From assembly GCF_000092185.1 (NCBI RefSeq), contig NC_014160.1, positions 1,178,001-1,242,000 on the forward strand: 64,000 bases of DNA, read 5' to 3'. The position numbers and the translations under genes are program-made. The notes beneath the pieces were generated by a model. It saw only the letters and a program-made list of their open reading frames with translations. It was not told where the DNA came from and did no database searches. Below, in pieces: positions 1-64,000 of this stretch; position 1 is the stretch's first letter; each line of letters opens with the position of its first letter. The stretch comes from Thermosphaera aggregans DSM 11486. GTDB taxonomy: Archaea > Thermoproteota > Thermoprotei_A > Sulfolobales > Desulfurococcaceae.

Positions 1-960
1 ATCTCTCGGGTCGCCGACTCTGACCTTAGCCAACTCATTTACCAGTTTCTTGGCGAAGGATTCATAAACCTCGTTTTTAACAAGGATTAGCTTGATAGCA
101 TCACACCTCTGGCCGGAGTAGCTGTAAATACCGGTTGCAACCCGTTCAGCCGAGAAATCGATGTCAGCGTCGCCGAGCACTATTGCTGGGTCTCCTCCTC
201 CCAGCTCCATGACAAGCTGTTTAATCCCTGCTTTCTCAATAACCTTTCTCCCCGTCTCACTACTGCCCGTGAAGCTTATCACTCCAATCCTTTCATCCCC
301 TATGATCCTATCGCTCTCACTACCGGGGACTGTGAGAACGGCTAAAGCATCCCTGGGGAACCCGCTTGCCTCGAGAACCCTTGCGAAGAGGAGTACAGGT
401 AAAGGATCCGCTGACGGCGGCTTGATGGCGACGGCGTTGCCCGCTATGAAGCTGTACGTCACCTTCGACACCGTATCGAACAATGGGTAGTTGAAGGGAA
501 TAACTGCCAAGACTATTCCAACAGGCTCCCTTCTCACAACGGCCTCGGTCTCAATAGTTGATTGATCCCAGTCCCCCGGCATGTATTCGCCGAAAATCTT
601 CCTAGCATCTAGATGGGCGGCTCTCAACCTATCAATGCTCGCCAACACCTCCCCCTGGGCTTGGGCACGGGTTTTACCCGCGTTGATCATTAAGGCTTTT
701 ATGAAGTCTTCCTTGTACTCTTCAAGCGTTTTCGCAGCACTGTTCAAAATCTCCGCTCGCTTCCAGCCAGGCAGATCCCTTGCGCTCCACCTGCCTTTTA
801 AGTGTAGCATTGATAAAGCTTTATCCGCTAATTCCCAGTTTATTCTTGAAACCCTAGCTATCATGGACAAGTCTATTGGGGTTTTAACATCAATGTAGGA
901 GCCGCTGTCAACCCATTCGCCAGCGAGGAACGTTTTAAAGTAGGTGATGCCGTCTCTCAC
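1..960 (-). CDS. gapN: Non-phosphorylating glyceraldehyde-3-phosphate dehydrogenase (GAPN), 3' end beyond window
   Basis: Aldehyde dehydrogenase superfamily enzyme expected to oxidise glyceraldehyde-3-phosphate directly to 3-phosphoglycerate in the archaeal modified glycolysis. Reading the minus strand gives FLAGEWVDSG, VRREPVGIVLAVIPFNYPLF, ISFTGSSETG, VMELGGGDPAI and SGQRCDA; the nucleophile Cys codon is at 103-105 and the general-base Glu is in MELGG. The sequence resembles my memory of Thermoproteus tenax GAPN closely. The carboxy-terminal part lies outside the window. The start is uncertain: GTG at 960 is the first usual start codon, but a 23-codon coding-like stretch lies upstream, bounded by a stop near 1030 and lacking ATG, GTG or TTG. 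A rare start codon or a sequence error is possible. Confidence 0.9.
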   Translation of the reverse strand, partial: MRDGITYFKTFLAGEWVDSGSYIDVKTPIDLSMIARVSRINWELADKALSMLHLKGRWSARDLPGWKRAEILNSAAKTLEEYKEDFIKALMINAGKTRAQAQGEVLASIDRLRAAHLDARKIFGEYMPGDWDQSTIETEAVVRREPVGIVLAVIPFNYPLFDTVSKVTYSFIAGNAVAIKPPSADPLPVLLFARVLEASGFPRDALAVLTVPGSESDRIIGDERIGVISFTGSSETGRKVIEKAGIKQLVMELGGGDPAIVLGDADIDFSAERVATGIYSYSGQRCDAIKLILVKNEVYESFAKKLVNELAKVRVGDPRD

Positions 961-1233
961 AGAATATAATTCTTCGAAGAACTTGGAGGTGAGTGTGAAG
1001 GAGTCCGTTTCAACCGCCTCAGTAAATGCTTATCGTAATATATGATTTTATACTTTAATGTTTGATCGTTTGAACTATTCATTAGATTTTAAAACAGTTT
1101 GCCCGTTTACAAGGTTAAGGGTTAAAATCCTTGTTAAATAATTTAAAACATTAGGTGGGATTATTAAACACGCTTCTCCAATCTCGTGGAGGGTTCACGC
1201 GGCAAGGGTTAGTTCTCGGGAAGGGTGGATTGT

Positions 1234-1536
1234 ATGAGCTGTTTAAGGTGTGTGTACTTCAAACCCAACAGTATACTCCCGTACGTTGGGTATTGCGAGG
1301 TGAAGGGGAGGGTTGAATCAGCCCCTGAACACCTCACACCTTGCGGCGATTTTAAAGAAGCATCTATTGACGAGTTGAAAGCCGTTCTGAGAAAGGATGG
1401 CTGGATATACTGCCTGACGTGCGCGTCAACGATTACTAGTGAAGAGGAGTTGCTGGAGCATTACAGGAAACACGTAGTCGTCCCCGGAGCCCTCGTTGAC
1501 GAATCCGTCGTCGAGGAAGCCCCCGGCGGTGATTGA
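1234..1536 (+). CDS. Small two-zinc-finger protein leading the 2-oxoacid:ferredoxin oxidoreductase operon
   Basis: Unrecognised protein of about 100 residues. The N-terminal half has four to five cysteines (CLRC, YCEV, PCGDF) that could form a zinc or Fe-S site. The C-terminal half holds a textbook C2H2 finger spacing, C-x2-C-x12-H-x3-H, starting at YCLTC and ending at HYRKH, followed by an acidic tail. ATG at 1234 is preferred because GGTGG lies just upstream; GTG at 1225 is an alternative that adds three residues. It ends 18 bp before the oxidoreductase gene on the same strand, so the two are probably co-transcribed. A role in assembly or regulation of that enzyme is inference only. Confidence 0.75.
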   Translation: MSCLRCVYFKPNSILPYVGYCEVKGRVESAPEHLTPCGDFKEASIDELKAVLRKDGWIYCLTCASTITSEEELLEHYRKHVVVPGALVDESVVEEAPGGD

Positions 1537-1554
1537 GCTGGAAAGGGTGGGATC

Positions 1555-4408
<2,854 letters not shown>

Positions 4409-4423
4409 ACGGATGGTGGGGGC

Positions 4424-5062
4424 TTGGACTGCTTAAACGTTTTCAACAGTCTCGAGGGTTTTGAGACAAGAATAGTTGTGAGAAAGGGGAGGTTCCCCGA
4501 GGAGGTAAACTACGAAGTGTATGTTGGGCGTGGCGAAGCGTGGGTTAGACTATTGGCGGTGAAAATGTTCAACGGGAGACCCCCGTTCTACAGGAGGTGG
4601 GTTGAACTATTCCACATCCTCCCCGAGGTATCTTTTAAGGGTTTGAAATACGTCTTCCTCAACTCGCCTCAGGAGAGGGAGCTGGTTAAGTGCTTGTCGA
4701 GCCAGCTGTCCGGGGGCGAGAAAATATTTATCGAGTACATTTATGATGGTGAAACATACAAGGCTCTCGAAGCAGGCATACCCACACCTCTAACCCGCCT
4801 AGGCTACATGCTTCTCGAGAACGGGTTCACATGGTTTAAAAACTGGTACTTCGCTGAAGGCTTCATGGAGGGTAGCCCGAAGATACAGGGGGAGAAGCCC
4901 TTGGACGAGAATCATAGGATGAGGCTACTACAAGAGATATGCGGAGAGGTGGAGGATTTTCTGAAGACAGTGGGGAATTCTGTTCAATCAAAGACTCGAG
5001 ACTATTACACACGAGCGGTTGAGAGAGCGTTGAAGATTAGGAGGGATTGCGCCGGGCAATAG
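4424..5062 (+). CDS. Uncharacterised archaeal protein, possibly DUF1122 family
   Basis: A 212-residue soluble protein starting at TTG 4424, 15 bp after the oxidoreductase beta gene, so probably in the same transcript. The N-terminal two thirds look alpha/beta (RIVVRKGRFPEEVNYEVYVG, FNGRPPFYRRWVELFHILP) and recall DUF1122 proteins, which have a GNAT-like fold; that match is from memory and tentative. The C-terminus (VQSKTRDYYTRAVERALKIR) is a basic amphipathic helix. No catalytic motif is evident and I propose no function. Confidence 0.7.
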   Translation: MDCLNVFNSLEGFETRIVVRKGRFPEEVNYEVYVGRGEAWVRLLAVKMFNGRPPFYRRWVELFHILPEVSFKGLKYVFLNSPQERELVKCLSSQLSGGEKIFIEYIYDGETYKALEAGIPTPLTRLGYMLLENGFTWFKNWYFAEGFMEGSPKIQGEKPLDENHRMRLLQEICGEVEDFLKTVGNSVQSKTRDYYTRAVERALKIRRDCAGQ

Positions 5063-5278
5063 TTTCAGCCACTAACGAGCGCTGTTTCTACCTCAACCCC
5101 TCGCAGCATGGTTTTAATAGTTTTTCACAGGCTGCTTTGAAAAAAGTTTAATCGCGGAATTAGAGGCTGCTTTAGACACCTCATGTTTATCGAGTAGGTG
5201 CAAAGGCTTGTGTAGGTCGCTCAGCCTGCACGGTAATATTCCTGTAAACGCGTGGTTCAACTTCTTCAAGGCAGATAC
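5063..5278. other. Non-coding gap downstream of the oxidoreductase operon
   Basis: No start-to-stop reading frame with recognisable protein character. It may contain decayed 3' sequence of the UbiA relic that follows on the minus strand, but I could not align it to a C-terminal UbiA segment in any frame. Confidence 0.4.
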
Positions 5279-5668
5279 CTAAGGCGAGAAAGAAGGACTT
5301 GTTTGAGGAGGTTGACCTAGTATGATGAATATGGAGCCAAGCTTTGCGGCTGTTTCAGGACCATAGGCTATTGCAACACTTCTAACCCGCCTACTCCTAT
5401 CACCCTCCATATCCTGGATGCCCTGGATTACTCCCCTCCCTAGGTTGATGAAGAAGCTGATCCAAGCTATTTTCAAAACCGTGAGGTTGAACCATCCAGT
5501 AGCTGTAAGTGATCCATATGCGAATGAAGCCGACACGCATAGTGCGACAGTTATATTGCCCAGTAGCCCGGTTCCCTTTAGCCTTAAGCTGTAGAGGATG
5601 GATAATGCATACATTGAGTTGAGAAGCTTTTCGAGACTAGTGAGGAATCTTGTATCATAGTATCCCAT
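5279..5668 (-). pseudogene. Relic of a UbiA-family prenyltransferase
   Basis: A 129-codon open stretch resembles the middle and second half of a UbiA-superfamily membrane prenyltransferase: LYSLRLKGTGLLGN, a hydrophobic segment, then FFINLGRGVIQGIQDMEGDR, the second Asp-rich motif region (usual form near R-E-x-x-K-D-x-E-D-x-E-G-D), and RSVAIAYG. Active enzymes are ~280 residues with a first Asp-rich motif (NDxxD) upstream; here that part is absent, the second motif has Gln replacing acidic residues, and the C-terminus changes abruptly to a hydrophilic tail (QPPQTSPSFSP), suggesting a frameshift. Relatives make archaeal lipids (DGGGP synthase), so an intact copy is presumably elsewhere in the genome. 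Confidence 0.7.
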
Positions 5669-5802
5669 GTGCGATAAGCGATTGAGAAAGCATTAAGGGC
5701 ATGTCTCGCGTTTCACGGTAAACACGTTGGGAAGACACGTAATTCGCCACAGGTCATACATCTAGATTGGAGTAGTCTATTAATCGAACACTACACGCTC
5801 GG

Positions 5803-6252
5803 TTATCCCAGGCATACTTGTTTTAACCCCTCTAATTCCGCGATAGCGCACAGCGTTTTATCACCCGTGTAAAACTCCTCTGCGCTAACTTCTCTCGAAG
5901 AAGCTACCTGTATCGCGTCTGCTTGGTAGACATGGTATTTCTCCACCAGCCTCCACGATTCGACAACTATTGATGGTTTAACAGGCACTATTCTGAGTAT
6001 TCTAAGCTTTAACATTCTCAGTGTTTCCCCTATAAACTCTCCCCGGGCGAGCTTGAAATCTTCCTCGGTTAGCCAGCCCCGCCTGTAGTACCTGTCCAGC
6101 ACGCCCAGGACCTCGCCAATATTCCACAGTGAGAAGGATATTTTGGCTTCACCCCGCCACGCATTCGAGTATGCGGACGCCACGACATCGCTACCTTCTT
6201 CTTGAATATAGCGCTTTACAATTGCACTAGTATCTAGGTATATCGTCTTCAA
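5803..6252 (-). CDS. vapC: VapC-type PIN-domain ribonuclease toxin
   Basis: A 149-residue PIN-domain protein. It begins IYLDTSAIVKRYIQEEGSD with the first catalytic Asp and a supporting Ser, has a central acidic residue (WNIGEVLGVLDR), and a C-terminal acidic cluster (YQADAIQVASS, FYTGDKTL) that completes the Mg2+ site. Such proteins cleave RNA, often tRNA or rRNA, when released from their antitoxin. The start overlaps the stop of the upstream antitoxin gene by 4 bp (ATGA type), the usual vapBC arrangement. All expected acidic residues are present, so it looks functional. Confidence 0.9.
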   Translation of the reverse strand: MKTIYLDTSAIVKRYIQEEGSDVVASAYSNAWRGEAKISFSLWNIGEVLGVLDRYYRRGWLTEEDFKLARGEFIGETLRMLKLRILRIVPVKPSIVVESWRLVEKYHVYQADAIQVASSREVSAEEFYTGDKTLCAIAELEGLKQVCLG

Positions 6253-6512
6253 GCCCTTTCATCCCTCAACTCTCTGACAACATTCTCAGCACGAGTTTCA
6301 ACTAGCGGTTTAACAGGTTTTACCTCTCCGGGTAGTTCACCATTCAACAACCCTCCCAGCGCCTGGGAAACATAGTCTTCGAGCAGCTCCTCCCGGATCA
6401 GTTCTTCAAGAGCGCTACTGACTTCCTCAACGCCCTCCTCGAGCAGTCTCGCCCTGAACCTATACCACAGCTCCCTGTCTATGACGATAGTCGACTTGAT
6501 TTTACCGGGCAC
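6249..6512 (-). CDS. vapB: VapB-type antitoxin
   Basis: An 87-residue protein immediately before and overlapping the PIN toxin gene. The N-terminus (KSTIVIDRELWYRFRARLLE) has the beta strand plus helix pattern of a ribbon-helix-helix DNA-binding domain, and the C-terminal half (VKPVKPLVETRAENVVRELR) is charged and probably the toxin-binding tail. GTG start at 6512 follows a TATA element about 36-44 bp upstream. Expected to neutralise VapC and repress its own promoter; candidate operator repeats are listed separately. Confidence 0.85.
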   Translation of the reverse strand: MPGKIKSTIVIDRELWYRFRARLLEEGVEEVSSALEELIREELLEDYVSQALGGLLNGELPGEVKPVKPLVETRAENVVRELRDERA

Positions 6513-6527
6513 AATGCCACCCTACAT

Positions 6528-6561
6528 AAGTATTTACTTACAGAAGTATATAAACTCATAC
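6528..6561 (-). promoter_or_regulatory. vapBC promoter with repeated AAGTAT half-sites
   Basis: Upstream of the vapB start there is a TATA-like element (minus-strand TTTATATA, about 6548-6556). Two AAGTAT copies start 16 bp apart (6528 and 6544). The first belongs to an inverted repeat AAGTA-TT-TACTT (6528-6539), and an AGTAT/ATACT pair spans about 6544-6561. This layout around a TATA box suits autoregulation by a ribbon-helix-helix antitoxin. Confidence 0.45.
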
Positions 6562-7019
6562 TCCGAGCATGCTTGATTGAAGCCTCCAGCACGTTTGAAA
6601 ACCCGTCTCTAGGGGTTTAAGGTCTTTAATCGAAGTGAAGAGGTAATTGATAAGAAGTCGCTATTAAGCTAGAAGTTACTCGGGGCGGTTTCAACGAATG
6701 ATCTTGAAGGTCGATCGAGAGAAATGACCACGTGGAGAATTAAACGTGTTAAACCGAGTTACAATCTTTATCATAACAGTGTGTATATTGTTCCATCAGA
6801 TAGGATTGTGGGGTTATGGCGACAAGCTTGTAGTAACCTCCTCAATGTAGACACACCACTCTCGTGGCAATGGGCGATCGCGTTAACAGTCGAATTTCTC
6901 CGCGCAATGACCTACCGGCTCGGCGCTCAGCGTTACCGATTCCCATCACGCCTTCTGCAACTGTTTTAAGTTTCATATTGAGTTTGTAAGGGTTTGTATG
7001 AAATTATTAGAGGCTAGAG
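6562..7019. other. Intergenic stretch between vapBC and the IS607 relic
   Basis: Contains an open frame of 81 codons on the plus strand (6724-6969) whose product, rich in Trp, Arg and Tyr with no domain I recognise, does not look like a conserved protein. I see no RNA gene. It may be degraded mobile-element flank. Confidence 0.35.
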
Positions 7020-7433
7020 GTGCTGAGGCTTAAGGAGGTCTGTGAAAGACTCGGGATCAGCTATGCTACTCTGAGGGAGTACGTTAGGAGAGGTTGGATT
7101 AAGCCGGTTGAGAGTGGTAGGTGTAGGTTTAGAGAGGAAGACGTTGAGAGGTTGGCTGGAATAGTCAAGTCGGAGAAGGTGATTCTTTATGCTAGAGTTT
7201 CGTCGAGTACTCAAAGAGACGACCTAGAGAGACAGGTCAAGGCGTTAGAAGAGTGAGCTGGAAGCAGTAACATGGTTTATGTTCTAAGCCAGGAGGGCAA
7301 AGACCCTAGGGAAGAGCTTGTAGGAGATTTAATAAAGATTGTCTCTATCTTCGCTGGGAAACTCTACGGCATGAGAAGCCACAAGTACAAGGAGGTTGTC
7401 GAGGGTGCAAGAAAGCTCGTTGAACACCCTTGA
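7020..7433 (+). pseudogene. IS607-family serine recombinase (TnpA), internally deleted
   Basis: The first part (7020-7256) is an N-terminal MerR-like helix-turn-helix (LRLKEVCERLGISYATLREY) followed by the start of a serine-recombinase catalytic domain, VILYARVSSSTQRDDLERQV, with nucleophile Ser among SSS. A TGA stops it at 7254-7256. After about five junk codons the same frame resumes with the typical C-terminus of IS607 TnpA (DLIKIVSIFAGKLYGMRS, HKYKEVVEGARKLVE), ending at 7433. Around 90-100 central residues are missing, including most of the catalytic core, so the gene is dead. It precedes a TnpB relic in the normal IS607 order. Confidence 0.85.
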
Positions 7434-7797
7434 GCAGGTGCGGATGTACTCTATACCGATAAGCGACTCTAGGGTTAGAGAGTTGATAACGTGGTACCTG
7501 CAAGCACTGCAGAGGGCTGTAGACGTGGTCTGGGAAAACATCGAGTGGAATTATGTATTCTCGAAGATAGAGAAGAAGATTGAATAAAATTAAAGGTCAC
7601 CGTACCGCGCAAAGTTAGAGCCCCAGGGCTACTCAAGAGTAGCTCCTTCAAGAAGAAGCCGAGAGACGTGTTGCTGAGGGATTGCCCGTATGCTAAGTAC
7701 TTGTTGACGGAGCTATCAGGACAGCGTACTCGGTTATGGAGTCGTGGAGGAAGGAGTACATCAAGGGAAGGGCAAGGAAGGTTGAGCCGGGGGTAGG
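7396..7797 (+). pseudogene. TnpB relic of the same IS607-type element
   Basis: Fragments of the N-terminal part of a TnpB protein in at least three frames. The first, ending at a TAA at 7585-7587, has WYLQALQRAVDVVWENIEW. The second continues as KVTVPRKVRAPGLLKSSSF and LLRDCPYAKY. The third, after another shift near 7715, reads AIRTAYSVMESWRKEYIKGR, the region where intact TnpB proteins have a similar xxAYSxxxSWRRxYxKG motif. The RuvC-like nuclease and zinc-finger parts are absent. With the TnpA relic it marks an old IS607 insertion. Confidence 0.75.
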
Positions 7798-7822
7798 TCT
7801 GCCAGGTGCAAGATAATACTAA

Positions 7823-7935
7823 AGAGTAGACTTGCCAGTTCCTAAATTTTTAGTAAGTTTTCTAACACACCCGACCTGCTCGTACAGGGACTGCAGCATC
7901 TCTAAAGCCTCATCTTCTTTCAGCGTGTAAAGGTT
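7823..7935 (-). pseudogene. Possible relic of a helix-turn-helix protein
   Basis: A 37-codon minus-strand stretch between stops reads NLYTLKEDEALEMLQSLYEQ followed by VGCVRKLTKNLGTGKSTL, with the spacing of a helix-turn-helix. No start codon and no continuation are visible. It lies just beyond the 3' side of tRNA-Arg, where integrated elements commonly leave recombinase or regulator fragments. The assignment is weak. Confidence 0.25.
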
Positions 7936-8012
7936 CTAACTCATTTCTATACTCATAATTTGTGGCGGCAACAGGAGGATAAAAACTAACGGAAACAGGT
8001 AAGAGGAGGTAG

Positions 8013-8087
8013 CGGGCCCGCCGGGATTTGAACCCGGGTCCTCCGGCTCCGGAGGCCGGCGCCCTATCCTGGCTAGGCTACGGGCCC
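8013..8087 (-). tRNA. tRNA-Arg(CCG)
   Basis: A complete 75-nt cloverleaf on the minus strand. The acceptor stem is GGGCCCG/CGGGCCC with discriminator G, the anticodon arm is CCGGC-CTCCGGA-GCCGG giving anticodon CCG (codon CGG), and the T arm is CCGGG-TTCAAAT-CCCGG. There is no intron and no encoded CCA. Its 3' side faces the IS607/VapBC accessory patch, consistent with tRNA-linked integration. Confidence 0.95.
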
Positions 8088-8143
8088 CTTTTATTAGTAA
8101 TTGAGTTGTGATGTTTTAATAGTGTGCTCTCTACTGCGGGTGG

Positions 8144-9196
8144 TTAGATCATTTTCAGCCCGGATCCTGTCAGGATTGACGCCACTCTTTTACCCTTCAA
8201 CTTATCTAACAGTTTCAGGAAGGCTGCGTGTACTATTGCAGAGGTTGGTTCAACGGTGAAGCCTCTCTCCCAGAGCTCTGTGTAAGCCTTCTCGATCTCG
8301 CTATTTCCAACGAGCACTACATCCCCCTTGCTCGCCCTTACTGCTGAAACTATTTCCTGGAGCCTGGGAGGGTTGGGCACGGCGACGCCGTCTGCGAGAG
8401 TAGAAGCCTCCCCTTCCTCCTCACATCCTTTGAAAGCCTTGTAAACAGGTTGCACGCTATACCCTTGCACAGCGTAGATGACCGGTGTTTTAGAGATCAG
8501 CCCTAGGCTTGCAAGGTTTTGGAAACCCTTGAAAACACCTAGGAGGAGGGAGCCGGAGCCAACGGGGATTATCAACGCATCCGGGACCCCAGCATCCTCA
8601 TAGATTTCATACGCTATCGTCGTGAAGCCCTCAAGGAATAACGGGCTCTTTGTGTGGGAGACATAGAATGATTCGCCAGCGTGCTCGAGAACCTTCAGCG
8701 ATGCCTCAGCCCTGTCCGCGGTCTCCACCACCACTCCACCAAGCCTTTTCACAAGCTTCTTCTTCCCCTCAGGAGCCGTCCTAGGCATGCAAATAAAAGG
8801 TTTAAGCCCGTAGAGCCTGGAGTAGAGAGATACTGAGACACCCGTGTTGCCGCTGGTATCTTCCACGACGGATTTAAAACCCATCTTGTACGCGTAGTAG
8901 AGCGAGAGAGCTGAACCCCTGTCCTTGAAGCTACCACTAGGGTTCAAGTAATCCAGTTTAAACCATACTTCAACACTGTTTAAAACCTCCCTGACCAGAG
9001 GGGTTCCTCCTTCCCCCCTGCCCCGCTCAGGAGTGAATGGAAGCATGGACGAGTAGCGCGCTAACCCCTTCCCCCTGGGCTCGAACAGCAACGGGTGGGT
9101 AATCTCCAGAGGTGACTTGCACACGGGGCATTCGAAGTAATACCTGCTCCACAATTCTGCTTTAAAACCGCAACGAGGGCAATACCATTCAGCCAA
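8144..9196 (-). CDS. thrC: Threonine synthase (PLP-dependent, fold type II)
   Basis: Converts O-phosphohomoserine to threonine. The protein starts with a four-Cys zinc ribbon (WYCPRCGFKAEL, FECPVCKSPLE), as in many archaeal ThrC proteins. The PLP-lysine motif is NPSGSFKDRGSALS, the substrate loop EDTSGNTGVS, and the phosphate-binding loop IIPVGSGSLLLG. The 350-residue length is normal. It could instead be a related fold-type-II enzyme such as a dehydratase, but the ribbon and SGSFKDRG favour threonine synthase. A short AT-rich gap separates it from tRNA-Arg. Confidence 0.88.
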   Translation of the reverse strand: MAEWYCPRCGFKAELWSRYYFECPVCKSPLEITHPLLFEPRGKGLARYSSMLPFTPERGRGEGGTPLVREVLNSVEVWFKLDYLNPSGSFKDRGSALSLYYAYKMGFKSVVEDTSGNTGVSVSLYSRLYGLKPFICMPRTAPEGKKKLVKRLGGVVVETADRAEASLKVLEHAGESFYVSHTKSPLFLEGFTTIAYEIYEDAGVPDALIIPVGSGSLLLGVFKGFQNLASLGLISKTPVIYAVQGYSVQPVYKAFKGCEEEGEASTLADGVAVPNPPRLQEIVSAVRASKGDVVLVGNSEIEKAYTELWERGFTVEPTSAIVHAAFLKLLDKLKGKRVASILTGSGLKMI

Positions 9197-9287
9197 TCCT
9201 TAACACCTTTACATACTATTACGTCTCATAGATATTTGAGAGCTTCTTCACGGTTTAAAGAGATCTTTCGGTTAGGATTAGCAATAA

Positions 9288-9296
9288 GTTTATAAC
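9288..9296 (+). promoter_or_regulatory. TATA box of the S-layer-like gene
   Basis: GTTTATAAC about 42-50 bp before the TTG start of the large surface-protein gene, with a Shine-Dalgarno-like AAGGTGAG at about 9325-9332. A second AT-rich element (TATATAT, about 9309-9316) is closer to the start, but the clear ribosome-binding site implies a leader, favouring the upstream element. Confidence 0.5.
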
Positions 9297-9337
9297 TTTT
9301 TGGTGATAGTATATATTGTGGATCAAGGTGAGGCTAA

Positions 9338-12300
9338 TTGAAGAAGATCTTATCAATATTAATTATACTAGCATTTCTCTTCCCGTACTTAACATTAGTG
9401 AAACCGGTGCAAGCACAACCGGTGCAACTGATCTCCATAACTCCTGACAGAGACTATCTCTATCCAGGCGAGACGGTAAACATTACTATTCAAACATTTC
9501 TGGAGAATGTAAGGGTAACATTCCTGCTTAGGCACACATACAACTCTGCGGTTGTCTACTACGCTAATACAACGGTTTTCCCGAACCCGGGGACATACAG
9601 TGTCTTACTGAACGTCCCCTACGAGCTGTTCAACATCGGTGAGACCACCTACCAGGTTTTATGGATACAGATAATATTCGGCACGGAATCGGTAAGCGTC
9701 TACAGGAGCGTCTACCCGCTCATAATGGTTTCACCGGCAACCACAACTATCTTGGATGAGAACGGGTTGCCGAACAAGATCCATGTTTCAGGCTTCGGCT
9801 TCGAGGAGGGGGCCGGGATATTCGGCTTCTATGTCGGAGACTACTATTACGAGCTGGAGGAGCCTGTTTTCACAAACTCCAGCGGAATGTTCGAGTACGA
9901 GTTCTACCTGGTTGACCTAACAAATGGTAGCATCCCCGGGGGCGAGTACGAGGTAAGGGTTGAGACTGACGCAGAGTTTTATGATTACCAGAAACCCGGT
10001 TCACTGACAGTTAAACCCATAGCGTTTATCAACCCGACTGAGGGCCGCGGAACCATTGAAGACCTCGCTGATGTTGAAGTATACGGCTTCGGCTTCCCAG
10101 CGGAGGTAGAGGTTTCAAGTATCAAACTATGTAGCGTGTCCAATCCAGCGGTCTGCTACGTGTTCCCGCTTGAAAACTATTTCACAGACCCCGACGGCTT
10201 CCTATACGTGTATGATTTAAGCCAGTACGCTAGCACACCCCTCGCTGGAGGGGTTTACTTCCTCGTCGTTGAAACGGTTAACGAGACCTACATATTCCCC
10301 AGCACACTCTACACCGTGCTCCCCTATATTGAGCTCTTGGGCCCGGACGTCTACCAGCCCAACGTTTACATATGGTTCAGGGTTGCAGGCTTCCAGCCGG
10401 GCACAGTGATCTCGGTTTACGTGAACGGTGTGCTCGTAGTTGAAGAAGTGACCGATGAAAACGGTTATGCAGAGTTCCCGCTTCCTGTTCCAGAACTGGT
10501 TGAGGAAGGGGAGCGCGTGATACTCGTTACTGACGGGGTTAGTGAAGCATACTTCCACCTGTCAACGCCTTTCGCCGTGGTGCAGCCCAGTAGCACCCCC
10601 GGTAAGGACAGCGATGTCCACAACCTAGCAGTATATGGTTACGGCTTCATAGAGGGCACAGGGGTCTCCGAGATCTGGCTCTGCGCCGACACCTGCTATG
10701 TATTCCCGATCGGAGACGTATACGCTGACAACACAGGATTCTTCCACATTCCCGAGCTTGGAAACTACTTTAGGACGAACATGTCACTTGGAACCTACCA
10801 GCTATTCGTGAAGCTTGACAATGGTGGAGTATTAGCAACCGCTTCCTACACCACGATCACGCCTCTAATGGAGCTGTTGAGCGAGCCCAGCGTTAAAATA
10901 GGCGGCAAGATATCAATAGCGCTGTACGGCTTCGCATCCGGTGAAACCGTTAACGTCTACCTGGCTAACAGGCTAATATACACCGACACAGTAGATGTAG
11001 ACGGTAATGCAACCTTCACTATAGACCTACCGCTCGACATCCCCGGAGGGGTGCAGATACTCAGGGTTGAAGGGATGGATTCAGGCATAATTCTTAACGC
11101 GACACTGGAGATCCAGCCCAGCGCCTTCTGGCTCGTGCTAGACTATAATTACGAACCCAGGGATGTTCCCAAAGCTTCGGCATCCTATAACGGAACCCAG
11201 TTGATAGTCTACTACCCGACAGGAGAGGTAGCATATCTGGGAGACTACATCCAGGTCACGGGTTACGGCTTCGTCATTAACGAAACGGTTAACATCTATA
11301 TAGGAGGAGTCCTCGCTGGCACGGCAAGGGCTGATAGTTACGGTAGAATATCATTCACCGGCCTAGCGCCATCGGTGCAGGGAGGTAGCTACAGCGTAGT
11401 TGTGGAGGGTGAGGAGACCGGTTCTGTTGAAGCAACATGGCTTCTCGACGACACGGTTGGGGAGCTCGAGATAGAGGGAAGGGTGATAGCGGCGGCATTG
11501 GGGAAGGATGAGCTCGTGTTAGAGGGCTCGGGAATCATCAGGCTCTACGGCTCGGGATTGAAACCCGGCACGGTGTTCAAAGCAGTTCTCGTTAACGGTA
11601 CAGACGCCTTAATGTTCTACGCATCATACATTCAGACAAGCTGGTTCGTGGACGATAATGGACTGCTCGCAAGCAGGTACGGGCACCCATCCCTTGCAAT
11701 ACCCTTCTCACAGCCAGGACTATACATGGTTACGCTATACTATGAAGAACCCGGCGGTAACGAGCGCTGGGTAGACCTGCCAGTTCTCGTAATAATACCT
11801 TTGGAAATAACCCAGAGGCTCAGCGAGATAGAAGACAGGCTCTCCGAGTTGGAATCACAGTTAGCAAGCATCGAGAATCGGATAGAGGGATTGACGCAGG
11901 AGATAGCCCTGCTCCAAGGCATGATCGACGAGCTCTCCCAGCAGCTACAGCTGGTTAACACTACCTTGAACGGGGAGATAAGCCTCCTCGAGCAGAGAAT
12001 CCAAGAGCTTGAACAGCTCATTAGCGAGCTGAGGCAACAGTTCGACTACTTGAATTCACAGATAGCGTTGCTCAGTGGTAATTTAACAGCTCTCCAGGAA
12101 ATGTTCAACGATCTCTCCCAGCAGCTACAGCTGGTCAACACTACATTAGCAGACACCATAGAGGAGTTGAGGATTAGGCTCGACAATGCTTTATCAGCCA
12201 TTCAGGAATTATCCTCGAGGATAAACGAGTTGGAGGAGAACCTTGCCGAGTTAAACAGCACGGTCAACAGTATTTCCAGCGATCTCAACAGTCTCGAGCA

Positions 12301-12511
12301 GGATGTTGGAGACTTGAACAGCAGGGTTAATGACTTGGCTGGACAGGTGAACACTTTACAGAGCAATCTCAACCGGCTGTCAAGCAGGCTTGACGATGTT
12401 TCATCACAAGCATCAATGAGCTATTCGATAGGCATTGTCGCCCTAATACTAGGCCTCGTAGGCGCTGCCGTAGGCCTACTCGCCTACATGAGGATTGGAA
12501 AAACCAGGTAA
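9338..12511 (+). CDS. Large secreted stalk protein, probable S-layer component with coiled-coil and membrane anchor
   Basis: A 1057-residue surface protein. TTG at 9338 opens a Sec signal peptide (residues ~1-27: KK, a hydrophobic run, then VQAQPVQ). The next ~770 residues contain at least seven beta-sandwich-like repeats, each with a G-[FY]-G-F or G-x-x-x-G motif (residues ~149, 247, 348, 431, 528, 639, 738) and many N-x-S/T sites. From about residue 825 to 1025 runs a long heptad coiled coil, then one transmembrane helix (SIGIVALILGLVGAAVGLL) and a short basic tail. This matches the logic of crenarchaeal stalk proteins (SlaB, Staphylothermus tetrabrachion): membrane anchor, coiled-coil stalk, outer canopy. 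Exact orthology is not established. Confidence 0.8.
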   Translation: MKKILSILIILAFLFPYLTLVKPVQAQPVQLISITPDRDYLYPGETVNITIQTFLENVRVTFLLRHTYNSAVVYYANTTVFPNPGTYSVLLNVPYELFNIGETTYQVLWIQIIFGTESVSVYRSVYPLIMVSPATTTILDENGLPNKIHVSGFGFEEGAGIFGFYVGDYYYELEEPVFTNSSGMFEYEFYLVDLTNGSIPGGEYEVRVETDAEFYDYQKPGSLTVKPIAFINPTEGRGTIEDLADVEVYGFGFPAEVEVSSIKLCSVSNPAVCYVFPLENYFTDPDGFLYVYDLSQYASTPLAGGVYFLVVETVNETYIFPSTLYTVLPYIELLGPDVYQPNVYIWFRVAGFQPGTVISVYVNGVLVVEEVTDENGYAEFPLPVPELVEEGERVILVTDGVSEAYFHLSTPFAVVQPSSTPGKDSDVHNLAVYGYGFIEGTGVSEIWLCADTCYVFPIGDVYADNTGFFHIPELGNYFRTNMSLGTYQLFVKLDNGGVLATASYTTITPLMELLSEPSVKIGGKISIALYGFASGETVNVYLANRLIYTDTVDVDGNATFTIDLPLDIPGGVQILRVEGMDSGIILNATLEIQPSAFWLVLDYNYEPRDVPKASASYNGTQLIVYYPTGEVAYLGDYIQVTGYGFVINETVNIYIGGVLAGTARADSYGRISFTGLAPSVQGGSYSVVVEGEETGSVEATWLLDDTVGELEIEGRVIAAALGKDELVLEGSGIIRLYGSGLKPGTVFKAVLVNGTDALMFYASYIQTSWFVDDNGLLASRYGHPSLAIPFSQPGLYMVTLYYEEPGGNERWVDLPVLVIIPLEITQRLSEIEDRLSELESQLASIENRIEGLTQEIALLQGMIDELSQQLQLVNTTLNGEISLLEQRIQELEQLISELRQQFDYLNSQIALLSGNLTALQEMFNDLSQQLQLVNTTLADTIEELRIRLDNALSAIQELSSRINELEENLAELNSTVNSISSDLNSLEQDVGDLNSRVNDLAGQVNTLQSNLNRLSSRLDDVSSQASMSYSIGIVALILGLVGAAVGLLAYMRIGKTR
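11933..12146 (+). repeat. Internal 180-bp duplication in the coiled-coil stalk
   Basis: A ~32-nt stretch encoding SQQLQLVNTT occurs at about 11933-11964 and again exactly 180 bp later at about 12113-12144, with a single visible difference. Flanking sequence is also similar. It indicates a 60-residue duplication within the stalk. Confidence 0.75.
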
Positions 12512-12518
12512 TTTTTTT
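12512..12518 (+). terminator. Oligo-T terminator after the S-layer-like gene
   Basis: Seven T residues immediately follow the TAA stop codon. Archaeal RNA polymerase terminates at T-rich tracts without needing a hairpin, and the next gene is convergent. Confidence 0.6.
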
Positions 12519-12519
12519 C

Positions 12520-13527
12520 TCACAAACTTAAAACATTCCTTCCAGATCCAGCCTTCACCAAAACCCTTGGTGTGAGAACGTTGAACACTGTGAGCACTAG
12601 TGTAAAGACTATTGGAAGAGCGAAAGCCGCGATGCTTGAACAGCTTTTCCCACCGTGGAAGCTGAGCACATAGTATCCTATTGACGAAGAGTTCAACTGC
12701 TTCTCGGAGAAGATAAGTATTCTCAACACGCCTGTTTCACCCTCTCTGCTACCGGATACGTAGAAGGCTGTAAACACTTCGTTATTATTAGAAACTAGTA
12801 GCCTTGTAATATTAACCGCACTCTCCTCTTCAATATAGATGAGCGTTGGAATGAGAACCGTGTCATTACCCGGTGAAAACCATATTCTAACGAGGCTCCC
12901 GCCGGGGACGTTCGTAACGGTTACGTTATAGACAAACCTGTAGAACCCCAGCTGTAAACTAATGTTAGAGGAGAGCTGATTGTATGGGAGATCCTTGAAG
13001 AAGTATTCCTTGATCGGGTATTCGTAAACGCTGAACCCGAGGGTATATCCCTCGCTGATGTATGGGAACAGGGAGAGGAGTGTTGCAGACGCAAGTAGGG
13101 TGAGAAAGACCAGGCCGAGTGGGAAGCCCCTGACCCCTGTCCCCCCGAGCCTCCCGGCAACGGCTAGGACAGTGTTAGCCAGAACCATGGCAGTGATGAG
13201 TAGTACGAAGGGGTTAAACCCTTTCGCAACGACTATCGCGTAACCCGTGTCAACCCTGTCCAAGAACACCTCTGAGAACAGCCCGTTGACTATCAAGGTG
13301 TTGGAGTAGTTGGCATTCTCAAACCCGAGGTCGTAAATTCCTATCGCGGTGCTTGTTTTCCAATACCCCGTTATAGAACGTGCACTATCCAACGGCATTA
13401 TCCAGGTGTACGATGCGTTGTAATCGGCCATTAAAATCCATGTTGAAAGAGCGATCACAGCTAATATGGAGGCGAGAACGGCTAGTTTTTCAACGCTAAT
13501 AGTTATTGTGATACTTCCCATACGCAT
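12520..13527 (-). CDS. Unrecognised membrane protein with a large extracellular domain
   Basis: About 335 residues, not assigned to a family. Transmembrane segments are visible at the N-terminus (LAVLASILAVIALSTWILM), in a central pair (FVLLITAMVLANTVLAVAG and FPLGLVFLTLLASATLLSLF) and near the C-terminus (IAAFALPIVFTLVLTVFNVL); between the last two lies a beta-rich region with several N-x-S/T sites, probably outside the cell. ATG at 13527 is preferred: a TATA-like sequence (minus-strand CTATTTATC) lies about 25-30 bp upstream, suggesting a leaderless message, although the frame is open to 13572. It converges on the S-layer-like gene and diverges from another surface protein. Confidence 0.65.
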   Translation of the reverse strand: MRMGSITITISVEKLAVLASILAVIALSTWILMADYNASYTWIMPLDSARSITGYWKTSTAIGIYDLGFENANYSNTLIVNGLFSEVFLDRVDTGYAIVVAKGFNPFVLLITAMVLANTVLAVAGRLGGTGVRGFPLGLVFLTLLASATLLSLFPYISEGYTLGFSVYEYPIKEYFFKDLPYNQLSSNISLQLGFYRFVYNVTVTNVPGGSLVRIWFSPGNDTVLIPTLIYIEEESAVNITRLLVSNNNEVFTAFYVSGSREGETGVLRILIFSEKQLNSSSIGYYVLSFHGGKSCSSIAAFALPIVFTLVLTVFNVLTPRVLVKAGSGRNVLSL

Positions 13528-13610
13528 CACTAGATTATATGGCGGCTCGGGATAAATAGTTTCATAAAACACACTCCTTGAAAAAGCATCCTTTAGGAAA
13601 AGGGGTCTAG

Positions 13611-14810
13611 TTGAAATCGGTCAGCAACATCTTGGGCGGGTACCTGGTTCTAATCGTTATTGTTATGATGCTTTCACAGCTCGCGTACTCTTACACCCAG
13701 AGCATTGAGTCGTGGAGGAGTGTTCAGAGATTCATGGTCGACTCTTTAGCGAGCATTTCCAACCCACCCCTTCTCAGTCTCAGGGTCCTCGGTAACGAGC
13801 TCTACCTTCAGGTTAAAACAGTCAAGCCAGTTTTCATCGAGGCAGTGTTTAAAGAATACGGAGACTACAGGTCGTTCATCAAGGTGTCGGAAACCGTGAA
13901 CAGCGAATTCTTGATCCCGTTAAACTATACAGGGGTTCCGTTCAAAACAGGCATAGTCTTGTCCGGAGGAGTCATCCTTTACTACTCTCCCTGGAGAGAT
14001 CCTTGGCTACAGGGCTCGCCTCCCGAGATTATAGGGAAGACCGTTATAGACGAGGAGCTGGTTAGTTATTTGAGGAGCACGTGGAGCTCATCTGTGGTCT
14101 TAAACCTGGATTGGGTCGGCTACAAGGTTGGGTTGGGAATAGTCAACTATACTAACACCGGGCCGGGCTTCGAAGGATTAGTTGAAAGAGGGCCTGTTCA
14201 ATGCTACCTAACTATCCCGACCCCGTATATCTGCACCGTGAGCATGGTTCAGAACTATGGCTGGTTCACGAGCGGTGAGTTGCCGAGCAAACCATACTAT
14301 TCCTTCATAACATACAACGGGGTCTTAACAAACCCAGCCCTAGGGATATTACACGAAGACAGTACTCTTAGGCTGAATCTAACCGCCCTCTCACAGCATC
14401 TGGGTCTTCAGGGCGGGCACACCTACGTGCAGGTGTTCAGGATTGCGTTGGTAAACGGTGACGTGGAGGTTTCCTTCACGGTTAATGCTTCAATAATCAA
14501 CGCCACCAAGAGCTCCCGGATCATTGTGACAGTGTACGTTTACGACCCCGGAGTCAACATTATGCAACCAGTCCTCATAGACTCTTCAACCATAGGGTCT
14601 ACGGGCCCCCTGCCCTGGATTACTAGGATGGTGGTCGAAGCTCCTCCGCAAGGCCTTCTTCAGGTTCAAGGCGAGTTCAGCTTCGCAATAAGTCCTTCAG
14701 CGCTAGGCTTGAGGAAAGCACTAGTTGTGTATGGGGTTGAGGCGGCCTCTACAGTGTTAGCGAGCACAATGGTTCAGGTTGAGTTATCAGGTTTACGCGT
14801 CCAGGGTTGA
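13611..14810 (+). CDS. Unrecognised membrane-anchored extracellular protein
   Basis: A 399-residue protein starting at TTG 13611. It has one N-terminal transmembrane helix (GGYLVLIVIVMMLSQLAYSY, residues ~9-28), no further membrane span, and a beta-rich exterior part with multiple N-x-S/T sequons. The N-terminus recalls archaeal pilin-like or signal-anchor proteins, but no canonical class III cleavage site is obvious. Transcribed divergently from the adjacent membrane protein over ~80 bp that must hold both promoters. Its 3' end overlaps the convergent trm56 gene by 18 bp. A cell-envelope role is inferred from context. Confidence 0.65.
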   Translation: MKSVSNILGGYLVLIVIVMMLSQLAYSYTQSIESWRSVQRFMVDSLASISNPPLLSLRVLGNELYLQVKTVKPVFIEAVFKEYGDYRSFIKVSETVNSEFLIPLNYTGVPFKTGIVLSGGVILYYSPWRDPWLQGSPPEIIGKTVIDEELVSYLRSTWSSSVVLNLDWVGYKVGLGIVNYTNTGPGFEGLVERGPVQCYLTIPTPYICTVSMVQNYGWFTSGELPSKPYYSFITYNGVLTNPALGILHEDSTLRLNLTALSQHLGLQGGHTYVQVFRIALVNGDVEVSFTVNASIINATKSSRIIVTVYVYDPGVNIMQPVLIDSSTIGSTGPLPWITRMVVEAPPQGLLQVQGEFSFAISPSALGLRKALVVYGVEAASTVLASTMVQVELSGLRVQG

Positions 14811-15350
14811 GAATGGCTGTTTTCGAACAACCCTTTTTCCGCGCTCGTGAGGGATAATCCTTAACCTTCCCCCTTCATGCTCGAAATAGAGCTCCCTCCC
14901 CTGGTAATATCTGTCAAGGAATATGGCTAGCGCTGCAATCTCGGAGTGGGGCTGGTTACCTATCGCTACATTGTAGTCAGCCACTTCGTAGAAGAATCTT
15001 GGAACCTTGGAAGCGCCTATCACGATCAGCAGGTCGCCCATCCTGTTCCTTATCTCTTCGATAACGTTGTCAACCGGTAGACCATACATTGTCAAGTGGA
15101 CAATGAAGCCATGCTTCTTCCACTCCAACGCGTATTTGAAGGAGTCAACTCCCATTTCGAAGTGTAAGCGTCCTCCCCAAATGCTAATTGTTTTTTCAAA
15201 AGCTTCCTTAACCTTCTCATCGACAACGTCTCCGAGTATGAAGCCGTTTGCCCCGAAAGCCCTTGCAACAAGCATGGCATGGGTTGTAACCCTTTTATCC
15301 CTCTGGGGCCTATGCCCGTATCTTAAAACGTAGACCTTAGCCGGCTTCAC
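14793..15350 (-). CDS. trm56: tRNA (cytidine(56)-2'-O)-methyltransferase, Trm56
   Basis: SPOUT-class methyltransferase that 2'-O-methylates C56 in the T loop, an archaeal modification. The N-terminus YVLRYGHRPQRDKRVTTHAM is the diagnostic Trm56 motif, followed by LVARAFGANGFILGD. The C-terminal SAM knot contains LLIVIGASKVPRFFYEVADY and NVAIGNQPHSEIAALAIFLD. The 185-residue length fits. Its start overlaps the hflX stop by 4 bp, so both are in one minus-strand operon. Confidence 0.93.
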   Translation of the reverse strand: MKPAKVYVLRYGHRPQRDKRVTTHAMLVARAFGANGFILGDVVDEKVKEAFEKTISIWGGRLHFEMGVDSFKYALEWKKHGFIVHLTMYGLPVDNVIEEIRNRMGDLLIVIGASKVPRFFYEVADYNVAIGNQPHSEIAALAIFLDRYYQGRELYFEHEGGRLRIIPHERGKRVVRKQPFSTLDA

Positions 15351-16414
15351 CTCTTCAGCACCCTCTTCAACGTTGACTCGACAAGCAGGACTAGCTCATC
15401 GATGTTGATGTTTTTCTCCGCTGAAACAGGTATTATGCTATCTTGACTGTTGTTTAAAGCCCTTTCTAACCCCTCCATGACTTCTTTCAACCTGCCACTG
15501 CTCACGAGGTCTATCTTGTTTAAAACATGGATTAAGGGCTTTCCTCTACATCCTATCTTACCAAGAATGCTCATAGAGGTTTCAACCTCATCTATTATTC
15601 TCTTCAGCGGTTTCGAAGAGTCTATTACATTGAGTATTAAATCGGATTCGGCAACCTCTTCGAGGGTGGCGTAGAATGCTTCCAAAACCTCTGGCGGTAA
15701 ATCCCGTATGAAGCCGACAGTATCCGTCACCACTGCTTCAATAGTGTTAAACCTCACCTTGTAGGACTTGGGGGTGAGGGTTGTGAAAGGCTCCGGTCCC
15801 ACGGGCTTGCTGAGCATTGTTAGCCTGTTGAAAAGGGTTGTCTTCCCAGCACACGTGTACCCTATGATCGCGACGTGAGGATAACCCAGCCTCTCCCTCC
15901 TCTCCCTTCTCAGAGCCCTTGTCTTCCTGACCCGCTCGATCTCCCTTCTAACCTTGTTCTCCCTTCTCTTCAACATGAAGTAGTATTTTTCAAACCCGTA
16001 TTCGCCCGCGCCCAGGAACCCGTGCATCTCCCCTATCTTCGCATACCTTATAGCCTCCTTGATCAATGGAAGGTTATGCCTCAGCTGTGCCAGCTCTATT
16101 TGGAGCTTGGCCTCGAGGCTTCCAGCATGGTTCGCGAAGATTTCGAGGATGAGCATTGAGCGGTCTATAACGTCCTTCCTCAGCTCTCTCACAAGGTTTA
16201 TGATCTGCGTCGGCTTCAAGGAATCCATGACGACAAGCTTATCAAACCTTTTCTCCCTCAACTCGTCAAGTATTGTTGCCGAGATGTACGTTTTCCTGTT
16301 GGGCTTCTTAACCACGAACACGTTGCCGACGACAGGGTATATGGTTTTCACGAGGCTGATCTCTTCATCAAGGTATTCCACATACTTCTTCGGTACTGCT
16401 ACCTCAACAATCAA
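15347..16414 (-). CDS. hflX: HflX-family GTPase
   Basis: Ribosome-associated GTPase. The first ~175 residues are the HflX N-terminal domain and helical linker (RRENKVRREIERVRKTRAL). The G domain has G1 GYTCAGKTTLFNRL, switch/G2 around FTTLTPKSYKVRF, G3 DTVGFIRDLP, G4 NKID and a late PVSAEKN G5-like segment. Cys where many homologues have Asn in G1 (GYTNAGKS) is a tolerated-looking change. 355 residues is typical for archaea. It sits between mbf1 (3 bp upstream) and trm56 (4 bp overlap). Confidence 0.92.
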   Translation of the reverse strand: MIVEVAVPKKYVEYLDEEISLVKTIYPVVGNVFVVKKPNRKTYISATILDELREKRFDKLVVMDSLKPTQIINLVRELRKDVIDRSMLILEIFANHAGSLEAKLQIELAQLRHNLPLIKEAIRYAKIGEMHGFLGAGEYGFEKYYFMLKRRENKVRREIERVRKTRALRRERRERLGYPHVAIIGYTCAGKTTLFNRLTMLSKPVGPEPFTTLTPKSYKVRFNTIEAVVTDTVGFIRDLPPEVLEAFYATLEEVAESDLILNVIDSSKPLKRIIDEVETSMSILGKIGCRGKPLIHVLNKIDLVSSGRLKEVMEGLERALNNSQDSIIPVSAEKNINIDELVLLVESTLKRVLKR

Positions 16415-16417
16415 CCC

Positions 16418-16924
16418 TTAGGAACCACCCTTATCCTCCTTGTTAAGCCTGACAAGGTCCCCGATGGTTATGAAGTCATCACCCCTGCTCGGCGCCGGGG
16501 AGGTCTCGTCAACAATGGGCTCTAGGAGCTTTATCCCGAGCACCTTCTCAAGCCTCCTAGCCAAGTCTATTCCAGGCTTCAACCTGCCGGCTTCAATCCT
16601 CTTGATGATGTTCTCGCTCTCCTTAACCTTCTGTGCCAGTACCTGTTGCGTCCAACCAAGCCTCTCCCTAGCCTCCCTAACCCTTTTAGCGTAGTCCTCG
16701 ACAACCTCGTACTCCTCTCTAATCGGTTTAGGCCTCGGCGGGCTTGTTGAAGGCTTCGGGGAGAGAGACTTCTTCTCCTCAATATATGGTCTAGCCCTGC
16801 CCTGTGTTACAAGCTTGTTGTAGCACTGGGGGCACGCAATTAAAACGCTCCCCTCCACCACGATCTTCCTACAGTCCCTGCTGTCCTCTACCTCTCTTCC
16901 ACATATTTCACAGTAACATGGCAT
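16418..16924 (-). CDS. Archaeal MBF1-like zinc-ribbon/HTH protein
   Basis: Homologue of multiprotein bridging factor 1. The N-terminal zinc ribbon has CEIC at residues 4-7 and a second pair (CPQC) near 32-35. A Pro/Lys/Ser-rich linker follows, then a Cro/C1-type helix-turn-helix ([30 protein letters not shown]). 168 residues matches archaeal MBF1, which has been linked to translation. First gene of the mbf1-hflX-trm56 operon and divergent from pan over ~80 bp. Confidence 0.9.
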
Positions 16925-16965
16925 TTCTCCGCCACACCCCTGCTTTAATATCTACCTATGGTTTA

Positions 16966-16980
16966 AATGGGTTTTATAAT
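16966..16980 (+). promoter_or_regulatory. TATA-box promoter of pan (leaderless)
   Basis: The AT-rich element GGTTTTATAAT lies about 25-35 bp before the ATG at 17005, putting transcription start at or a few bases before that ATG. This supports a leaderless pan message and the choice of start codon. Confidence 0.5.
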
Positions 16981-17004
16981 GGGATAATAAGACCGGGTTT
17001 CGTT

Positions 17005-18219
17005 ATGAGTAGCGAGATTGAAAATCTGGACCGGCTCGATGTTGTGGTTAATGAGGAGGACTACATCAGGTATCTCGAGAACAAGATTAAGACTCTGGAG
17101 AATGAACGGAAGAATCTTTTGTTAAAGCTTAACTATTACAGGAGCGAGCTGGACAAGCTTCTTGCCTCCCCTTTGATCGAGGCCATTGTCGAGAATGTTC
17201 TCCAGGATGGAAAGGTGGTTGTTAAAAGTAGCACCGGCCCCACCCTTGTCGTCACGGTTTCAGACTCGGTTGATAAGTCAAAAATAGTGCCCGGCGCAAG
17301 AGTAGCCTTAAACCAGAGGGGCTCTACAATAGTAGAGGTTCTCCCAGAGTATGTTGATGCCCTTGTCCAATCGATGGAGGTTATCGAGAAGCCCAGCGTG
17401 AAGTACGAGGACATAGGCGGTTTAAGCGAGCAGATAAGAGAGCTACGGGAGGTCGTGGAGCTACCTTTAAAGAATCCTGAACTCTTCCAGGAGGTTGGCA
17501 TTGAGCCCCCTAAGGGCGTCTTGCTCTACGGCCCCCCGGGATGCGGTAAGACAATGCTCGCTAAAGCGGTTGCATCCGAGGCGGGTGCGACATTCATAAG
17601 TATTGTAGGAAGCGAGCTCGTGCAGAAATTCATAGGGGAGGGGGCGAGAATCGTCAGGGAATTGTTCGCTTACGCGCGTAGGAAGGCGCCTGCGATAATA
17701 TTTATTGATGAGATAGACGCTATCGCGGCTAAAAGAATAGATATCGGGACGAGCGGCGAGAGAGAGGTTCAGAGAACCCTTATGCAACTCTTGGCGGAGC
17801 TGGACGGCTTCAAACCCCTTGACAGGATCAAGGTTATCGCGGCGACAAACAGGATAGACATTCTCGACCCAGCCATTCTAAGACCCGGGAGGCTTGACAG
17901 GCTTATAGAAGTACCACTCCCGGACTTGAACGGTAGGCTCGAAATATTGAGGATTCATACTCGCAGGATGAAGCTGGACAGCGATGTCGACTTGAAAGCA
18001 ATCGCCAAGGCAACCCAGGGCTTTTCCGGGGCCGAGCTCAAGGCTGTTGTCACGGAGGCCGGCTACAACGCTATCAGGGAGAATAGGAAGGTGGTGTCCA
18101 TGAGCGATTTCCAGAGGGCTGTTGAGAAGGTGAAGAGTAAGAAGCAGTATAGGAGGGTTGACGAGTTCTCGCCGGAGGTAAAAGATAAAGGGGAATACGT
18201 GAAGTATGTGTATCAATAG
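17005..18219 (+). CDS. pan: Proteasome-activating nucleotidase (PAN)
   Basis: AAA+ ATPase that unfolds substrates and feeds them to the 20S proteasome. An N-terminal coiled coil ([20 protein letters not shown]) is followed by an OB domain and the AAA module: Walker A GPPGCGKT, Walker [12 protein letters not shown], arginine-finger region [20 protein letters not shown], pore-loop region [10 protein letters not shown]. The protein ends V-Y-Q, a HbYX gate-opening motif. The frame is open upstream to 16804, but ATG at 17005 gives the family length (404 residues) and fits the promoter. The next two genes on the strand are a PUA protein and a PAC2-family protein. Confidence 0.96.
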
Positions 18220-18242
18220 ATGCTTAAACCGAGGACTCAGGG

Positions 18243-18734
18243 TTGATAACGAGGAAGCCTTTCAAGGAGGAGTTGGATGAGGCTCGAAGAATAGCTGAGT
18301 ACCAGTTCAATGTTAGAGGGGAGGAATTCATCCCCGATGACTCGGTTTTCGTCTTAAGCCCTAGAACGTTCAAGTTGAGAATGATACTGGTTAACGGGGA
18401 AAAGTACTTATCCCTTAGGGCCCAGGACTATAGGTTTATCCTGCACTTGCAGGCGGGGCGCAGGCTCAACCAGATCCTCCCTCACCCTTACCTCCGGGTT
18501 TATGTTAAGCCCGAGTACAGCGTGTTCATACGCGGAGGCGGTAATCTTTTTAGCAAACACGTGTTGATGGCTGACCCTGGGATCAGGCCTGAGGATGAGG
18601 TTTTAGTGATAGATGGGGATGAGGTGATCGCCGTGGGAAGGGCCCTTCTCCCTGGCTGGGAGATGGTGTATTATAAACGGGGTGAAGCAATAAGGATAAG
18701 GGAGTATGTGGGAGATAAGCATGGGGAGCATTAA
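18243..18734 (+). CDS. PUA-domain protein
   Basis: A 163-residue protein, TTG start at 18243, whose C-terminal half resembles a PUA RNA-binding domain (YVKPEYSVFIRGGGNLFSKH, DPGIRPEDEVLVIDGDEVIA, VGRALLPGWEMVYYKRGEAI). The N-terminal region (LDEARRIAEYQFNVRGEEF) resembles the domain preceding PUA in archaeosine-modifying TGT/ArcS proteins. The TgtA encoded 0.7 kb away lacks a PUA domain, so a split-protein partnership is plausible but inferred. Confidence 0.75.
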   Translation: MITRKPFKEELDEARRIAEYQFNVRGEEFIPDDSVFVLSPRTFKLRMILVNGEKYLSLRAQDYRFILHLQAGRRLNQILPHPYLRVYVKPEYSVFIRGGGNLFSKHVLMADPGIRPEDEVLVIDGDEVIAVGRALLPGWEMVYYKRGEAIRIREYVGDKHGEH

Positions 18735-19464
18735 AATAATACCTTTGAAAAGCCTCGATAAATCGCTTTTCGAGAACGCGTTGTTCATAACGGGCTACCA
18801 GGGTTTTGGAATGGTAGGGTATTTGACAACCCGCCACCTGGTCAGGGAGCTCAAGCTGGAGAAGGTAGGGTTGATCAGAACGAAGCACATGCCCGAAGTA
18901 ACCCTTTACGGGGATAACGGGCTACTCTACCCGTTCGAGCTTTACGCGGGCGAGGTGTCCGGGCGGAAAGTACTCGTGTTACTAAACAACGCGGTTCCGC
19001 ACATACATGAGAGGACGGATTACGCAGAGTTCATCGCATCCCTTATGAAGGCCTTCAAGGTTGAGGAGGCGCTGCTGGTCGGGGGCTTAGACCCCAGTTT
19101 AAAAGAGACTGAGGATGAGAAATACAGGTGGATACCGATAGGTAACACTAAAATTAGTTTGAACGCCCCGGTTCTCAAGAACAGGCATGTAATAGGCCCA
19201 TTAGCCCTGACGATGATGTTTACTGAAGCATATGGTTTGAGCGGGGCTGTAATCCTGGCCTACACGGATCTCTACAAGCCAGATCCACGTGCCAGCGCCG
19301 TCGCCGTCGAGATTATCGGGGAGTTGTTAAACATTAAGATAGACACGTCATCGTTGCTTGAGGAGGCCAAGATTATTGATGCTATAGAAATGGAGAGGGA
19401 GAAGATTGAAAAGGCTATGGAGAGCGAGCTAGCCGAGAAGAAATCTCGTCTAAGCTACATATGA
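18721..19464 (+). CDS. PAC2-family protein (proteasome assembly chaperone-like)
   Basis: Archaeal member of the PAC2 family, related to eukaryotic proteasome assembly chaperones. Family features are FITGYQGFGMVGYLTTRHLV near the N-terminus, a second core around LLVGGLDPSLKETEDEKYRW, and a predicted C-terminal coiled helix (EMEREKIEKAMESELAEKKS). ATG at 18721 is preferred, with GGAGAT just upstream; an in-frame ATG at 18706 adds five residues. It overlaps the PUA gene by 14 bp and is one gene removed from pan, suggesting a proteasome link. The 3' end overlaps tgtA by 50 bp, convergently. Confidence 0.88.
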   Translation: MGSIKIIPLKSLDKSLFENALFITGYQGFGMVGYLTTRHLVRELKLEKVGLIRTKHMPEVTLYGDNGLLYPFELYAGEVSGRKVLVLLNNAVPHIHERTDYAEFIASLMKAFKVEEALLVGGLDPSLKETEDEKYRWIPIGNTKISLNAPVLKNRHVIGPLALTMMFTEAYGLSGAVILAYTDLYKPDPRASAVAVEIIGELLNIKIDTSSLLEEAKIIDAIEMEREKIEKAMESELAEKKSRLSYI

Positions 19465-20983
19465 TCATTTTATCCCCGTGGCTTGAAGACTCTTTTATTC
19501 TTTCAAACAACTCCCTGCTCATCCATGAGGATTCCACGATGATTAACTCCTGAGCACCGGTTTTCTCAAGCAATTTGTCAATAAGCCTTGCCATGAGCTT
19601 ATGGTTTAAAACACCCCTGGTTATCCCTCCCTCATGCTGATAGAAGGGGTACGTCGGCGACAGTGAAGGGTGGAAGACTCCTAGAGCCGGGTGTATGAAC
19701 AGTGCTTCAAACTCCTCCTCCACTCCAGCATGGTTGACTTTTAGCTTTAAGTATTCGGGTTGATGAGAAAACGGTTTTGAATGGGCCGGGATCAGGATAA
19801 TCTTCTTTCCTCTTACCTGGCTCTCGAGAACCTGGAGGCTCCTCCTCCTGGTGTGAACCAGCCTAGGGTTTTCAAGGGAATCCCTATCAATTATCATTAA
19901 TGCCTTTCCGTCGGGTTTCGACCGGGGATTATACTTCTCTAAAAGTTCACGGTATTTTTTAACCACGTGGAAGGCACGCTTCAAGCTTGGATGTGATTTA
20001 CTCCTGTACTCGAGGAGCTCCCACAAGCGACCCTCCCTTATGTGCTGCTTAACATTCCTCAACTCCTTCATCAAGACGTGAAGGTTGTGAGTTGCTATAA
20101 GCTCCTCCCTCTCCCGTCTACCCAGCTCTTTCAACTCCTCGGCTGTATACCGGCTACAAACAGGGCAGTTGCAGGGCAGGTAGGTTAAATCCTTAACATT
20201 CTTCGTCCCCGTCTCCGTCATATATCTTCCATCTCTAGCATATAGTATATAGCTCGCGGAGTCGAAGAAGTCCGCCCCCATGGCAACGAGAAATGGAATG
20301 ATCATGGGGTGTCCCACGCCGAAAACGTGGAGAGGCCTATCAGGAGATAGGTGTAGCTTAGCCAGTGCTGTGATTTCAACAATGACGCTATACTCATACC
20401 TCTCCAGCAACAGCGTTGGGGAGCCTATCGCGTACATCTGGTACGGGAGCCTCCACGCCTGGATCGAGGATCTCACTAAGAGATCCTTGTAGGGTGATCC
20501 CTGGATGGGGAGAACCCATACCTGGTCGGAATCCATTATGAGCGGTAGGGCTTCAACAGCCCTCTTATAGGTTTCGCGAACAGCTTTAAGAGCCTCATCC
20601 CATGTCATCTTGCTTCCTGTTGGAACATCTAGTATTACCCCGATGTCAACTCCTATTTTCTTCTCGTACTCTACAATGGTTTTATTATCTACTTCGACAT
20701 CGCCATAGACGAGGACCTGGTATCCTCCTGAATCAGTCATGATGGGCTTGTCCCAGTTCAAGGCTTGGTGAATATCCTTTACCTCCCCGTTGTTTCTCTT
20801 GTAGAACAAGTACGCGTTCGTAATGAATCCATCGTAACCTATTTCACGTAAAACGCTTAAACCGGGAGCCTGCCTCACCGGGTCTACAACGGGGAATAAA
20901 AAAGGGGTTTCAATCACTCCGTGCCTTGTCCTAAGCTTACCTATTCTCCCCGCGAGCTCGTACTCTTTGGGTTCAAAATACAA
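19415..20983 (-). CDS. tgtA: Archaeosine tRNA-guanine transglycosylase (TgtA)
   Basis: Exchanges guanine-15 of tRNA for preQ0, the first step of archaeosine synthesis. The catalytic TIM barrel begins LRTRHGVIETPFLFPVVDP, includes PIMTDSGGYQVLVYGDVEVD (Asp nucleophile in DSGG), ILDVPTGS and a GVGHPMIIPF loop. The zinc site CNCPVC lies near residues 275-280 with HNLHVL following. At 522 residues it includes the catalytic and middle domains but no obvious C-terminal PUA, unlike many euryarchaeal TgtA. A separate PUA protein is encoded nearby. Confidence 0.93.
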   Translation of the reverse strand: MYFEPKEYELAGRIGKLRTRHGVIETPFLFPVVDPVRQAPGLSVLREIGYDGFITNAYLFYKRNNGEVKDIHQALNWDKPIMTDSGGYQVLVYGDVEVDNKTIVEYEKKIGVDIGVILDVPTGSKMTWDEALKAVRETYKRAVEALPLIMDSDQVWVLPIQGSPYKDLLVRSSIQAWRLPYQMYAIGSPTLLLERYEYSVIVEITALAKLHLSPDRPLHVFGVGHPMIIPFLVAMGADFFDSASYILYARDGRYMTETGTKNVKDLTYLPCNCPVCSRYTAEELKELGRREREELIATHNLHVLMKELRNVKQHIREGRLWELLEYRSKSHPSLKRAFHVVKKYRELLEKYNPRSKPDGKALMIIDRDSLENPRLVHTRRRSLQVLESQVRGKKIILIPAHSKPFSHQPEYLKLKVNHAGVEEEFEALFIHPALGVFHPSLSPTYPFYQHEGGITRGVLNHKLMARLIDKLLEKTGAQELIIVESSWMSRELFERIKESSSHGDKMIICSLDEISSRLARSP

Positions 20984-20988
20984 ATCGC

Positions 20989-21447
20989 CTATCCCTTTAC
21001 AGCTTTCTCTTTGACAGCAATATACTTCTTCCAGAGACTATACAGTGTTTCAGCCATTGGTCCAACCCCTTCAACACCCTTCTCGCTAACCCTGTACCTC
21101 CCCTGGACCTCCACTATCCTGGCCTCGGGGATCACTCTGACAAGGTGTTCAGCAATCTTCATCTCGTGGAGCAGGAAATCCTTAAATTCCTCGGGATCGA
21201 ACAAGGGGATCTCGGAGATAAGTATCTCGGAAACCCTGTCCCCTTTTATCACTACCTTGGGATACTTGACACCGTTATTGTCGACGGCATTTTGAATCAA
21301 CAGGTTTAGGGATGGATGGTCGAAACCTATTAGAACCCCCTCGTAATGCCGCCCATCGCTGAGTATAACCTTAACCTTCTTGTCAATCATGCCTGAGAGC
21401 TCGCTCACAAGTTTTCTCGAAGCATCAATCACGGACACCTTGATCAC
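20989..21447 (-). CDS. Sm-like archaeal protein with C-terminal domain (SmAP3-like)
   Basis: The N-terminal half is an Lsm/Sm fold: Sm1 (GMIDKKVKVILSDGRHYEGV, LIGFDHPSLNLLIQNAVDNN) and Sm2 (VVIKGDRVSEILISE). The C-terminal ~70 residues (EEFKDFLLHEMKIAEHLVRV) form a separate alpha/beta domain, as in the two-domain SmAP3 of Pyrobaculum. Such proteins form oligomeric RNA-binding rings. It lies 5 bp upstream of tgtA on the same strand, giving a short RNA-metabolism operon. GTG start at 21447. Confidence 0.9.
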   Translation of the reverse strand: MIKVSVIDASRKLVSELSGMIDKKVKVILSDGRHYEGVLIGFDHPSLNLLIQNAVDNNGVKYPKVVIKGDRVSEILISEIPLFDPEEFKDFLLHEMKIAEHLVRVIPEARIVEVQGRYRVSEKGVEGVGPMAETLYSLWKKYIAVKEKAVKG

Positions 21448-21526
21448 CTAAAGCTTTAATTTAGCTTAACGTTATTATTTCTTACTTAAAAATCAGATTA
21501 AATAGGTTTACGAGAGTGCGTGAGCC

Positions 21527-21880
21527 ATGAGTATTCAGCTGGAATGCGTGATTAACGGTGTTGAAGACCTTAGGATGCCGAAGGTTTACAGAGTGCACGC
21601 TAGTTGCGGAGAGGTTCAACTCGACGTGGAGTTGCATAACGAAGTAATACCTAAGGCGATGTTGACCGGTAAGAACATGAGGGTTGAGGTTTCAAGGGAG
21701 AAGGAGAAGTGCATGCAACACTATTTCTGCGGGCAGGGCTATGTTGTATCAGTTGGAAAGGCTGGCGAGAATCAGAGAGTAGTAATATCGCTACACGGTT
21801 TCCTAGTCGTGCTGAAAACCCCGTCTCAACTAGGGTTAAACCCCATGGATCAGGTGTTTATTGGAGCGGATTTCGAGTGA
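21527..21880 (+). CDS. rpo8: RNA polymerase subunit Rpo8 (RpoG)
   Basis: A 117-residue orthologue of Rpb8, found in Crenarchaeota and Korarchaeota. The C-terminal half carries the recognisable pattern YFCGQGYVVSVGKA, QRVVISLHGFLVVL and GLNPMDQVFIGADF, which parallels Sulfolobus Rpo8 (DDFCGHGYIV ... ISLYGLLV ... LNIMDHVYF). The N-terminal half (LECVINGVEDLRMPKVYRVH) is a beta strand and loop of an OB fold. A TATA-like ATTAAATAG lies about 30 bp before the ATG. It is easily missed because the family is so divergent. Confidence 0.85.
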   Translation: MSIQLECVINGVEDLRMPKVYRVHASCGEVQLDVELHNEVIPKAMLTGKNMRVEVSREKEKCMQHYFCGQGYVVSVGKAGENQRVVISLHGFLVVLKTPSQLGLNPMDQVFIGADFE

Positions 21881-21932
21881 TTTAAAGATTTGAAGAATAA
21901 ACATTTTAAACAACCCGTTTTTAAAGGGCGTC

Positions 21933-22277
21933 GTGAAGGACTCTACCAGGTTTATAAGAATATATCGTTTCATAAACGCGGTGGATGAGGAAGTTAGGAA
22001 GGAGCTTTCCAGGGTTGAAGAATTGATCAAGCAAAGGGTTCTCGAGAACCCCGGCATCGTCTACAATGTTTTAACAAGCATATCACACGCTGGTGTTGAC
22101 TCCTTGATAATTATTGAAGCCGGGAGCAGTGGGGAGGCTGTTAAAGAATCCGAGCTCATCTACAACTTGTTGAAAGCTTCTTGTAAAACCCTGGATTTCG
22201 AAATCGTTGAGGGAGATTCTTTCAAGCATGCAGTAGCCTCAGGGCTGAGGAATTTTTTCTACGGAGGAGAAGGTTAG
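21933..22277 (+). CDS. Unknown small protein preceding a HerA-like ATPase
   Basis: A 114-residue alpha/beta protein with GTG start; I do not recognise the family. The N-terminal half is helical (VRKELSRVEELIKQRVLENP), the second half has a strand then helix (GVDSLIIIEAGSSGEAVKES) and ends with RNFFYGGEG. It lies 52 bp after rpo8 and 14 bp before the ATPase gene, so is probably co-transcribed with the ATPase. A partner or regulatory role for the ATPase is inference from position only. Confidence 0.6.
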   Translation: MKDSTRFIRIYRFINAVDEEVRKELSRVEELIKQRVLENPGIVYNVLTSISHAGVDSLIIIEAGSSGEAVKESELIYNLLKASCKTLDFEIVEGDSFKHAVASGLRNFFYGGEG

Positions 22278-22291
22278 ACACCATTCCATTT

Positions 22292-23332
22292 GTGACAGCG
22301 AAGCCGCGGGTTAAATACCCCGTTCAACACAGGGTGGAGAGTAGTGATCCGGGCACCAACTACGTCGTAATAGGCTGGATTATCAACACTGTTCCAAGGC
22401 TTGAGGCAAGACTACCGTTAAACCTGCTAAACAGGCATATCTTGATAGTCGGCGCCACCGGGACGGGCAAGTCTTATACTGCTTCAAGAATTGCGTGGAG
22501 GGTTAGCCTGAAAGGGGTTCCAGTGATCGTACTTGACTGGCACGGGGAGTATGGTGATTTAATTGCTGACGGGGTCAGGCTGAATCCTTTTGAAAACCCT
22601 GTGGAATTCCTCAATCCCCATGACCCCAAAAGCGATGTAGAAGTTATCAGCGACGTGCTGGGCTTGACCCCTCCCCAGGAATACCTGCTCTGGAGGATCA
22701 TCGGTGAGAAGGGTAGCAGGCTTGACGGTGTTGAATCCTTGGCAAGGGTTTTGGAAACATACTACGATGACGCTAGCTGGGTGAGGGAGACAAGGCTCTC
22801 ACTCCATAGGAAGCTGAAAATCCTCGCTACAAATCCTTATTCAAAACTGTTCAGTGACAGCGGTAGCTTGCCTGGGGACTCGTCAAGTGTTGGTAAGCCG
22901 GTGATAATGGATTTGTCACTAATTCGGAACATTAACGTGAGGAGGATATATGGGACAATGCTTCTCGCCAGACTAGTCCACAGGAACTATGGACTCAGGA
23001 AAAGTTATTTGATACTGATCGAGGAGGCTCAGAATTACCTGGGGAGGGATAATCCAGTAGGGTTTCTCGCCAGGATGATGGGCGAGATCAGGAAGAACAA
23101 CATCGGCTTCTGCATTATAACACAGTCGCCCTCGCTAATAGTGGATCACGTACTCGTCAACACTAACACGAAGATCATACACTCAGTCAAGTCGAACTTG
23201 GATTTAGAAGTAGTTTCGAAAAGCCTCTTCCTAGACCAGGATACGGCTAGAATACTCCCTTATATGGATGTTGGAGAAGCCCTTCTCTTCAACCCCAGCC
23301 TTAAAAAACCTGTTTTAATAAGGGTTGGGTGA
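22292..23332 (+). CDS. HerA-like (DUF87) ATPase
   Basis: A 346-residue HerA/FtsK-superfamily ATPase. Walker A is ILIVGATGTGKSYTASRIAW, followed by VIVLDWHGEYGDLI; Walker B is SYLILIEEAQNYLG, then a FCIITQSPSLIVDHVLVNTN sensor segment and a C-terminal arginine region. It is shorter than canonical HerA (~500 residues) and lacks most of the N-terminal HAS barrel, so it may be one of the small archaeal HerA-like proteins rather than the NurA-partner resection helicase. No nurA gene is adjacent. GTG start at 22292. Confidence 0.85.
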   Translation: MTAKPRVKYPVQHRVESSDPGTNYVVIGWIINTVPRLEARLPLNLLNRHILIVGATGTGKSYTASRIAWRVSLKGVPVIVLDWHGEYGDLIADGVRLNPFENPVEFLNPHDPKSDVEVISDVLGLTPPQEYLLWRIIGEKGSRLDGVESLARVLETYYDDASWVRETRLSLHRKLKILATNPYSKLFSDSGSLPGDSSSVGKPVIMDLSLIRNINVRRIYGTMLLARLVHRNYGLRKSYLILIEEAQNYLGRDNPVGFLARMMGEIRKNNIGFCIITQSPSLIVDHVLVNTNTKIIHSVKSNLDLEVVSKSLFLDQDTARILPYMDVGEALLFNPSLKKPVLIRVG

Positions 23333-23347
23333 TAAAGTTTGAAAAGA

Positions 23348-25000
23348 TTAGTCTTCCTCTTTCTTCTCCTCTTCTCCAGGCTTCTTGCCCGCCTCAGCGC
23401 CCTTCTCGAGCTTGCTGGCAGCTATCAAGTCGTCAATCCTCAGGATTATTGTCGAAGCCTCCGTGCCAGCCTTTATAGCATTAGCCACCACGCTCACAGG
23501 CTCTATAACACCGTTCTTATACATGTCGTCGATGTCGCCGGTGAACACGTTTACTCCGATGTGTTTGCCGCCTTCCTTCTCATGGGCTGCTCTAAGCTTC
23601 ATTATCATGTCAACGGGGTCTAGTCCAGCGTTTTCGATCAGCGTGACCACGAGTCCCTCCAAAGCCTTGGCGAAAGCCTCTATGGCGAGCTGCTCCTTCC
23701 CTCCAACCCTCGTGGCCAGCTTTCTGATGTGTTTGGCAAGCTCTATCTCTATTGCTCCACCGCCCGGTACTACGCGTCCATCCTTGATGGCATCGGCTAC
23801 CGCGGATAGGGCATCCCTCATGCTTCTCTCAGCTTCGTCGACAAGCCTCTCTAAACCACCTCTTATCACAATGCTCACAGCTCTCGGGTTCTTGCATCCC
23901 TCAACGAACACCATCTTGTCCTCTCCAATCTTCCTCTCCTCAACGAGCTTAGCATAGCCCAGGTCCTCGGGCTTCAGGTCGTCGATGTTGCTTACGATCC
24001 TGCCGCCGGTAGCCCTCTCCAGCTTCTCGAGATCACTCCTCTTAACCCTTCTCACGGCTAGTATGCCCTTCTTAGCGAGGAAGTGCTGGGCCACCTCGTC
24101 AATGCCTTTCTGGGTTATGACTACGTTGGCGCCTATCTCAACGATCTTGTCCACGAGCTTCATTAGTATTTCCTCTTCCTGCTGCAGGAAGGCTTTCAGC
24201 TGGCTGGGGTCGTTAATCCGTATCTCGGCATCGATCTCGGGCTTCTCAATCTCAAGTGGTGCGTCCAGGAGGGCTATCTTAGCCTCGCTAACCCTTCTCG
24301 GCATTCCAGGGTGAACAACCTCCTTGTCCAGTACAATACCGTAGACCAGCATTGAGTCCAGGAGCGCTCCTCCATACTTCTTGATAATCTGAATGTTGTC
24401 TAGGTCGACATAGTATTTGTCTCCTCTCAGCTCAACGATCTGCTTAACAGCTTTAACAGCCATCTCGGCGAAATACTCCCTGGCATCATGAACGGCCTTA
24501 CTTGTCAGGGAGGTCTTGGCAATCTTCTTCAAGGACTCCTCGTCGTCAATGCTTATCGGTTCTGAGAGCTGGTAGAGCAGGTTTAGAGCCTCTTCCATTG
24601 CTCTCCTGTAACCTGCAATTATGAGTGTTGGATGAATGTTTTTCGCCAATAACTCCTCTGCATTCTTCAACAGCTCGCCGGAGAAGACCACAGCCCTCTT
24701 AGTACCGTCTCCAACCTCGCTGTCCTGGCTCTTAGCGACTTGCACGAGCATTTTAGCGGCTGGATGCTGGATCTCGGCCTTGTCCATAATTGTTGCGCCG
24801 TCATTGGTTATGGTTACGTCTCCTAGAGCGTCAACTAGCATTTTATCCATGCCTTTCGGCCCGAACGTTGTCTTAATCATTTCAGCAACAGCTCTCGCAG
24901 CCATTATGTTAGCTCTCAAAGCATCCCTACCAGCGGTTCTCTGGGTTCCCTCTTTGAGTATTAATACAGGTATTCCAGTCGGTTCGACGGCCATTTTCAT
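23348..25000 (-). CDS. Thermosome (group II chaperonin) subunit
   Basis: ATP-dependent protein-folding chaperonin, 550 residues. Visible group II features: [57 protein letters not shown] (ATP-binding GDGT loop), [20 protein letters not shown] and the C-terminal ADDLIAASK-type region, here [16 protein letters not shown]. It ends in a Glu/Lys-rich tail. ATG at 25000 or 24994 starts the protein; AAAGGTGAA is the likely ribosome-binding site. Other subunit genes are expected elsewhere; which paralogue (alpha or beta) this is cannot be told here. Confidence 0.97.
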
Positions 25001-25048
25001 TCACCTTTGTAAACTAAGGATCCAATGATCTACGAATCTAATGGCTTC

Positions 25049-25057
25049 TATATAAAT
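25049..25057 (-). promoter_or_regulatory. TATA box of the thermosome gene
   Basis: On the minus strand AAAAATTTATATAG ends about 50 bp before the start, with an A-rich BRE-like stretch upstream, predicting transcription from about 25025 and a leader of ~25 nt carrying AAAGGTG. Confidence 0.6.
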
Positions 25058-25061
25058 TTTT

Positions 25062-25331
25062 CTATCCATTGGAAAGCTTGAAACCGTGAGGAGCCTCCTC
25101 AACAACCTCCCAGTGAACAACCCTGTAATAGAGGTTCAACTCCTCATTGTTCAAAACCCTGTTGTGATCAACGCTAGGATCCATTACAACGATCAAGTAG
25201 TCCCCGACAGCCCTCACGCCCTTTACACCGGGTATTTTGAGAAGGTGGCGTACCGCTGTGAGAGTGCAACTTGCACAACCCTTACTCCTCACCTTCAGCT
25301 TTAACAACTTAAAGCTCAAGCCGATGAGCAC
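25062..25331 (-). CDS. HMA-like small metal-binding protein with CxxC
   Basis: An 89-residue protein with a ferredoxin-like pattern of a heavy-metal-associated domain: LKVRSKGCASCTLTAVRHLL (CxxC before helix 1), IPGVKGVRAVGDYLIVVMDP (the V-x-x-V strand region), then a C-terminal extension (YYRVVHWEVVEEAPHGFKL) not typical of the 70-residue HMA fold. It could bind Cu+ or another soft metal, or serve a redox role through the CxxC. It is a single gene upstream of the thermosome with an independent start. Confidence 0.7.
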   Translation of the reverse strand: MLIGLSFKLLKLKVRSKGCASCTLTAVRHLLKIPGVKGVRAVGDYLIVVMDPSVDHNRVLNNEELNLYYRVVHWEVVEEAPHGFKLSNG

Positions 25332-25605
25332 CCGTTGGCTTCTCCAGCAATCTATGGCTACACCGTTTTTTAACTGTGAAGTAGGCTAGTTTTCAATCAC
25401 GCATGGTTACCAAAACATTCTTGTTGAGTAGACATCTACACAGGATGCCGGGGTTTGTTGAAATAATCGGGGTTTTAAAGCAATACTCGATAAGTAATTA
25501 ATGAATAGTGGCCTCGTCGAGGACTGTCGCCCAAGTGTTTGAGGACAAGGCGTCTCACCGGGTTATTGCGTCTCTGCAGGCTGGTTGTGATTCTAGTCGA
25601 GGTTG
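25332..25605. other. Intergenic region with a GC-rich, possibly structured 95-nt segment (25510-25604)
   Basis: The first part is AT-rich. From 25510 the base composition becomes GC-rich. GGCCTCG (25510-25516) can pair with CGAGGTT (25598-25604) using two G-U pairs; a D-arm-like CGCC...GGCG and a T-arm-like CTGG...CTAG lie inside. It does not fold into a proper tRNA. It could be an unknown structured RNA, a decayed tRNA-like sequence or the leader of the following methyltransferase gene. Confidence 0.3.
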
Positions 25606-26541
25606 ATGTATGTGAGAGAAGTAACGGTGGAGGAGTACTTGGATTTTGTGTCCAGGAATACTAGTATAACTATTGATGGTCAATCTATTCCTCTTAAGCC
25701 TATCAAAGTGAACAGGCTTGATCCATCTCCACAGGAACTCCCTGATGTTTCGACAACTGTTTGGAGCTTCCCGAAACGGGGCTCATGGGCTACTCACAAA
25801 GGAGACTACAGGGGGAATTGGCCTCCTCAAATACCTCGCGCGCTAATACTCAAGTATACTAGCGAGGGAGATGTCGTGCTAGACCCAATGGTCGGCTCGG
25901 GGACAACATGTATTGAAGCTGTACTGCTCGGGAGGAACTGTATCGGTGTGGATTTAAACTACCACGCCGTAATGCTGACTCATCACAGACTCTACTACCT
26001 GGTTAAAGCATTGGAGAGTAGGGGGAGGGAGCCGGGGAGGGCGTGGTATAAAATCTACCATGGAGACGCCAGGAGGCTGGATAAGATACGGGATGATACC
26101 GTGGACTTGGTGTTAACGCACCCACCATACCTCAACATAGTCAGGTACGGGGAGGAGAGGTCCGAGGGGGATCTCTCCGCTGTGAGAGGGCTGGAGGAAT
26201 TCCTAGTATTGTTTAAGGAGATAGCCAGAGAGGTTTACAGGGTGCTTAAACCCGGGAAGACCCTGGCAGTACTCGTAGGTGACACGCGGATTAAGAAGCA
26301 CTATGTCCCCTTAACCCACTACGTCCTATTAACGCTTCTCGACACCGGTTTCGTGATGATGGAGGAGGTTGTTAAAATACAGCACAAGATGAAAACCACC
26401 AGGGAGGTTTGGAGCCGGTTGAGGAACAGGGATTTCCTACTGATATATCATGAAAAACTCTTCATACTTAGGAAACCAGTTGACAGAGAGCCAAAGGTTA
26501 AATACAGTGGTAGACAGGACTTCGTGGAGTTAAAGCTTTAA
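25606..26541 (+). CDS. DNA methyltransferase (amino-methyltransferase, N4C/N6A type)
   Basis: SAM-dependent modification methylase of about 311 residues. Motif X/N-terminal region WSFPKRGSWATHKGDYRGNW, SAM-binding motif I VVLDPMVGSGTTCIEA, motif II CIGVDLN, catalytic motif IV LVLTHPPYLNIVRYG and a C-terminal HEKLFILRKP. The PPY without preceding Asp is the (S/T/H)PPY form, more common in N4-cytosine than N6-adenine enzymes. No restriction endonuclease gene is adjacent. ATG at 25606 follows GAGGT; a TTG at 25603 is an alternative start. Confidence 0.85.
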   Translation: MYVREVTVEEYLDFVSRNTSITIDGQSIPLKPIKVNRLDPSPQELPDVSTTVWSFPKRGSWATHKGDYRGNWPPQIPRALILKYTSEGDVVLDPMVGSGTTCIEAVLLGRNCIGVDLNYHAVMLTHHRLYYLVKALESRGREPGRAWYKIYHGDARRLDKIRDDTVDLVLTHPPYLNIVRYGEERSEGDLSAVRGLEEFLVLFKEIAREVYRVLKPGKTLAVLVGDTRIKKHYVPLTHYVLLTLLDTGFVMMEEVVKIQHKMKTTREVWSRLRNRDFLLIYHEKLFILRKPVDREPKVKYSGRQDFVELKL

Positions 26542-26644
26542 AACAAACAGTAACTCCTCCCGGGTTCGCGCAAGCTTCTCCCAACCCATTTCGCTGAGGT
26601 TGTTGAAAATAGTCGAATTTATCAGTGGGTATTTACAAATTTAA

Positions 26645-26665
26645 GAATAGCCAGCTCTGCTATTC
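26645..26665 (+). promoter_or_regulatory. Perfect inverted repeat at the TFE transcription start
   Basis: GAATAGC (26645-26651), seven bases, then GCTATTC (26659-26665), ending 3 bp before the ATG of the TFE gene. The TATA-like TATTTACAAATTTAAG just upstream (about 26630-26645) places the initiation site within the repeat. It could be an operator or a 5'-end hairpin. Confidence 0.5.
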
Positions 26666-26668
26666 GCA

Positions 26669-27208
26669 ATGGTGGTCACACTGCCGAGGAAGGAGGATAA
26701 CGCGTTATTGAGGATTGCCAGGGAGATCATAGGTAAAACGTATGGAGAGATAGCATTGCAATTATTCGACTACATGCTCGAGAACAACGGGTATGTCGCC
26801 GAGGAAACCCTTACCAAAGATACGGGGATCAAGTCTAATGAGGGGAGGAGGGTGCTTCAGAAAATGTCTGAGGAAGCAATAATAGTGCCTGGGAAGTTGA
26901 AAACAGAGGATTCAACCCTCCACATATGGGTTTTAAACAGGGTTGCGTTAAAGAGCTTCGTGCTCAACAGGTTGAAGAAGGCTAGGGAGAAGCTGGAGGC
27001 TAGGCTCAATTATGAAAGGGATAATATAATTTATGAGTGCCCTGTGTGCGGTAGAAGATACTCTTTCGAAGAAGCATACTTGAACGATTTCAAATGTGTT
27101 AACGAGGGTGCAGATCTCCTGGAGGCGAATAATGATGAAGTAATATCCCTTCTTGAGTCAAAAATCAAGGAGCTGGATGAGAAAATAGCTGAGTTGAGTG
27201 AGCTCTAA
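26669..27208 (+). CDS. tfe: Transcription factor E, alpha subunit (TFE)
   Basis: Archaeal homologue of the TFIIE alpha N-terminal half; it helps promoter melting with TBP and TFB. The winged helix occupies residues ~10-100 (GEIALQLFDYMLENNGYVAE, TGIKSNEGRRVLQKMSEEAI), a coiled linker follows (LNRLKKAREKLEARL), then a zinc ribbon from CPVC at ~128-131 to FKCVNEGADLLE. Only three of the four usual Cys ligands are present: the second knuckle reads C-V-N-E instead of CxxC, leaving Glu at the fourth position. 179 residues is normal. The message is probably leaderless. The stop overlaps the downstream cytosine methyltransferase gene by 11 bp. Confidence 0.9.
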   Translation: MVVTLPRKEDNALLRIAREIIGKTYGEIALQLFDYMLENNGYVAEETLTKDTGIKSNEGRRVLQKMSEEAIIVPGKLKTEDSTLHIWVLNRVALKSFVLNRLKKAREKLEARLNYERDNIIYECPVCGRRYSFEEAYLNDFKCVNEGADLLEANNDEVISLLESKIKELDEKIAELSEL

Positions 27209-28181
27209 GTTGAAGGAGTACACGGTCGTAGACTTGTTCTGCGGGGCGGGAGGATTCTCTCTAGGCTTCCACCTAACACGCAGGTTTAGAACACTCCTCG
27301 CCATTGACAACTACAATCCCGCGGGCTTAACGTACAAGCTGAACTTTCCAATGGTGAAAGTCCTTCTTGAAGACATTAAAGACGTTAACGACTCACTGTT
27401 GAGGAAGATCCTGGGAGGTGCGAAAATAGATGTTCTAATAGGAAGCCCTCCGTGCGAGCCATTCACAGGCGCGAACCCGAGGAGGGAGCGCAACCCTTTG
27501 GACAGGCTTTACAAGGATCCAGTGGGACAGCTGACACTTCATTATATTAGGATATTAGGTGTTCTCCGCCCCAGGTTTTTTGTGATGGAGAATGTGCCGG
27601 CGATAACGGAGGATGGTTTAAAGGATGCACTACTGGGCGAGTTTGAAAGAGTTGGTTATGAAAGGGTTTACTTCAACATCCTGGAAGCCGAGAATTACGG
27701 CACCCCAAGCCATCGGAGAAGAGTGTTTGTTTCAAACCTTAAAATACAGCCCGCGCCAAGCCCCAGTAACATAACGGTTAAGGAGGCTCTCAGCAACCTT
27801 CCCCTGCCAGGCGGTTTCCCGCCTAACCATGACCTCCCGAAAGAGCCCTCCCATAGGAAGATGAAGAGAATGAGCAGGCTCGACTGGGGGGAAGCCATGA
27901 TTCATTACCAGGGGGCTGACAAGGAGCTTCCAAACCTGATAAGGCTCCACCCTCACAGGATAGCTCCTACCGTGCTGGGCTCCTCACGCTTCATACATCC
28001 CTACGAGAACAGGTTTCTAACCGTTAGGGAGCAGGCGAGGCTCATGGGTTTTCCAGACTCCTTCGTCTTCACGGGGGGCAGGGATGACCAGTACAACATG
28101 ATTGGGGAGGCTGTCCCACCTCCCCTTGCCAAGGCGATAGGTTTATACGTTGCTAGTAGGCTGGATGAGGAGGGGGGATGA
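27198..28181 (+). CDS. DNA (cytosine-5)-methyltransferase
   Basis: A 327-residue C5 methylase with all key motifs: I VVDLFCGAGGFSLGF, IV IGSPPCEPFTGANPRR with catalytic Cys, VI FFVMENVPAI, VIII NYGTPSHRRRVFVSNL and IX/X RFLTVREQARLMGFPDSF plus YNMIGEAVPPPLAKAI. Between VIII and IX is a short target-recognition region. GTG start overlaps the end of tfe by 11 bp, so it is translated from the tfe message. No restriction endonuclease is encoded alongside, so it is either an orphan or part of a split system with the methylase 0.7 kb upstream. Confidence 0.92.
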   Translation: MSSKLKEYTVVDLFCGAGGFSLGFHLTRRFRTLLAIDNYNPAGLTYKLNFPMVKVLLEDIKDVNDSLLRKILGGAKIDVLIGSPPCEPFTGANPRRERNPLDRLYKDPVGQLTLHYIRILGVLRPRFFVMENVPAITEDGLKDALLGEFERVGYERVYFNILEAENYGTPSHRRRVFVSNLKIQPAPSPSNITVKEALSNLPLPGGFPPNHDLPKEPSHRKMKRMSRLDWGEAMIHYQGADKELPNLIRLHPHRIAPTVLGSSRFIHPYENRFLTVREQARLMGFPDSFVFTGGRDDQYNMIGEAVPPPLAKAIGLYVASRLDEEGG

Positions 28182-28182
28182 A

Positions 28183-28629
28183 ATGTACATTGTGCTTTAC
28201 TCTCCGACAGGTATACACAAGGTTGTCGAATTCCTCAAGACAATGTACCTGGTCGAAGGGTTTACCCCTGTAATTGTCAAGCCCATAGGGGCGGCGGCCC
28301 AGATAGGCGTGCCGGAAGCCCATAAAATAGCTTATAAAGCCGGGAAGCCCCTGATAGTTCTACCCGAGCTGGCGGATGTTTCGAGAATCCTTGGGGCCAG
28401 CCCGGTCTACTATTTAAGTGATGAAGGCGAGGAGAAGGGGTTTGAAGAGGTTTTCGCGTCGAGCGGGAACGTTGCAGTGGTTTTAAACGCGGGGGATGTG
28501 GAGCCTAGTAGAAAAGAGCTTGAAAACGTTAAAACCGTGTGGGTTAAAAACTTCCCTAAGGGTTTGCCGGCAATTGCTTTATCGGGCGTCATAGTCTACA
28601 ATGCATTATTGCTGAAGACTACCAGGTAG
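28183..28629 (+). CDS. Unknown conserved-looking protein, possibly SPOUT-like
   Basis: A 148-residue alpha/beta protein. ATG at 28183 follows AGGAGGGGGG and the upstream methylase stop by 1 bp. It has alternating strands and helices (MYIVLYSPTGIHKVVEFLK, PLIVLPELADVSRILGASPV, NVAVVLNAGDV) and ends with LPAIALSGVIVYNALLL, resembling the C-terminal knot helix of SPOUT methyltransferases; that comparison is by eye and tentative. Its 3' end overlaps the convergent aldo-keto reductase gene by 11 bp. Confidence 0.6.
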   Translation: MYIVLYSPTGIHKVVEFLKTMYLVEGFTPVIVKPIGAAAQIGVPEAHKIAYKAGKPLIVLPELADVSRILGASPVYYLSDEGEEKGFEEVFASSGNVAVVLNAGDVEPSRKELENVKTVWVKNFPKGLPAIALSGVIVYNALLLKTTR

Positions 28630-29569
28630 CGTAGGATATTTTGATACTGCGGCTCTCCTCATCAATCCTCCTCCAGTCCTCGTATGATAGCTCCCAGCCG
28701 ATCGCCCCGGCCAACTCCTCAACCTGCTCCGGAGTCTTAGCGCCCGGTATTGGCAACATAACAGGGCTGTACTTTAGCATCCAGTTCAACACCACCTGGG
28801 TAGGGGTTTTACCGTACTTTGCGGCCACATCGCGCAACGTGTTCAACAGTTTTTCAAGCTTCGCAAAGTTCTCGGGGTGGAAAACGGCCTCGCCCCCTCT
28901 CACATCCTTGAACTCGGGCAGGGCTCCCAGCGAATACTTCCCCGTTAACGCCCCCTTAGCCAGGGGGCTCCAAGGTATGAATGTTAAATCGTTTGCTTCG
29001 GCATAGGGTATTAGCTCCTCCTCCGCCCATCTCTCGGCCAGGTTAAACCTGTACTGCATGCTTACCACGTCAGTGAAGGAGAAGGAGGATCTCAACTCCT
29101 CAATCAACACCACAGGGTAGTTGCTGACTCCCAGGTATTTAATCTTCCCAAGTAGGACAAGCCTTTCAAGCGTTTTAGCATAGGCTGGAGTAGGGTAGTT
29201 GTGCCAGCAGGGAGGCCAGTGCAACTGGAGCAGGTCTATTGAATCAATCCCAAGCCTTTTCAAGGACTTGTCCACAGACTTGAAGATATCGTGGGGGTTA
29301 AGGAATTCGCCCGGTATTTTAGTGGCGATAACCACGTCGTCTCTTTTAACCCCCAGCTCCCTGAGAGCTTTCCCCAGGAATTCCTCGCTCATCCCTCTCC
29401 CGTAAACCATTGCGGTGTCGAAGAAGTTTATGCCTAGCTCAACGGCTTTAGCGATCACTTGTTTAGCCTTCTCATAATCTGTTAACCCCCATGCCTCACT
29501 ATATTGCCATGTGCCGAGCCCTATTCGGGAAACTTTTAAATCAGTCCAACCAAGGGTTGTGTACTCCAT
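28619..29569 (-). CDS. Aldo/keto reductase
   Basis: A 316-residue NAD(P)H-dependent TIM-barrel oxidoreductase. It begins YTTLGWTDLKVSRIGLGTWQ; catalytic Asp and Tyr occur in FFDTAMVYGRGMSEEFLG, Lys in VVIATKIPG, His in LLQLHWPP; the cofactor loop is IPWSPLAKGALTGKY and the C-terminal PIPGAKTPEQVEE. Substrate unknown. It is transcribed away from the thioredoxin-reductase-like gene, with a 75-bp shared upstream region. Confidence 0.93.
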   Translation of the reverse strand: MEYTTLGWTDLKVSRIGLGTWQYSEAWGLTDYEKAKQVIAKAVELGINFFDTAMVYGRGMSEEFLGKALRELGVKRDDVVIATKIPGEFLNPHDIFKSVDKSLKRLGIDSIDLLQLHWPPCWHNYPTPAYAKTLERLVLLGKIKYLGVSNYPVVLIEELRSSFSFTDVVSMQYRFNLAERWAEEELIPYAEANDLTFIPWSPLAKGALTGKYSLGALPEFKDVRGGEAVFHPENFAKLEKLLNTLRDVAAKYGKTPTQVVLNWMLKYSPVMLPIPGAKTPEQVEELAGAIGWELSYEDWRRIDEESRSIKISYATW

Positions 29570-29630
29570 CCACTACACCGATCATAGTTATGTACTTCAT
29601 GGTTTAAAACGCTTGAAACCTATTACCTTG

Positions 29631-29646
29631 ATTAGGTGTACCTAAT
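29631..29646 (+). promoter_or_regulatory. Perfect palindrome at the start of the thioredoxin-reductase-like gene
   Basis: ATTAGGT-GT-ACCTAAT, two perfect 7-bp arms with a 2-bp centre, about 22 bp downstream of a TATA-like TTTAAAAC (29603-29610) and covering the first bases of the ATG at 29645. Binding here would block initiation or ribosome access. A related ATTACCT lies at 29622-29628. Confidence 0.55.
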
Positions 29647-30667
29647 GAGCACCAAGTTCAGGATTACCGGATTATCAGCGGTCAGAACCGCCCCCGCCAT
29701 TGAGGACAGGTATGAAACCATCGTGGTCGGGGGAGGGCCTGCGGGTTTAACGGCCGCGCTATACAGTGCGAGATATGGGCATAAAACGCTCTTGGTCACG
29801 AAACTGCTTGGAGGCAACATTACTGAGGCACCCCTGGTTGACGACTATATTGGAATACCAGACATCTCAGGCAACGATCTCGCCGACAAGTTCGTGAAAC
29901 ATGTGAAAAAGTATAACGTCCCAATAATTATCGACGAGGTTGTTGACGTTGTGAGGAAACCTGAGGAAAACCTATGGTGTATCCGGCTGAGAGATATGAA
30001 GAAGGAGGTGTGCGCCTACTCAATCATCCTCGCCGTCGGTTCAGAGAAGAAGAAACTCGGGGTCCCAGGCGAGAGAGAGCTGGTTGGCAAAGGGGTTTCC
30101 TACTGCGCTACCTGTGATGGACCGTTATTCAAGGGTAAGGTGGTAGCGGTTGTCGGAGGAGGTAACGCGGCCTTGACCTCAGCCATATACTTGGCTAAAA
30201 TAGCTTCCAAAGTATACTTGATACACAGGAGGGATGAGTTCAGAGCTTTCAACGTCTATGTTGAAGCAGCGAAGAATAGTCCGAACATAACGTTCCTTCT
30301 AAACAGCGTAATAACGGAGATCATTGGCAGGGATAGGGTTGAGGCGGTGAAGGTTTTAAACAAGGCTGAGGGGAGGGAGAGCATTATTAACGTTGACGGC
30401 GTCTTCGTAGAAATAGGGCTTCAACCGCCCGTAGAGTTCTTCAAGAAGATAGGGCTCGAGCTGGATGAAACGGGAAGAGTGAGGGTTAACGTTGACAGGA
30501 GCACAAACCTGCCAGGAATATTCGTAGCGGGAGATGCTGCGGGAGGCCCGTTCAAGTACAGGTTCGAACAGATAATAACGGCTGCGGCAGATGGCGCGAT
30601 AGCCGCCGACGCGGCCTGCAAGTACGTTTGTGCCTTAAGGCATGCGGGAGGTTCAATGCCCAAGTAG
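29645..30667 (+). CDS. trxB: Thioredoxin reductase-like flavoprotein
   Basis: A 340-residue FAD/NAD(P)H-dependent disulfide reductase. The FAD site is TIVVGGGPAGLTAALYSARY; the redox-active pair is CATC in GVSYCATCDGPLFKGK; the second nucleotide-binding motif is VVAVVGGGNAALTSAIYLAK, and the C-terminal FAD motif is GIFVAGDAAGG. An N-terminal ~25-residue extension precedes the FAD domain. ATG at 29645 is preferred; GTG at 29636 is in frame. The electron acceptor could be a thioredoxin or glutaredoxin-like protein, none of which is adjacent. Confidence 0.92.
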   Translation: MSTKFRITGLSAVRTAPAIEDRYETIVVGGGPAGLTAALYSARYGHKTLLVTKLLGGNITEAPLVDDYIGIPDISGNDLADKFVKHVKKYNVPIIIDEVVDVVRKPEENLWCIRLRDMKKEVCAYSIILAVGSEKKKLGVPGERELVGKGVSYCATCDGPLFKGKVVAVVGGGNAALTSAIYLAKIASKVYLIHRRDEFRAFNVYVEAAKNSPNITFLLNSVITEIIGRDRVEAVKVLNKAEGRESIINVDGVFVEIGLQPPVEFFKKIGLELDETGRVRVNVDRSTNLPGIFVAGDAAGGPFKYRFEQIITAAADGAIAADAACKYVCALRHAGGSMPK

Positions 30668-30820
30668 CTCGCTACCTTAATCTTTCAAAAGGGCTCCGGG
30701 ATTGCTCATAGCAGTAGATAATTCCTTGGAAACAGTGTTGTTCTAAAGTTTTTTGAATCCCCGCGTGACGTTAAGATTAAAAAACCAATAGACCAGTTAA
30801 GGATTATGAGGGGTTTCAAG

Positions 30821-30894
<74 letters not shown>

Positions 30895-30908
30895 TTAAAA
30901 CAATGCCC

Positions 30909-32180
30909 TTATGTGCCAGCCTTCCACGACTTCAAATATTCCTCCTGCTCCGGGGTTAGCTCGTCAATGGAAATACCCATGGACTCCAGCTTCAAACGTG
31001 CAACCATCTTGTCCACTTCAAGCGGCGGATTGAGAACCGCCGGCTTCAACAAGTGCTTGTTTTCAACAAGGTATTTGGCAGCGATGAACTGGTTGGCGAA
31101 GCTCATGTCCATTACCTCGCTCGGATGGCCCTCGGCTGCGGCGAGGTTCACCAGCCGGCCCTCGGCGAGCAGGTAAATCCTCCTCCCATCCCTCAGCTCG
31201 TACTCTTCAACATTGCTTCTGATAAGCCTCTTCCTCACTGATAGTTTCTCGAGATCCTGTATCCAAACCTCAACGTTGAAATGGCCCGCGTTAGCAAGTA
31301 ATGCGCCATCCTTCATCAGCTGGAAGTGCTCACCCCTTATAACCGCCTTGTTCCCAGTGGCCGTGATGAACACGTCCCCTATAGGGGCTGCCTCAATCAT
31401 TTTCATAACTTCGAAGCCGTCGTGTACTGCTTCAAGCGCCCTTATAGGGTCAACCTCGGTTACGATAACTCTCCTAGCCCCTAGCCCTCGGGCTCTCAAA
31501 GCTATGCCTTTGCCAACCCATCCGTAGCCAGCTACCACGACGACTTTGCCAGCTACTAGAATGTTAGTGGCTCTCAATATTCCATCGAAAGTGCTCTGAC
31601 CCGTTCCATACCTATTGTCAAACATGTGCTTGGTGTAGGCGTTGTTCACCGCCACCACAGGGTATTTGAGAACCCCTTCCTTCTCCATGGCAATCAACCT
31701 GTTAACACCGGTCGTCGTCTCCTCCGTGCCCCCCACTATTCTCTCGGCTAGACCAGGATACTCTGAGTGTAGGAGGGCGTGAAGGTCTGCTCCATCATCA
31801 AGCACTATATCTGGCTGACTCTCAGCAATCTTTCTCAAACACCAATAGTATTCTTCAGGTGTCTGACCCCTCCAAGCGTAAACCCTTATCCCGTACTCAA
31901 CAAGTGAGGCAGCCACATCATCCTGTGTTGACAGCGGGTTACTTCCAGCGAGCAATACTTCATCCGCGCCCGCGTCCTTGAAAGCCTTTATCAGGACAGC
32001 CGTCTCCTTAGTAACATGTAGGACGGCGCCAATCCTGAGGTTTCTGAAAGGTTTTTCGTCACGGTATTTTCTACGCAGGAGCATTAGAACAGGCATGTGT
32101 CGCTCTGCCCACTCAATCTTGAGGCCTCCTTCGTGCGCAAGGCTTAAATCCCTAACTTTATAGTCCAAGCTTACCACCAT
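30909..32180 (-). CDS. ahcY: S-adenosylhomocysteine hydrolase
   Basis: NAD-dependent enzyme that cleaves the product inhibitor of methyltransferases into adenosine and homocysteine. Visible motifs: [55 protein letters not shown] and the Rossmann segment [20 protein letters not shown]. 423 residues is typical of archaea, and the C-terminal region lacks the bacterial insertion. The window encodes many SAM-dependent methyltransferases that would need it. Single gene with its own AT-rich upstream region. Confidence 0.97.
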
Positions 32181-32237
32181 CCTGAGATAGTATTAACTCT
32201 TAACCCAAGTAATAAACTGGTTAAAGAAAAGGAGGTT

Positions 32238-32924
32238 TTAGATCCCGAAGAGTCGGAAGCCGAGAATGATTAGGAAACTGACCAGCGGGACTGTTATATT
32301 ATCGTCAATCTTACTGTGTATCTCGAAATGTTCAACAATACTTGCCACTAGCCCTGCGAAAGCCCCGGGGAGGCCTAGGATTATCTGCCCGACAGGAACT
32401 GTAACTATGGCCATTGCAAGATTGCCGAACCATGACTTATTCCTCTTGTTATACAAAGCATTCCTCACGATCCCTGTTATCCCATCCCCGAAGGACATGA
32501 ACGCTACCGGGACGACGCCGTAAACCCAGTCCTTGAAAACCACCCATGAAGTAATCATCACGGCACCCCACATTATTACGAAGTTTACCTCGTTAATGTT
32601 GTCGGGGTCTTGGAACCAGTAGAGGAGTTTACCGGTTTTATGTGGAATATAGGTTGCTAGGAATAGGAGGATTAGCATTGGAATAATCGTTAAAGGCGTA
32701 GTGTAACCTAGGAGGGGAATCATTATTGACACAACACCGCCGGCTAGGATGTGAATGATCTTTCTATTATAATATACGGCCTTAATATGTGTGGTTCCCT
32801 TCTTAACCATTACGTTGTAGGTGAATTTTGTAAGAGGGATCACGACGATCAACACCCAGATGAATAAAATAGCAGTATAGATTGACTCCTTGATCAATAC
32901 TTCAGTTGATAATCCCTCTAACAT
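32238..32924 (-). CDS. Dolichol/phytol kinase-like membrane protein
   Basis: A 228-residue protein with about six or seven transmembrane helices. It has the CTP-dependent polyprenol/phytol kinase signature: YYNRKIIHILAGGVVSIMIP near the middle and SFGDGITGIVRNALYNKRNK with KSWFGNLAMAI after it. In archaea such proteins are thought to phosphorylate polyprenols or geranylgeraniol for lipid-linked glycans or lipid recycling. Substrate not predictable here. Confidence 0.75.
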   Translation of the reverse strand: MLEGLSTEVLIKESIYTAILFIWVLIVVIPLTKFTYNVMVKKGTTHIKAVYYNRKIIHILAGGVVSIMIPLLGYTTPLTIIPMLILLFLATYIPHKTGKLLYWFQDPDNINEVNFVIMWGAVMITSWVVFKDWVYGVVPVAFMSFGDGITGIVRNALYNKRNKSWFGNLAMAIVTVPVGQIILGLPGAFAGLVASIVEHFEIHSKIDDNITVPLVSFLIILGFRLFGI

Positions 32925-33014
32925 AGGTCAACCTCTTAAGCATTCGTTAAAATTATTGTTTAGAAGTAAGTAAAATACTTATCTTTATGTATTTTGCTGA
33001 GGATTCACGGAGTA

Positions 33015-35405
33015 CTAGTGTTTCCCTAGGTAGTCGAACAAGCTTTTCCTGCCCGCTGTAGAAGTAATCTTTCTTAAGTCATTCTCCGTGATGCCAAAGT
33101 ACTCTAGTATTCTGAGCGCGGCGGGCACTACTTGATGTTCAATATAGTAGTTGACATCTATCAGCCTCGGATCCTTGGCAAGGTTGAAGGGTTCAGCCCT
33201 CTCGGATATCTTCCCGGCTCCTTTAACTATGACGAATCCTACTTTATCTCCTACATCTATCTTCAACCCTTTCTTCTCAAGCTTCCTCGCTGCGGAGACG
33301 TGAGGAGACTCCACATCATACTCCTCGATCTTCTTGGTCAGTGTTTTCCATATAATCAGTTTCTCAACAGGTATCTTGTTCTGCATTAGGTTTGCTATCA
33401 CTGTTTTCACATATTCAACAGCCTTGTCAACGTTCTTCTCCTTTAGGAGGATACTTGTAATGTTCTCCTGAACCTCCTTAGCAAGCTCCGTCCAATCTCC
33501 TCTAACGGCTTCAAACCCTACTATGTCGATTCTGCCATCCGTTAAAAGTCCTGCGTAACGCTTCTTGGCCTCGGTGAAGAAGACTCTCTCATAGACCTTG
33601 TCTATCTTTATCTCGAAGCCCAGCTCCCTCTCAACGTATTCCACGAGGCTTCTAACCTTAACGGGGTCGTTTTCAACGAATAAGGAGTCGGTGTCGCCGT
33701 ATATTACTTTCAAACCCATCTCCCTAGCCCTGTTGATCACAGCGGTGATAATTGTCCTCCCCCAGGCGGTAACGGCTTCGGCACACTCGCGGCAGTACCA
33801 CCTAGCCCCGAGCCAGCCCATGTACCCGTAGGTCGCGTTAGCCAGTATTTTAACAGCTTTCTGCCTCTCATCAAGTAGCCTGTACTCCATGCTTGTCGGC
33901 GGGTATTTTTTCATCTCACTCCTCAACAGCTTTCTCAAGCTGAGAAGCATTGAGAGCACGTTTTTGAAGAAACCGGGTGGCTCCCTCCTGAAGCAGTGTC
34001 CAACCTCGGGCGCTATGTAGTGGCTGGCTATGCTGCACCCGTCTGGTTTTTCAATTGTATCGGGTCCTACGTTATACTTGATCATAATGTTCGGGTACAT
34101 GCTTGTGAAGTCCAAGACAGCTATGTTCTCATGGATTCCTTTCAAAGGCGTTAAGACCACCGCTCCCTTGTACGTTTCAGCCTCCTTCTCCTCCCTGTTC
34201 GGTATTAACTCATTATTCAGTAACGCCTCGTGCATAAGGAACCACTCAAGCCTGTACCCCACGCTCGCAGCCCCAACCTGGTCTAGCGGGAGCCTAGTGA
34301 TGTATGACAACTGCATTGCGAACGGGAGGAACTTATCGGCCAGTCCCATTGTCGAGCGGACGTCATCCTCGTTATACTTTAAGAGCAATCCTCTCTTAGA
34401 GGGGTCGTTCCAATACTTGGGGAAATCCACGTAGTCTATTAAAACCCTTGACTCCCTCTTCATGACGCCTAAGTAGTCTGCGACGACGTCGAGGCTTTTG
34501 ATCTTGACCTCAGGTATCTCCTCCGCGAAATCGTAGAGGTCAACGTTCAACCTCCCCGCTATGGAGACATGCCCGTAAGTGCTTGTCGACGGGGGAGAAT
34601 CCTTCTTCCTTCCCACATCTAGTTTCAAGCCTAGCACGCTGGCTCTTTCCAAGAGATACTGCCAGTCAAACCTGTTACTGTTGTACCCCACGATTATGTC
34701 TGGGTCGTATGTCTGGACGAACCTGGTGAACTCTATGATGGCGTTCTTGTCGTTGAAGCCGTCTGCCAGGAATTGCTTGAACACTCCATTGCTGGTTAGA
34801 ACACCTATTATTATGACGGGGTCTCTTTCAGGCTTCGGAGTTCCTGTTTCATTATATACTTCTATGTCGAAGGCCATGATCCTGAGCTCAGGTGTTGACC
34901 AGTCCTCAAGAGGATTGATCTCGCCCTTAACCTCGTACTCCTCCTCAACCTTGTAAGACGGATTCCTTCCTCTAGCCTCAACCTCTGCCCTGTGCCACCC
35001 GCATGGTCTTAAATGGTGGTCGAGAATGTATCTCAGGCTGAACCTTATATCAGCCTCAACGACCTCAACGACCTCAGGTATCTCCTTAACCTTTTCTCTA
35101 TACTTCCTGACATATTCAGGTATCACGGTGGTTATCTTTAAAGCGTTCACGGGTTTACCGTAAAATTTTTTCTCAACAGGCTCTACTTTTATGAGGGGTG
35201 AAGACCTTTCGGATAAGCTGATGATTTTTCTCGCAACGGCTTCGGCAGAGGCCTTCTCCCGTAGGATAGCGTAAAAGTATGGTCTAAACCTTTTATCCCT
35301 TAAAAGAACCCTTTTGCCATCCCTGCTAACGCCCCATATTATGATGTGGGGCTCCTGGGAAACCACTTCGTAGCTGACATCTAGCAGATAGAAATCCAGT
35401 AGCAT
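33015..35405 (-). CDS. DNA polymerase, family B
   Basis: Replicative or repair polymerase of 796 residues with proofreading exonuclease. Exo I is IMAFDIEVYNETG, Exo II IIVGYNSNRFDWQYL, Exo III YNEDDVRSTMGL; polymerase motif A is VLDFTSMYPNIMIKYN, motif B KILANATYGYMGW, motif C VIYGDTDSLFVEND. All catalytic Asp residues are present. Length and motif A suggest the PolB3 type rather than PolB1; a separate PolB1-type C-terminus is found at the right end of the window. The start faces pelA with overlapping divergent promoters. Confidence 0.95.
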   Translation of the reverse strand: MLLDFYLLDVSYEVVSQEPHIIIWGVSRDGKRVLLRDKRFRPYFYAILREKASAEAVARKIISLSERSSPLIKVEPVEKKFYGKPVNALKITTVIPEYVRKYREKVKEIPEVVEVVEADIRFSLRYILDHHLRPCGWHRAEVEARGRNPSYKVEEEYEVKGEINPLEDWSTPELRIMAFDIEVYNETGTPKPERDPVIIIGVLTSNGVFKQFLADGFNDKNAIIEFTRFVQTYDPDIIVGYNSNRFDWQYLLERASVLGLKLDVGRKKDSPPSTSTYGHVSIAGRLNVDLYDFAEEIPEVKIKSLDVVADYLGVMKRESRVLIDYVDFPKYWNDPSKRGLLLKYNEDDVRSTMGLADKFLPFAMQLSYITRLPLDQVGAASVGYRLEWFLMHEALLNNELIPNREEKEAETYKGAVVLTPLKGIHENIAVLDFTSMYPNIMIKYNVGPDTIEKPDGCSIASHYIAPEVGHCFRREPPGFFKNVLSMLLSLRKLLRSEMKKYPPTSMEYRLLDERQKAVKILANATYGYMGWLGARWYCRECAEAVTAWGRTIITAVINRAREMGLKVIYGDTDSLFVENDPVKVRSLVEYVERELGFEIKIDKVYERVFFTEAKKRYAGLLTDGRIDIVGFEAVRGDWTELAKEVQENITSILLKEKNVDKAVEYVKTVIANLMQNKIPVEKLIIWKTLTKKIEEYDVESPHVSAARKLEKKGLKIDVGDKVGFVIVKGAGKISERAEPFNLAKDPRLIDVNYYIEHQVVPAALRILEYFGITENDLRKITSTAGRKSLFDYLGKH

Positions 35406-35457
35406 GTGCTTCCCGTTAAAAATAATGTTTAAACAATCTCATAAACATGCTTCGAAA

Positions 35458-36540
35458 ATGTGGTGTGGCTTGAAAATAATTGAGGAGGATTTGAAGAAGG
35501 GATGGGTTAAAATACTCGTTGAGGACGAGGACGACCTGTGGATTCTATACAACATTCTCAGTCCGGGCGATATCGTTTACGGGAGGACGAGCCGGGAGGT
35601 GAAGCAGGGGGAAGGGGGCTCGAGCAGGAGGGTTTCCATGACGCTGGGCTTGAGATTAGAGAAGCTCGAGTTCCAGGAGTTCTCAGACAGGCTGAGAGTG
35701 AGAGGTATTGTTGTAGACGGGCCAGAGGAGTTCGGGGTTAAGGGTCACTATCACACGATAAACCTCTCTCCTGGAGATACTTTAATAGTGTTTAAAGAGA
35801 AGTGGTCGGCCAGTGAGCTTGAAGCCTTGAGAAGGAGCTCTGTGAAGAAGAGGAGAGTGATGCTCGTAAACATTGATCATGATGAAGCGTGTATAGCCGT
35901 GTTGACTGAGCAGGGTGTTATCCAGCTCAGCGAAGCCTATGGGAGATTGCCTGGGAAAATGTATGCTAGCGGCTACGATACCTTGCTGAGGAATTACCTG
36001 GAGGAGGTGTTGAAGCTCGTCTCAGACTATGCTTCAAGAGAGAGGGTTGACGCTTTAGTAGTGGCGGGCCCGGGCGACTTGAAGAACACGCTCGCCGATC
36101 TCGCACGCTCAAGGGTGAAGGGTTTACCGGTATACGTTGACTCAACCTCTATAGGGGGTTGTAGTGGCTTAAACGAGCTCCTTAGGAGGGATGTTGTTAA
36201 GAAAGTAGTATCAGAGCTTTCAGTAATAAGAGCCCGAGAGGTTTTCGAGGTTTTCAAGAGACTAGTCGTGGAGCAGCCGGATAGGGTTGCATACGGGGTT
36301 GACGAAGCCTACTGCGCAGCGTTGATGAGCGCTGTAGACAAGCTCGTGGTCGTGTCAGAGCTGATCAAGAGCGGGGATGAAGGGGTTAGGAGCAAGGTCT
36401 TGGAAACCCTTGATAAAGCATTCTCATCGAAAGCCGATATCTGGATCATCCCGGGGAGAGCAGATATTGGTGTTGAGGTAAGCGGCTTCGGCGGCATTAT
36501 CGCGGTTTTAAGATACCCGTTGCAGACCAGGACTTGCTAG
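35458..36540 (+). CDS. pelA: Pelota (Dom34) ribosome-rescue factor
   Basis: Archaeal Pelota works with aEF1-alpha and ABCE1 to release stalled ribosomes. The N-terminal Sm-like domain reads KGWVKILVEDEDDLWILYNI and TLGLRLEKLEFQEFSDRLRV; domain 2 begins VMLVNIDHDEACIAVLTEQG with DALVVAGPGDLKNTLADLA; domain 3 (eRF1-like) contains VAYGVDEAYCAALMSAVDKL. The GGQ of RF1 is absent, as expected. ATG at 35458 is chosen because a TTTAAACA element about 25 bp upstream suggests a leaderless message; an in-frame ATG at 35404 adds 18 residues. Confidence 0.93.
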   Translation: MWCGLKIIEEDLKKGWVKILVEDEDDLWILYNILSPGDIVYGRTSREVKQGEGGSSRRVSMTLGLRLEKLEFQEFSDRLRVRGIVVDGPEEFGVKGHYHTINLSPGDTLIVFKEKWSASELEALRRSSVKKRRVMLVNIDHDEACIAVLTEQGVIQLSEAYGRLPGKMYASGYDTLLRNYLEEVLKLVSDYASRERVDALVVAGPGDLKNTLADLARSRVKGLPVYVDSTSIGGCSGLNELLRRDVVKKVVSELSVIRAREVFEVFKRLVVEQPDRVAYGVDEAYCAALMSAVDKLVVVSELIKSGDEGVRSKVLETLDKAFSSKADIWIIPGRADIGVEVSGFGGIIAVLRYPLQTRTC

Positions 36541-37250
36541 CGCTGGAGAGCCCTCCTCACAATGCTGTTCCCCCTTGCAAGCTCCTGTATAGCGTCCTCG
36601 AAAGTCTCGTCAGGCTGCAATACGTGTTTAAGGAAAACCCCTGTCCTGCCAACGCTGTCCCTCCTGCTGAGAACCCTCACTCTTTCGAGAACTGTTTCAA
36701 CGCTGACCCCAAGCTTCTCGGCGACAACACTCTCGAAACCTATCACCGGGGATTCCAAGTGCCCATTCTCAACCGGCTCAATCAATACAAGCTTCTTGTT
36801 AACCCCTGGAACCCGCCTCTCCCTGATCAATCCCTCCCTGTCGAGCAACCCTCCAAACCGGTAGAACTCGTACTCGCGGGGCTTTAAATTCGCAAGGGGG
36901 AAGCTCACGGTTCTACGCTCCTCATCATCTAAAACAACGTATGCTTTCGGAGTGTTAACGGGGGTTGCCATAACAATATACTTCTTCCTCACCTGGAGCC
37001 CGCTTAACTCTAGAACGTATTCCAGCTTGTACGATGGTATCGGGTAGGGTATGAAGACATCTATGTCGCTCCCTTCCCATACATCCCCTCTTGCAACGCT
37101 CCCATGCACCACGGGGTTTAAACCGGTCACGGCTAGCGCCTCAATTATTATAAGGGCTTCCCTTCTCAGACTCTGCAAGAGTCTCCAGTGAGCCTCGTCG
37201 TAAACAACCTCCCTGAACTCAGGGGTTTTCTGAACCTTCTCCCTAACCAA
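36537..37250 (-). CDS. Nucleotidyltransferase-fold protein
   Basis: A 237-residue protein with the pol-beta-type nucleotidyltransferase signature VVHGSVARGDVWEGSDIDVF near residue 45 (GS plus D-x-D). The rest includes a beta-rich segment (VLDDEERRTVSFPLANLKPR) and a C-terminal helical region (RDSVGRTGVFLKHVLQPDE). It belongs to an archaeal family without known substrate. Convergent with pelA, overlapping 4 bp. Confidence 0.75.
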   Translation of the reverse strand: MVREKVQKTPEFREVVYDEAHWRLLQSLRREALIIIEALAVTGLNPVVHGSVARGDVWEGSDIDVFIPYPIPSYKLEYVLELSGLQVRKKYIVMATPVNTPKAYVVLDDEERRTVSFPLANLKPREYEFYRFGGLLDREGLIRERRVPGVNKKLVLIEPVENGHLESPVIGFESVVAEKLGVSVETVLERVRVLSRRDSVGRTGVFLKHVLQPDETFEDAIQELARGNSIVRRALQR

Positions 37251-37329
37251 GACCCGGTTCCTCTTTCCGTTCTAACAATCAATATTTAAAATATATTTAA
37301 CAATATTCTACCGTGGTGTGTTTAAATAA

Positions 37330-38400
37330 ATGGACGCGTTCGCAACAGCGTTGGTTACGATTCTAGCCCTGTGGCTAGTGCTTAACGCGTTGTTCAAGCT
37401 TTCGAAAAAACACACAGGAAGCAACAGTGTGGAGTTGAAATACGGGTTTATTCTGATTGTTAGAAGGAAGTCGGCTTTGAGTACAAGCAGGGTTTTCAAA
37501 AGGTTGAGCTATGTTTTCACAGCATTGTTCGCGATTTCCCTCGGATTATTCCTTTACTTCTCCGTCAACACTGTTGTTTCAAGAATGATAAGCGATGCTC
37601 CCGGCGCAGTCCTATTGATCCCGGGGATTAACATAAAGGGTTTGGACGTGCTTTACTTTGTGATCGCTGTGAGTATTGCAGCTATCACTCACGAATACTT
37701 TCACGCTAAAACAGCCGTTAGCAATGATGTCGGGGTTAAGTCATTCGGGTTCATGGTCGCCTTCATTCTTCCACTAGCCTTCGTTGAAGTCTCCGAGGAG
37801 AGGTTCAATCCCTCGCCTTTGAGGGTTAAGGTGGGTATTCTGGCAGCGGGCGTTGCGGTAAACCTCATCATCGGACTATCCTTTCTAGCGATAATCCCGC
37901 TCTTGTCAACCCCTGCCCTATACGTGCTGGGGGTTGAGCAGGGGGGTTTGGCGGAATCCCTGGGTATATCGAGTGGGGATATACTGCTAACCGTTAACGG
38001 GACGAGGCTGACGAGTTTCGAGAGCTTGAGGAGCATTCTTTCAAGCAGTGACGAGGGCTTGCTGGTTTTAGAGGTGTTGAAGCCTAATGGGGAGGTGGTA
38101 GCTAAGCATTTCTACAAGAACAATACGCCCGTGAAGCTCGGCGTTAACTTGACCGAGACAAGAGTGCCGGCTGAGGGGCTAGCCAAGCCCCTCGGATATG
38201 CACTATCCACGGGGCTATTGAAAATGTTCTCATGGATATACCTGGTAAACTTCAACCTAGCACTGATCAACGCGGCCCCCATATTCATAACGGATGGCGG
38301 GAGAATAGTGTATGAGGTGTTGGGGGACAAGATCGGCTTGCTTATCAACAGCATGTGTACCGTAATCCTGGTGTTGATGATAGCCCCTATCCCATTCTAA
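37330..38400 (+). CDS. Site-2 protease-like intramembrane metalloprotease
   Basis: A 356-residue M50-family protease. Membrane helices frame the zinc motif AAITHEYFHAKTAVSN (HExxH) and the distant Asp motif NAAPIFITDGGRIVYEVLG. A PDZ domain sits between them (GGLAESLGISSGDILLTVNG). These enzymes cleave membrane-bound anti-sigma or regulator proteins; the archaeal substrate is unknown. ATG at 37330, with an AT-rich promoter (AATATATTTAA) just upstream. Confidence 0.9.
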   Translation: MDAFATALVTILALWLVLNALFKLSKKHTGSNSVELKYGFILIVRRKSALSTSRVFKRLSYVFTALFAISLGLFLYFSVNTVVSRMISDAPGAVLLIPGINIKGLDVLYFVIAVSIAAITHEYFHAKTAVSNDVGVKSFGFMVAFILPLAFVEVSEERFNPSPLRVKVGILAAGVAVNLIIGLSFLAIIPLLSTPALYVLGVEQGGLAESLGISSGDILLTVNGTRLTSFESLRSILSSSDEGLLVLEVLKPNGEVVAKHFYKNNTPVKLGVNLTETRVPAEGLAKPLGYALSTGLLKMFSWIYLVNFNLALINAAPIFITDGGRIVYEVLGDKIGLLINSMCTVILVLMIAPIPF

Positions 38401-38447
38401 CCGGTGTAAAAACAGTTAATAAACTCCTGTGATAAAATATTAAAACG

Positions 38448-38739
38448 CCCGCGGGCCGTGGGGAGGGCCCAGTTTACTGGGTCAGACAACCATGCACCGC
38501 GTGGCTGGGGCCCTGTCAACCCCCACGTAAGGCAATGACCCCCGCCCCATGGGGCTTGCGGTGGCGGAGCCCTCTCCGGAGGGGGAGGGTGAACCGTCTT
38601 AACCGGGGGAACCCGGCCAGGCCCGGAAGGGAGCAACCTAACCCTGGCCGCAAGCGTTCATGGGTCACCGGGGCAGAGACCTGCGTGGAAGGGCTCTGGC
38701 AGGGCTCTCCACGCGGTGTATGGGGCTACGGTCCGCGGG
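38448..38739 (+). ncRNA. Signal recognition particle 7S RNA
   Basis: An archaeal SRP RNA of about 292 nt. The terminal helix is formed by CCCGCGGGCCGT (from 38448) pairing with ACGGTCCGCGGG (to ~38739). The helix 8 hallmark GGCCAGGCCCGGAAGGGAGC lies at about 38611-38630, containing the SRP54-binding asymmetric loop and GGAA tetraloop. A TATA-like TTAATAAAC sits about 25-30 bp upstream. Long frames inside it are spurious. Ends are approximate. Confidence 0.95.
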
Positions 38740-38785
38740 TTGTTTAATCAATTATTTAAACACAGTGCTAGAGATAGGTTAATAA

Positions 38786-38798
38786 GCGTCGGAGACGC
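38786..38798 (+). promoter_or_regulatory. Inverted repeat downstream of the GH57 TATA box
   Basis: GCGTC-GGA-GACGC, perfect 5-bp arms, between a TATA-like TTAATAA (38778-38784) and the amylopullulanase ATG at 38823. Its position between TATA and predicted transcription start fits an operator for a sugar-responsive repressor, but it is short. Confidence 0.35.
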
Positions 38799-38822
38799 AA
38801 TTTTAATGATCATGGTGGTTGA

Positions 38823-41800
38823 ATGCATAGGGGATTATTCTCTATTCTACTACTAGTGATGTTACTGTTCAGCCTAGCGTTAATTCCTCCGAGGACGGAG
38901 TCGGCTCAGGAGAAAATATATCTAGCGCTCGTATGGCATTACCATCAACCATGGTATTACAGCGTGGACGAGTCCTATTTCACCCTGCCATGGGTCAGAA
39001 TGCACAGTGTTGGAAACTATTACAAGATGGCTTACATCCTTAGCAAGTACCCTGATGTAAGGGCAACGTTCACGTTCTCCGGCTCACTGCTCGAGATGCT
39101 TGTCGACTATGTTGAGGACGGTAAAATGGATGTTAGACAGATCATATCGTGGAAGATTGTTAACGGGACTGTTAACAAGACCGAAGTATTCTCCATGCTG
39201 AGGACGCCGGGCGGATTCTTCGACATAAACTGGAACAGGATCGTAAACGTAATTCCAAGGTTCAGCGAGCTGAGAAGCCTCGCCCAGTCAGCATTTTCAT
39301 CATGCACTGCGACGGCAATCTCTGAGCAGGAGCTTATAGACTGTGTCGTAAACCAGTTTACAGGCGGAAACCTGACGGGGCAGAACGTGGTTGATCTCGC
39401 AGTATTGTTCAACCTGTTCTGGATCGATCCAAGCGTTGCAGAGGAACAATACCCTGATATCTACCAGTTAATGAACCGCGCATACCAGTATAGTTCACCC
39501 GGCTTCACCGTTAGCGACCTGCAAAGGATTCTCGAAGTACACGAAGACATAATGTCGAGGATTACGCAGATCTATCGCAATCTATCCTCAACGGGGCAGG
39601 TCGAGCTGATACCAGTCCCGTACAGCCATCCGTTGGCACCAATCATTGTTGATTTCGGCTGGTCAGAGGATATTGAAGTACATGTGAACGTTAGCATAGA
39701 ATTGTTTAAGAGACACTTCAACTACACCCCAGTTGGTGTATGGCCCGCAGAGCAGGCCGTGAACTCCTACGTCGTCGAGGCCTTTAGGAAGGCTGGGATC
39801 ACCTGGACCATTACAGATGAGTCAATACTGGCTAAGACCGGGGTGTCCACGAGCGATATAAACAACCTGGGCGTCCCATGGTACATAGATTTCCCGTCAG
39901 GCAGGATATACGTGTTCTTTAGACATACTGAGCTGAGCAACCTGTTAAGCTTCCAGTACAGTAACTGGAACCATGTCGACGCGGTTAACGACTTCGTCAA
40001 CAGGGTCTTATCGTTCAGGAGCCAGGCCGCCGGACCCAGACTCGTTGTGGTAGCGCTCGACGGTGAGAACCCCTGGGAGAACTACGAGAGGTTTGGAGAC
40101 CTATTCCTCAACACGCTTTACCAGAAAATCACTGAGCTCCAGTCGCAGGGAGTTTTGGAAACCATAACCCCGCGCGAGTTCATAGAAAGATTCCCTGCGA
40201 CCGCGAGGGAGCTCCCGCTTCGAAACTACCAGTACTTGGATCTTGCCGGGAAGGATATTTCAAACATCCCTGCTGTCGGCTACGGTGATGACTATGGAAG
40301 CCTCCCGAGAAAGACTGTCCAGGCAAGGTTGCCGGAGGGATCCTGGTCAGGCGGTGAAGTAACAATATGGATAGGTGATAGGCAGGAGAACGTTGCATGG
40401 ATGTGGCTCGCCAAGGCTAGGAGCGACATACTGGGAGCGCTGGGCTTACAGAGCTTTAAACAACTGTATGAGCAGAGACCCGATATCGCTAGATACTTGC
40501 TGAAAGCGGAGGCAAGCGACTGGTGGTGGTGGTACGGTGGAGACGGGGGAGGATCCCCTGAGACTTTCGACCCAATATTCAAAGCATACTTGAAAGCGGC
40601 ATACGAGCTCGCAGGCCTCACAGCCCCGGATTATCTTAGCGTTAAAGCATACCCTGATGGCAGGCCGATAGGCTCGTTAAACACCAATATTCCAAGCCCC
40701 GTAGACGCCCAGGTCACAATTGACGGGGTGTTCGAAAGCCTGTGGTGGAACAGCGTATCCCGCGGAGCCGGCTTGAACATTACGGTAGGATCAACCTATG
40801 TTAGAAACGCTTTCATACTGTTCGACCCAGGGAGGCTCTACATCGGCTTCAATGTTTCGGCGACAGGGATAGATCTCAGCAAGCTGGCAGTAGCCATATA
40901 TTTCACATCCTCGAACACCTCACTATCCCCGTTAAGCCCAGGCTACAACATCTATCCGAGGCACACCCCGGTTGACTTGGGGATATACCTTGTGAGAGAG
41001 GTTTTAATCTACCCGGCGAACTCCACGGTGAAGGTTAACGTGGCTGGCGGAAGCGGCTCATGGATCAGCGTGGGAGACGGCGTAGGAGCCGCACACTCCC
41101 AGGGTGGTTTAACAGGATTTGAAGCAGCTGTTCCGTGGAACCTGCTAGGGATACCTAGGGGAGAATACACCTACTTAGCGGCGGCAGTCTATTATGATAA
41201 TGCACTAGTTGAATGGTCTCCGAGACTTGGACTGGTGCATCAGTTGCAGGTTCCAGTAGAGGCTGTAACAGGAAACATAGTGTTCGAAATGGATGACCCA
41301 ATAGGAGACGATGATGGCGCGGGAGGCTATACCTACCCGACCAACCCCGTGTTCGCGCCAGGAGTGTTCGACCTGGTTAAGTTCCAGGTTGTTGACGCCG
41401 GGGATAAGGTAGTGTTCACTATAACCTTCAGAAACCTCGGCGGCAACCCGTGGGGAGGTCCCAACGGATGGAGCATGCAGCAGGTGCACATATATGTTCA
41501 CACAACAATGAGCGGCGGTAAAACCGATACCTTTGGTTTAAACGTGAAAATAGCTGAAGAGCATGCCTGGCACATGGCCCTCATCGTTGCGCCCGGCTGG
41601 GGCACGGACCCTGTTCCAATAGGGGAGAAGACAGGGATATACTACTACGACAAGGAGTCGCCAACTGCTCAGGAAGGGGATTTCAAAGCATACGCTGACA
41701 CAGGTAATAACAGGATCATAGTGGAGGTACCCAAGTCAATGCTCTACGACACCGGCAACATTGACAAGTGGATATATGTTGTAGCGGTGACGAGCCACGA

Positions 41801-42257
41801 CGGCTACTCGCCAACCAGGATAAGAGCGTTCCAAGTTGGCGGTGGAGAATGGGTTGTGGGCGTTCCATCAGACTATGCTGTGGCAGTTCTCAACGGTGTC
41901 CTCCCCTATGTTCTCGACTTGCTGGCTGAAACCAAGGAGGATCAGTACAGCATGCTTAAGAGCTACAGCATCGAAGCCAAGGCTCTTGCCACGTTGAGAG
42001 GAGTTGGAGCATATGTGCCGCCCACTGAGACGACAACGACTCCTACAACAACTACCGAGACAACCACACCCACTACTACGCCGACAGTGACAACCCCGAC
42101 AAACACAACACCATCTCCCACGACAATTCCTGAGGCAACAATTCCTGAGACGACAACTCCGGCACAGTCCTTCGACTACACTTTAATCATCATCGTAGTA
42201 GTAGTGCTGATAGCGGTGGGGGTAGTAGCCTTCCTCTACATGAAGAGGAGGCCTTAG
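38823..42257 (+). CDS. Cell-surface GH57 amylopullulanase
   Basis: A 1144-residue secreted enzyme likely to hydrolyse alpha-1,4 and alpha-1,6 bonds of starch or pullulan. A signal peptide (residues ~1-28) precedes the GH57 barrel: [13 protein letters not shown] (motif 1, residues ~36-46), [10 protein letters not shown] with the presumed nucleophile Glu near residue 306, and [13 protein letters not shown] with the presumed acid Asp near 412. Around residues 640-1040 are beta-rich carbohydrate-binding or DOMON/glucodextranase-like modules. A Thr/Pro-rich linker and a transmembrane helix ([19 protein letters not shown]) with basic tail anchor it to the membrane. It is followed by an ABC ATPase gene and convergent sugar permease genes, which would import the products. 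Confidence 0.92.
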
Positions 42258-42261
42258 GGAA

Positions 42262-42269
42262 TTTTTTTT
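42262..42269 (+). terminator. Oligo-T terminator after the GH57 gene
   Basis: Eight consecutive T residues start 5 bp after the TAG stop codon, a typical archaeal intrinsic terminator. A second weaker promoter would then drive the following ATPase gene (CTATATTC at about 42283). Confidence 0.55.
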
Positions 42270-42307
42270 CTTGTAAACACATCTATATTCTTGGGGTGTT
42301 GTTAACC

Positions 42308-43480
42308 TTGGCACGAGTGAGGCTTGAAAAGGTTGTTAAAAAATATGGCAAAGTAGTAGCTGTTGACCATGTAGATCTCGACATTAAGGATGGTGAATTC
42401 TTCTCACTCCTAGGCCCATCGGGTTGCGGGAAGACAACTACCCTGAGACTTATAGCGGGTTTGGAGTTTCCGGACGAGGGTTTCATATATATTGACGACA
42501 GGGTTGTTAACGATGTCCACCCCAAGGACAGGGATATAGCAATGGTTTTCCAAAACTACGCTCTCTACCCTCACATGACGGTTTTCGAGAACATAGCTTT
42601 CCCGCTTGAAACGCGCAGGAGGGTTCTCAACCTGTCGAAGGATGAGATTAGGAAGAGGGTTTTGGAGACTGCAAGATTCCTAGGTATTGAAGAGTTGCTC
42701 GATAGGTATCCCTCCCAGCTGAGCGGTGGTCAGCAACAAAGGGTTGCGCTGGCAAGGGCCCTTGTGAGGAAGCCGAAGGTTTGGCTACTGGACGAGCCCT
42801 TGAGCAACCTGGATGCTAAGCTTAGAGTGTTGATGAGGAGTGAGCTGAAGAGGCTTCAAAAACAGTTAGGAATAACTACGATATATGTGACTCACGACCA
42901 GGTTGAGGCTATGGGCATGGCTGACAGGATTGCAGTGATGAACAAGGGGAGGGTTGCGCAGGTTGGAACGCCTGAGGAGCTATACTCTAGGCCGGCGGAC
43001 ATTTTCGTCGCAACCTTCATAGGCTCTCCGCCCATGAACCTTATACAGTGCACTATAGTTGAGAAGCAACCATTAGAGTATATTGTCCCCCCTGAGCTTG
43101 AAGGAGGAATCCTCGGGAGCGGCAGGGTTTCCACCAGCACTGTCCTAGAGTGTAGGGAAGGGTTGAACATTCCTCTCGACCCCTCCCTGGGCTCTAGGCT
43201 TCTAGGTGAGGGAGAATCGGAGGTTTACTTGGGCGTGAGGCCGGAGGATACGCTCGTGTTCAAGGAGGCTAGGCAGGGCTTAGGGGTTTTAAAGACAAGG
43301 GTCGAGGTTGTTGAGCCGTTGGGTTCTGAAACCATTTTGAACATTAAAATGGGCGAGGACTTGTTGAAGATTAGGCAACCCGCGGGACTCGTCTTCCAAC
43401 CGGGCGAAGAAGTATACCTGGAGTTTAACTTGAGGAAGGCATTACTGTTCAGCAGGAAAAACGGCAGGCTCCTGGCTTAA
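42308..43480 (+). CDS. ABC transporter ATPase, MalK/MsmX type
   Basis: Energises sugar import by the permeases encoded on the facing strand. Walker [21 protein letters not shown] loop [12 protein letters not shown], signature [19 protein letters not shown], Walker [18 protein letters not shown] loop [19 protein letters not shown], then a C-terminal TOBE/OB domain ([13 protein letters not shown]). About 390 residues, as in the CUT1 ATPases. The start is ambiguous between GTG 42296, TTG 42299 and TTG 42308; the last gives the usual N-terminus. Its stop is 6 bp from the end of the convergent permease gene. Confidence 0.92.
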
Positions 43481-43486
43481 CTGCTT

Positions 43487-44344
43487 CTAACCTTTAACGG
43501 CCCCCATCCTGTACGCTTCTCCAATATATCTTTGAGCGAAAATGTAGACAAGTATGACGGGTATAGCGTATATTAGCGCTAGCGATGCGAAAAGTGATGG
43601 AGCCTGCTCACCTCTCGGACCTATCGCGGTCTGGAAAATATATGCTCCCAGAGTCTGTACTCTCAAGAGGTTTGCCACGAAGAACTCGCCCCAGGCCCCC
43701 ATGAATGAGAACAGTGTTATGATTACCATGGCGCTCCGTGAAGCAGGCAGGACGATTTTGAAGACTATTTGACTCCAGCTGGCGCCGTCTATGAAAGCCG
43801 CTTCGTCCAGCTCTTTGGGGAGATTGTCGAAGTATGTTTTTATAAGCCATGTTTGAAACGGCACGGCGCCAGACGCATATATGAAGGGTAGGACCCACAT
43901 GTTGAATATTGGTATCCCCCATGAGTTTAGGATTACGAGGAACATGAACAAGGCTATTACCGCTATGATCCCGAATCCTCCTCCAACCTGGCTTAGGATA
44001 AGGTAGACATACAAGAGTGTGTCTCTGCCGAAGAATTTGAACCTTGAAAAGCTGTATGCTGCGGGCGTGATCACCACTATGGATATCACGATTGTTAGGA
44101 ACGATATTATAGCGCTGTTAACCAGTGCGCTGTAGAATAGAGGGTCCTGGAACGCTCTCAGGTAGTTTTCAAAAGTCACCCCGTACTCGAAAACCTGTGT
44201 TAGGCTTGTTAAAATAATGCCCTTCTCAGGCGTTATAGACTGTATTATGATGAATAGCACAGGATATAGCATCACGAACAGTATTGTAAACCCCATTACC
44301 GTGGCGAAGATTTTTAAAACCGTTTTACCAATGCTGAAGCTCAT
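43487..44344 (-). CDS. ABC sugar permease, MalG type
   Basis: Inner-membrane permease with six predicted helices. The EAA loop that contacts the ATPase is LDEAAFIDGASWSQIVFKIV. CUT1 family; 285 residues is the normal length. ATG at 44344 begins 2 bp after the stop of the upstream permease gene, with GAGGTG as ribosome-binding site; GTG at 44356 is in frame. It pairs with the MalF-type permease. Confidence 0.9.
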   Translation of the reverse strand: MSFSIGKTVLKIFATVMGFTILFVMLYPVLFIIIQSITPEKGIILTSLTQVFEYGVTFENYLRAFQDPLFYSALVNSAIISFLTIVISIVVITPAAYSFSRFKFFGRDTLLYVYLILSQVGGGFGIIAVIALFMFLVILNSWGIPIFNMWVLPFIYASGAVPFQTWLIKTYFDNLPKELDEAAFIDGASWSQIVFKIVLPASRSAMVIITLFSFMGAWGEFFVANLLRVQTLGAYIFQTAIGPRGEQAPSLFASLALIYAIPVILVYIFAQRYIGEAYRMGAVKG

Positions 44345-44345
44345 T

Positions 44346-45788
44346 TCAACGCCCACCTCTCAGCTTCTTCGAGGAAACAAACCATATGGTTACGTACACC
44401 AGCAGTAAGAGGACTATAACCAGGTATGTTGCCGCAGCATACCCGTAGTCTTTGTCTATTGAAACCCTGTTGTAGCCGAAAAGTATGAGGAATTCGTTGA
44501 CGTTTCCCGAGCGTGTTCCAAGTCCCGGGATTGAAATAGGTTTTGTAGGGCCGCCTCCGTTGAGAAGTAGTGGAACCATGAACGCCTGTAGGGACGCTCC
44601 TGTAGTAAGTATTGCAGCGAACATTAAGGGCTTCGAGATAAGGGGTAGTACAACCCTTCTCAGCCTTGTGAAAGCTGAGGCCCCATCTATGTACGATGCT
44701 TCCACGAGGTCTTTGGAAACCCCTGCGAGAGCTCCCATGGTCACCGTCATTACGAACGGGTATGCAAGCCAGGTCTCGAACAAGTTGTACACTATGAAAG
44801 CATCCCACTCATAGTTGTATATGTCTAATCCAAGCATCTTTCCGAGCTGACCGTTCGGGTTGAACAGGAATCTCCATGTCAGGCCTGAGAGAAGGATTGG
44901 GATCGCCCATGGCGCGAGTATTAGACCTCTCAACACCTTTCGTCCCCATACCAGTGGCGAGGAGTAGATGAATGCGAGTGCAACGCCCACTAGGAGTTTG
45001 AGGGGTACGCTTGTAGCTACGAAAACAGCTGTCTTATAAAGAGAGTAAACGAATCTCGGGTCAGCGAACAGTTTCTTAAAGTTTTCAAGCCCTACATACC
45101 TCATTGTCAACCTTTCGCGGTCGCTTATCAAGCTCTGGGAAACTATTTCGAAGTAGCCTTGCAGGTCACTGCTCATCCCCGTGAAGTATTCCTCAGCACT
45201 GCGTATCAAGTAGATTGTAAGGTTGATACTGTTTAGCAAATCATCCCTACCCATCACGAGGTACTGTGAGGAGAGCCGGGATACCGAGTCGTATATTACG
45301 CTGAGGTTTCTAACAGCCTCTGAGGAGATCAGGGGCCTTGTCGGCTGGAAACCTATTTCAGTACAGTTGAAAGTTTTCTGAACCTGCTCCGGTATCAACC
45401 TAAGTCCTTGAACCGTGACATATATTGCTGAAGCGTTAAGCATCACGTATAAATCAGTAGTGTGATCCTCCGATTCCTCAACAGCTTGCTTGAAAGCGAT
45501 TAACTCTTTTTCAAGCGCTCTCAATGTGTTAGCGACTTTTTCAACAACGTCTTCCGCTCTCTCTGTCAGGTTCTCCTGTGTCGTGATCACATTAATGCAT
45601 GCTAACGTGTTATCTATTTCCTTTAAAACCTCAGGGTTGGGGAGGAGATTTTCCTCAGTGGCATTGGTGAAAGCTATGCCGATGGAGAAGAAAAGAGGCC
45701 AAATACTGAAAAACACGTAAAGAACAATGCTTGCCAGGGCAAGAGCGATCCCAACGCGAGAGGGGTATAAAATCTTTTTAACGCTCAT
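44346..45788 (-). CDS. ABC sugar permease, MalF type, with large external loop
   Basis: About 480 residues. One helix at the N-terminus (VGIALALASIVLYVFFSIWP) is followed by an extracytoplasmic insertion of ~200 residues (roughly 45-245), as in MalF, then the conserved permease core with EAA loop LVEASYIDGASAFTRLRRVV and GRKVLRGLILAPWAIPILLS. The ATG at 45788 has AAAGGGG just upstream; the frame is open to TTG 45809. The large insertion probably contacts the sugar-binding protein. Confidence 0.9.
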   Translation of the reverse strand: MSVKKILYPSRVGIALALASIVLYVFFSIWPLFFSIGIAFTNATEENLLPNPEVLKEIDNTLACINVITTQENLTERAEDVVEKVANTLRALEKELIAFKQAVEESEDHTTDLYVMLNASAIYVTVQGLRLIPEQVQKTFNCTEIGFQPTRPLISSEAVRNLSVIYDSVSRLSSQYLVMGRDDLLNSINLTIYLIRSAEEYFTGMSSDLQGYFEIVSQSLISDRERLTMRYVGLENFKKLFADPRFVYSLYKTAVFVATSVPLKLLVGVALAFIYSSPLVWGRKVLRGLILAPWAIPILLSGLTWRFLFNPNGQLGKMLGLDIYNYEWDAFIVYNLFETWLAYPFVMTVTMGALAGVSKDLVEASYIDGASAFTRLRRVVLPLISKPLMFAAILTTGASLQAFMVPLLLNGGGPTKPISIPGLGTRSGNVNEFLILFGYNRVSIDKDYGYAAATYLVIVLLLLVYVTIWFVSSKKLRGGR

Positions 45789-45865
45789 GGGAAAACCCCT
45801 TTCAAACAATCTCTGCTAGGCTCCCGTAAGGGTTAATGGGGAAAAAGAGGAGTAGTAGATAATTA

Positions 45866-47401
45866 TCACCCACCTAGACTCTGCATTATAGTTGCATACG
45901 CCTCATCAAGTTGCGGATCCACGGCGGCAAGAGCAGCCTGTATCGCCTCTTCAACAGTCTTACCCTCTGCTAGGGCATTAGTGTACTCGCCGATTATAGC
46001 GTTCAGGTTGGTACCTACACCCCATACCTTATCCATCTTGGGATCTTTAGGCATTGGAGAACTCCTCAGTACCTGTTGCATGAAACCGTATACTACCGGG
46101 AATTGAGACCTATTGTTGACAACGTACTGTATTACTGTTTGTTTAACGGGAACGTAACCGTTCTGCTCGACAAGTATTTTCAATGCGTTATCGTTTAAAG
46201 CCACGTATAGTATGAAGAGAACGCTCGCATATGTCCTCTGGACGCCTCCAGATGCAGCTAGTATTGTGAGATACAGGTTTCTGAAACCACTGAAGGGTTT
46301 CGGAACATTGTTGCCTATGTTTGGAATAGGAATTATTTCAATATTTTCTAGCCCGAGAGCGCTTTTAATTGAGGGCAGAGCCCATGGACCTGTGATGATC
46401 ATTGGTGTTTTACCTGTGAGGAAGTTGTTTAATTGATTGTTGAAGCCTAGGTCGGTGGTGTCTAGGTATGGTAAAATGTTTTGAATATAGAACTTGACAC
46501 CATCCTTTGTTCCAGTGGTGTTAACGCCCACGGATCCGGTTTCCTCATTGTAATAGTATCCTCCAAACGCTGTGATGAATGGGTAGAGATGGTAGGGGTC
46601 GAACTGATAGGATAAACCGTATTTTCCTTGACTAGGATTGTGGAATTGTTGCATAATATTCTTCATCTCCTCGAAGGTTGTGGGCGGGTTGGGAGCCAGT
46701 TGCTTGTTGACGATGAGGGCGATCGCCTCGCCCGCATAGGGCAGTCCATAAGTCTTAAGCTTATAGGTTACTGCCGACATGGCCAAGGGCTGTATAGCTG
46801 GGGCAATGTTGTTGATTATCGCCTCGGTTCCGATATATTATTCAAGGTTTAGTATCCATCCCTTATCAGCGAAGGAGCCTATCCAGTCATGCGCCCACGT
46901 GAAAACGTCGGGCGCCTGCCCAATAAAGCTCTCCCTCTGCTCAGGCGGGAGTGCGGCTATCGCGGAGATCTGTGTTTTCAATTGATCCATGCTGGAATAG
47001 TGTATTGGGATAACGTTGATGCCAGGATATTCCTGTTTGAACATGTCGATTACTTGCTGGAACGCGTTGAGCTCGGCCTCGGATAAAGCGTGGCCGAAGT
47101 ATATTGTAACGGAAACCTCCCCGTTCTTGGCGGCATCAACGAATGCTTTGAAGTCGGCGGGTACCGTGATGGATAAATCGCCAATCAATATCACGTTGCC
47201 CGGAGGAGGAGTGGTGGTCGGGGTTGTCGTAGTTTCCGTCACGGTCGGCGTGGTAGTGGGCGTGGTTGTCGTACCAGTTGGCGTCGTGGTTGTCGTGGTT
47301 TGCTGTGAAATAAGGTATGCTCCGGCAATTGCCGCAACAGCTACGATCAATACTATTATTACGGCTTGAATCTTTGTGAGAGCCTTACTCAAGGGTTTCA
47401 C
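45866..47401 (-). pseudogene. Sugar ABC transporter binding protein, interrupted by one in-frame stop
   Basis: Maltodextrin-type extracellular binding protein that should deliver sugars to the two downstream permeases. GTG 47401 opens an N-terminal membrane anchor (QAVIIVLIVAVAAIAGAYL), a Thr/Pro linker, then the binding-protein fold (VSVTIYFGHALSEAELNAFQ). At codon 188 there is a TAA (46838-46840). The same frame then continues without another disruption for 323 codons: EAIINNIAPAIQPLAMSAV, YGLPYAGEAIALIVNKQ, ending MQSLGG. The two halves together give the family length (~511). It could be a recent inactivating mutation, a sequencing error, or readthrough; re-initiation at ATG 46786 would give a protein lacking the signal anchor. 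Confidence 0.85.
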
Positions 47402-47504
47402 CCTTAATTAAATAATCACGCCTTTATTCTAAAAAACTTTTTTGGGGAGAGTTTAACTCCTCGTTTTAATCAGCTCCTGCTTCATACTGATTTTTAAACA
47501 TCAA

Positions 47505-47515
47505 TAACAATGTTA
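47505..47515 (+). promoter_or_regulatory. Palindrome in the suf promoter
   Basis: TAACA-A-TGTTA, 11 bp, just downstream of a TATA-like TTTTTAAACA (47491-47500) and 20 bp before the sufC ATG. The AT-rich setting makes chance occurrence possible. Confidence 0.3.
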
Positions 47516-47534
47516 ATATTCAAGGGAGTCAACA

Positions 47535-48296
47535 ATGCTCGAGGTCAAGGATCTCGTGGTCGAGGTTTCAGAGCGGAGAGTGGTTAACGGGGTTAGTTTC
47601 AAGGTTGACGCTGGCGAGCTGGCGGTGATAATGGGCCCTAACGGTAGCGGTAAGAGCAGCCTAGCCTACGCCATCATGGGGCATCCTCAGTACAAGGTGG
47701 TCTCCGGCAGTGTGATAATAGACGGGGTGGACTACACTTCCAGGCCGACTCACGAGCGCGCGTTAGCAGGGGTTTTCCTAGGTTTCCAAAACCCTGTGGA
47801 GATCCCCGGTGTAAACCTCTACATGCTCCTGAGGAGTGTTTTAAACAAGAAGATGGGGAGAACGGATATTTCGGAGTATGTTGAAGGATTGGAGAAGAGG
47901 GTTAGGAATGAAGCTATTCTAATAGGGTTGAAGGAAGAGCTGCTTGAGCGGGATTTAAACATGGGTTTCAGCGGGGGAGAGAAGAAGAGGTCCGAGATCC
48001 TTCAGGCGCGCGTGATCAGGCCTAAATACATAATTCTAGACGAGCCGGACAGCGGCTTGGACGTTGACGGTGTCAGGAGTGTTGCGGATTATATTAAGGA
48101 GGCATTACTCGCGGGTTCCTCAATAATACTGATTACCCATTACCCTAGGGTTGTAGAATACGTTTCCCCCAGCAAAGTCTACGTCATGTATCGCGGCAGG
48201 TTCGTGGCTGAGGGCGGTTTGGAGCTTATAGACAAGATCAACAGGGAGGGCTACAGATGGCTAGAGGCTGTGGGCGTTGAAAGCGCTGGAACTTGA
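47535..48296 (+). CDS. sufC: SufC, Fe-S cluster assembly ATPase
   Basis: ABC-type ATPase of the SUF Fe-S scaffold complex. Walker A is VIMGPNGSGKSSLAYAIMG, Q-loop GVFLGFQNPVEIPGV, signature MGFSGGEKKRSEILQ, Walker B YIILDEPDSGLDVDG and the H-loop LITHYPRVVEY. The 253-residue length and the NPVEIPG segment are characteristic of SufC. The stop overlaps the sufB start by 20 bp. Confidence 0.96.
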   Translation: MLEVKDLVVEVSERRVVNGVSFKVDAGELAVIMGPNGSGKSSLAYAIMGHPQYKVVSGSVIIDGVDYTSRPTHERALAGVFLGFQNPVEIPGVNLYMLLRSVLNKKMGRTDISEYVEGLEKRVRNEAILIGLKEELLERDLNMGFSGGEKKRSEILQARVIRPKYIILDEPDSGLDVDGVRSVADYIKEALLAGSSIILITHYPRVVEYVSPSKVYVMYRGRFVAEGGLELIDKINREGYRWLEAVGVESAGT

Positions 48297-49677
48297 TGAG
48301 CAAATCTATATTGAGGGGGTATCTTACCCCAAGGAGGTTGAGTTAAGAGGGAGGATTTCTAAAGGGCTTGTAGAGGAGATCTCAAGGCTTAAGAAGGAGC
48401 CTGAATGGATGACCCGCCACAGGCTAAGAGCTCTCGAGTACTTCGAGAAAGCCCCCATGCCCAAGTGGTTGACCGGTATCTGGAGCATAGACCTCGATGA
48501 AATATCATCATACTACATTAAGCCGGCTCACCCTAAGGCTGAGAAGTGGGAGGACCTACCGGAGGAGATCAGGAGGATTTACGAGAAACTCAACCTTCCA
48601 GAGACTTATGCTAAATATCTCGCGGGCTTAACGACAGTGCTGGATAGCGAGAGCGTCTACACCACAATGAAGGATTTGCTCAAAGACCTAGGCGTCATAA
48701 TGGTTTCAATGGAGGAGGCTGTTCAAAAGTACCCTGATATCGTTAAACAATACTTCGGGAGAGTCTTCCCCTACACAGATCACAAGTTCGCCGCCCTCCA
48801 CCATGCCTTATGGAGCGGCGGGGTATTCGTGTACGTGCCCAGGAACGTTAGAATACCCTACCCTGTTGAAGCATTCTTCTTCATAGGAAGTGAGCTCGAG
48901 GGGCAGTTTGAGCACACTATTGTGGTGACTGACGAGAATAGCGAGATAACCTTCATCGAAGGATGTAGCGCTCCGAGGCTTAAAACCTTCAGCTTCCACG
49001 ATGGAATGGTTGAGCTTTACGCCCACCAGGGGTCGAGGCTCAACTTCGTAACTGTTCAAAACTGGAGCAGGGATATTGTCAACTTAAATAATAAAAGAGG
49101 GATTGCGGAGAGAAACTCGCTTATTGAGTGGATAGAGGGGAGCATCGGGAGCAAGATAACCATTACCTATCCTTCAACCATCTTGAAGGGAGAGTATGCG
49201 AAGACGAACAGCACTGTGGTCGGAATTGCAAACGGGCCGTTCATAAAGGATACTGGTTCGAAAATAGTTCACGCAGCCCCTTACACGTCGAGCAGGGTAG
49301 TATCCAAGAGCATTAGCGCTAAGCGGGGTATAAACATTTACAGGGGTATGGTGCAGGTCAACAAGGGGGCTAAGGGAGCCAAGAGCTTCGTCCAGTGCGA
49401 GAGCCTGATCCTGGACAAGGACAGCAAGAGCTACACGTACCCTATCATACACGCTTTCGAGAACGATGCCGACATAGCTCACGAGGCAACTACTGCAAGG
49501 ATAAGCGAGGATCAATTATTCTACTTGAAATCGAGAGGTCTTTCGGAGAGAGAATCCCTTTCATTAATGATACTTGGCTTTATAAGGGACGTCTTCCCGA
49601 GGCTCCCCTTCGAATACGTTTCAATGCTCACCAAGGTTATCCAGCTAGAGTTCAGCGAGATGGGTGGTGTGGGTTGA
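48277..49677 (+). CDS. sufB: SufB, Fe-S cluster scaffold
   Basis: Core scaffold of the SUF complex, 466 residues. Recognisable segments are AALHHALWSGGVFVYVPRNV, IVVTDENSEITFIEGCSAPR, LNFVTVQNWSRDIVNLNNKR, GSKIVHAAPYTSSRVVSKSI and the C-terminal FYLKSRGLSERESLSLMILG. The Cys in IEGCSAPR is consistent with the conserved scaffold residue region. TTG start at 48277 inside sufC and a TTGA overlap with sufD indicate a tightly coupled three-gene operon. Confidence 0.95.
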   Translation: MKALELDEQIYIEGVSYPKEVELRGRISKGLVEEISRLKKEPEWMTRHRLRALEYFEKAPMPKWLTGIWSIDLDEISSYYIKPAHPKAEKWEDLPEEIRRIYEKLNLPETYAKYLAGLTTVLDSESVYTTMKDLLKDLGVIMVSMEEAVQKYPDIVKQYFGRVFPYTDHKFAALHHALWSGGVFVYVPRNVRIPYPVEAFFFIGSELEGQFEHTIVVTDENSEITFIEGCSAPRLKTFSFHDGMVELYAHQGSRLNFVTVQNWSRDIVNLNNKRGIAERNSLIEWIEGSIGSKITITYPSTILKGEYAKTNSTVVGIANGPFIKDTGSKIVHAAPYTSSRVVSKSISAKRGINIYRGMVQVNKGAKGAKSFVQCESLILDKDSKSYTYPIIHAFENDADIAHEATTARISEDQLFYLKSRGLSERESLSLMILGFIRDVFPRLPFEYVSMLTKVIQLEFSEMGGVG

Positions 49678-50735
49678 GCATTACTGATCTACTTAGGGAG
49701 GGGTTTCAAAGACACGGGGACTCGCCGACCGTGAAGCACTACTCTGATTGGGGCGTTTACAGGGATGTTTTCGAGAAACTTGCTAACGGGGAATTGGGGT
49801 TAGAGAGGAAGATTTTGGTTGAAGCATCGGGCGGTGTGCGAATAGAGGGGCGGGGCGAGATAAGTCTTTACGAGCTAAACTCGAACCTTTCTAAATACCA
49901 CATGATCCTGAGCAACGAGGCCATTGTCGCAGGTTTCCACGGGGGTAAAGGCTTCATCAACGTGAAACCAGTAGCTGAGGCGGGCGTGAATATCGGGAAC
50001 CTCATTGCAAGGATTGACTCACCGGGTACGCTTGTATTAAAGGTCGTTAACAACGTATCTAATGGTTTACTTCTACTTGGATTGAACGTTAACGTAGCCG
50101 ATAATGTTGAGGCAAGCATCATCGTCGACGTGGAGGAGGCCCCCGGGTCTGCTTCAAGCATCAACTTCAGAGTGGGGACAGGGAGGGGCTCGATAAGCAA
50201 CCTCGTCTTCCTTTTAAGCCCTGGGAGAATGATGAGGATGGAGGGCTTGATAAGGCCTGGCGACAACTCACTCATGCTTGCCAGGTTAACAGGTGTTTTA
50301 AACGAGAACAGCAGGATTGACGCGGTTGTTGACGGGCTTATTGATGGTTTAAACACCACGTTAAACCTATACTCGACACTCTACCTGAGTAAGCATTCAA
50401 CAGGCAGTGTGCGAGGCAGGGGGACAATATCGTCGAAAGCCTCGGATGCGAGGCTTGTGTACGGGTTTGAATCGATCCTTGAGGAGGAGGCTGTAGCGTA
50501 TATGCAACCATTTCTCGAGGTAAACAGTAACAGGGTTTTGGAGGCTAGGCACTATGCTAGAAACTACCTAGTTACTGTTGACAAGCTCTTCTACCTAGCA
50601 ACGAGAGGGTTGAGCTTCAGCGAGGCTAAGAACATCGTTCTGACAGGGTTGTTAACCAGTCTAATGCCGGGCGAGCTCAGGAGCTACTGCTACAGTGAAA
50701 TAAAAAGAAGAATGAGGAGTCTCCCGGAGGACTAG
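49674..50735 (+). CDS. sufD: SufD-like Fe-S assembly scaffold partner
   Basis: A 353-residue SufB/SufD-family protein with the beta-helix core (EASIIVDVEEAPGSASSINF, RMMRMEGLIRPGDNSLM) and the C-terminal SufBD signature LFYLATRGLSFSEAKNIVLT. The start is the TTG at 49674 that overlaps the sufB TGA (TTGA); the frame is open further upstream inside sufB but that portion is not family-like. The 3' end overlaps the convergent P-type ATPase gene by 4 bp. Confidence 0.88.
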   Translation: MSITDLLREGFQRHGDSPTVKHYSDWGVYRDVFEKLANGELGLERKILVEASGGVRIEGRGEISLYELNSNLSKYHMILSNEAIVAGFHGGKGFINVKPVAEAGVNIGNLIARIDSPGTLVLKVVNNVSNGLLLLGLNVNVADNVEASIIVDVEEAPGSASSINFRVGTGRGSISNLVFLLSPGRMMRMEGLIRPGDNSLMLARLTGVLNENSRIDAVVDGLIDGLNTTLNLYSTLYLSKHSTGSVRGRGTISSKASDARLVYGFESILEEEAVAYMQPFLEVNSNRVLEARHYARNYLVTVDKLFYLATRGLSFSEAKNIVLTGLLTSLMPGELRSYCYSEIKRRMRSLPED

Positions 50736-53389
50736 ATTTTAACCCCGATAGCCTTCCTTACCTCATCTATAAGCCATAATAGGAATGAAGCAACTAGCCC
50801 GTAAATCCACATGCTCAGCGGTAGCGGGGTAGTGTAGAATACCTGGTTCAGCGGGGTGTAGATTGTCACGACATGTAACGCTAGCGATGCAGCCAGCGCC
50901 GGGATAAGCCACTTGTTGAACCTTATCCTCCACAAAGGCTTGTTCTCACTCCTCGAGGCTAGGGCCCTGCCGAACTCTGAGAGCACTATTGTCGTGAAAG
51001 CAGCTGTCTGGGCCATTAGCAGAGATTGAGAATTCATGGTGAAAGCAAGTATCGTGAACCCGGATATGAGTGCTCCGAACACAACATAGTATAGTATTTT
51101 CCTTCGAGTTATCAACCCTCCCCTATACTCAGTGGGAGGCTTCTCCATAATGCCCGGCTCAGCCGGCTCGAGGCCGAGGGCTACTGCGGGAAGAGCGTCA
51201 GTGACAACGTTAACCCATAGTAGGTGGATAGGTCTGAGCGGGGGTGGGAGGTACAGTAGTTCAGCACCGAAAACCGTGCCGACCTCGCCCATGTTGGCTG
51301 TTAACAAGTAGTTTATCGGCTTCTTCAAATTATCAAATATAATCCTGCCCTCCTTAACAGCTTCAACTATAGTGGAGTAGTTGTCGTCTAGAAGGATGAG
51401 CTGTGAAGCCTCTTTAGCAACATCAGTCCCCCTCACCCCCATTGCAATCCCAACGTCAGCGAGCTTTAACGCTGGGGCATCGTTAACCCCGTCCCCCGTC
51501 ATCGCGACCTTATAGCCTTTCGCCTTCAACGCTTTAACAATCCTTGCCTTGTGCTCGGGGGTGACTCTCGCGTAGACGTTTATCTTGTCGACTACTCTGG
51601 CAAGATCCTCATCGCTCATCTTATCCAGCTCCCTCCCCTCCAGGACTGTTTCCTCGCTGGCTTCCAAACCTATCATCCTTGCTACAGCGATAGCTGTTAA
51701 CTTATGGTCTCCTGTAACCATGATTGTTTTAATACCGGCCCTGCTGGCGGTTTTCAAGGCCTCTACGACTTCTTCCCGCGGCGGGTCTATTATCCCGAGG
51801 ACGGCGTAGAAGACTAGGCCTGTTTCAACCTGTGATACATCGTAATCCTCGCTGAAAACATCCATCCATTTATAGGCGACCCCGAACGTCCTGTAGCCTT
51901 GGGAAGCCAGCTTCTCAATCTCTGCTGACAAGGCCTCCTTAACCTCTCTCGTCAACTCTTCCTCACTACTCCCCTGTACTTTCGTTGAAATATCGAGCAA
52001 GAGCTCGGGAGCCCCGGTTGACACCACTAGGTATTTCCCTCCCACCTGGTGAACAGTTGTCTTTCTCTTCCTGAACCTGTCGAAGGGATATGTTTTCACC
52101 AACAGGTATTTTTCAACAGCCTTCCTAACACCTTCTTCCCCCAGGGCTTTGTACGCTAGCACTAGGGCCGCCCCCTCGGTGGGCGAGCCCTTCACCCTCC
52201 ACGAGGAGCCCTCTCTTGTTAATGCTACGTCGACGCTTGTGTGAGCGGCTATGATTTCATACAGGAACGAGTCTTCACCGGGTTCTCCCGGATTACACAG
52301 CACCTTCCCCGACGGCTCATATCCCGCGCCCTCGACCTTGCAGTGTTTTCCCAGCATTTTCACTATTTTAACGGTCATCTCTCCCTTGGTGATTGTTCCC
52401 GTTTTATCACTGCAGATGACGTCCACTGCGCCAAGGGTTTCAACAGCTCCAAGCCTCCTCACCAGTGCCTTCTTCTTCGCCATTCTGTAAGCACCTATGG
52501 CAAGAAGGGCGGTGGCTATTGCGGGGAGGCCTTCAGGTATTGCGGCCACAGCCAGAGCTACTGAAACCATGAAGGCGTCTATGACTCCTAGGTAGCCCTC
52601 TATCAGGGATGTTATGAAGACTATGGCCGCTATCCCCAGTATTATAAGTCCTATTTTCTTCCCGAAAGAGTCAAGCTCTTGTTCTAGAAGGGTTTTCTCC
52701 TCCTTGGCCTCAGCGATAGCCTTGGCGATCCTTCCTATTTCGGTTGAGGAGCCTGTTGAAACAACGACAGCCTTCCCCTTACCTCCAACTACATAGGTTC
52801 CCCTGAAAACCATGTTTCTCCTATCGCTCACAGGGGTTTCCGGCGGGAGCACTGTATCAGAATCCTTCTCAACAGGTGTTGACTCCCCGGTTAAAGGCGA
52901 CTCGTCAACCAGGAGGTCTTCTGATTCAATTATCCTCGCATCAGCCGGGACCTTATCCCCCTCCTTGACTATGAGAATGTCTCCTGGGACAAGCTGTGAA
53001 GCAGGTATCTCGGTTACTACACCATTCCTTAGCACAGTGCAGTAGGGAACAGCCATAGATTTCAACGCTTCAATAGCTTTCTCAGCCTTATACTCCTGGA
53101 TGAAACCCATTACCCCCATTATGATCACAATGGTTATGATGGCCGCCGCGTCCACAATCTCTCCGAGAGCAGCCGAGATCACGGTGGCTACTAGAAGGAT
53201 TATGATAAGGAAGTTGGAGAACTGTCGAAGCAGGAGGAAGACCGGGTGCTTCTTCTTAACCATGATCTCGTTAGGGCCGTACTGGGAGAGCCTTCTAGTT
53301 GCCTCCTCGCTGGAGAGCCCTTCATCCGGGTTAACGTTGAAGACGGCCAGGGCTTCCTCGGGCTTCATGGAGTGCCATGGCTTGCTCAA
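50732..53389 (-). CDS. P-type cation-transporting ATPase, Ca2+/P2A type
   Basis: An 885-residue ion pump with ~10 transmembrane helices. The phosphorylation motif is VICSDKTGTITKGEMTVKIV, the actuator loop VDESPLTGESTPVEKDSD, the hinge TGDGVNDAPALKLADVGIAM, and the ion-binding helix VAAIPEGLPAIATALLAIG; a second MGEVGTVFGAELLYLPPPL and PIHLLWVNVVTDALPAVALG continue the C-terminal membrane part. The layout is that of SERCA/PMR1-like pumps. The substrate is probably Ca2+ or Mn2+. TTG start at 53389 with GGGGTTAAG upstream. Confidence 0.93.
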   Translation of the reverse strand: MSKPWHSMKPEEALAVFNVNPDEGLSSEEATRRLSQYGPNEIMVKKKHPVFLLLRQFSNFLIIILLVATVISAALGEIVDAAAIITIVIIMGVMGFIQEYKAEKAIEALKSMAVPYCTVLRNGVVTEIPASQLVPGDILIVKEGDKVPADARIIESEDLLVDESPLTGESTPVEKDSDTVLPPETPVSDRRNMVFRGTYVVGGKGKAVVVSTGSSTEIGRIAKAIAEAKEEKTLLEQELDSFGKKIGLIILGIAAIVFITSLIEGYLGVIDAFMVSVALAVAAIPEGLPAIATALLAIGAYRMAKKKALVRRLGAVETLGAVDVICSDKTGTITKGEMTVKIVKMLGKHCKVEGAGYEPSGKVLCNPGEPGEDSFLYEIIAAHTSVDVALTREGSSWRVKGSPTEGAALVLAYKALGEEGVRKAVEKYLLVKTYPFDRFRKRKTTVHQVGGKYLVVSTGAPELLLDISTKVQGSSEEELTREVKEALSAEIEKLASQGYRTFGVAYKWMDVFSEDYDVSQVETGLVFYAVLGIIDPPREEVVEALKTASRAGIKTIMVTGDHKLTAIAVARMIGLEASEETVLEGRELDKMSDEDLARVVDKINVYARVTPEHKARIVKALKAKGYKVAMTGDGVNDAPALKLADVGIAMGVRGTDVAKEASQLILLDDNYSTIVEAVKEGRIIFDNLKKPINYLLTANMGEVGTVFGAELLYLPPPLRPIHLLWVNVVTDALPAVALGLEPAEPGIMEKPPTEYRGGLITRRKILYYVVFGALISGFTILAFTMNSQSLLMAQTAAFTTIVLSEFGRALASRSENKPLWRIRFNKWLIPALAASLALHVVTIYTPLNQVFYTTPLPLSMWIYGLVASFLLWLIDEVRKAIGVKI

Positions 53390-53459
53390 TGCTTAACCCC
53401 GTTTTGCTGTAAATCCTTGAAAACCGTAATAATCTTATCATATCAACATCTTCTCCGTC

Positions 53460-54050
53460 TTAAAGAAGGAGGATTTCAGTTGTAAAAATTCTTACTTGAA
53501 ACTTAACGTGTAGGGGTTGTACCATGTAATTAGTTAAGACACTCATATGTTCTATTTCTGCCTCGATAACATCCCCTGGCCGTAGTCCTTCAGGAGGTCC
53601 TGCAGGCGGGCTTCCCAGGGATATTATATCTCCTGGTTCCAACGTCATTATTTCGCTCAGGAACTCGATTATTTCCTCGATCCCGTAAACCACAACTCAT
53701 AGTGTTTAATTTCCCTTCAACTTTTCCACTGCTTCTTCTCAAAATGTTGAGGTTATAGACGTCTATCCCCTTGCTTTCGAATTCGTCCTTAGTGACTATC
53801 TAAGGCCCCATGGGAGAGAACGTGTCAAAGGCTTTCGCGCGTTGCTGGTAGAGAACATAGCCTGGTTGAATCATTTCTATGTCGTGGGCTGTTATATCGC
53901 TGAATATTGTGAAACCGTAAATGTAGTCGAATACTCTGTTCTCCTCCACGAATCCCGCCCCTTCTCCCGGTAGCTACTGCGAGCTTTTATTCATGGAAAA
54001 CCATCTCGGATGAGGTTCCAGGCCGCTTTCCGCCTAGTTTCTCCTCACCG
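53460..54050 (-). pseudogene. Decayed FAH-family hydrolase/isomerase gene
   Basis: Pieces of a fumarylacetoacetate hydrolase-family enzyme in several frames. From the 5' side: ELAVVIGRR-like sequence with stops and a shift near 53950, then VFDYIYGFTIFSDITAHDIE and AFDTFSPMGP followed by TAG (minus-strand stop at 53800-53802) exactly where the family has Trp (GPWIVT), then IVTKDEF. After another shift near 53694 comes the C-terminal signature GIEEIIEFLSEIMTLEPGD and GSPPAGPPEGLRPGDVIEAE. The N-terminal domain is missing. At least one nonsense codon and two frameshifts make it non-functional. Confidence 0.85.
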
Positions 54051-54094
54051 AGTCTTCTAATCTTTAACGGGAACACTTGTCCATTGAAATAGTG

Positions 54095-55285
54095 TCACGC
54101 ATACAGGGTGTTCGAGAGGAAGATAAGGAAGAGTGATACAAACATTGTCATTAAGGTTGCGGGAAACGTGTACTTGTATACTTTATGGAGAGGGGTGTTG
54201 AAGTGTTTCGCAGACATTACTAGGCATGCATGAGCCGGAGAGAGCATTGCGCCGAGGAAGCCTCCCAGGAATGCAAGGGTTGTATAATACCATGACATTG
54301 TTAACAGGTTTTTCAAAGCCGGGAAGCCCAGTGCCACGAACGTGAACTCGAAACCAGTGGCTATAACTATTGAGAATGGAACAGCAAATACTGCCAGGGC
54401 ACCGTAGCCTGCTAAGCGCTCTGCTAGAGTATTCGCCAAACCACTAATCCTTATAGAGTTGCCGAAGACGAGGGAGATTATTATTAAGCCTATCAATGTC
54501 GGGTCGAGAGACTTCTTAACGGCCTGTTTAATCACGCTGGCATCGGGACGGTAAAGTATCAGGAATAATGCTACCACTATTAAAAGGGCCGTGTAGAGCG
54601 GCAGGTTGAGGTAGATGGAGAGGAGTGCTATCAACGGGAAGGGCCAGAGGTGGATCAACCCTTTCAACCTACGATTCCCGCCCGAGCTGACAGCCCTTCC
54701 CCTAGAAATATATGTGAACAATACGGCTCCGGAAATGGCTGAGGAAACCATTACAACCCAGGTCCTAGCGAAGAGCTCACCGTACGATAGTCCAAGCACT
54801 GCGGAAGCAAGTATGATGTTCTGGTAGAGAGGCCAGGTTGAAACCCATATGTGTCTAAACCAGTAATTGAGAAAGGTCTTCTCCACCCCGTTAAACCCTG
54901 CTTTCGAGTATATAGGATCGATCATCGTGGCTGAAACATATGCACCGGCGGGCATTGGGAGCAACCCGATCGCCGCCGGCACACCGATAGACGCTGTTCT
55001 CCAGCCTAGTGATTCGAAAGAATCAACCATCTCCTTAGAAGCTTTAGTGTTCCTATAGAGGTTTGCGAGAACCATTGCAAAGGTTAGAGATAACACGGTG
55101 TTAAGCATTGTGGCGTTGAAAGATTCAATCACCACGTTGAAAGCATTCACACCTAGCAGTGGAATAGAATAGAGTAGAAAAGCGGTTGTTATTGCTAATG
55201 CAATGTTAACTCTCTTCAACACAAGGATGATTGCCGAGCAGACCGATATTGCAAACACTAACATAGGGTCTGGCCCCAGGGTCAA
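54095..55285 (-). CDS. DUF401-family membrane permease
   Basis: A 396-residue polytopic protein with about 10-11 hydrophobic segments. The segment GVPAAIGLLPMPAGAYVSAT and the following NYWFRHIWVSTWPLYQ resemble the DUF401 family (related to ion transporter and gluconate permease-like folds); the second half repeats a re-entrant-like LGGFLGAMLSPAHACLVMSA. Transport substrate unknown. TTG start at 55285 with GGTGAA upstream. The neighbouring FAH gene is decayed, so a former catabolic link may be lost. Confidence 0.75.
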   Translation of the reverse strand: MTLGPDPMLVFAISVCSAIILVLKRVNIALAITTAFLLYSIPLLGVNAFNVVIESFNATMLNTVLSLTFAMVLANLYRNTKASKEMVDSFESLGWRTASIGVPAAIGLLPMPAGAYVSATMIDPIYSKAGFNGVEKTFLNYWFRHIWVSTWPLYQNIILASAVLGLSYGELFARTWVVMVSSAISGAVLFTYISRGRAVSSGGNRRLKGLIHLWPFPLIALLSIYLNLPLYTALLIVVALFLILYRPDASVIKQAVKKSLDPTLIGLIIISLVFGNSIRISGLANTLAERLAGYGALAVFAVPFSIVIATGFEFTFVALGFPALKNLLTMSWYYTTLAFLGGFLGAMLSPAHACLVMSAKHFNTPLHKVYKYTFPATLMTMFVSLFLIFLSNTLYA

Positions 55286-55830
55286 CAGTCAATTCACCAC
55301 ACGCCATCAGCCATTCATGATAGGGAATAGAGTTTAAAGCTCTTCAACCCGGTTGGTAAATCGGCGAAACCATAGCATGGGTTGGAGAACCCTTTCACCG
55401 GGAACATTCCAGCAACGCTAACGCTATTCCCGGTGTTAGATATCGCTTCATTGAGTCTTTTAACAGAACCAGTAACCCTGCGTGGGAAGTACTATCAGGT
55501 CTCACGGTGGAAGGGTACACGCATATTTGAAAGAAGTGCGAACACGGCGACGGTTCGCATCATAGAAGACAAAGGCATAAAGGTCTCATTCATTTACAAA
55601 GACAACAGCACTCTCCTTTAATGTTGCAGACACGCTCGCAGTAGCTTGATTATACTTCTTGAAATGTTGCATAATGGTTTAAGCATTTTTTACAAAAATT
55701 AGCTGGATTCAGTTGAATGATAGCTCATGCATACTTTTCCTCTTGGAAAAGAGCGAGGGGAAAGAATCGAGGTGATCTACAAGTTTTTAATGAACCTGAA
55801 GTAGAGAAGGGTGAACTGTAGCGTGGAGGG
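55286..55830. other. Intergenic region, mostly featureless
   Basis: Holds one marginal plus-strand open frame (55382-55621, TTG start, 79 codons, containing RGKYYQVSRWKGTRIFERS and TATVRIIEDKGIKVSFIYKD). The second half is beta-rich and protein-like, but no family is recognised and the start is poor; it may be the remnant 3' part of a lost gene. The rest is AT-rich with no RNA gene seen. Confidence 0.35.
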
Positions 55831-55848
55831 CTCGCCCTTTAGGGTGGG
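55831..55848 (-). repeat. Stem-loop next to the cysteine-synthase stop codon
   Basis: CTCGCCC-TTTA-GGGTGGG forms a 7-bp stem with two G-U pairs and a 4-nt loop directly beyond the stop codon of the sulfhydrylase gene. The CGCCCTTTAGGG form resembles hairpins at the right end of IS200/IS605-type elements. It may be a solo transposon end or a 3' mRNA hairpin; no T-tract follows on the minus strand. Confidence 0.4.
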
Positions 55849-55849
55849 G

Positions 55850-57031
55850 CTACTCCCTGGCACCTCCTGGTTCTTCAACGCATTTTTCGATTAGGTATTC
55901 GAAGAGCTCTATATACTTCATGCCATGATCCGGTATTACGATGACCACGTCCCCATCTATCGCTCCAGCCTCTATTAGCTTCTTGGCGGCGTAGACTGCG
56001 GCACCGCCGCTGAGACCTATGAGCAGGCCTTCTTTTCTCGCAAGATGTATTACAGTGTTGAAGGCTTCTTCAAGCGAAACATCCGTAACCCCGTCTAGAT
56101 CTGCATAGCCAAGCCATTTCATCCCAGTTTCAACCCTTCTAAGACCAGGTATGAAGCTATCTTTCGATGGTTGAACACCGTAAACCTTGACATCCCCATA
56201 CATGCTCTTAAAGTAGACAGCGAGTGCCGAAATGTGTCCTGATGTGCCGAGACCGCTCACGATGGCGCGCGGTCTTCTACCCATCTTCCTTAACTGGTAA
56301 CCAATCTCCTTCGCAGTGTACTTCAAGTGCACGATGAAGTTGTTATCGTTTTCGAACTGATTAAGTGTGTATGCGTTGTCCCTCTTAGCGTCCTCGATGA
56401 CTTTTTTCACGGCTTCAACTGTCAGTTGTGTGGGTACTCTGACAACCTCGCTTCCCAGCGCTTTGAACAAGTAGTCAACACAGTGTTGAGCTGTTATTGG
56501 AAGATACACCCTAGTTTTTAACCCCAAATAGTTTGCAATGCCGACTATGCCTAGTCCAGTGTTAGTTGACGTGGCTTCGTAAATTCTCTCCGCCTGCAAC
56601 AAGCCATATTCTCGTGCACGCTTCACCATGTACCAGGCAATTCTGTCCTTAATGCTCAGGCTTAATGGGTGGTACCATTCTAACTTAGCCCAGACAGTGA
56701 CCGTGTTGCTACTGAGGTTTTTGATCCTTAACAAGGGGGTAGGTACATCCCGCTCGAGTAGCTCTAGCAGGTCAGTGTAAACGCGTGTAGAATCCCCGAT
56801 AACATTGTCGTAAAAGCCGAGCTGTTCAATAGGCACTTCAACACTGAGCTCGGACTCGTCCTCGGCTACTGGTATGAGCCTTGTGCCAATGGCTTCTAGC
56901 CCATTAAAAACCTCAAGCCCCGTTTCAACATAGCCTTCTTTATCAATCATAACGGGTCGAGTTCTCTTCCTGCGTAGAATCTCTTTTACAACATCTATGT
57001 AGTGTTCCAGCGGAAGCGATCTCTCCCTCAC
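55850..57031 (-). CDS. O-phosphoserine sulfhydrylase-like cysteine synthase
   Basis: A 393-residue fold-type-II PLP enzyme. It resembles Aeropyrum pernix O-phosphoserine sulfhydrylase: an N-terminal extension of ~90 residues, then PTPLLRIKN, AKLEWYHPLSLSIKDRIAWY (PLP lysine in SIKDR), EATSTNTGLGIVGIANYLG, SGLGTSGHISALAVYFKS, the PSKDSFIPGLRRVETGMKW segment shared with that enzyme, and IGLSGGAAVYAAKKL. Standard CysK proteins lack the extension and the RRVETGM loop. The substrate is probably O-phosphoserine rather than O-acetylserine, which would suit an archaeon at high temperature. ATG or near-start at 57031. Confidence 0.85.
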   Translation of the reverse strand: MRERSLPLEHYIDVVKEILRRKRTRPVMIDKEGYVETGLEVFNGLEAIGTRLIPVAEDESELSVEVPIEQLGFYDNVIGDSTRVYTDLLELLERDVPTPLLRIKNLSSNTVTVWAKLEWYHPLSLSIKDRIAWYMVKRAREYGLLQAERIYEATSTNTGLGIVGIANYLGLKTRVYLPITAQHCVDYLFKALGSEVVRVPTQLTVEAVKKVIEDAKRDNAYTLNQFENDNNFIVHLKYTAKEIGYQLRKMGRRPRAIVSGLGTSGHISALAVYFKSMYGDVKVYGVQPSKDSFIPGLRRVETGMKWLGYADLDGVTDVSLEEAFNTVIHLARKEGLLIGLSGGAAVYAAKKLIEAGAIDGDVVIVIPDHGMKYIELFEYLIEKCVEEPGGARE

Positions 57032-57348
57032 AGCAATAGACTCTAGGAGTCTCAGCGCTGACCACTAGTTCTATGAATAGATGTAATAGTTTTATAAACC
57101 TAGTCCGAGAAGAAGCAGGTTTAAGAAAGTTAAATTGTGAAAAACCAGTTCTGCTTAACAAGCCCTCCGAGGAACCATCCACGGAATCTTCAGGAAAGGC
57201 TTCAACAAGGTAGAGGTAACAGTTAAGCTTGAGGAGGCCGGGCACCATAAAACAACATACGGGTTAATCCATGTTGAAACGTTAGAGGAGGATGTGCAAA
57301 GCTATACCTCATTTGTATATGAAACATGGTGTGCGAATATAGAAGTAG
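57032..57348. other. Intergenic region with an orphan open frame
   Basis: Between stops on the plus strand, 57159-57345 reads RGTIHGIFRKGFNKVEVTVK, then LEEAGHHKTTYGLIHVETLE and SYTSFVYETWCANIE, which is protein-like but has no start codon and runs into the antisense of tRNA-Ser. It may be the 3' remnant of a gene removed by integration or deletion at the tRNA. No family recognised. Confidence 0.3.
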
Positions 57349-57432
57349 CGCCGGGGGCGGGATTTGAACCCGCGCGGGGAATCCCCCACCGGCTTAGCAG
57401 GCCGGCGCCCTACCAGGCTAGGCGACCCCGGC
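57349..57432 (-). tRNA. tRNA-Ser(GCT)
   Basis: An 84-nt class II tRNA on the minus strand with acceptor GCCGGGG/CCCCGGC, discriminator G, anticodon arm CCGGC-CTGCTAA-GCCGG (anticodon GCT, reading AGC/AGU), a long variable arm (TGGGGGATTCCCCG) and T arm GCGGG-TTCAAAT-CCCGC. No intron. Confidence 0.95.
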
Positions 57433-57463
57433 TTCGGTTTTCATATTATTCCTCGACTACTTA

Positions 57464-58729
57464 TTAATGTTTCTCCGCATTAATTGTTAGCTCCCAGTAG
57501 TCCGAGATCATCCTCACGGTTAAAGCCAGCAGGAGTACGTTCCTCACCTGGATTATCCAGAAAACTAGTGAGGATGTTGAGGCAGGGTTGTTTTCGACAG
57601 GGAGTCCGAGCCCAAGGGTCTCGTTTAAAACCTCTCTTAAAAACCCGTCCCGGAACCATAGAAGGATTATTAGTGCGTTTAAAACCTCGGAAACCAATGC
57701 AGAGGCCCGGAGCCTGGGGTCACTGTTGCAGAGATACAATAGTGGTATTGCGAACAGTATGGTTTGTGGGACGGCGACGGGGTTTAAGGTCCAGGATGCC
57801 AGGATTAGGATGGTTGCGTGTAACGCTATATGATCTCCCAACGGTTTCAACCCGTAGAGTATGAGTATGATGGTTGACAGCACCCCCCACGACACAGCGT
57901 ACAATGCCTGAGTATTCACACTGCCCGTGAACAACCAGTAAATACTACTGTTAAACGCGGGGGTAAGGTGGTTGGAAACAAGATACTCCAGGGATGATGG
58001 GTTGGCAACGTATAGTGTTGCGAAAGCTATGAGAGGCGGGAGAAGCCCGGCATAGTGTTTCAACGGGCGCGTCGACCCCAGCATGTAGGCGAGGCTTAGG
58101 CCGAATAGGATTGTGAAAAACGGGTTCCAAGCCGTTAACAACCCAGCGTACAAGAGGGCTTTGTGATACTCCTTATCGAGGAGGCTGGATAGAAACAGAA
58201 TGTACAACGGCAGTACTAGAGAATCGAGACTGTAAATCCCGTAAACCAGGAGGCTCGCGAAGCCTAGGGGAAGCCACCGCTCATTAAGTCTGTTCGAGAG
58301 CTTCTTTTTGAACAGGATTAGGGCTGAGAGGGTTGAGATAATCGAGATTATTGACTGTGCGGTGTAGAGGGCGGTAGCGTAAGCGGTTGAGAAAACATTG
58401 CTTGAGAACAGGAAGGCTAAGGCGGTTAAAACAGTAAAAGCTAACCCTGCCAGGGGAGGCTCGGGTAGCTTGTAATCCAGGTATGGGATGGGAAAGATGT
58501 TTTCACCACTGCATAGCGCACTCCTCTTTGCCTGGTTAAACCATTGGTTCGGGTTGCCGCAGGGGTTTGCGAGAATCCCCTTATAATATGAGCCGTAGAG
58601 GTCATTGTAGATCGGGTGGGGGTTGAAAACACCGTGGAAAACATACTCCTGCACCTCAACAGGCATGTGCAGGATGAAACCTGTGGTCAGGATCGCTATG
58701 ACTAATGCTAAAAGGGTTTTAAACCTCAT
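57464..58729 (-). CDS. Polytopic membrane protein, GT-C glycosyltransferase-like
   Basis: About 421 residues with some nine to ten transmembrane helices. The first extracellular loop is large and charged (NPHPIYNDLYGSYYKGILAN, KLPEPPLAGLAF), the arrangement of GT-C mannosyltransferases that use polyprenyl-phosphate sugars, but no clear DxD or family signature was seen. ATG at 58729 is preferred with GGTGACC upstream; the frame is open to 58771. It is divergent from a PMT-like gene across ~60 bp, suggesting a shared role in surface glycosylation. Confidence 0.65.
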   Translation of the reverse strand: MRFKTLLALVIAILTTGFILHMPVEVQEYVFHGVFNPHPIYNDLYGSYYKGILANPCGNPNQWFNQAKRSALCSGENIFPIPYLDYKLPEPPLAGLAFTVLTALAFLFSSNVFSTAYATALYTAQSIISIISTLSALILFKKKLSNRLNERWLPLGFASLLVYGIYSLDSLVLPLYILFLSSLLDKEYHKALLYAGLLTAWNPFFTILFGLSLAYMLGSTRPLKHYAGLLPPLIAFATLYVANPSSLEYLVSNHLTPAFNSSIYWLFTGSVNTQALYAVSWGVLSTIILILYGLKPLGDHIALHATILILASWTLNPVAVPQTILFAIPLLYLCNSDPRLRASALVSEVLNALIILLWFRDGFLREVLNETLGLGLPVENNPASTSSLVFWIIQVRNVLLLALTVRMISDYWELTINAEKH

Positions 58730-58785
58730 TTCAGAGGTCACCATACCTTGTTTTATATTGATGGAGAGCATTAATTATACTATCG

Positions 58786-60240
58786 GTGGCGGGGGAATTG
58801 TCAAAGCTTGATTTAACAAGTATTTCCCACTACTTGATCATAGCCTTGCTCTTCACATTATCGCTCATGGTTTTCTACCAGAGTGCTTCTGATTTCACGA
58901 GGCTAGAGATTGAGAGAGGGGGGAGGGGTTATGTTTCCGACGAGGTATGGTATGTTTCGTCAGCCAGGAATATTTTGTACAAGATTTTTCACGTGGAGCC
59001 GAGGCTTTCAAACGGTTCTTACGGGGCAACGATAATCTACGAGGGATACATCAACTCGTTCAGGCTTAAAGCAGATGCAAGGGATTTAAACATATCTGTT
59101 AGAGCAGACTACTCCAAGCTGAAAGGCTTCTACGTGGTAGCGCCCTCTGAGGAAAGTTTTAACGCATACTTGTCGAGGATTAGGGAATATGTTAACGTAA
59201 CAGATATTGTGCCGGGGTGGATGCTTCCTGATGCAGAGAGGGTTAACGAGTACATAAACTGGGAGCACCCGCCCGTGGGCAAGTATTTTGTTGCAGCATC
59301 AATTTGGCTTCTAGGCGATTACCCGCTTCACTGGAGGCTTCCAGCAATATTAACCGGGGCTTTAACAGTTGTGCTAACGTACCTTTTAATGCTTAGCCTT
59401 ACAGGGAATCAGGCGGTATCCCTGACCGCCAGCCTCCTGTTAATGTTGGACCCCTTGTCCAAGGCCTTGGCCAGCATAATGTTGCTAGACGTCTACATAG
59501 CATTCTTCACGGTTTTGACAACCCTTCTAGCTGTGAAGGGCTTGCTGAAGCATGCCATGATCGCGGCTGTGGTGGGCGGGACGTTCAAGTTCTCAGCACT
59601 GTTCCTCCTTCTCCCGGTTGTCTTCCTCACGGTTAGGAGGGATGTGAGGAGCAAGCCCTCCTTCACCACGCTTATATCATCGCTCATCCTCAACATCATG
59701 TTGGCTGGAGCGTTATTCCTTGCCCTGACAACGCTGGTTTCCATACCAATAGCATCTTACATGGGGTTTTCAAACTGGGTTAAATACTCTCTGATAGGGT
59801 CTTTCACATGGCATACAAGCGTGAAATGCACTGGGGCTAACTGCCCTATTTCATCAGCCCCGTGGGAGTGGTTCATGAGCGTCAACTCCTTTCCACTCTA
59901 CATTTATCCCGACGGCTCGGCGTTGAAGGCGTCGGGCACCTGGCCTTTCTGGATCTCCTCGCTCACTCTTTCAATAACACTAGCCCCGGCGTGCTTCAAG
60001 GATAGGAGGTTTGGAAGGCTGTGGGTTTTCTACATAGGGGTTTTCTCAGGCTACCTCCTCCTATGGGTGGTGGGGGGTAGAAGCCAGTACAGCTTCTACA
60101 GTATACAGCTAGCGCCACTGGTTTACTCAACCCTGGTATACGCTGTACCCTCCATAATCTTTAACAGGGGCTTGCTTATAGAGACCCTGGGCTACTGGGG
60201 TAGGCTTAAAGAGTTGATCCTTAAAGCAGTGATCGCTTAA
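58786..60240 (+). CDS. Dolichyl-phosphate-mannose-protein mannosyltransferase-like (GT-C) protein
   Basis: A 484-residue polytopic protein. A short N-terminal helix leads into an extracellular loop with DEVWYVSSARN, the acidic D-E pair typical of PMT/ArnT/GT39 enzymes, and INWEHPPVGKYFVAASIWLL, the conserved HPPxxKY motif. Further helices include LTASLLLMLDPLSKALASIM and LDVYIAFFTVLTTLLAVK. Likely transfers a sugar from a polyprenyl phosphate to surface proteins; the heavily sequon-rich envelope proteins here would be possible acceptors, though this family usually does O-glycosylation. GTG 58786 or TTG 58798; GGCGGGGG precedes the latter. Confidence 0.8.
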   Translation: MAGELSKLDLTSISHYLIIALLFTLSLMVFYQSASDFTRLEIERGGRGYVSDEVWYVSSARNILYKIFHVEPRLSNGSYGATIIYEGYINSFRLKADARDLNISVRADYSKLKGFYVVAPSEESFNAYLSRIREYVNVTDIVPGWMLPDAERVNEYINWEHPPVGKYFVAASIWLLGDYPLHWRLPAILTGALTVVLTYLLMLSLTGNQAVSLTASLLLMLDPLSKALASIMLLDVYIAFFTVLTTLLAVKGLLKHAMIAAVVGGTFKFSALFLLLPVVFLTVRRDVRSKPSFTTLISSLILNIMLAGALFLALTTLVSIPIASYMGFSNWVKYSLIGSFTWHTSVKCTGANCPISSAPWEWFMSVNSFPLYIYPDGSALKASGTWPFWISSLTLSITLAPACFKDRRFGRLWVFYIGVFSGYLLLWVVGGRSQYSFYSIQLAPLVYSTLVYAVPSIIFNRGLLIETLGYWGRLKELILKAVIA

Positions 60241-60258
60241 CATTATCCCCGGGTTTTT

Positions 60259-60278
60259 AAATCAATACGTATCGATTT
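60259..60278 (+). promoter_or_regulatory. Near-perfect palindrome before the RHH regulator gene
   Basis: AAATCAATACGTATCGATTT matches its own reverse complement at 18 of 20 positions, centred on ATACGTAT. It overlaps the TATA-like TTTTTAAAT (60254-60262) and ends 16 bp before the ATG of the small regulator gene. Position and symmetry fit an autoregulatory operator of a dimeric ribbon-helix-helix protein. Confidence 0.6.
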
Positions 60279-60294
60279 CTAAACGGGGCTTAAC

Positions 60295-60474
60295 ATGGCT
60301 GGCGTTATCTCGAGGATGCGTTTGATAACTGTTAAGATGCCTGAGATTTATGTTGAGGGATTGGACGAGCTTGTTAAAATAGGGAGATATAGCAGTAGGA
60401 GCGAGGTTATCAGGGTTGCTATAAGGGATTTGTTGAAGAAGGAGTTATGGATTAGTGAAGGCGAGTTCTCCTGA
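60295..60474 (+). CDS. Small ribbon-helix-helix transcription regulator
   Basis: A 59-residue protein reading [20 protein letters not shown] then [20 protein letters not shown] and [12 protein letters not shown]. This is a complete MetJ/Arc/CopG-type fold: strand [10 protein letters not shown], helix [10 protein letters not shown], turn RYSSRSE and helix [14 protein letters not shown], the last being the NikR/CopG motif. ATG at 60295; the tail (ISEGEFS) overlaps the convergent ASCH gene by 30 bp. A 20-bp palindrome directly upstream is its probable operator. No toxin partner is adjacent on the same strand, so it is more likely a regulator than an antitoxin. Confidence 0.85.
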
Positions 60475-60921
60475 TTTTTCAAACCGCTCTCTAATTCTCC
60501 TAATTACAAGCTTTATTAAAGGGTCGTCCTCGTCTAGTTGCCTCATGCTTAACGGGGGGTTGAAATCGGGTAGTATTCTCCTCAGGGTTTCAAGCTCAAC
60601 AGGTGTGGGGTATACTATAGGGTTTAACACTTCAATAGCCATGGCCTGCCTCGAACCCTTGATATACTTGAAATCTCCTTCCCCAACACCCGTGTCAAGG
60701 ATTTTAGACAGCCTTTTCCAAACCTCCTCGGGCGTGCCAGTTATAACTTTTCCAGCGGTGAACTCACCCATTAATGATTTGACGCGTCCGCTGACGTATA
60801 GGATTATCCTGTCACCCCTTCTCACTTCGAAACCCATGTACCTCCTCAACTCATACTTCTTCACGCCGGTGAAAATTCTGTAAGCGTACACTGGCTTAAT
60901 GCTGAAGAGGTAGATGGCCAA
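60445..60921 (-). CDS. ASCH/PUA-like domain protein
   Basis: A 158-residue protein beginning [20 protein letters not shown] with KKYELRR, the typical start of ASCH-domain proteins (SIKPxxAxxIxxGxKxxExR), followed by [20 protein letters not shown] and a [16 protein letters not shown] strand-helix. ASCH domains resemble PUA and are thought to bind RNA or nucleotides. The C-terminal half ([20 protein letters not shown]) is a helical addition. Convergent with the RHH gene. Confidence 0.78.
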
Positions 60922-61028
60922 TTAACCACCTTTCAACGAGTATTTTAATAAGATTGCTTAGAATTATTTATTTCTTGATGTTGAAGGTTGGTATATCTGA
61001 TCAGTGATGATTGACACCAGTACTGAAG

Positions 61029-61814
61029 ATGATCGCAATGAGCTCGGTAAAACCCGGGGACGTCGTACTCGTATACATAGATGATTCGAGAAAGTTTGTC
61101 GTGAAAGTAACTCCGGGGAAGATCCTTGGAACAGACAAAGGCTTCATCAAGCACGAGGACCTGATAGGAAGACTTTACGGTGAAAGCGTGGTCACGAGCC
61201 AAGGGGTTAAAGCCCTACTGCTCCATCCCTTGAGACATGATTACTCATCCACAGTGAGGAGGATTACTCAAATAATATACCCGAAGGATGCTTCGCTAAT
61301 GATTTACTACTCCGGCCTGAAACCCGGCGGCATTGCTGGCGAGGCAGGGGTTGGCTCAGGAGTTCTAACGCTCTCGCTCGCCGAAATAGTTGGGGAGAAT
61401 GGGCTAGTATACGGTTTCGACGTGAACGAGAAGGCTCTTGAGAATGCCAGGGTGCATTTAGAGATTCATGGTTTGAGCAGTAGGGTAAGGCTGATTAAAC
61501 ACGATGTCAGGGAACCATTAGGTGTAACAGGGCTTGACGCGTTCTTCCTGGACATGCCTGATCCATGGAACGCTCTCGACAGTGTTTACCAGGCGGTTAA
61601 ACCAGCGGGAACCGTTTTAGCATACGTCCCCACCGTGAACCAGGTCGAGAAAACAGTCCTATCGATGGAGAGGCACGGCGGGTTCGCAGATATTCATGCC
61701 TATGAAACACTGCTTAGAGAGTACAGCGTTGAGGAGGGTGCCACCAGACCCCATACTCTCATGGTTGGGCATACAGGCTTCATCGTGTTTGCGAGAAAAA
61801 TAGTAGTATCCTAG
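61029..61814 (+). CDS. trmI: tRNA (adenine(57/58)-N1)-methyltransferase TrmI
   Basis: Rossmann-fold methyltransferase that forms m1A in the tRNA T loop, contributing to thermostability. An N-terminal beta domain (VKPGDVVLVYIDDSRKFVVK, LIGRLYGESVVTSQGVKALL) is followed by RRITQIIYPKDASLMIYYSG, the motif I region IAGEAGVGSGVLTLSLAEIV and the catalytic-site segment AFFLDMPDPWNALD. It parallels Pyrococcus TrmI throughout. The start could be ATG 61029, ATG 61038 or TTG 61011; ATG forms are preferred. The 3' end overlaps the aKMT-like gene by 4 bp. Confidence 0.93.
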   Translation: MIAMSSVKPGDVVLVYIDDSRKFVVKVTPGKILGTDKGFIKHEDLIGRLYGESVVTSQGVKALLLHPLRHDYSSTVRRITQIIYPKDASLMIYYSGLKPGGIAGEAGVGSGVLTLSLAEIVGENGLVYGFDVNEKALENARVHLEIHGLSSRVRLIKHDVREPLGVTGLDAFFLDMPDPWNALDSVYQAVKPAGTVLAYVPTVNQVEKTVLSMERHGGFADIHAYETLLREYSVEEGATRPHTLMVGHTGFIVFARKIVVS

Positions 61815-62296
61815 AAGCGATGCTTCCCCTTCACGTACAGGTAGATAGTATGGGATAAACCGTTATCATCTCTCACGTCCACAACCCGCTCCTCTCTCCA
61901 CCCGGGTATTCTAAACTCGTGGCTAACTATTCTAGCCCCGTCTCTCAACTCTTTCTCAAACTTCGGTTTCAATGCTTCATTAACTGATGTGAGGAGGAAT
62001 AGAGTTACAATGGTTGCCTCCTCAATGCTTACCTCGAAAAAATCGCCATGAATTATGAACGCCCTGTCGGAGATGTTAGCCTCCTTTATCTTTAAGGAAG
62101 CCTCCTTAACCCTTTCCAAATCCTTCTCTATCCCTACAGCCTTCTTAACGTTGAACTCTTTAACGGCAGTGATAAGTATTCTGCCATCACCGCACCCTAG
62201 ATCGTAGAGAACGTCATCGGGGCCAGCGTTCGATAATTTAAGCATCTCCCTTACCACGGGGTAAGGGGAGGGAACGTATGGCACGTAGGGTGGCAA
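61811..62296 (-). CDS. Protein lysine methyltransferase, aKMT type
   Basis: A 161-residue class I methyltransferase closely resembling Sulfolobus aKMT, which methylates lysines of many proteins. The N-terminus is MPPYVPYVPSPYPVVREML, motif I VLYDLGCGDGRILITAVKEF, then VKKAVGIEKDLERVKEAS, HGDFFEVSIEEATIVTLFLL and the C-terminal GARIVSHEFRIPGW. The acidic post-I motif and SHEF segment match the family. It is the last gene of a minus-strand run from polB through S26e. Widespread lysine methylation is a known crenarchaeal trait. Confidence 0.9.
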   Translation of the reverse strand: MPPYVPYVPSPYPVVREMLKLSNAGPDDVLYDLGCGDGRILITAVKEFNVKKAVGIEKDLERVKEASLKIKEANISDRAFIIHGDFFEVSIEEATIVTLFLLTSVNEALKPKFEKELRDGARIVSHEFRIPGWREERVVDVRDDNGLSHTIYLYVKGKHRF

Positions 62297-62299
62297 AAC

Positions 62300-62653
62300 T
62301 CAGGTTCCCTCATGCTCCGTTGGTGAAGCAGCAATCTCGACGCCTAGGCTCCTGATCTTCTCCAGCATTATCTCCTGAGCCTTAGACTCATCCGGCTGGA
62401 GAGCCTCGTTTAACGGTAGCTGGGAAAGAAGCCACTGGACTCTTCCGTCATCAAGCTCCACGAGTATTTGCGGCGCCCACGCCATGCCGAACTCATCCTT
62501 ATCCCCGTGCTCGACAAGGTAGACGTAATCCTCCTCCTTAACCTCTAGCTCAGAGTTAACTCTCTTGCTCAAATCCTCGGCCATTTTAACCCACATTTTA
62601 TGGTAGGGATGGTGTTTAGCCGTGACCAATACGACCTTCTTGATTTTAACCAT
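62300..62653 (-). CDS. Unknown small protein
   Basis: A 117-residue alpha/beta protein I do not recognise. It starts VKIKKVVLVTAKHHPYHKMW, with a strand followed by His-rich helix start, then NSELEVKEEDYVYLVEHGDK and GMAWAPQILVELDDGRVQWL, resembling a small ferredoxin- or thioredoxin-like fold without a CxxC. The gene ends 4 bp before the aKMT gene, so is probably co-transcribed with it. Confidence 0.6.
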   Translation of the reverse strand: MVKIKKVVLVTAKHHPYHKMWVKMAEDLSKRVNSELEVKEEDYVYLVEHGDKDEFGMAWAPQILVELDDGRVQWLLSQLPLNEALQPDESKAQEIMLEKIRSLGVEIAASPTEHEGT

Positions 62654-62687
62654 TAATCAACTACCTCCACGCGCTCTAGATCTAAGA

Positions 62688-63143
62688 TTATACTGTAAAC
62701 ATATTAAATATGTGCTCTAGACTTCTCAAATGATATAGGATTGGGATCAGGGCGCTCGCCAAGTAAGGAGTGGGCCCTAGGGAGGTTTTGAAAACACTGT
62801 AGAATAGTGCTGTTAAAACCTGCTCCAGCTCTTCCGGAGGATCCGAGTGAACGCCTGAGATGAAGCAGTCTTCGACAGGTTTTGAAACCGCCCCGTCCTC
62901 TCTTAAAACATGGATGCTTCGGCAACCATTGAAAAACTCTTTCAACAAATCCTCTAGTGCTGTGGAGAACAGGAGCGTGGAGGAGCCTCGTCCCAGTTTT
63001 TCAAGAATGTATTCCTTGCCACCAGTGGTTAGTAATCCTACCTCAAGGTTTTCATAGGATAGTTTCCCATAGAGTGCTCTTATCCTTTCAAAAACATCTC
63101 TACGCTTGAAACCCGGCGTTAACTCCACGTAGAGGAGTCTCAT
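62688..63143 (-). CDS. Unknown protein downstream of S26e
   Basis: A 151-residue protein of no recognised family. The N-terminal half is alpha/beta (MRLLYVELTPGFKRRDVFER, ENLEVGLLTTGGKEYILEKL), the C-terminal half is helical and ends with LGPTPYLASALIPILYHLRS and LEHIFNMFTV. It starts 4 bp after S26e stops and is separated by 34 bp from the next gene. Context among translation and modification genes suggests an RNA- or ribosome-related role, as inference only. Confidence 0.6.
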   Translation of the reverse strand: MRLLYVELTPGFKRRDVFERIRALYGKLSYENLEVGLLTTGGKEYILEKLGRGSSTLLFSTALEDLLKEFFNGCRSIHVLREDGAVSKPVEDCFISGVHSDPPEELEQVLTALFYSVFKTSLGPTPYLASALIPILYHLRSLEHIFNMFTV

Positions 63144-63146
63144 TCC

Positions 63147-63434
63147 CTACACTGGCGGGGGCTTGGGCTTTCTCTCCTCCTCAGCCCTCACCTTGACAAT
63201 GCCGTAGTGGATTGCGCACGAGACACAGTAGCATTTCGTCACAGGGTATCTTTGTATGACAGCCCCCTTCTTCTCAAGCTCCTCCGCGAGTTGCGGTGGG
63301 ACCGGGCTGTACATTCTGGTTACACATATGGCTTTATCGCTTGGAACCCTTCTCCCGCAGTTATCGCATTGGACAATCTCAACCTTACCTTTATCGCCCT
63401 TGTGCCTACCCCTGCTCTCCCTTTTCTTAGGCAT
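63147..63434 (-). CDS. rps26e: Small-subunit ribosomal protein S26e
   Basis: A 95-residue eukaryote/archaea-specific ribosomal protein. It starts PKKRESRGRHKGDKGKVEIV, then zinc-ribbon CDNCGRRVPSDKAICVTRMY and YCVSCAIHYGIVKVRAEEE, with the four Cys of the zinc site present (CDNC and CVSC, plus C at CYC). The ATG at 63434 gives the family N-terminus; the frame is open to 63458. S26e is present in Crenarchaeota but absent from many Euryarchaeota. Confidence 0.95.
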   Translation of the reverse strand: MPKKRESRGRHKGDKGKVEIVQCDNCGRRVPSDKAICVTRMYSPVPPQLAEELEKKGAVIQRYPVTKCYCVSCAIHYGIVKVRAEEERKPKPPPV

Positions 63435-63511
63435 GTGTGTAAACACCTCGTTAAACAATCTTGCTGAATTTATAAAATAATACTGTTATAAAACTATTGC
63501 CACCGCGCCCG

Positions 63512-64000
63512 CTACGCCCTATTGTTTCTCAAAAGCTCGGTTAACCCGCCGGAGCCTATGATATCCTCCCACCTTATTCCGAAGGCTGAGAGGAATTGTT
63601 CAAGACCGCTTTTAACAAGCTCAATGTACTTATCAGGGTCTACTTCGTGAAGCCTCGTTAACTGTATAGCCTTATAGCCCTCCTTGCTCTTCACCTTGAC
63701 AAACGTTATAATATCCCCCTCCTCCACGCTGTACCCGTAGTTCATTAATTGGAGGGCTGCCTTAACATGCGGCGGCTTAGTCTTAGTGTAGAGGGATGGC
63801 GTCTTGGTTAAGGCCACCCTTATGGCGAGCCGGTCGAGCGTTATCTCCTTCCTCCTAATATCGTTATGTATTGTCTTCACCTGATGCTCCAACCACTTGA
63901 CGAACTCTATGAAACCCGCGGGGTTTTCAACGCTTTTAAGCTTTTCGATAACATTCTCGAACAAGTCTTTCAGGAACTCCGGAGTATTCCTCTTCTTCGC
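63512..64000 (-). CDS. DNA polymerase family B (PolB1-type), C-terminal part
   Basis: The frame runs off the right edge of the window, so only about 162 C-terminal residues are seen: AKKRNTPEFLKDLFENVIEK, then EHQVKTIHNDIRRKEITLDR, LAIRVALTKTPSLYTKTKPP, HVKAALQLMNYGYSVEEGD and FLSAFGIRWEDIIGSGGLTE. This is the palm-thumb end of a crenarchaeal replicative PolB1-type enzyme as I recall it. Together with the 796-residue polymerase at 33-35 kb it gives the usual two or more PolB paralogues. It lies 77 bp upstream of S26e on the same strand. Confidence 0.88.
   Translation of the reverse strand, partial: AKKRNTPEFLKDLFENVIEKLKSVENPAGFIEFVKWLEHQVKTIHNDIRRKEITLDRLAIRVALTKTPSLYTKTKPPHVKAALQLMNYGYSVEEGDIITFVKVKSKEGYKAIQLTRLHEVDPDKYIELVKSGLEQFLSAFGIRWEDIIGSGGLTELLRNNRA

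Follow-up and report, generated by a model that had tools for sequence, protein, structure and literature searches.

A premature stop codon in the binding-protein gene of a maltodextrin-type ABC importer in Thermosphaera aggregans: a probable recent pseudogene

We analyzed a stretch of 64,000 nucleotides of the Thermosphaera aggregans M11TL genome (the window) and find that the gene for the solute-binding protein of a maltodextrin-type ABC importer is interrupted by a single in-frame TAA codon, and that the rest of the import locus is preserved. We consider it highly probable that this gene is a genuine and recent nonsense pseudogene. The lesion is a known kind of event and its interest as a genotype-phenotype lead is modest. 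It provides a genetic hypothesis, open to testing, for the reported failure of the type strain to grow on maltose, amylose or glycogen despite its preserved starch-degrading enzymes and transporter core, and it catches a gene loss at an early stage; in broader biological terms the surprise is small.

Results

The interrupted gene occupies positions 45866..47401 on the reverse strand of the window and consists of 511 codons, the internal TAA included, followed by a terminal TGA. Its GTG start codon is at 47401-47399(-) and the terminal TGA ends at 45866. The premature TAA is codon 188 (46838..46840, reverse strand), after which translation gives 323 sense codons in the same frame and no other lesion; the position of the stop and the frame reported in a first-pass annotation of this DNA are thus exact. 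In its sequence context the TAA is unique within the T. aggregans genome, and a whole-genome search joined both pieces as one 513-codon frame with '1 TAA'. Upstream of the gene, an alignment reveals a block, AAAAGTTTTTTAGAA (47428..47443, reverse strand), that is conserved in T. aggregans, Thermosphaera sp. strain 3507 and genome G002 and nearly so in KUA_Bin13. Judging from its sequence, this block is probably the core promoter of the broken gene, still in place. A bacterial-type promoter and terminator scan was set aside as inapplicable to archaea.

The sequences on either side of the stop fall into a single binding-protein family, as the first-pass annotation had proposed. Pfam models PF01547 and PF13416 both score above their cut-offs; residues 109-186, upstream of the stop, align to positions 5-73 of SBP_bac_1, and the sequence 3' of the stop aligns to positions 104-285 of SBP_bac_1 and 72-266 of SBP_bac_8. 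With the stop written as X, the best match among solved structures is the maltodextrin-binding protein of Pyrococcus furiosus (1ELJ; E = 9e-64), in an alignment that spans residues 102-480 of the T. aggregans protein; the T. aggregans copy differs in its interruption at codon 188 and in its long Thr/Pro linker. Among NCBIfam models, the C-terminal piece scores best with MalE; its 108 bits fall short of the cut-off of 291. On the strength of the 1ELJ match and the MalF-, MalG- and MalK-like and GH57 neighbors, we identify the gene from its sequence as that of the binding protein of a maltodextrin-type importer, with ligand binding predicted. Owing to the TAA at codon 188 there is no continuous frame that covers both lobes, and the gene is a broken member of this family, not a working one.

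The neighboring genes are intact, in agreement with the first-pass annotation, according to their Pfam domains and either low dN/dS or a comparison of invariant columns. A MalF-like permease (44346..45788, reverse strand; dN/dS 0.077) carries the BPD_transp_1 domain and has MalF as its top NCBIfam model, under the cut-off of that model, and is followed by a MalG-like permease (43487..44356, reverse strand; dN/dS 0.039). Convergent with the permeases is a MalK-type ATPase (42296..43480, forward strand) with ABC_tran, OB_MalK and TOBE_2 domains and no departure at any of 133 invariant columns. Beyond it lies a gene for an amylopullulanase-like GH57 enzyme that is secreted, anchored in the membrane and equipped with a Glucodextran_C module (38823..42257, forward strand; dN/dS 0.067). 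The nearest relatives retain the same set of neighbor genes. A stop flagged in the MalF gene of genome G022 was dismissed, as it sits at the C-terminal end of that gene.

We next compared the interrupted gene with its homologs. Matches are present in 25 of 40 Desulfurococcaceae genomes, and none of the 22 near-full-length homologs, a count from which we excluded the T. aggregans gene itself and two matches that were weak or fragmentary, has an internal stop. Homologs in other families of the same order are open as well. The codon homologous to the stop is ACA in strain 3507, ACA in G002 and ACG in KUA_Bin13, Thr in all three of these nearest relatives, and the stop is private to T. aggregans among the homologs found. 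The closest comparison is with the strain 3507 ortholog (G001; 518 aa), which has 93% identity to the T. aggregans protein after the stop and the same neighbors in the same order, but is intact, with ACA in place of TAA. Because TAA differs by at least two substitutions from the Thr codons of the three relatives, it must have arisen through an intermediate codon or by a double change; AAA is a plausible intermediate, given that more distant relatives often have Lys (AAA/AAG) at this site.

The remainder of the gene looks selected. Measured against strain 3507, its dN/dS is 0.065 before the stop (mature part) and 0.037 after it, and the intact neighbors range from 0.039 to 0.077. The 323 open codons and the post-stop value together reject an in-frame opening by chance, and the similarity of that value to those of the intact neighbors indicates that the lesion is recent. 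From a simple neutral expectation, with 2.3 nonsynonymous sites assumed for each codon, we obtain a rough upper bound on the age of the loss of approximately 4.5% of the T. aggregans branch. Amino-acid changes in the gene number 12 specific to T. aggregans versus 4 specific to strain 3507, a difference that is not significant (P = 0.08), and the excess is weaker still (P = 0.27) when set against the synonymous changes (46 versus 34). T. aggregans has changes at two residues that are invariant in 14 relatives, V236A and D285N, each located 3' of the stop. Strain 3507 has no such departure, and in the permeases and the ATPase there is at most one per lineage. These two changes, very small numbers, are suggestive of first decay.

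A sequencing or assembly error would typically also show up as a single lesion in a gene otherwise under selection; on that reading the 2010 genome would be wrong and the gene intact in the organism. The reported coverage of the genome is 104.8x with 454 and 277x with Illumina, and the reported error rate is below 1 in 100,000 (PMC3035292). Although this bound still permits about 13 errors genome-wide, the combined depth of about 380x on two platforms and the Illumina polishing speak against one here. The typical 454 error is an indel, unlike this TAA, which is a base change outside any long homopolymer. In addition, TAA departs from the Thr codon of the near relatives at two positions out of three, such that one miscall on the ancestral codon cannot yield it, and the changed invariant residues suggest a real relaxation of constraint. 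We therefore regard an error as quite unlikely. The first-pass annotation had held that a sense codon in sister strains would point to an error; such a codon does not imply an error, since another strain can simply be without the mutation.

A different way to keep the binding protein functional would be for the UAA to be read through or bypassed to give a full-length product. Both the downstream frame, which is apparently constrained like the neighbors, and the retained probable promoter are in keeping with this idea, yet recency alone accounts for the low dN/dS. To place the stop in a genomic context, we surveyed about 400 kb of the T. aggregans genome, the window included, against a comparable stretch of strain 3507. 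Among 145 sampled orthologs (46,911 aligned residues), the only real mid-gene stop is that of the binding-protein gene; other raw in-frame stops, mostly antisense frames, over-long starts and shifted ends, were dropped after filtering and inspection. TAA is the terminator of 36 of 137 sampled genes, so that general suppression of UAA would be costly and is unlikely, and the absence of the stop from all relatives excludes a conserved recoding site. A tRNA search of the genome with Rfam RF00005, and with intron-tolerant ARAGORN at the places it matched, yielded 39 anticodons, of which none reads UAA. The same approach missed about seven isoacceptors that one would expect, Trp, Asp and His among them; these may have unusual introns, and the gap leaves a small chance of a suppressor tRNA. 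In the literature we found no usable precedent for archaeal UAA readthrough. Taken as a whole, a functional full-length protein made by readthrough or bypass is very unlikely, and natural UAA readthrough of useful efficiency in T. aggregans is more doubtful still.

Alternatively, the cell could produce the two pieces as individual chains and assemble them, or put the stub itself to use. Both pieces are open frames. The N-terminal piece (46841..47401, reverse strand; 187 aa) holds a hydrophobic export or anchor segment and a linker rich in Thr and Pro, along with the first portion of the binding domain, covering SBP_bac_1 positions 5-73 only. The C-terminal piece (45866..46837, reverse strand; 323 aa) has no signal peptide, and its expression would require re-initiation. 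In-frame starts for this do exist, the earliest 3' of the stop being TTG 46786 and ATG 46780, but neither is preceded by a Shine-Dalgarno-like motif. The halves would moreover end up in different compartments, and no split version was found in any relative in the Desulfurococcaceae search. We consider a functional split protein or stub extremely unlikely.

Discussion

Of the options that the first-pass annotation had left side by side (loss, error or readthrough), a recent loss is favored by a stop unique to the species and at least two substitutions from Thr, by a remainder of the gene that, first signs of decay aside, still looks selected, and by the phenotype. Under this nonsense-pseudogene reading, translation would stop after 187 residues. 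Because the hydrophobic N-terminus is kept, the product is predicted to be an exported or membrane-anchored stub that contains only the beginning of one lobe and hardly any of the binding site; the "truncated cytoplasmic product" of the first-pass annotation does not fit this N-terminal piece and would apply only to a restarted C-terminal piece. Without its binding protein, the intact MalF/MalG/MalK core would be unable to import the oligosaccharides freed by the external GH57 enzyme, and we infer that the importer is dead. The mutation may have arisen before isolation or in laboratory culture on peptide media. The case, a dispensable uptake gene with one premature stop and little further decay, does not differ in kind from ordinary prokaryotic nonsense pseudogenes; 23 pseudogenes were counted in the T. 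aggregans genome paper (PMC3035292).

The alternative that the importer depends on another binding protein, also raised by the first-pass annotation, finds no evident candidate. The T. aggregans genome encodes three other binding proteins of the same superfamily, and none is an evident substitute: one lies beside a GH16-like beta-glucanase, one resembles a phosphonate-type protein and one is ModA-like. No second maltodextrin-type binding protein is evident in the genome. As a separate observation, strain 3507 has a fifth SBP_bac_1 protein of 449 aa (L119, G001:C1:398788-399672), for which the same search gave no clear T. aggregans counterpart.

According to the genome paper, the type strain fails to grow on maltose, amylose or glycogen (PMC3035292). 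The T. aggregans genome retains four GH57 genes and two GH13 genes that are free of stops, as in strain 3507, and the uptake step is therefore the visible gap. It is plausible that the lesion contributes to the reported lack of growth; the match between phenotype and lesion concerns one strain, and the non-growth may have other causes. For strain 3507, growth on various polysaccharides has been reported, starch not being among those named (PMC7729421). The carbohydrate-transporter list of the T. aggregans genome paper appears to omit the broken locus, its tags being placed here by approximate position only (PMC3035292). Our search of the literature on the lesion and on starch use by T. aggregans returned nothing about the lesion beyond the genome papers.

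Lastly, we note a 657-aa anchored protein (L043:4838-6811(-)) that adjoins another ABC transporter in the T. aggregans genome, near 480 kb. It contains a stretch much like the Glucodextran_C module of the GH57 enzyme at 38823-42257(+), and it may serve its adjoining transporter as a carbohydrate-binding partner at the cell surface.
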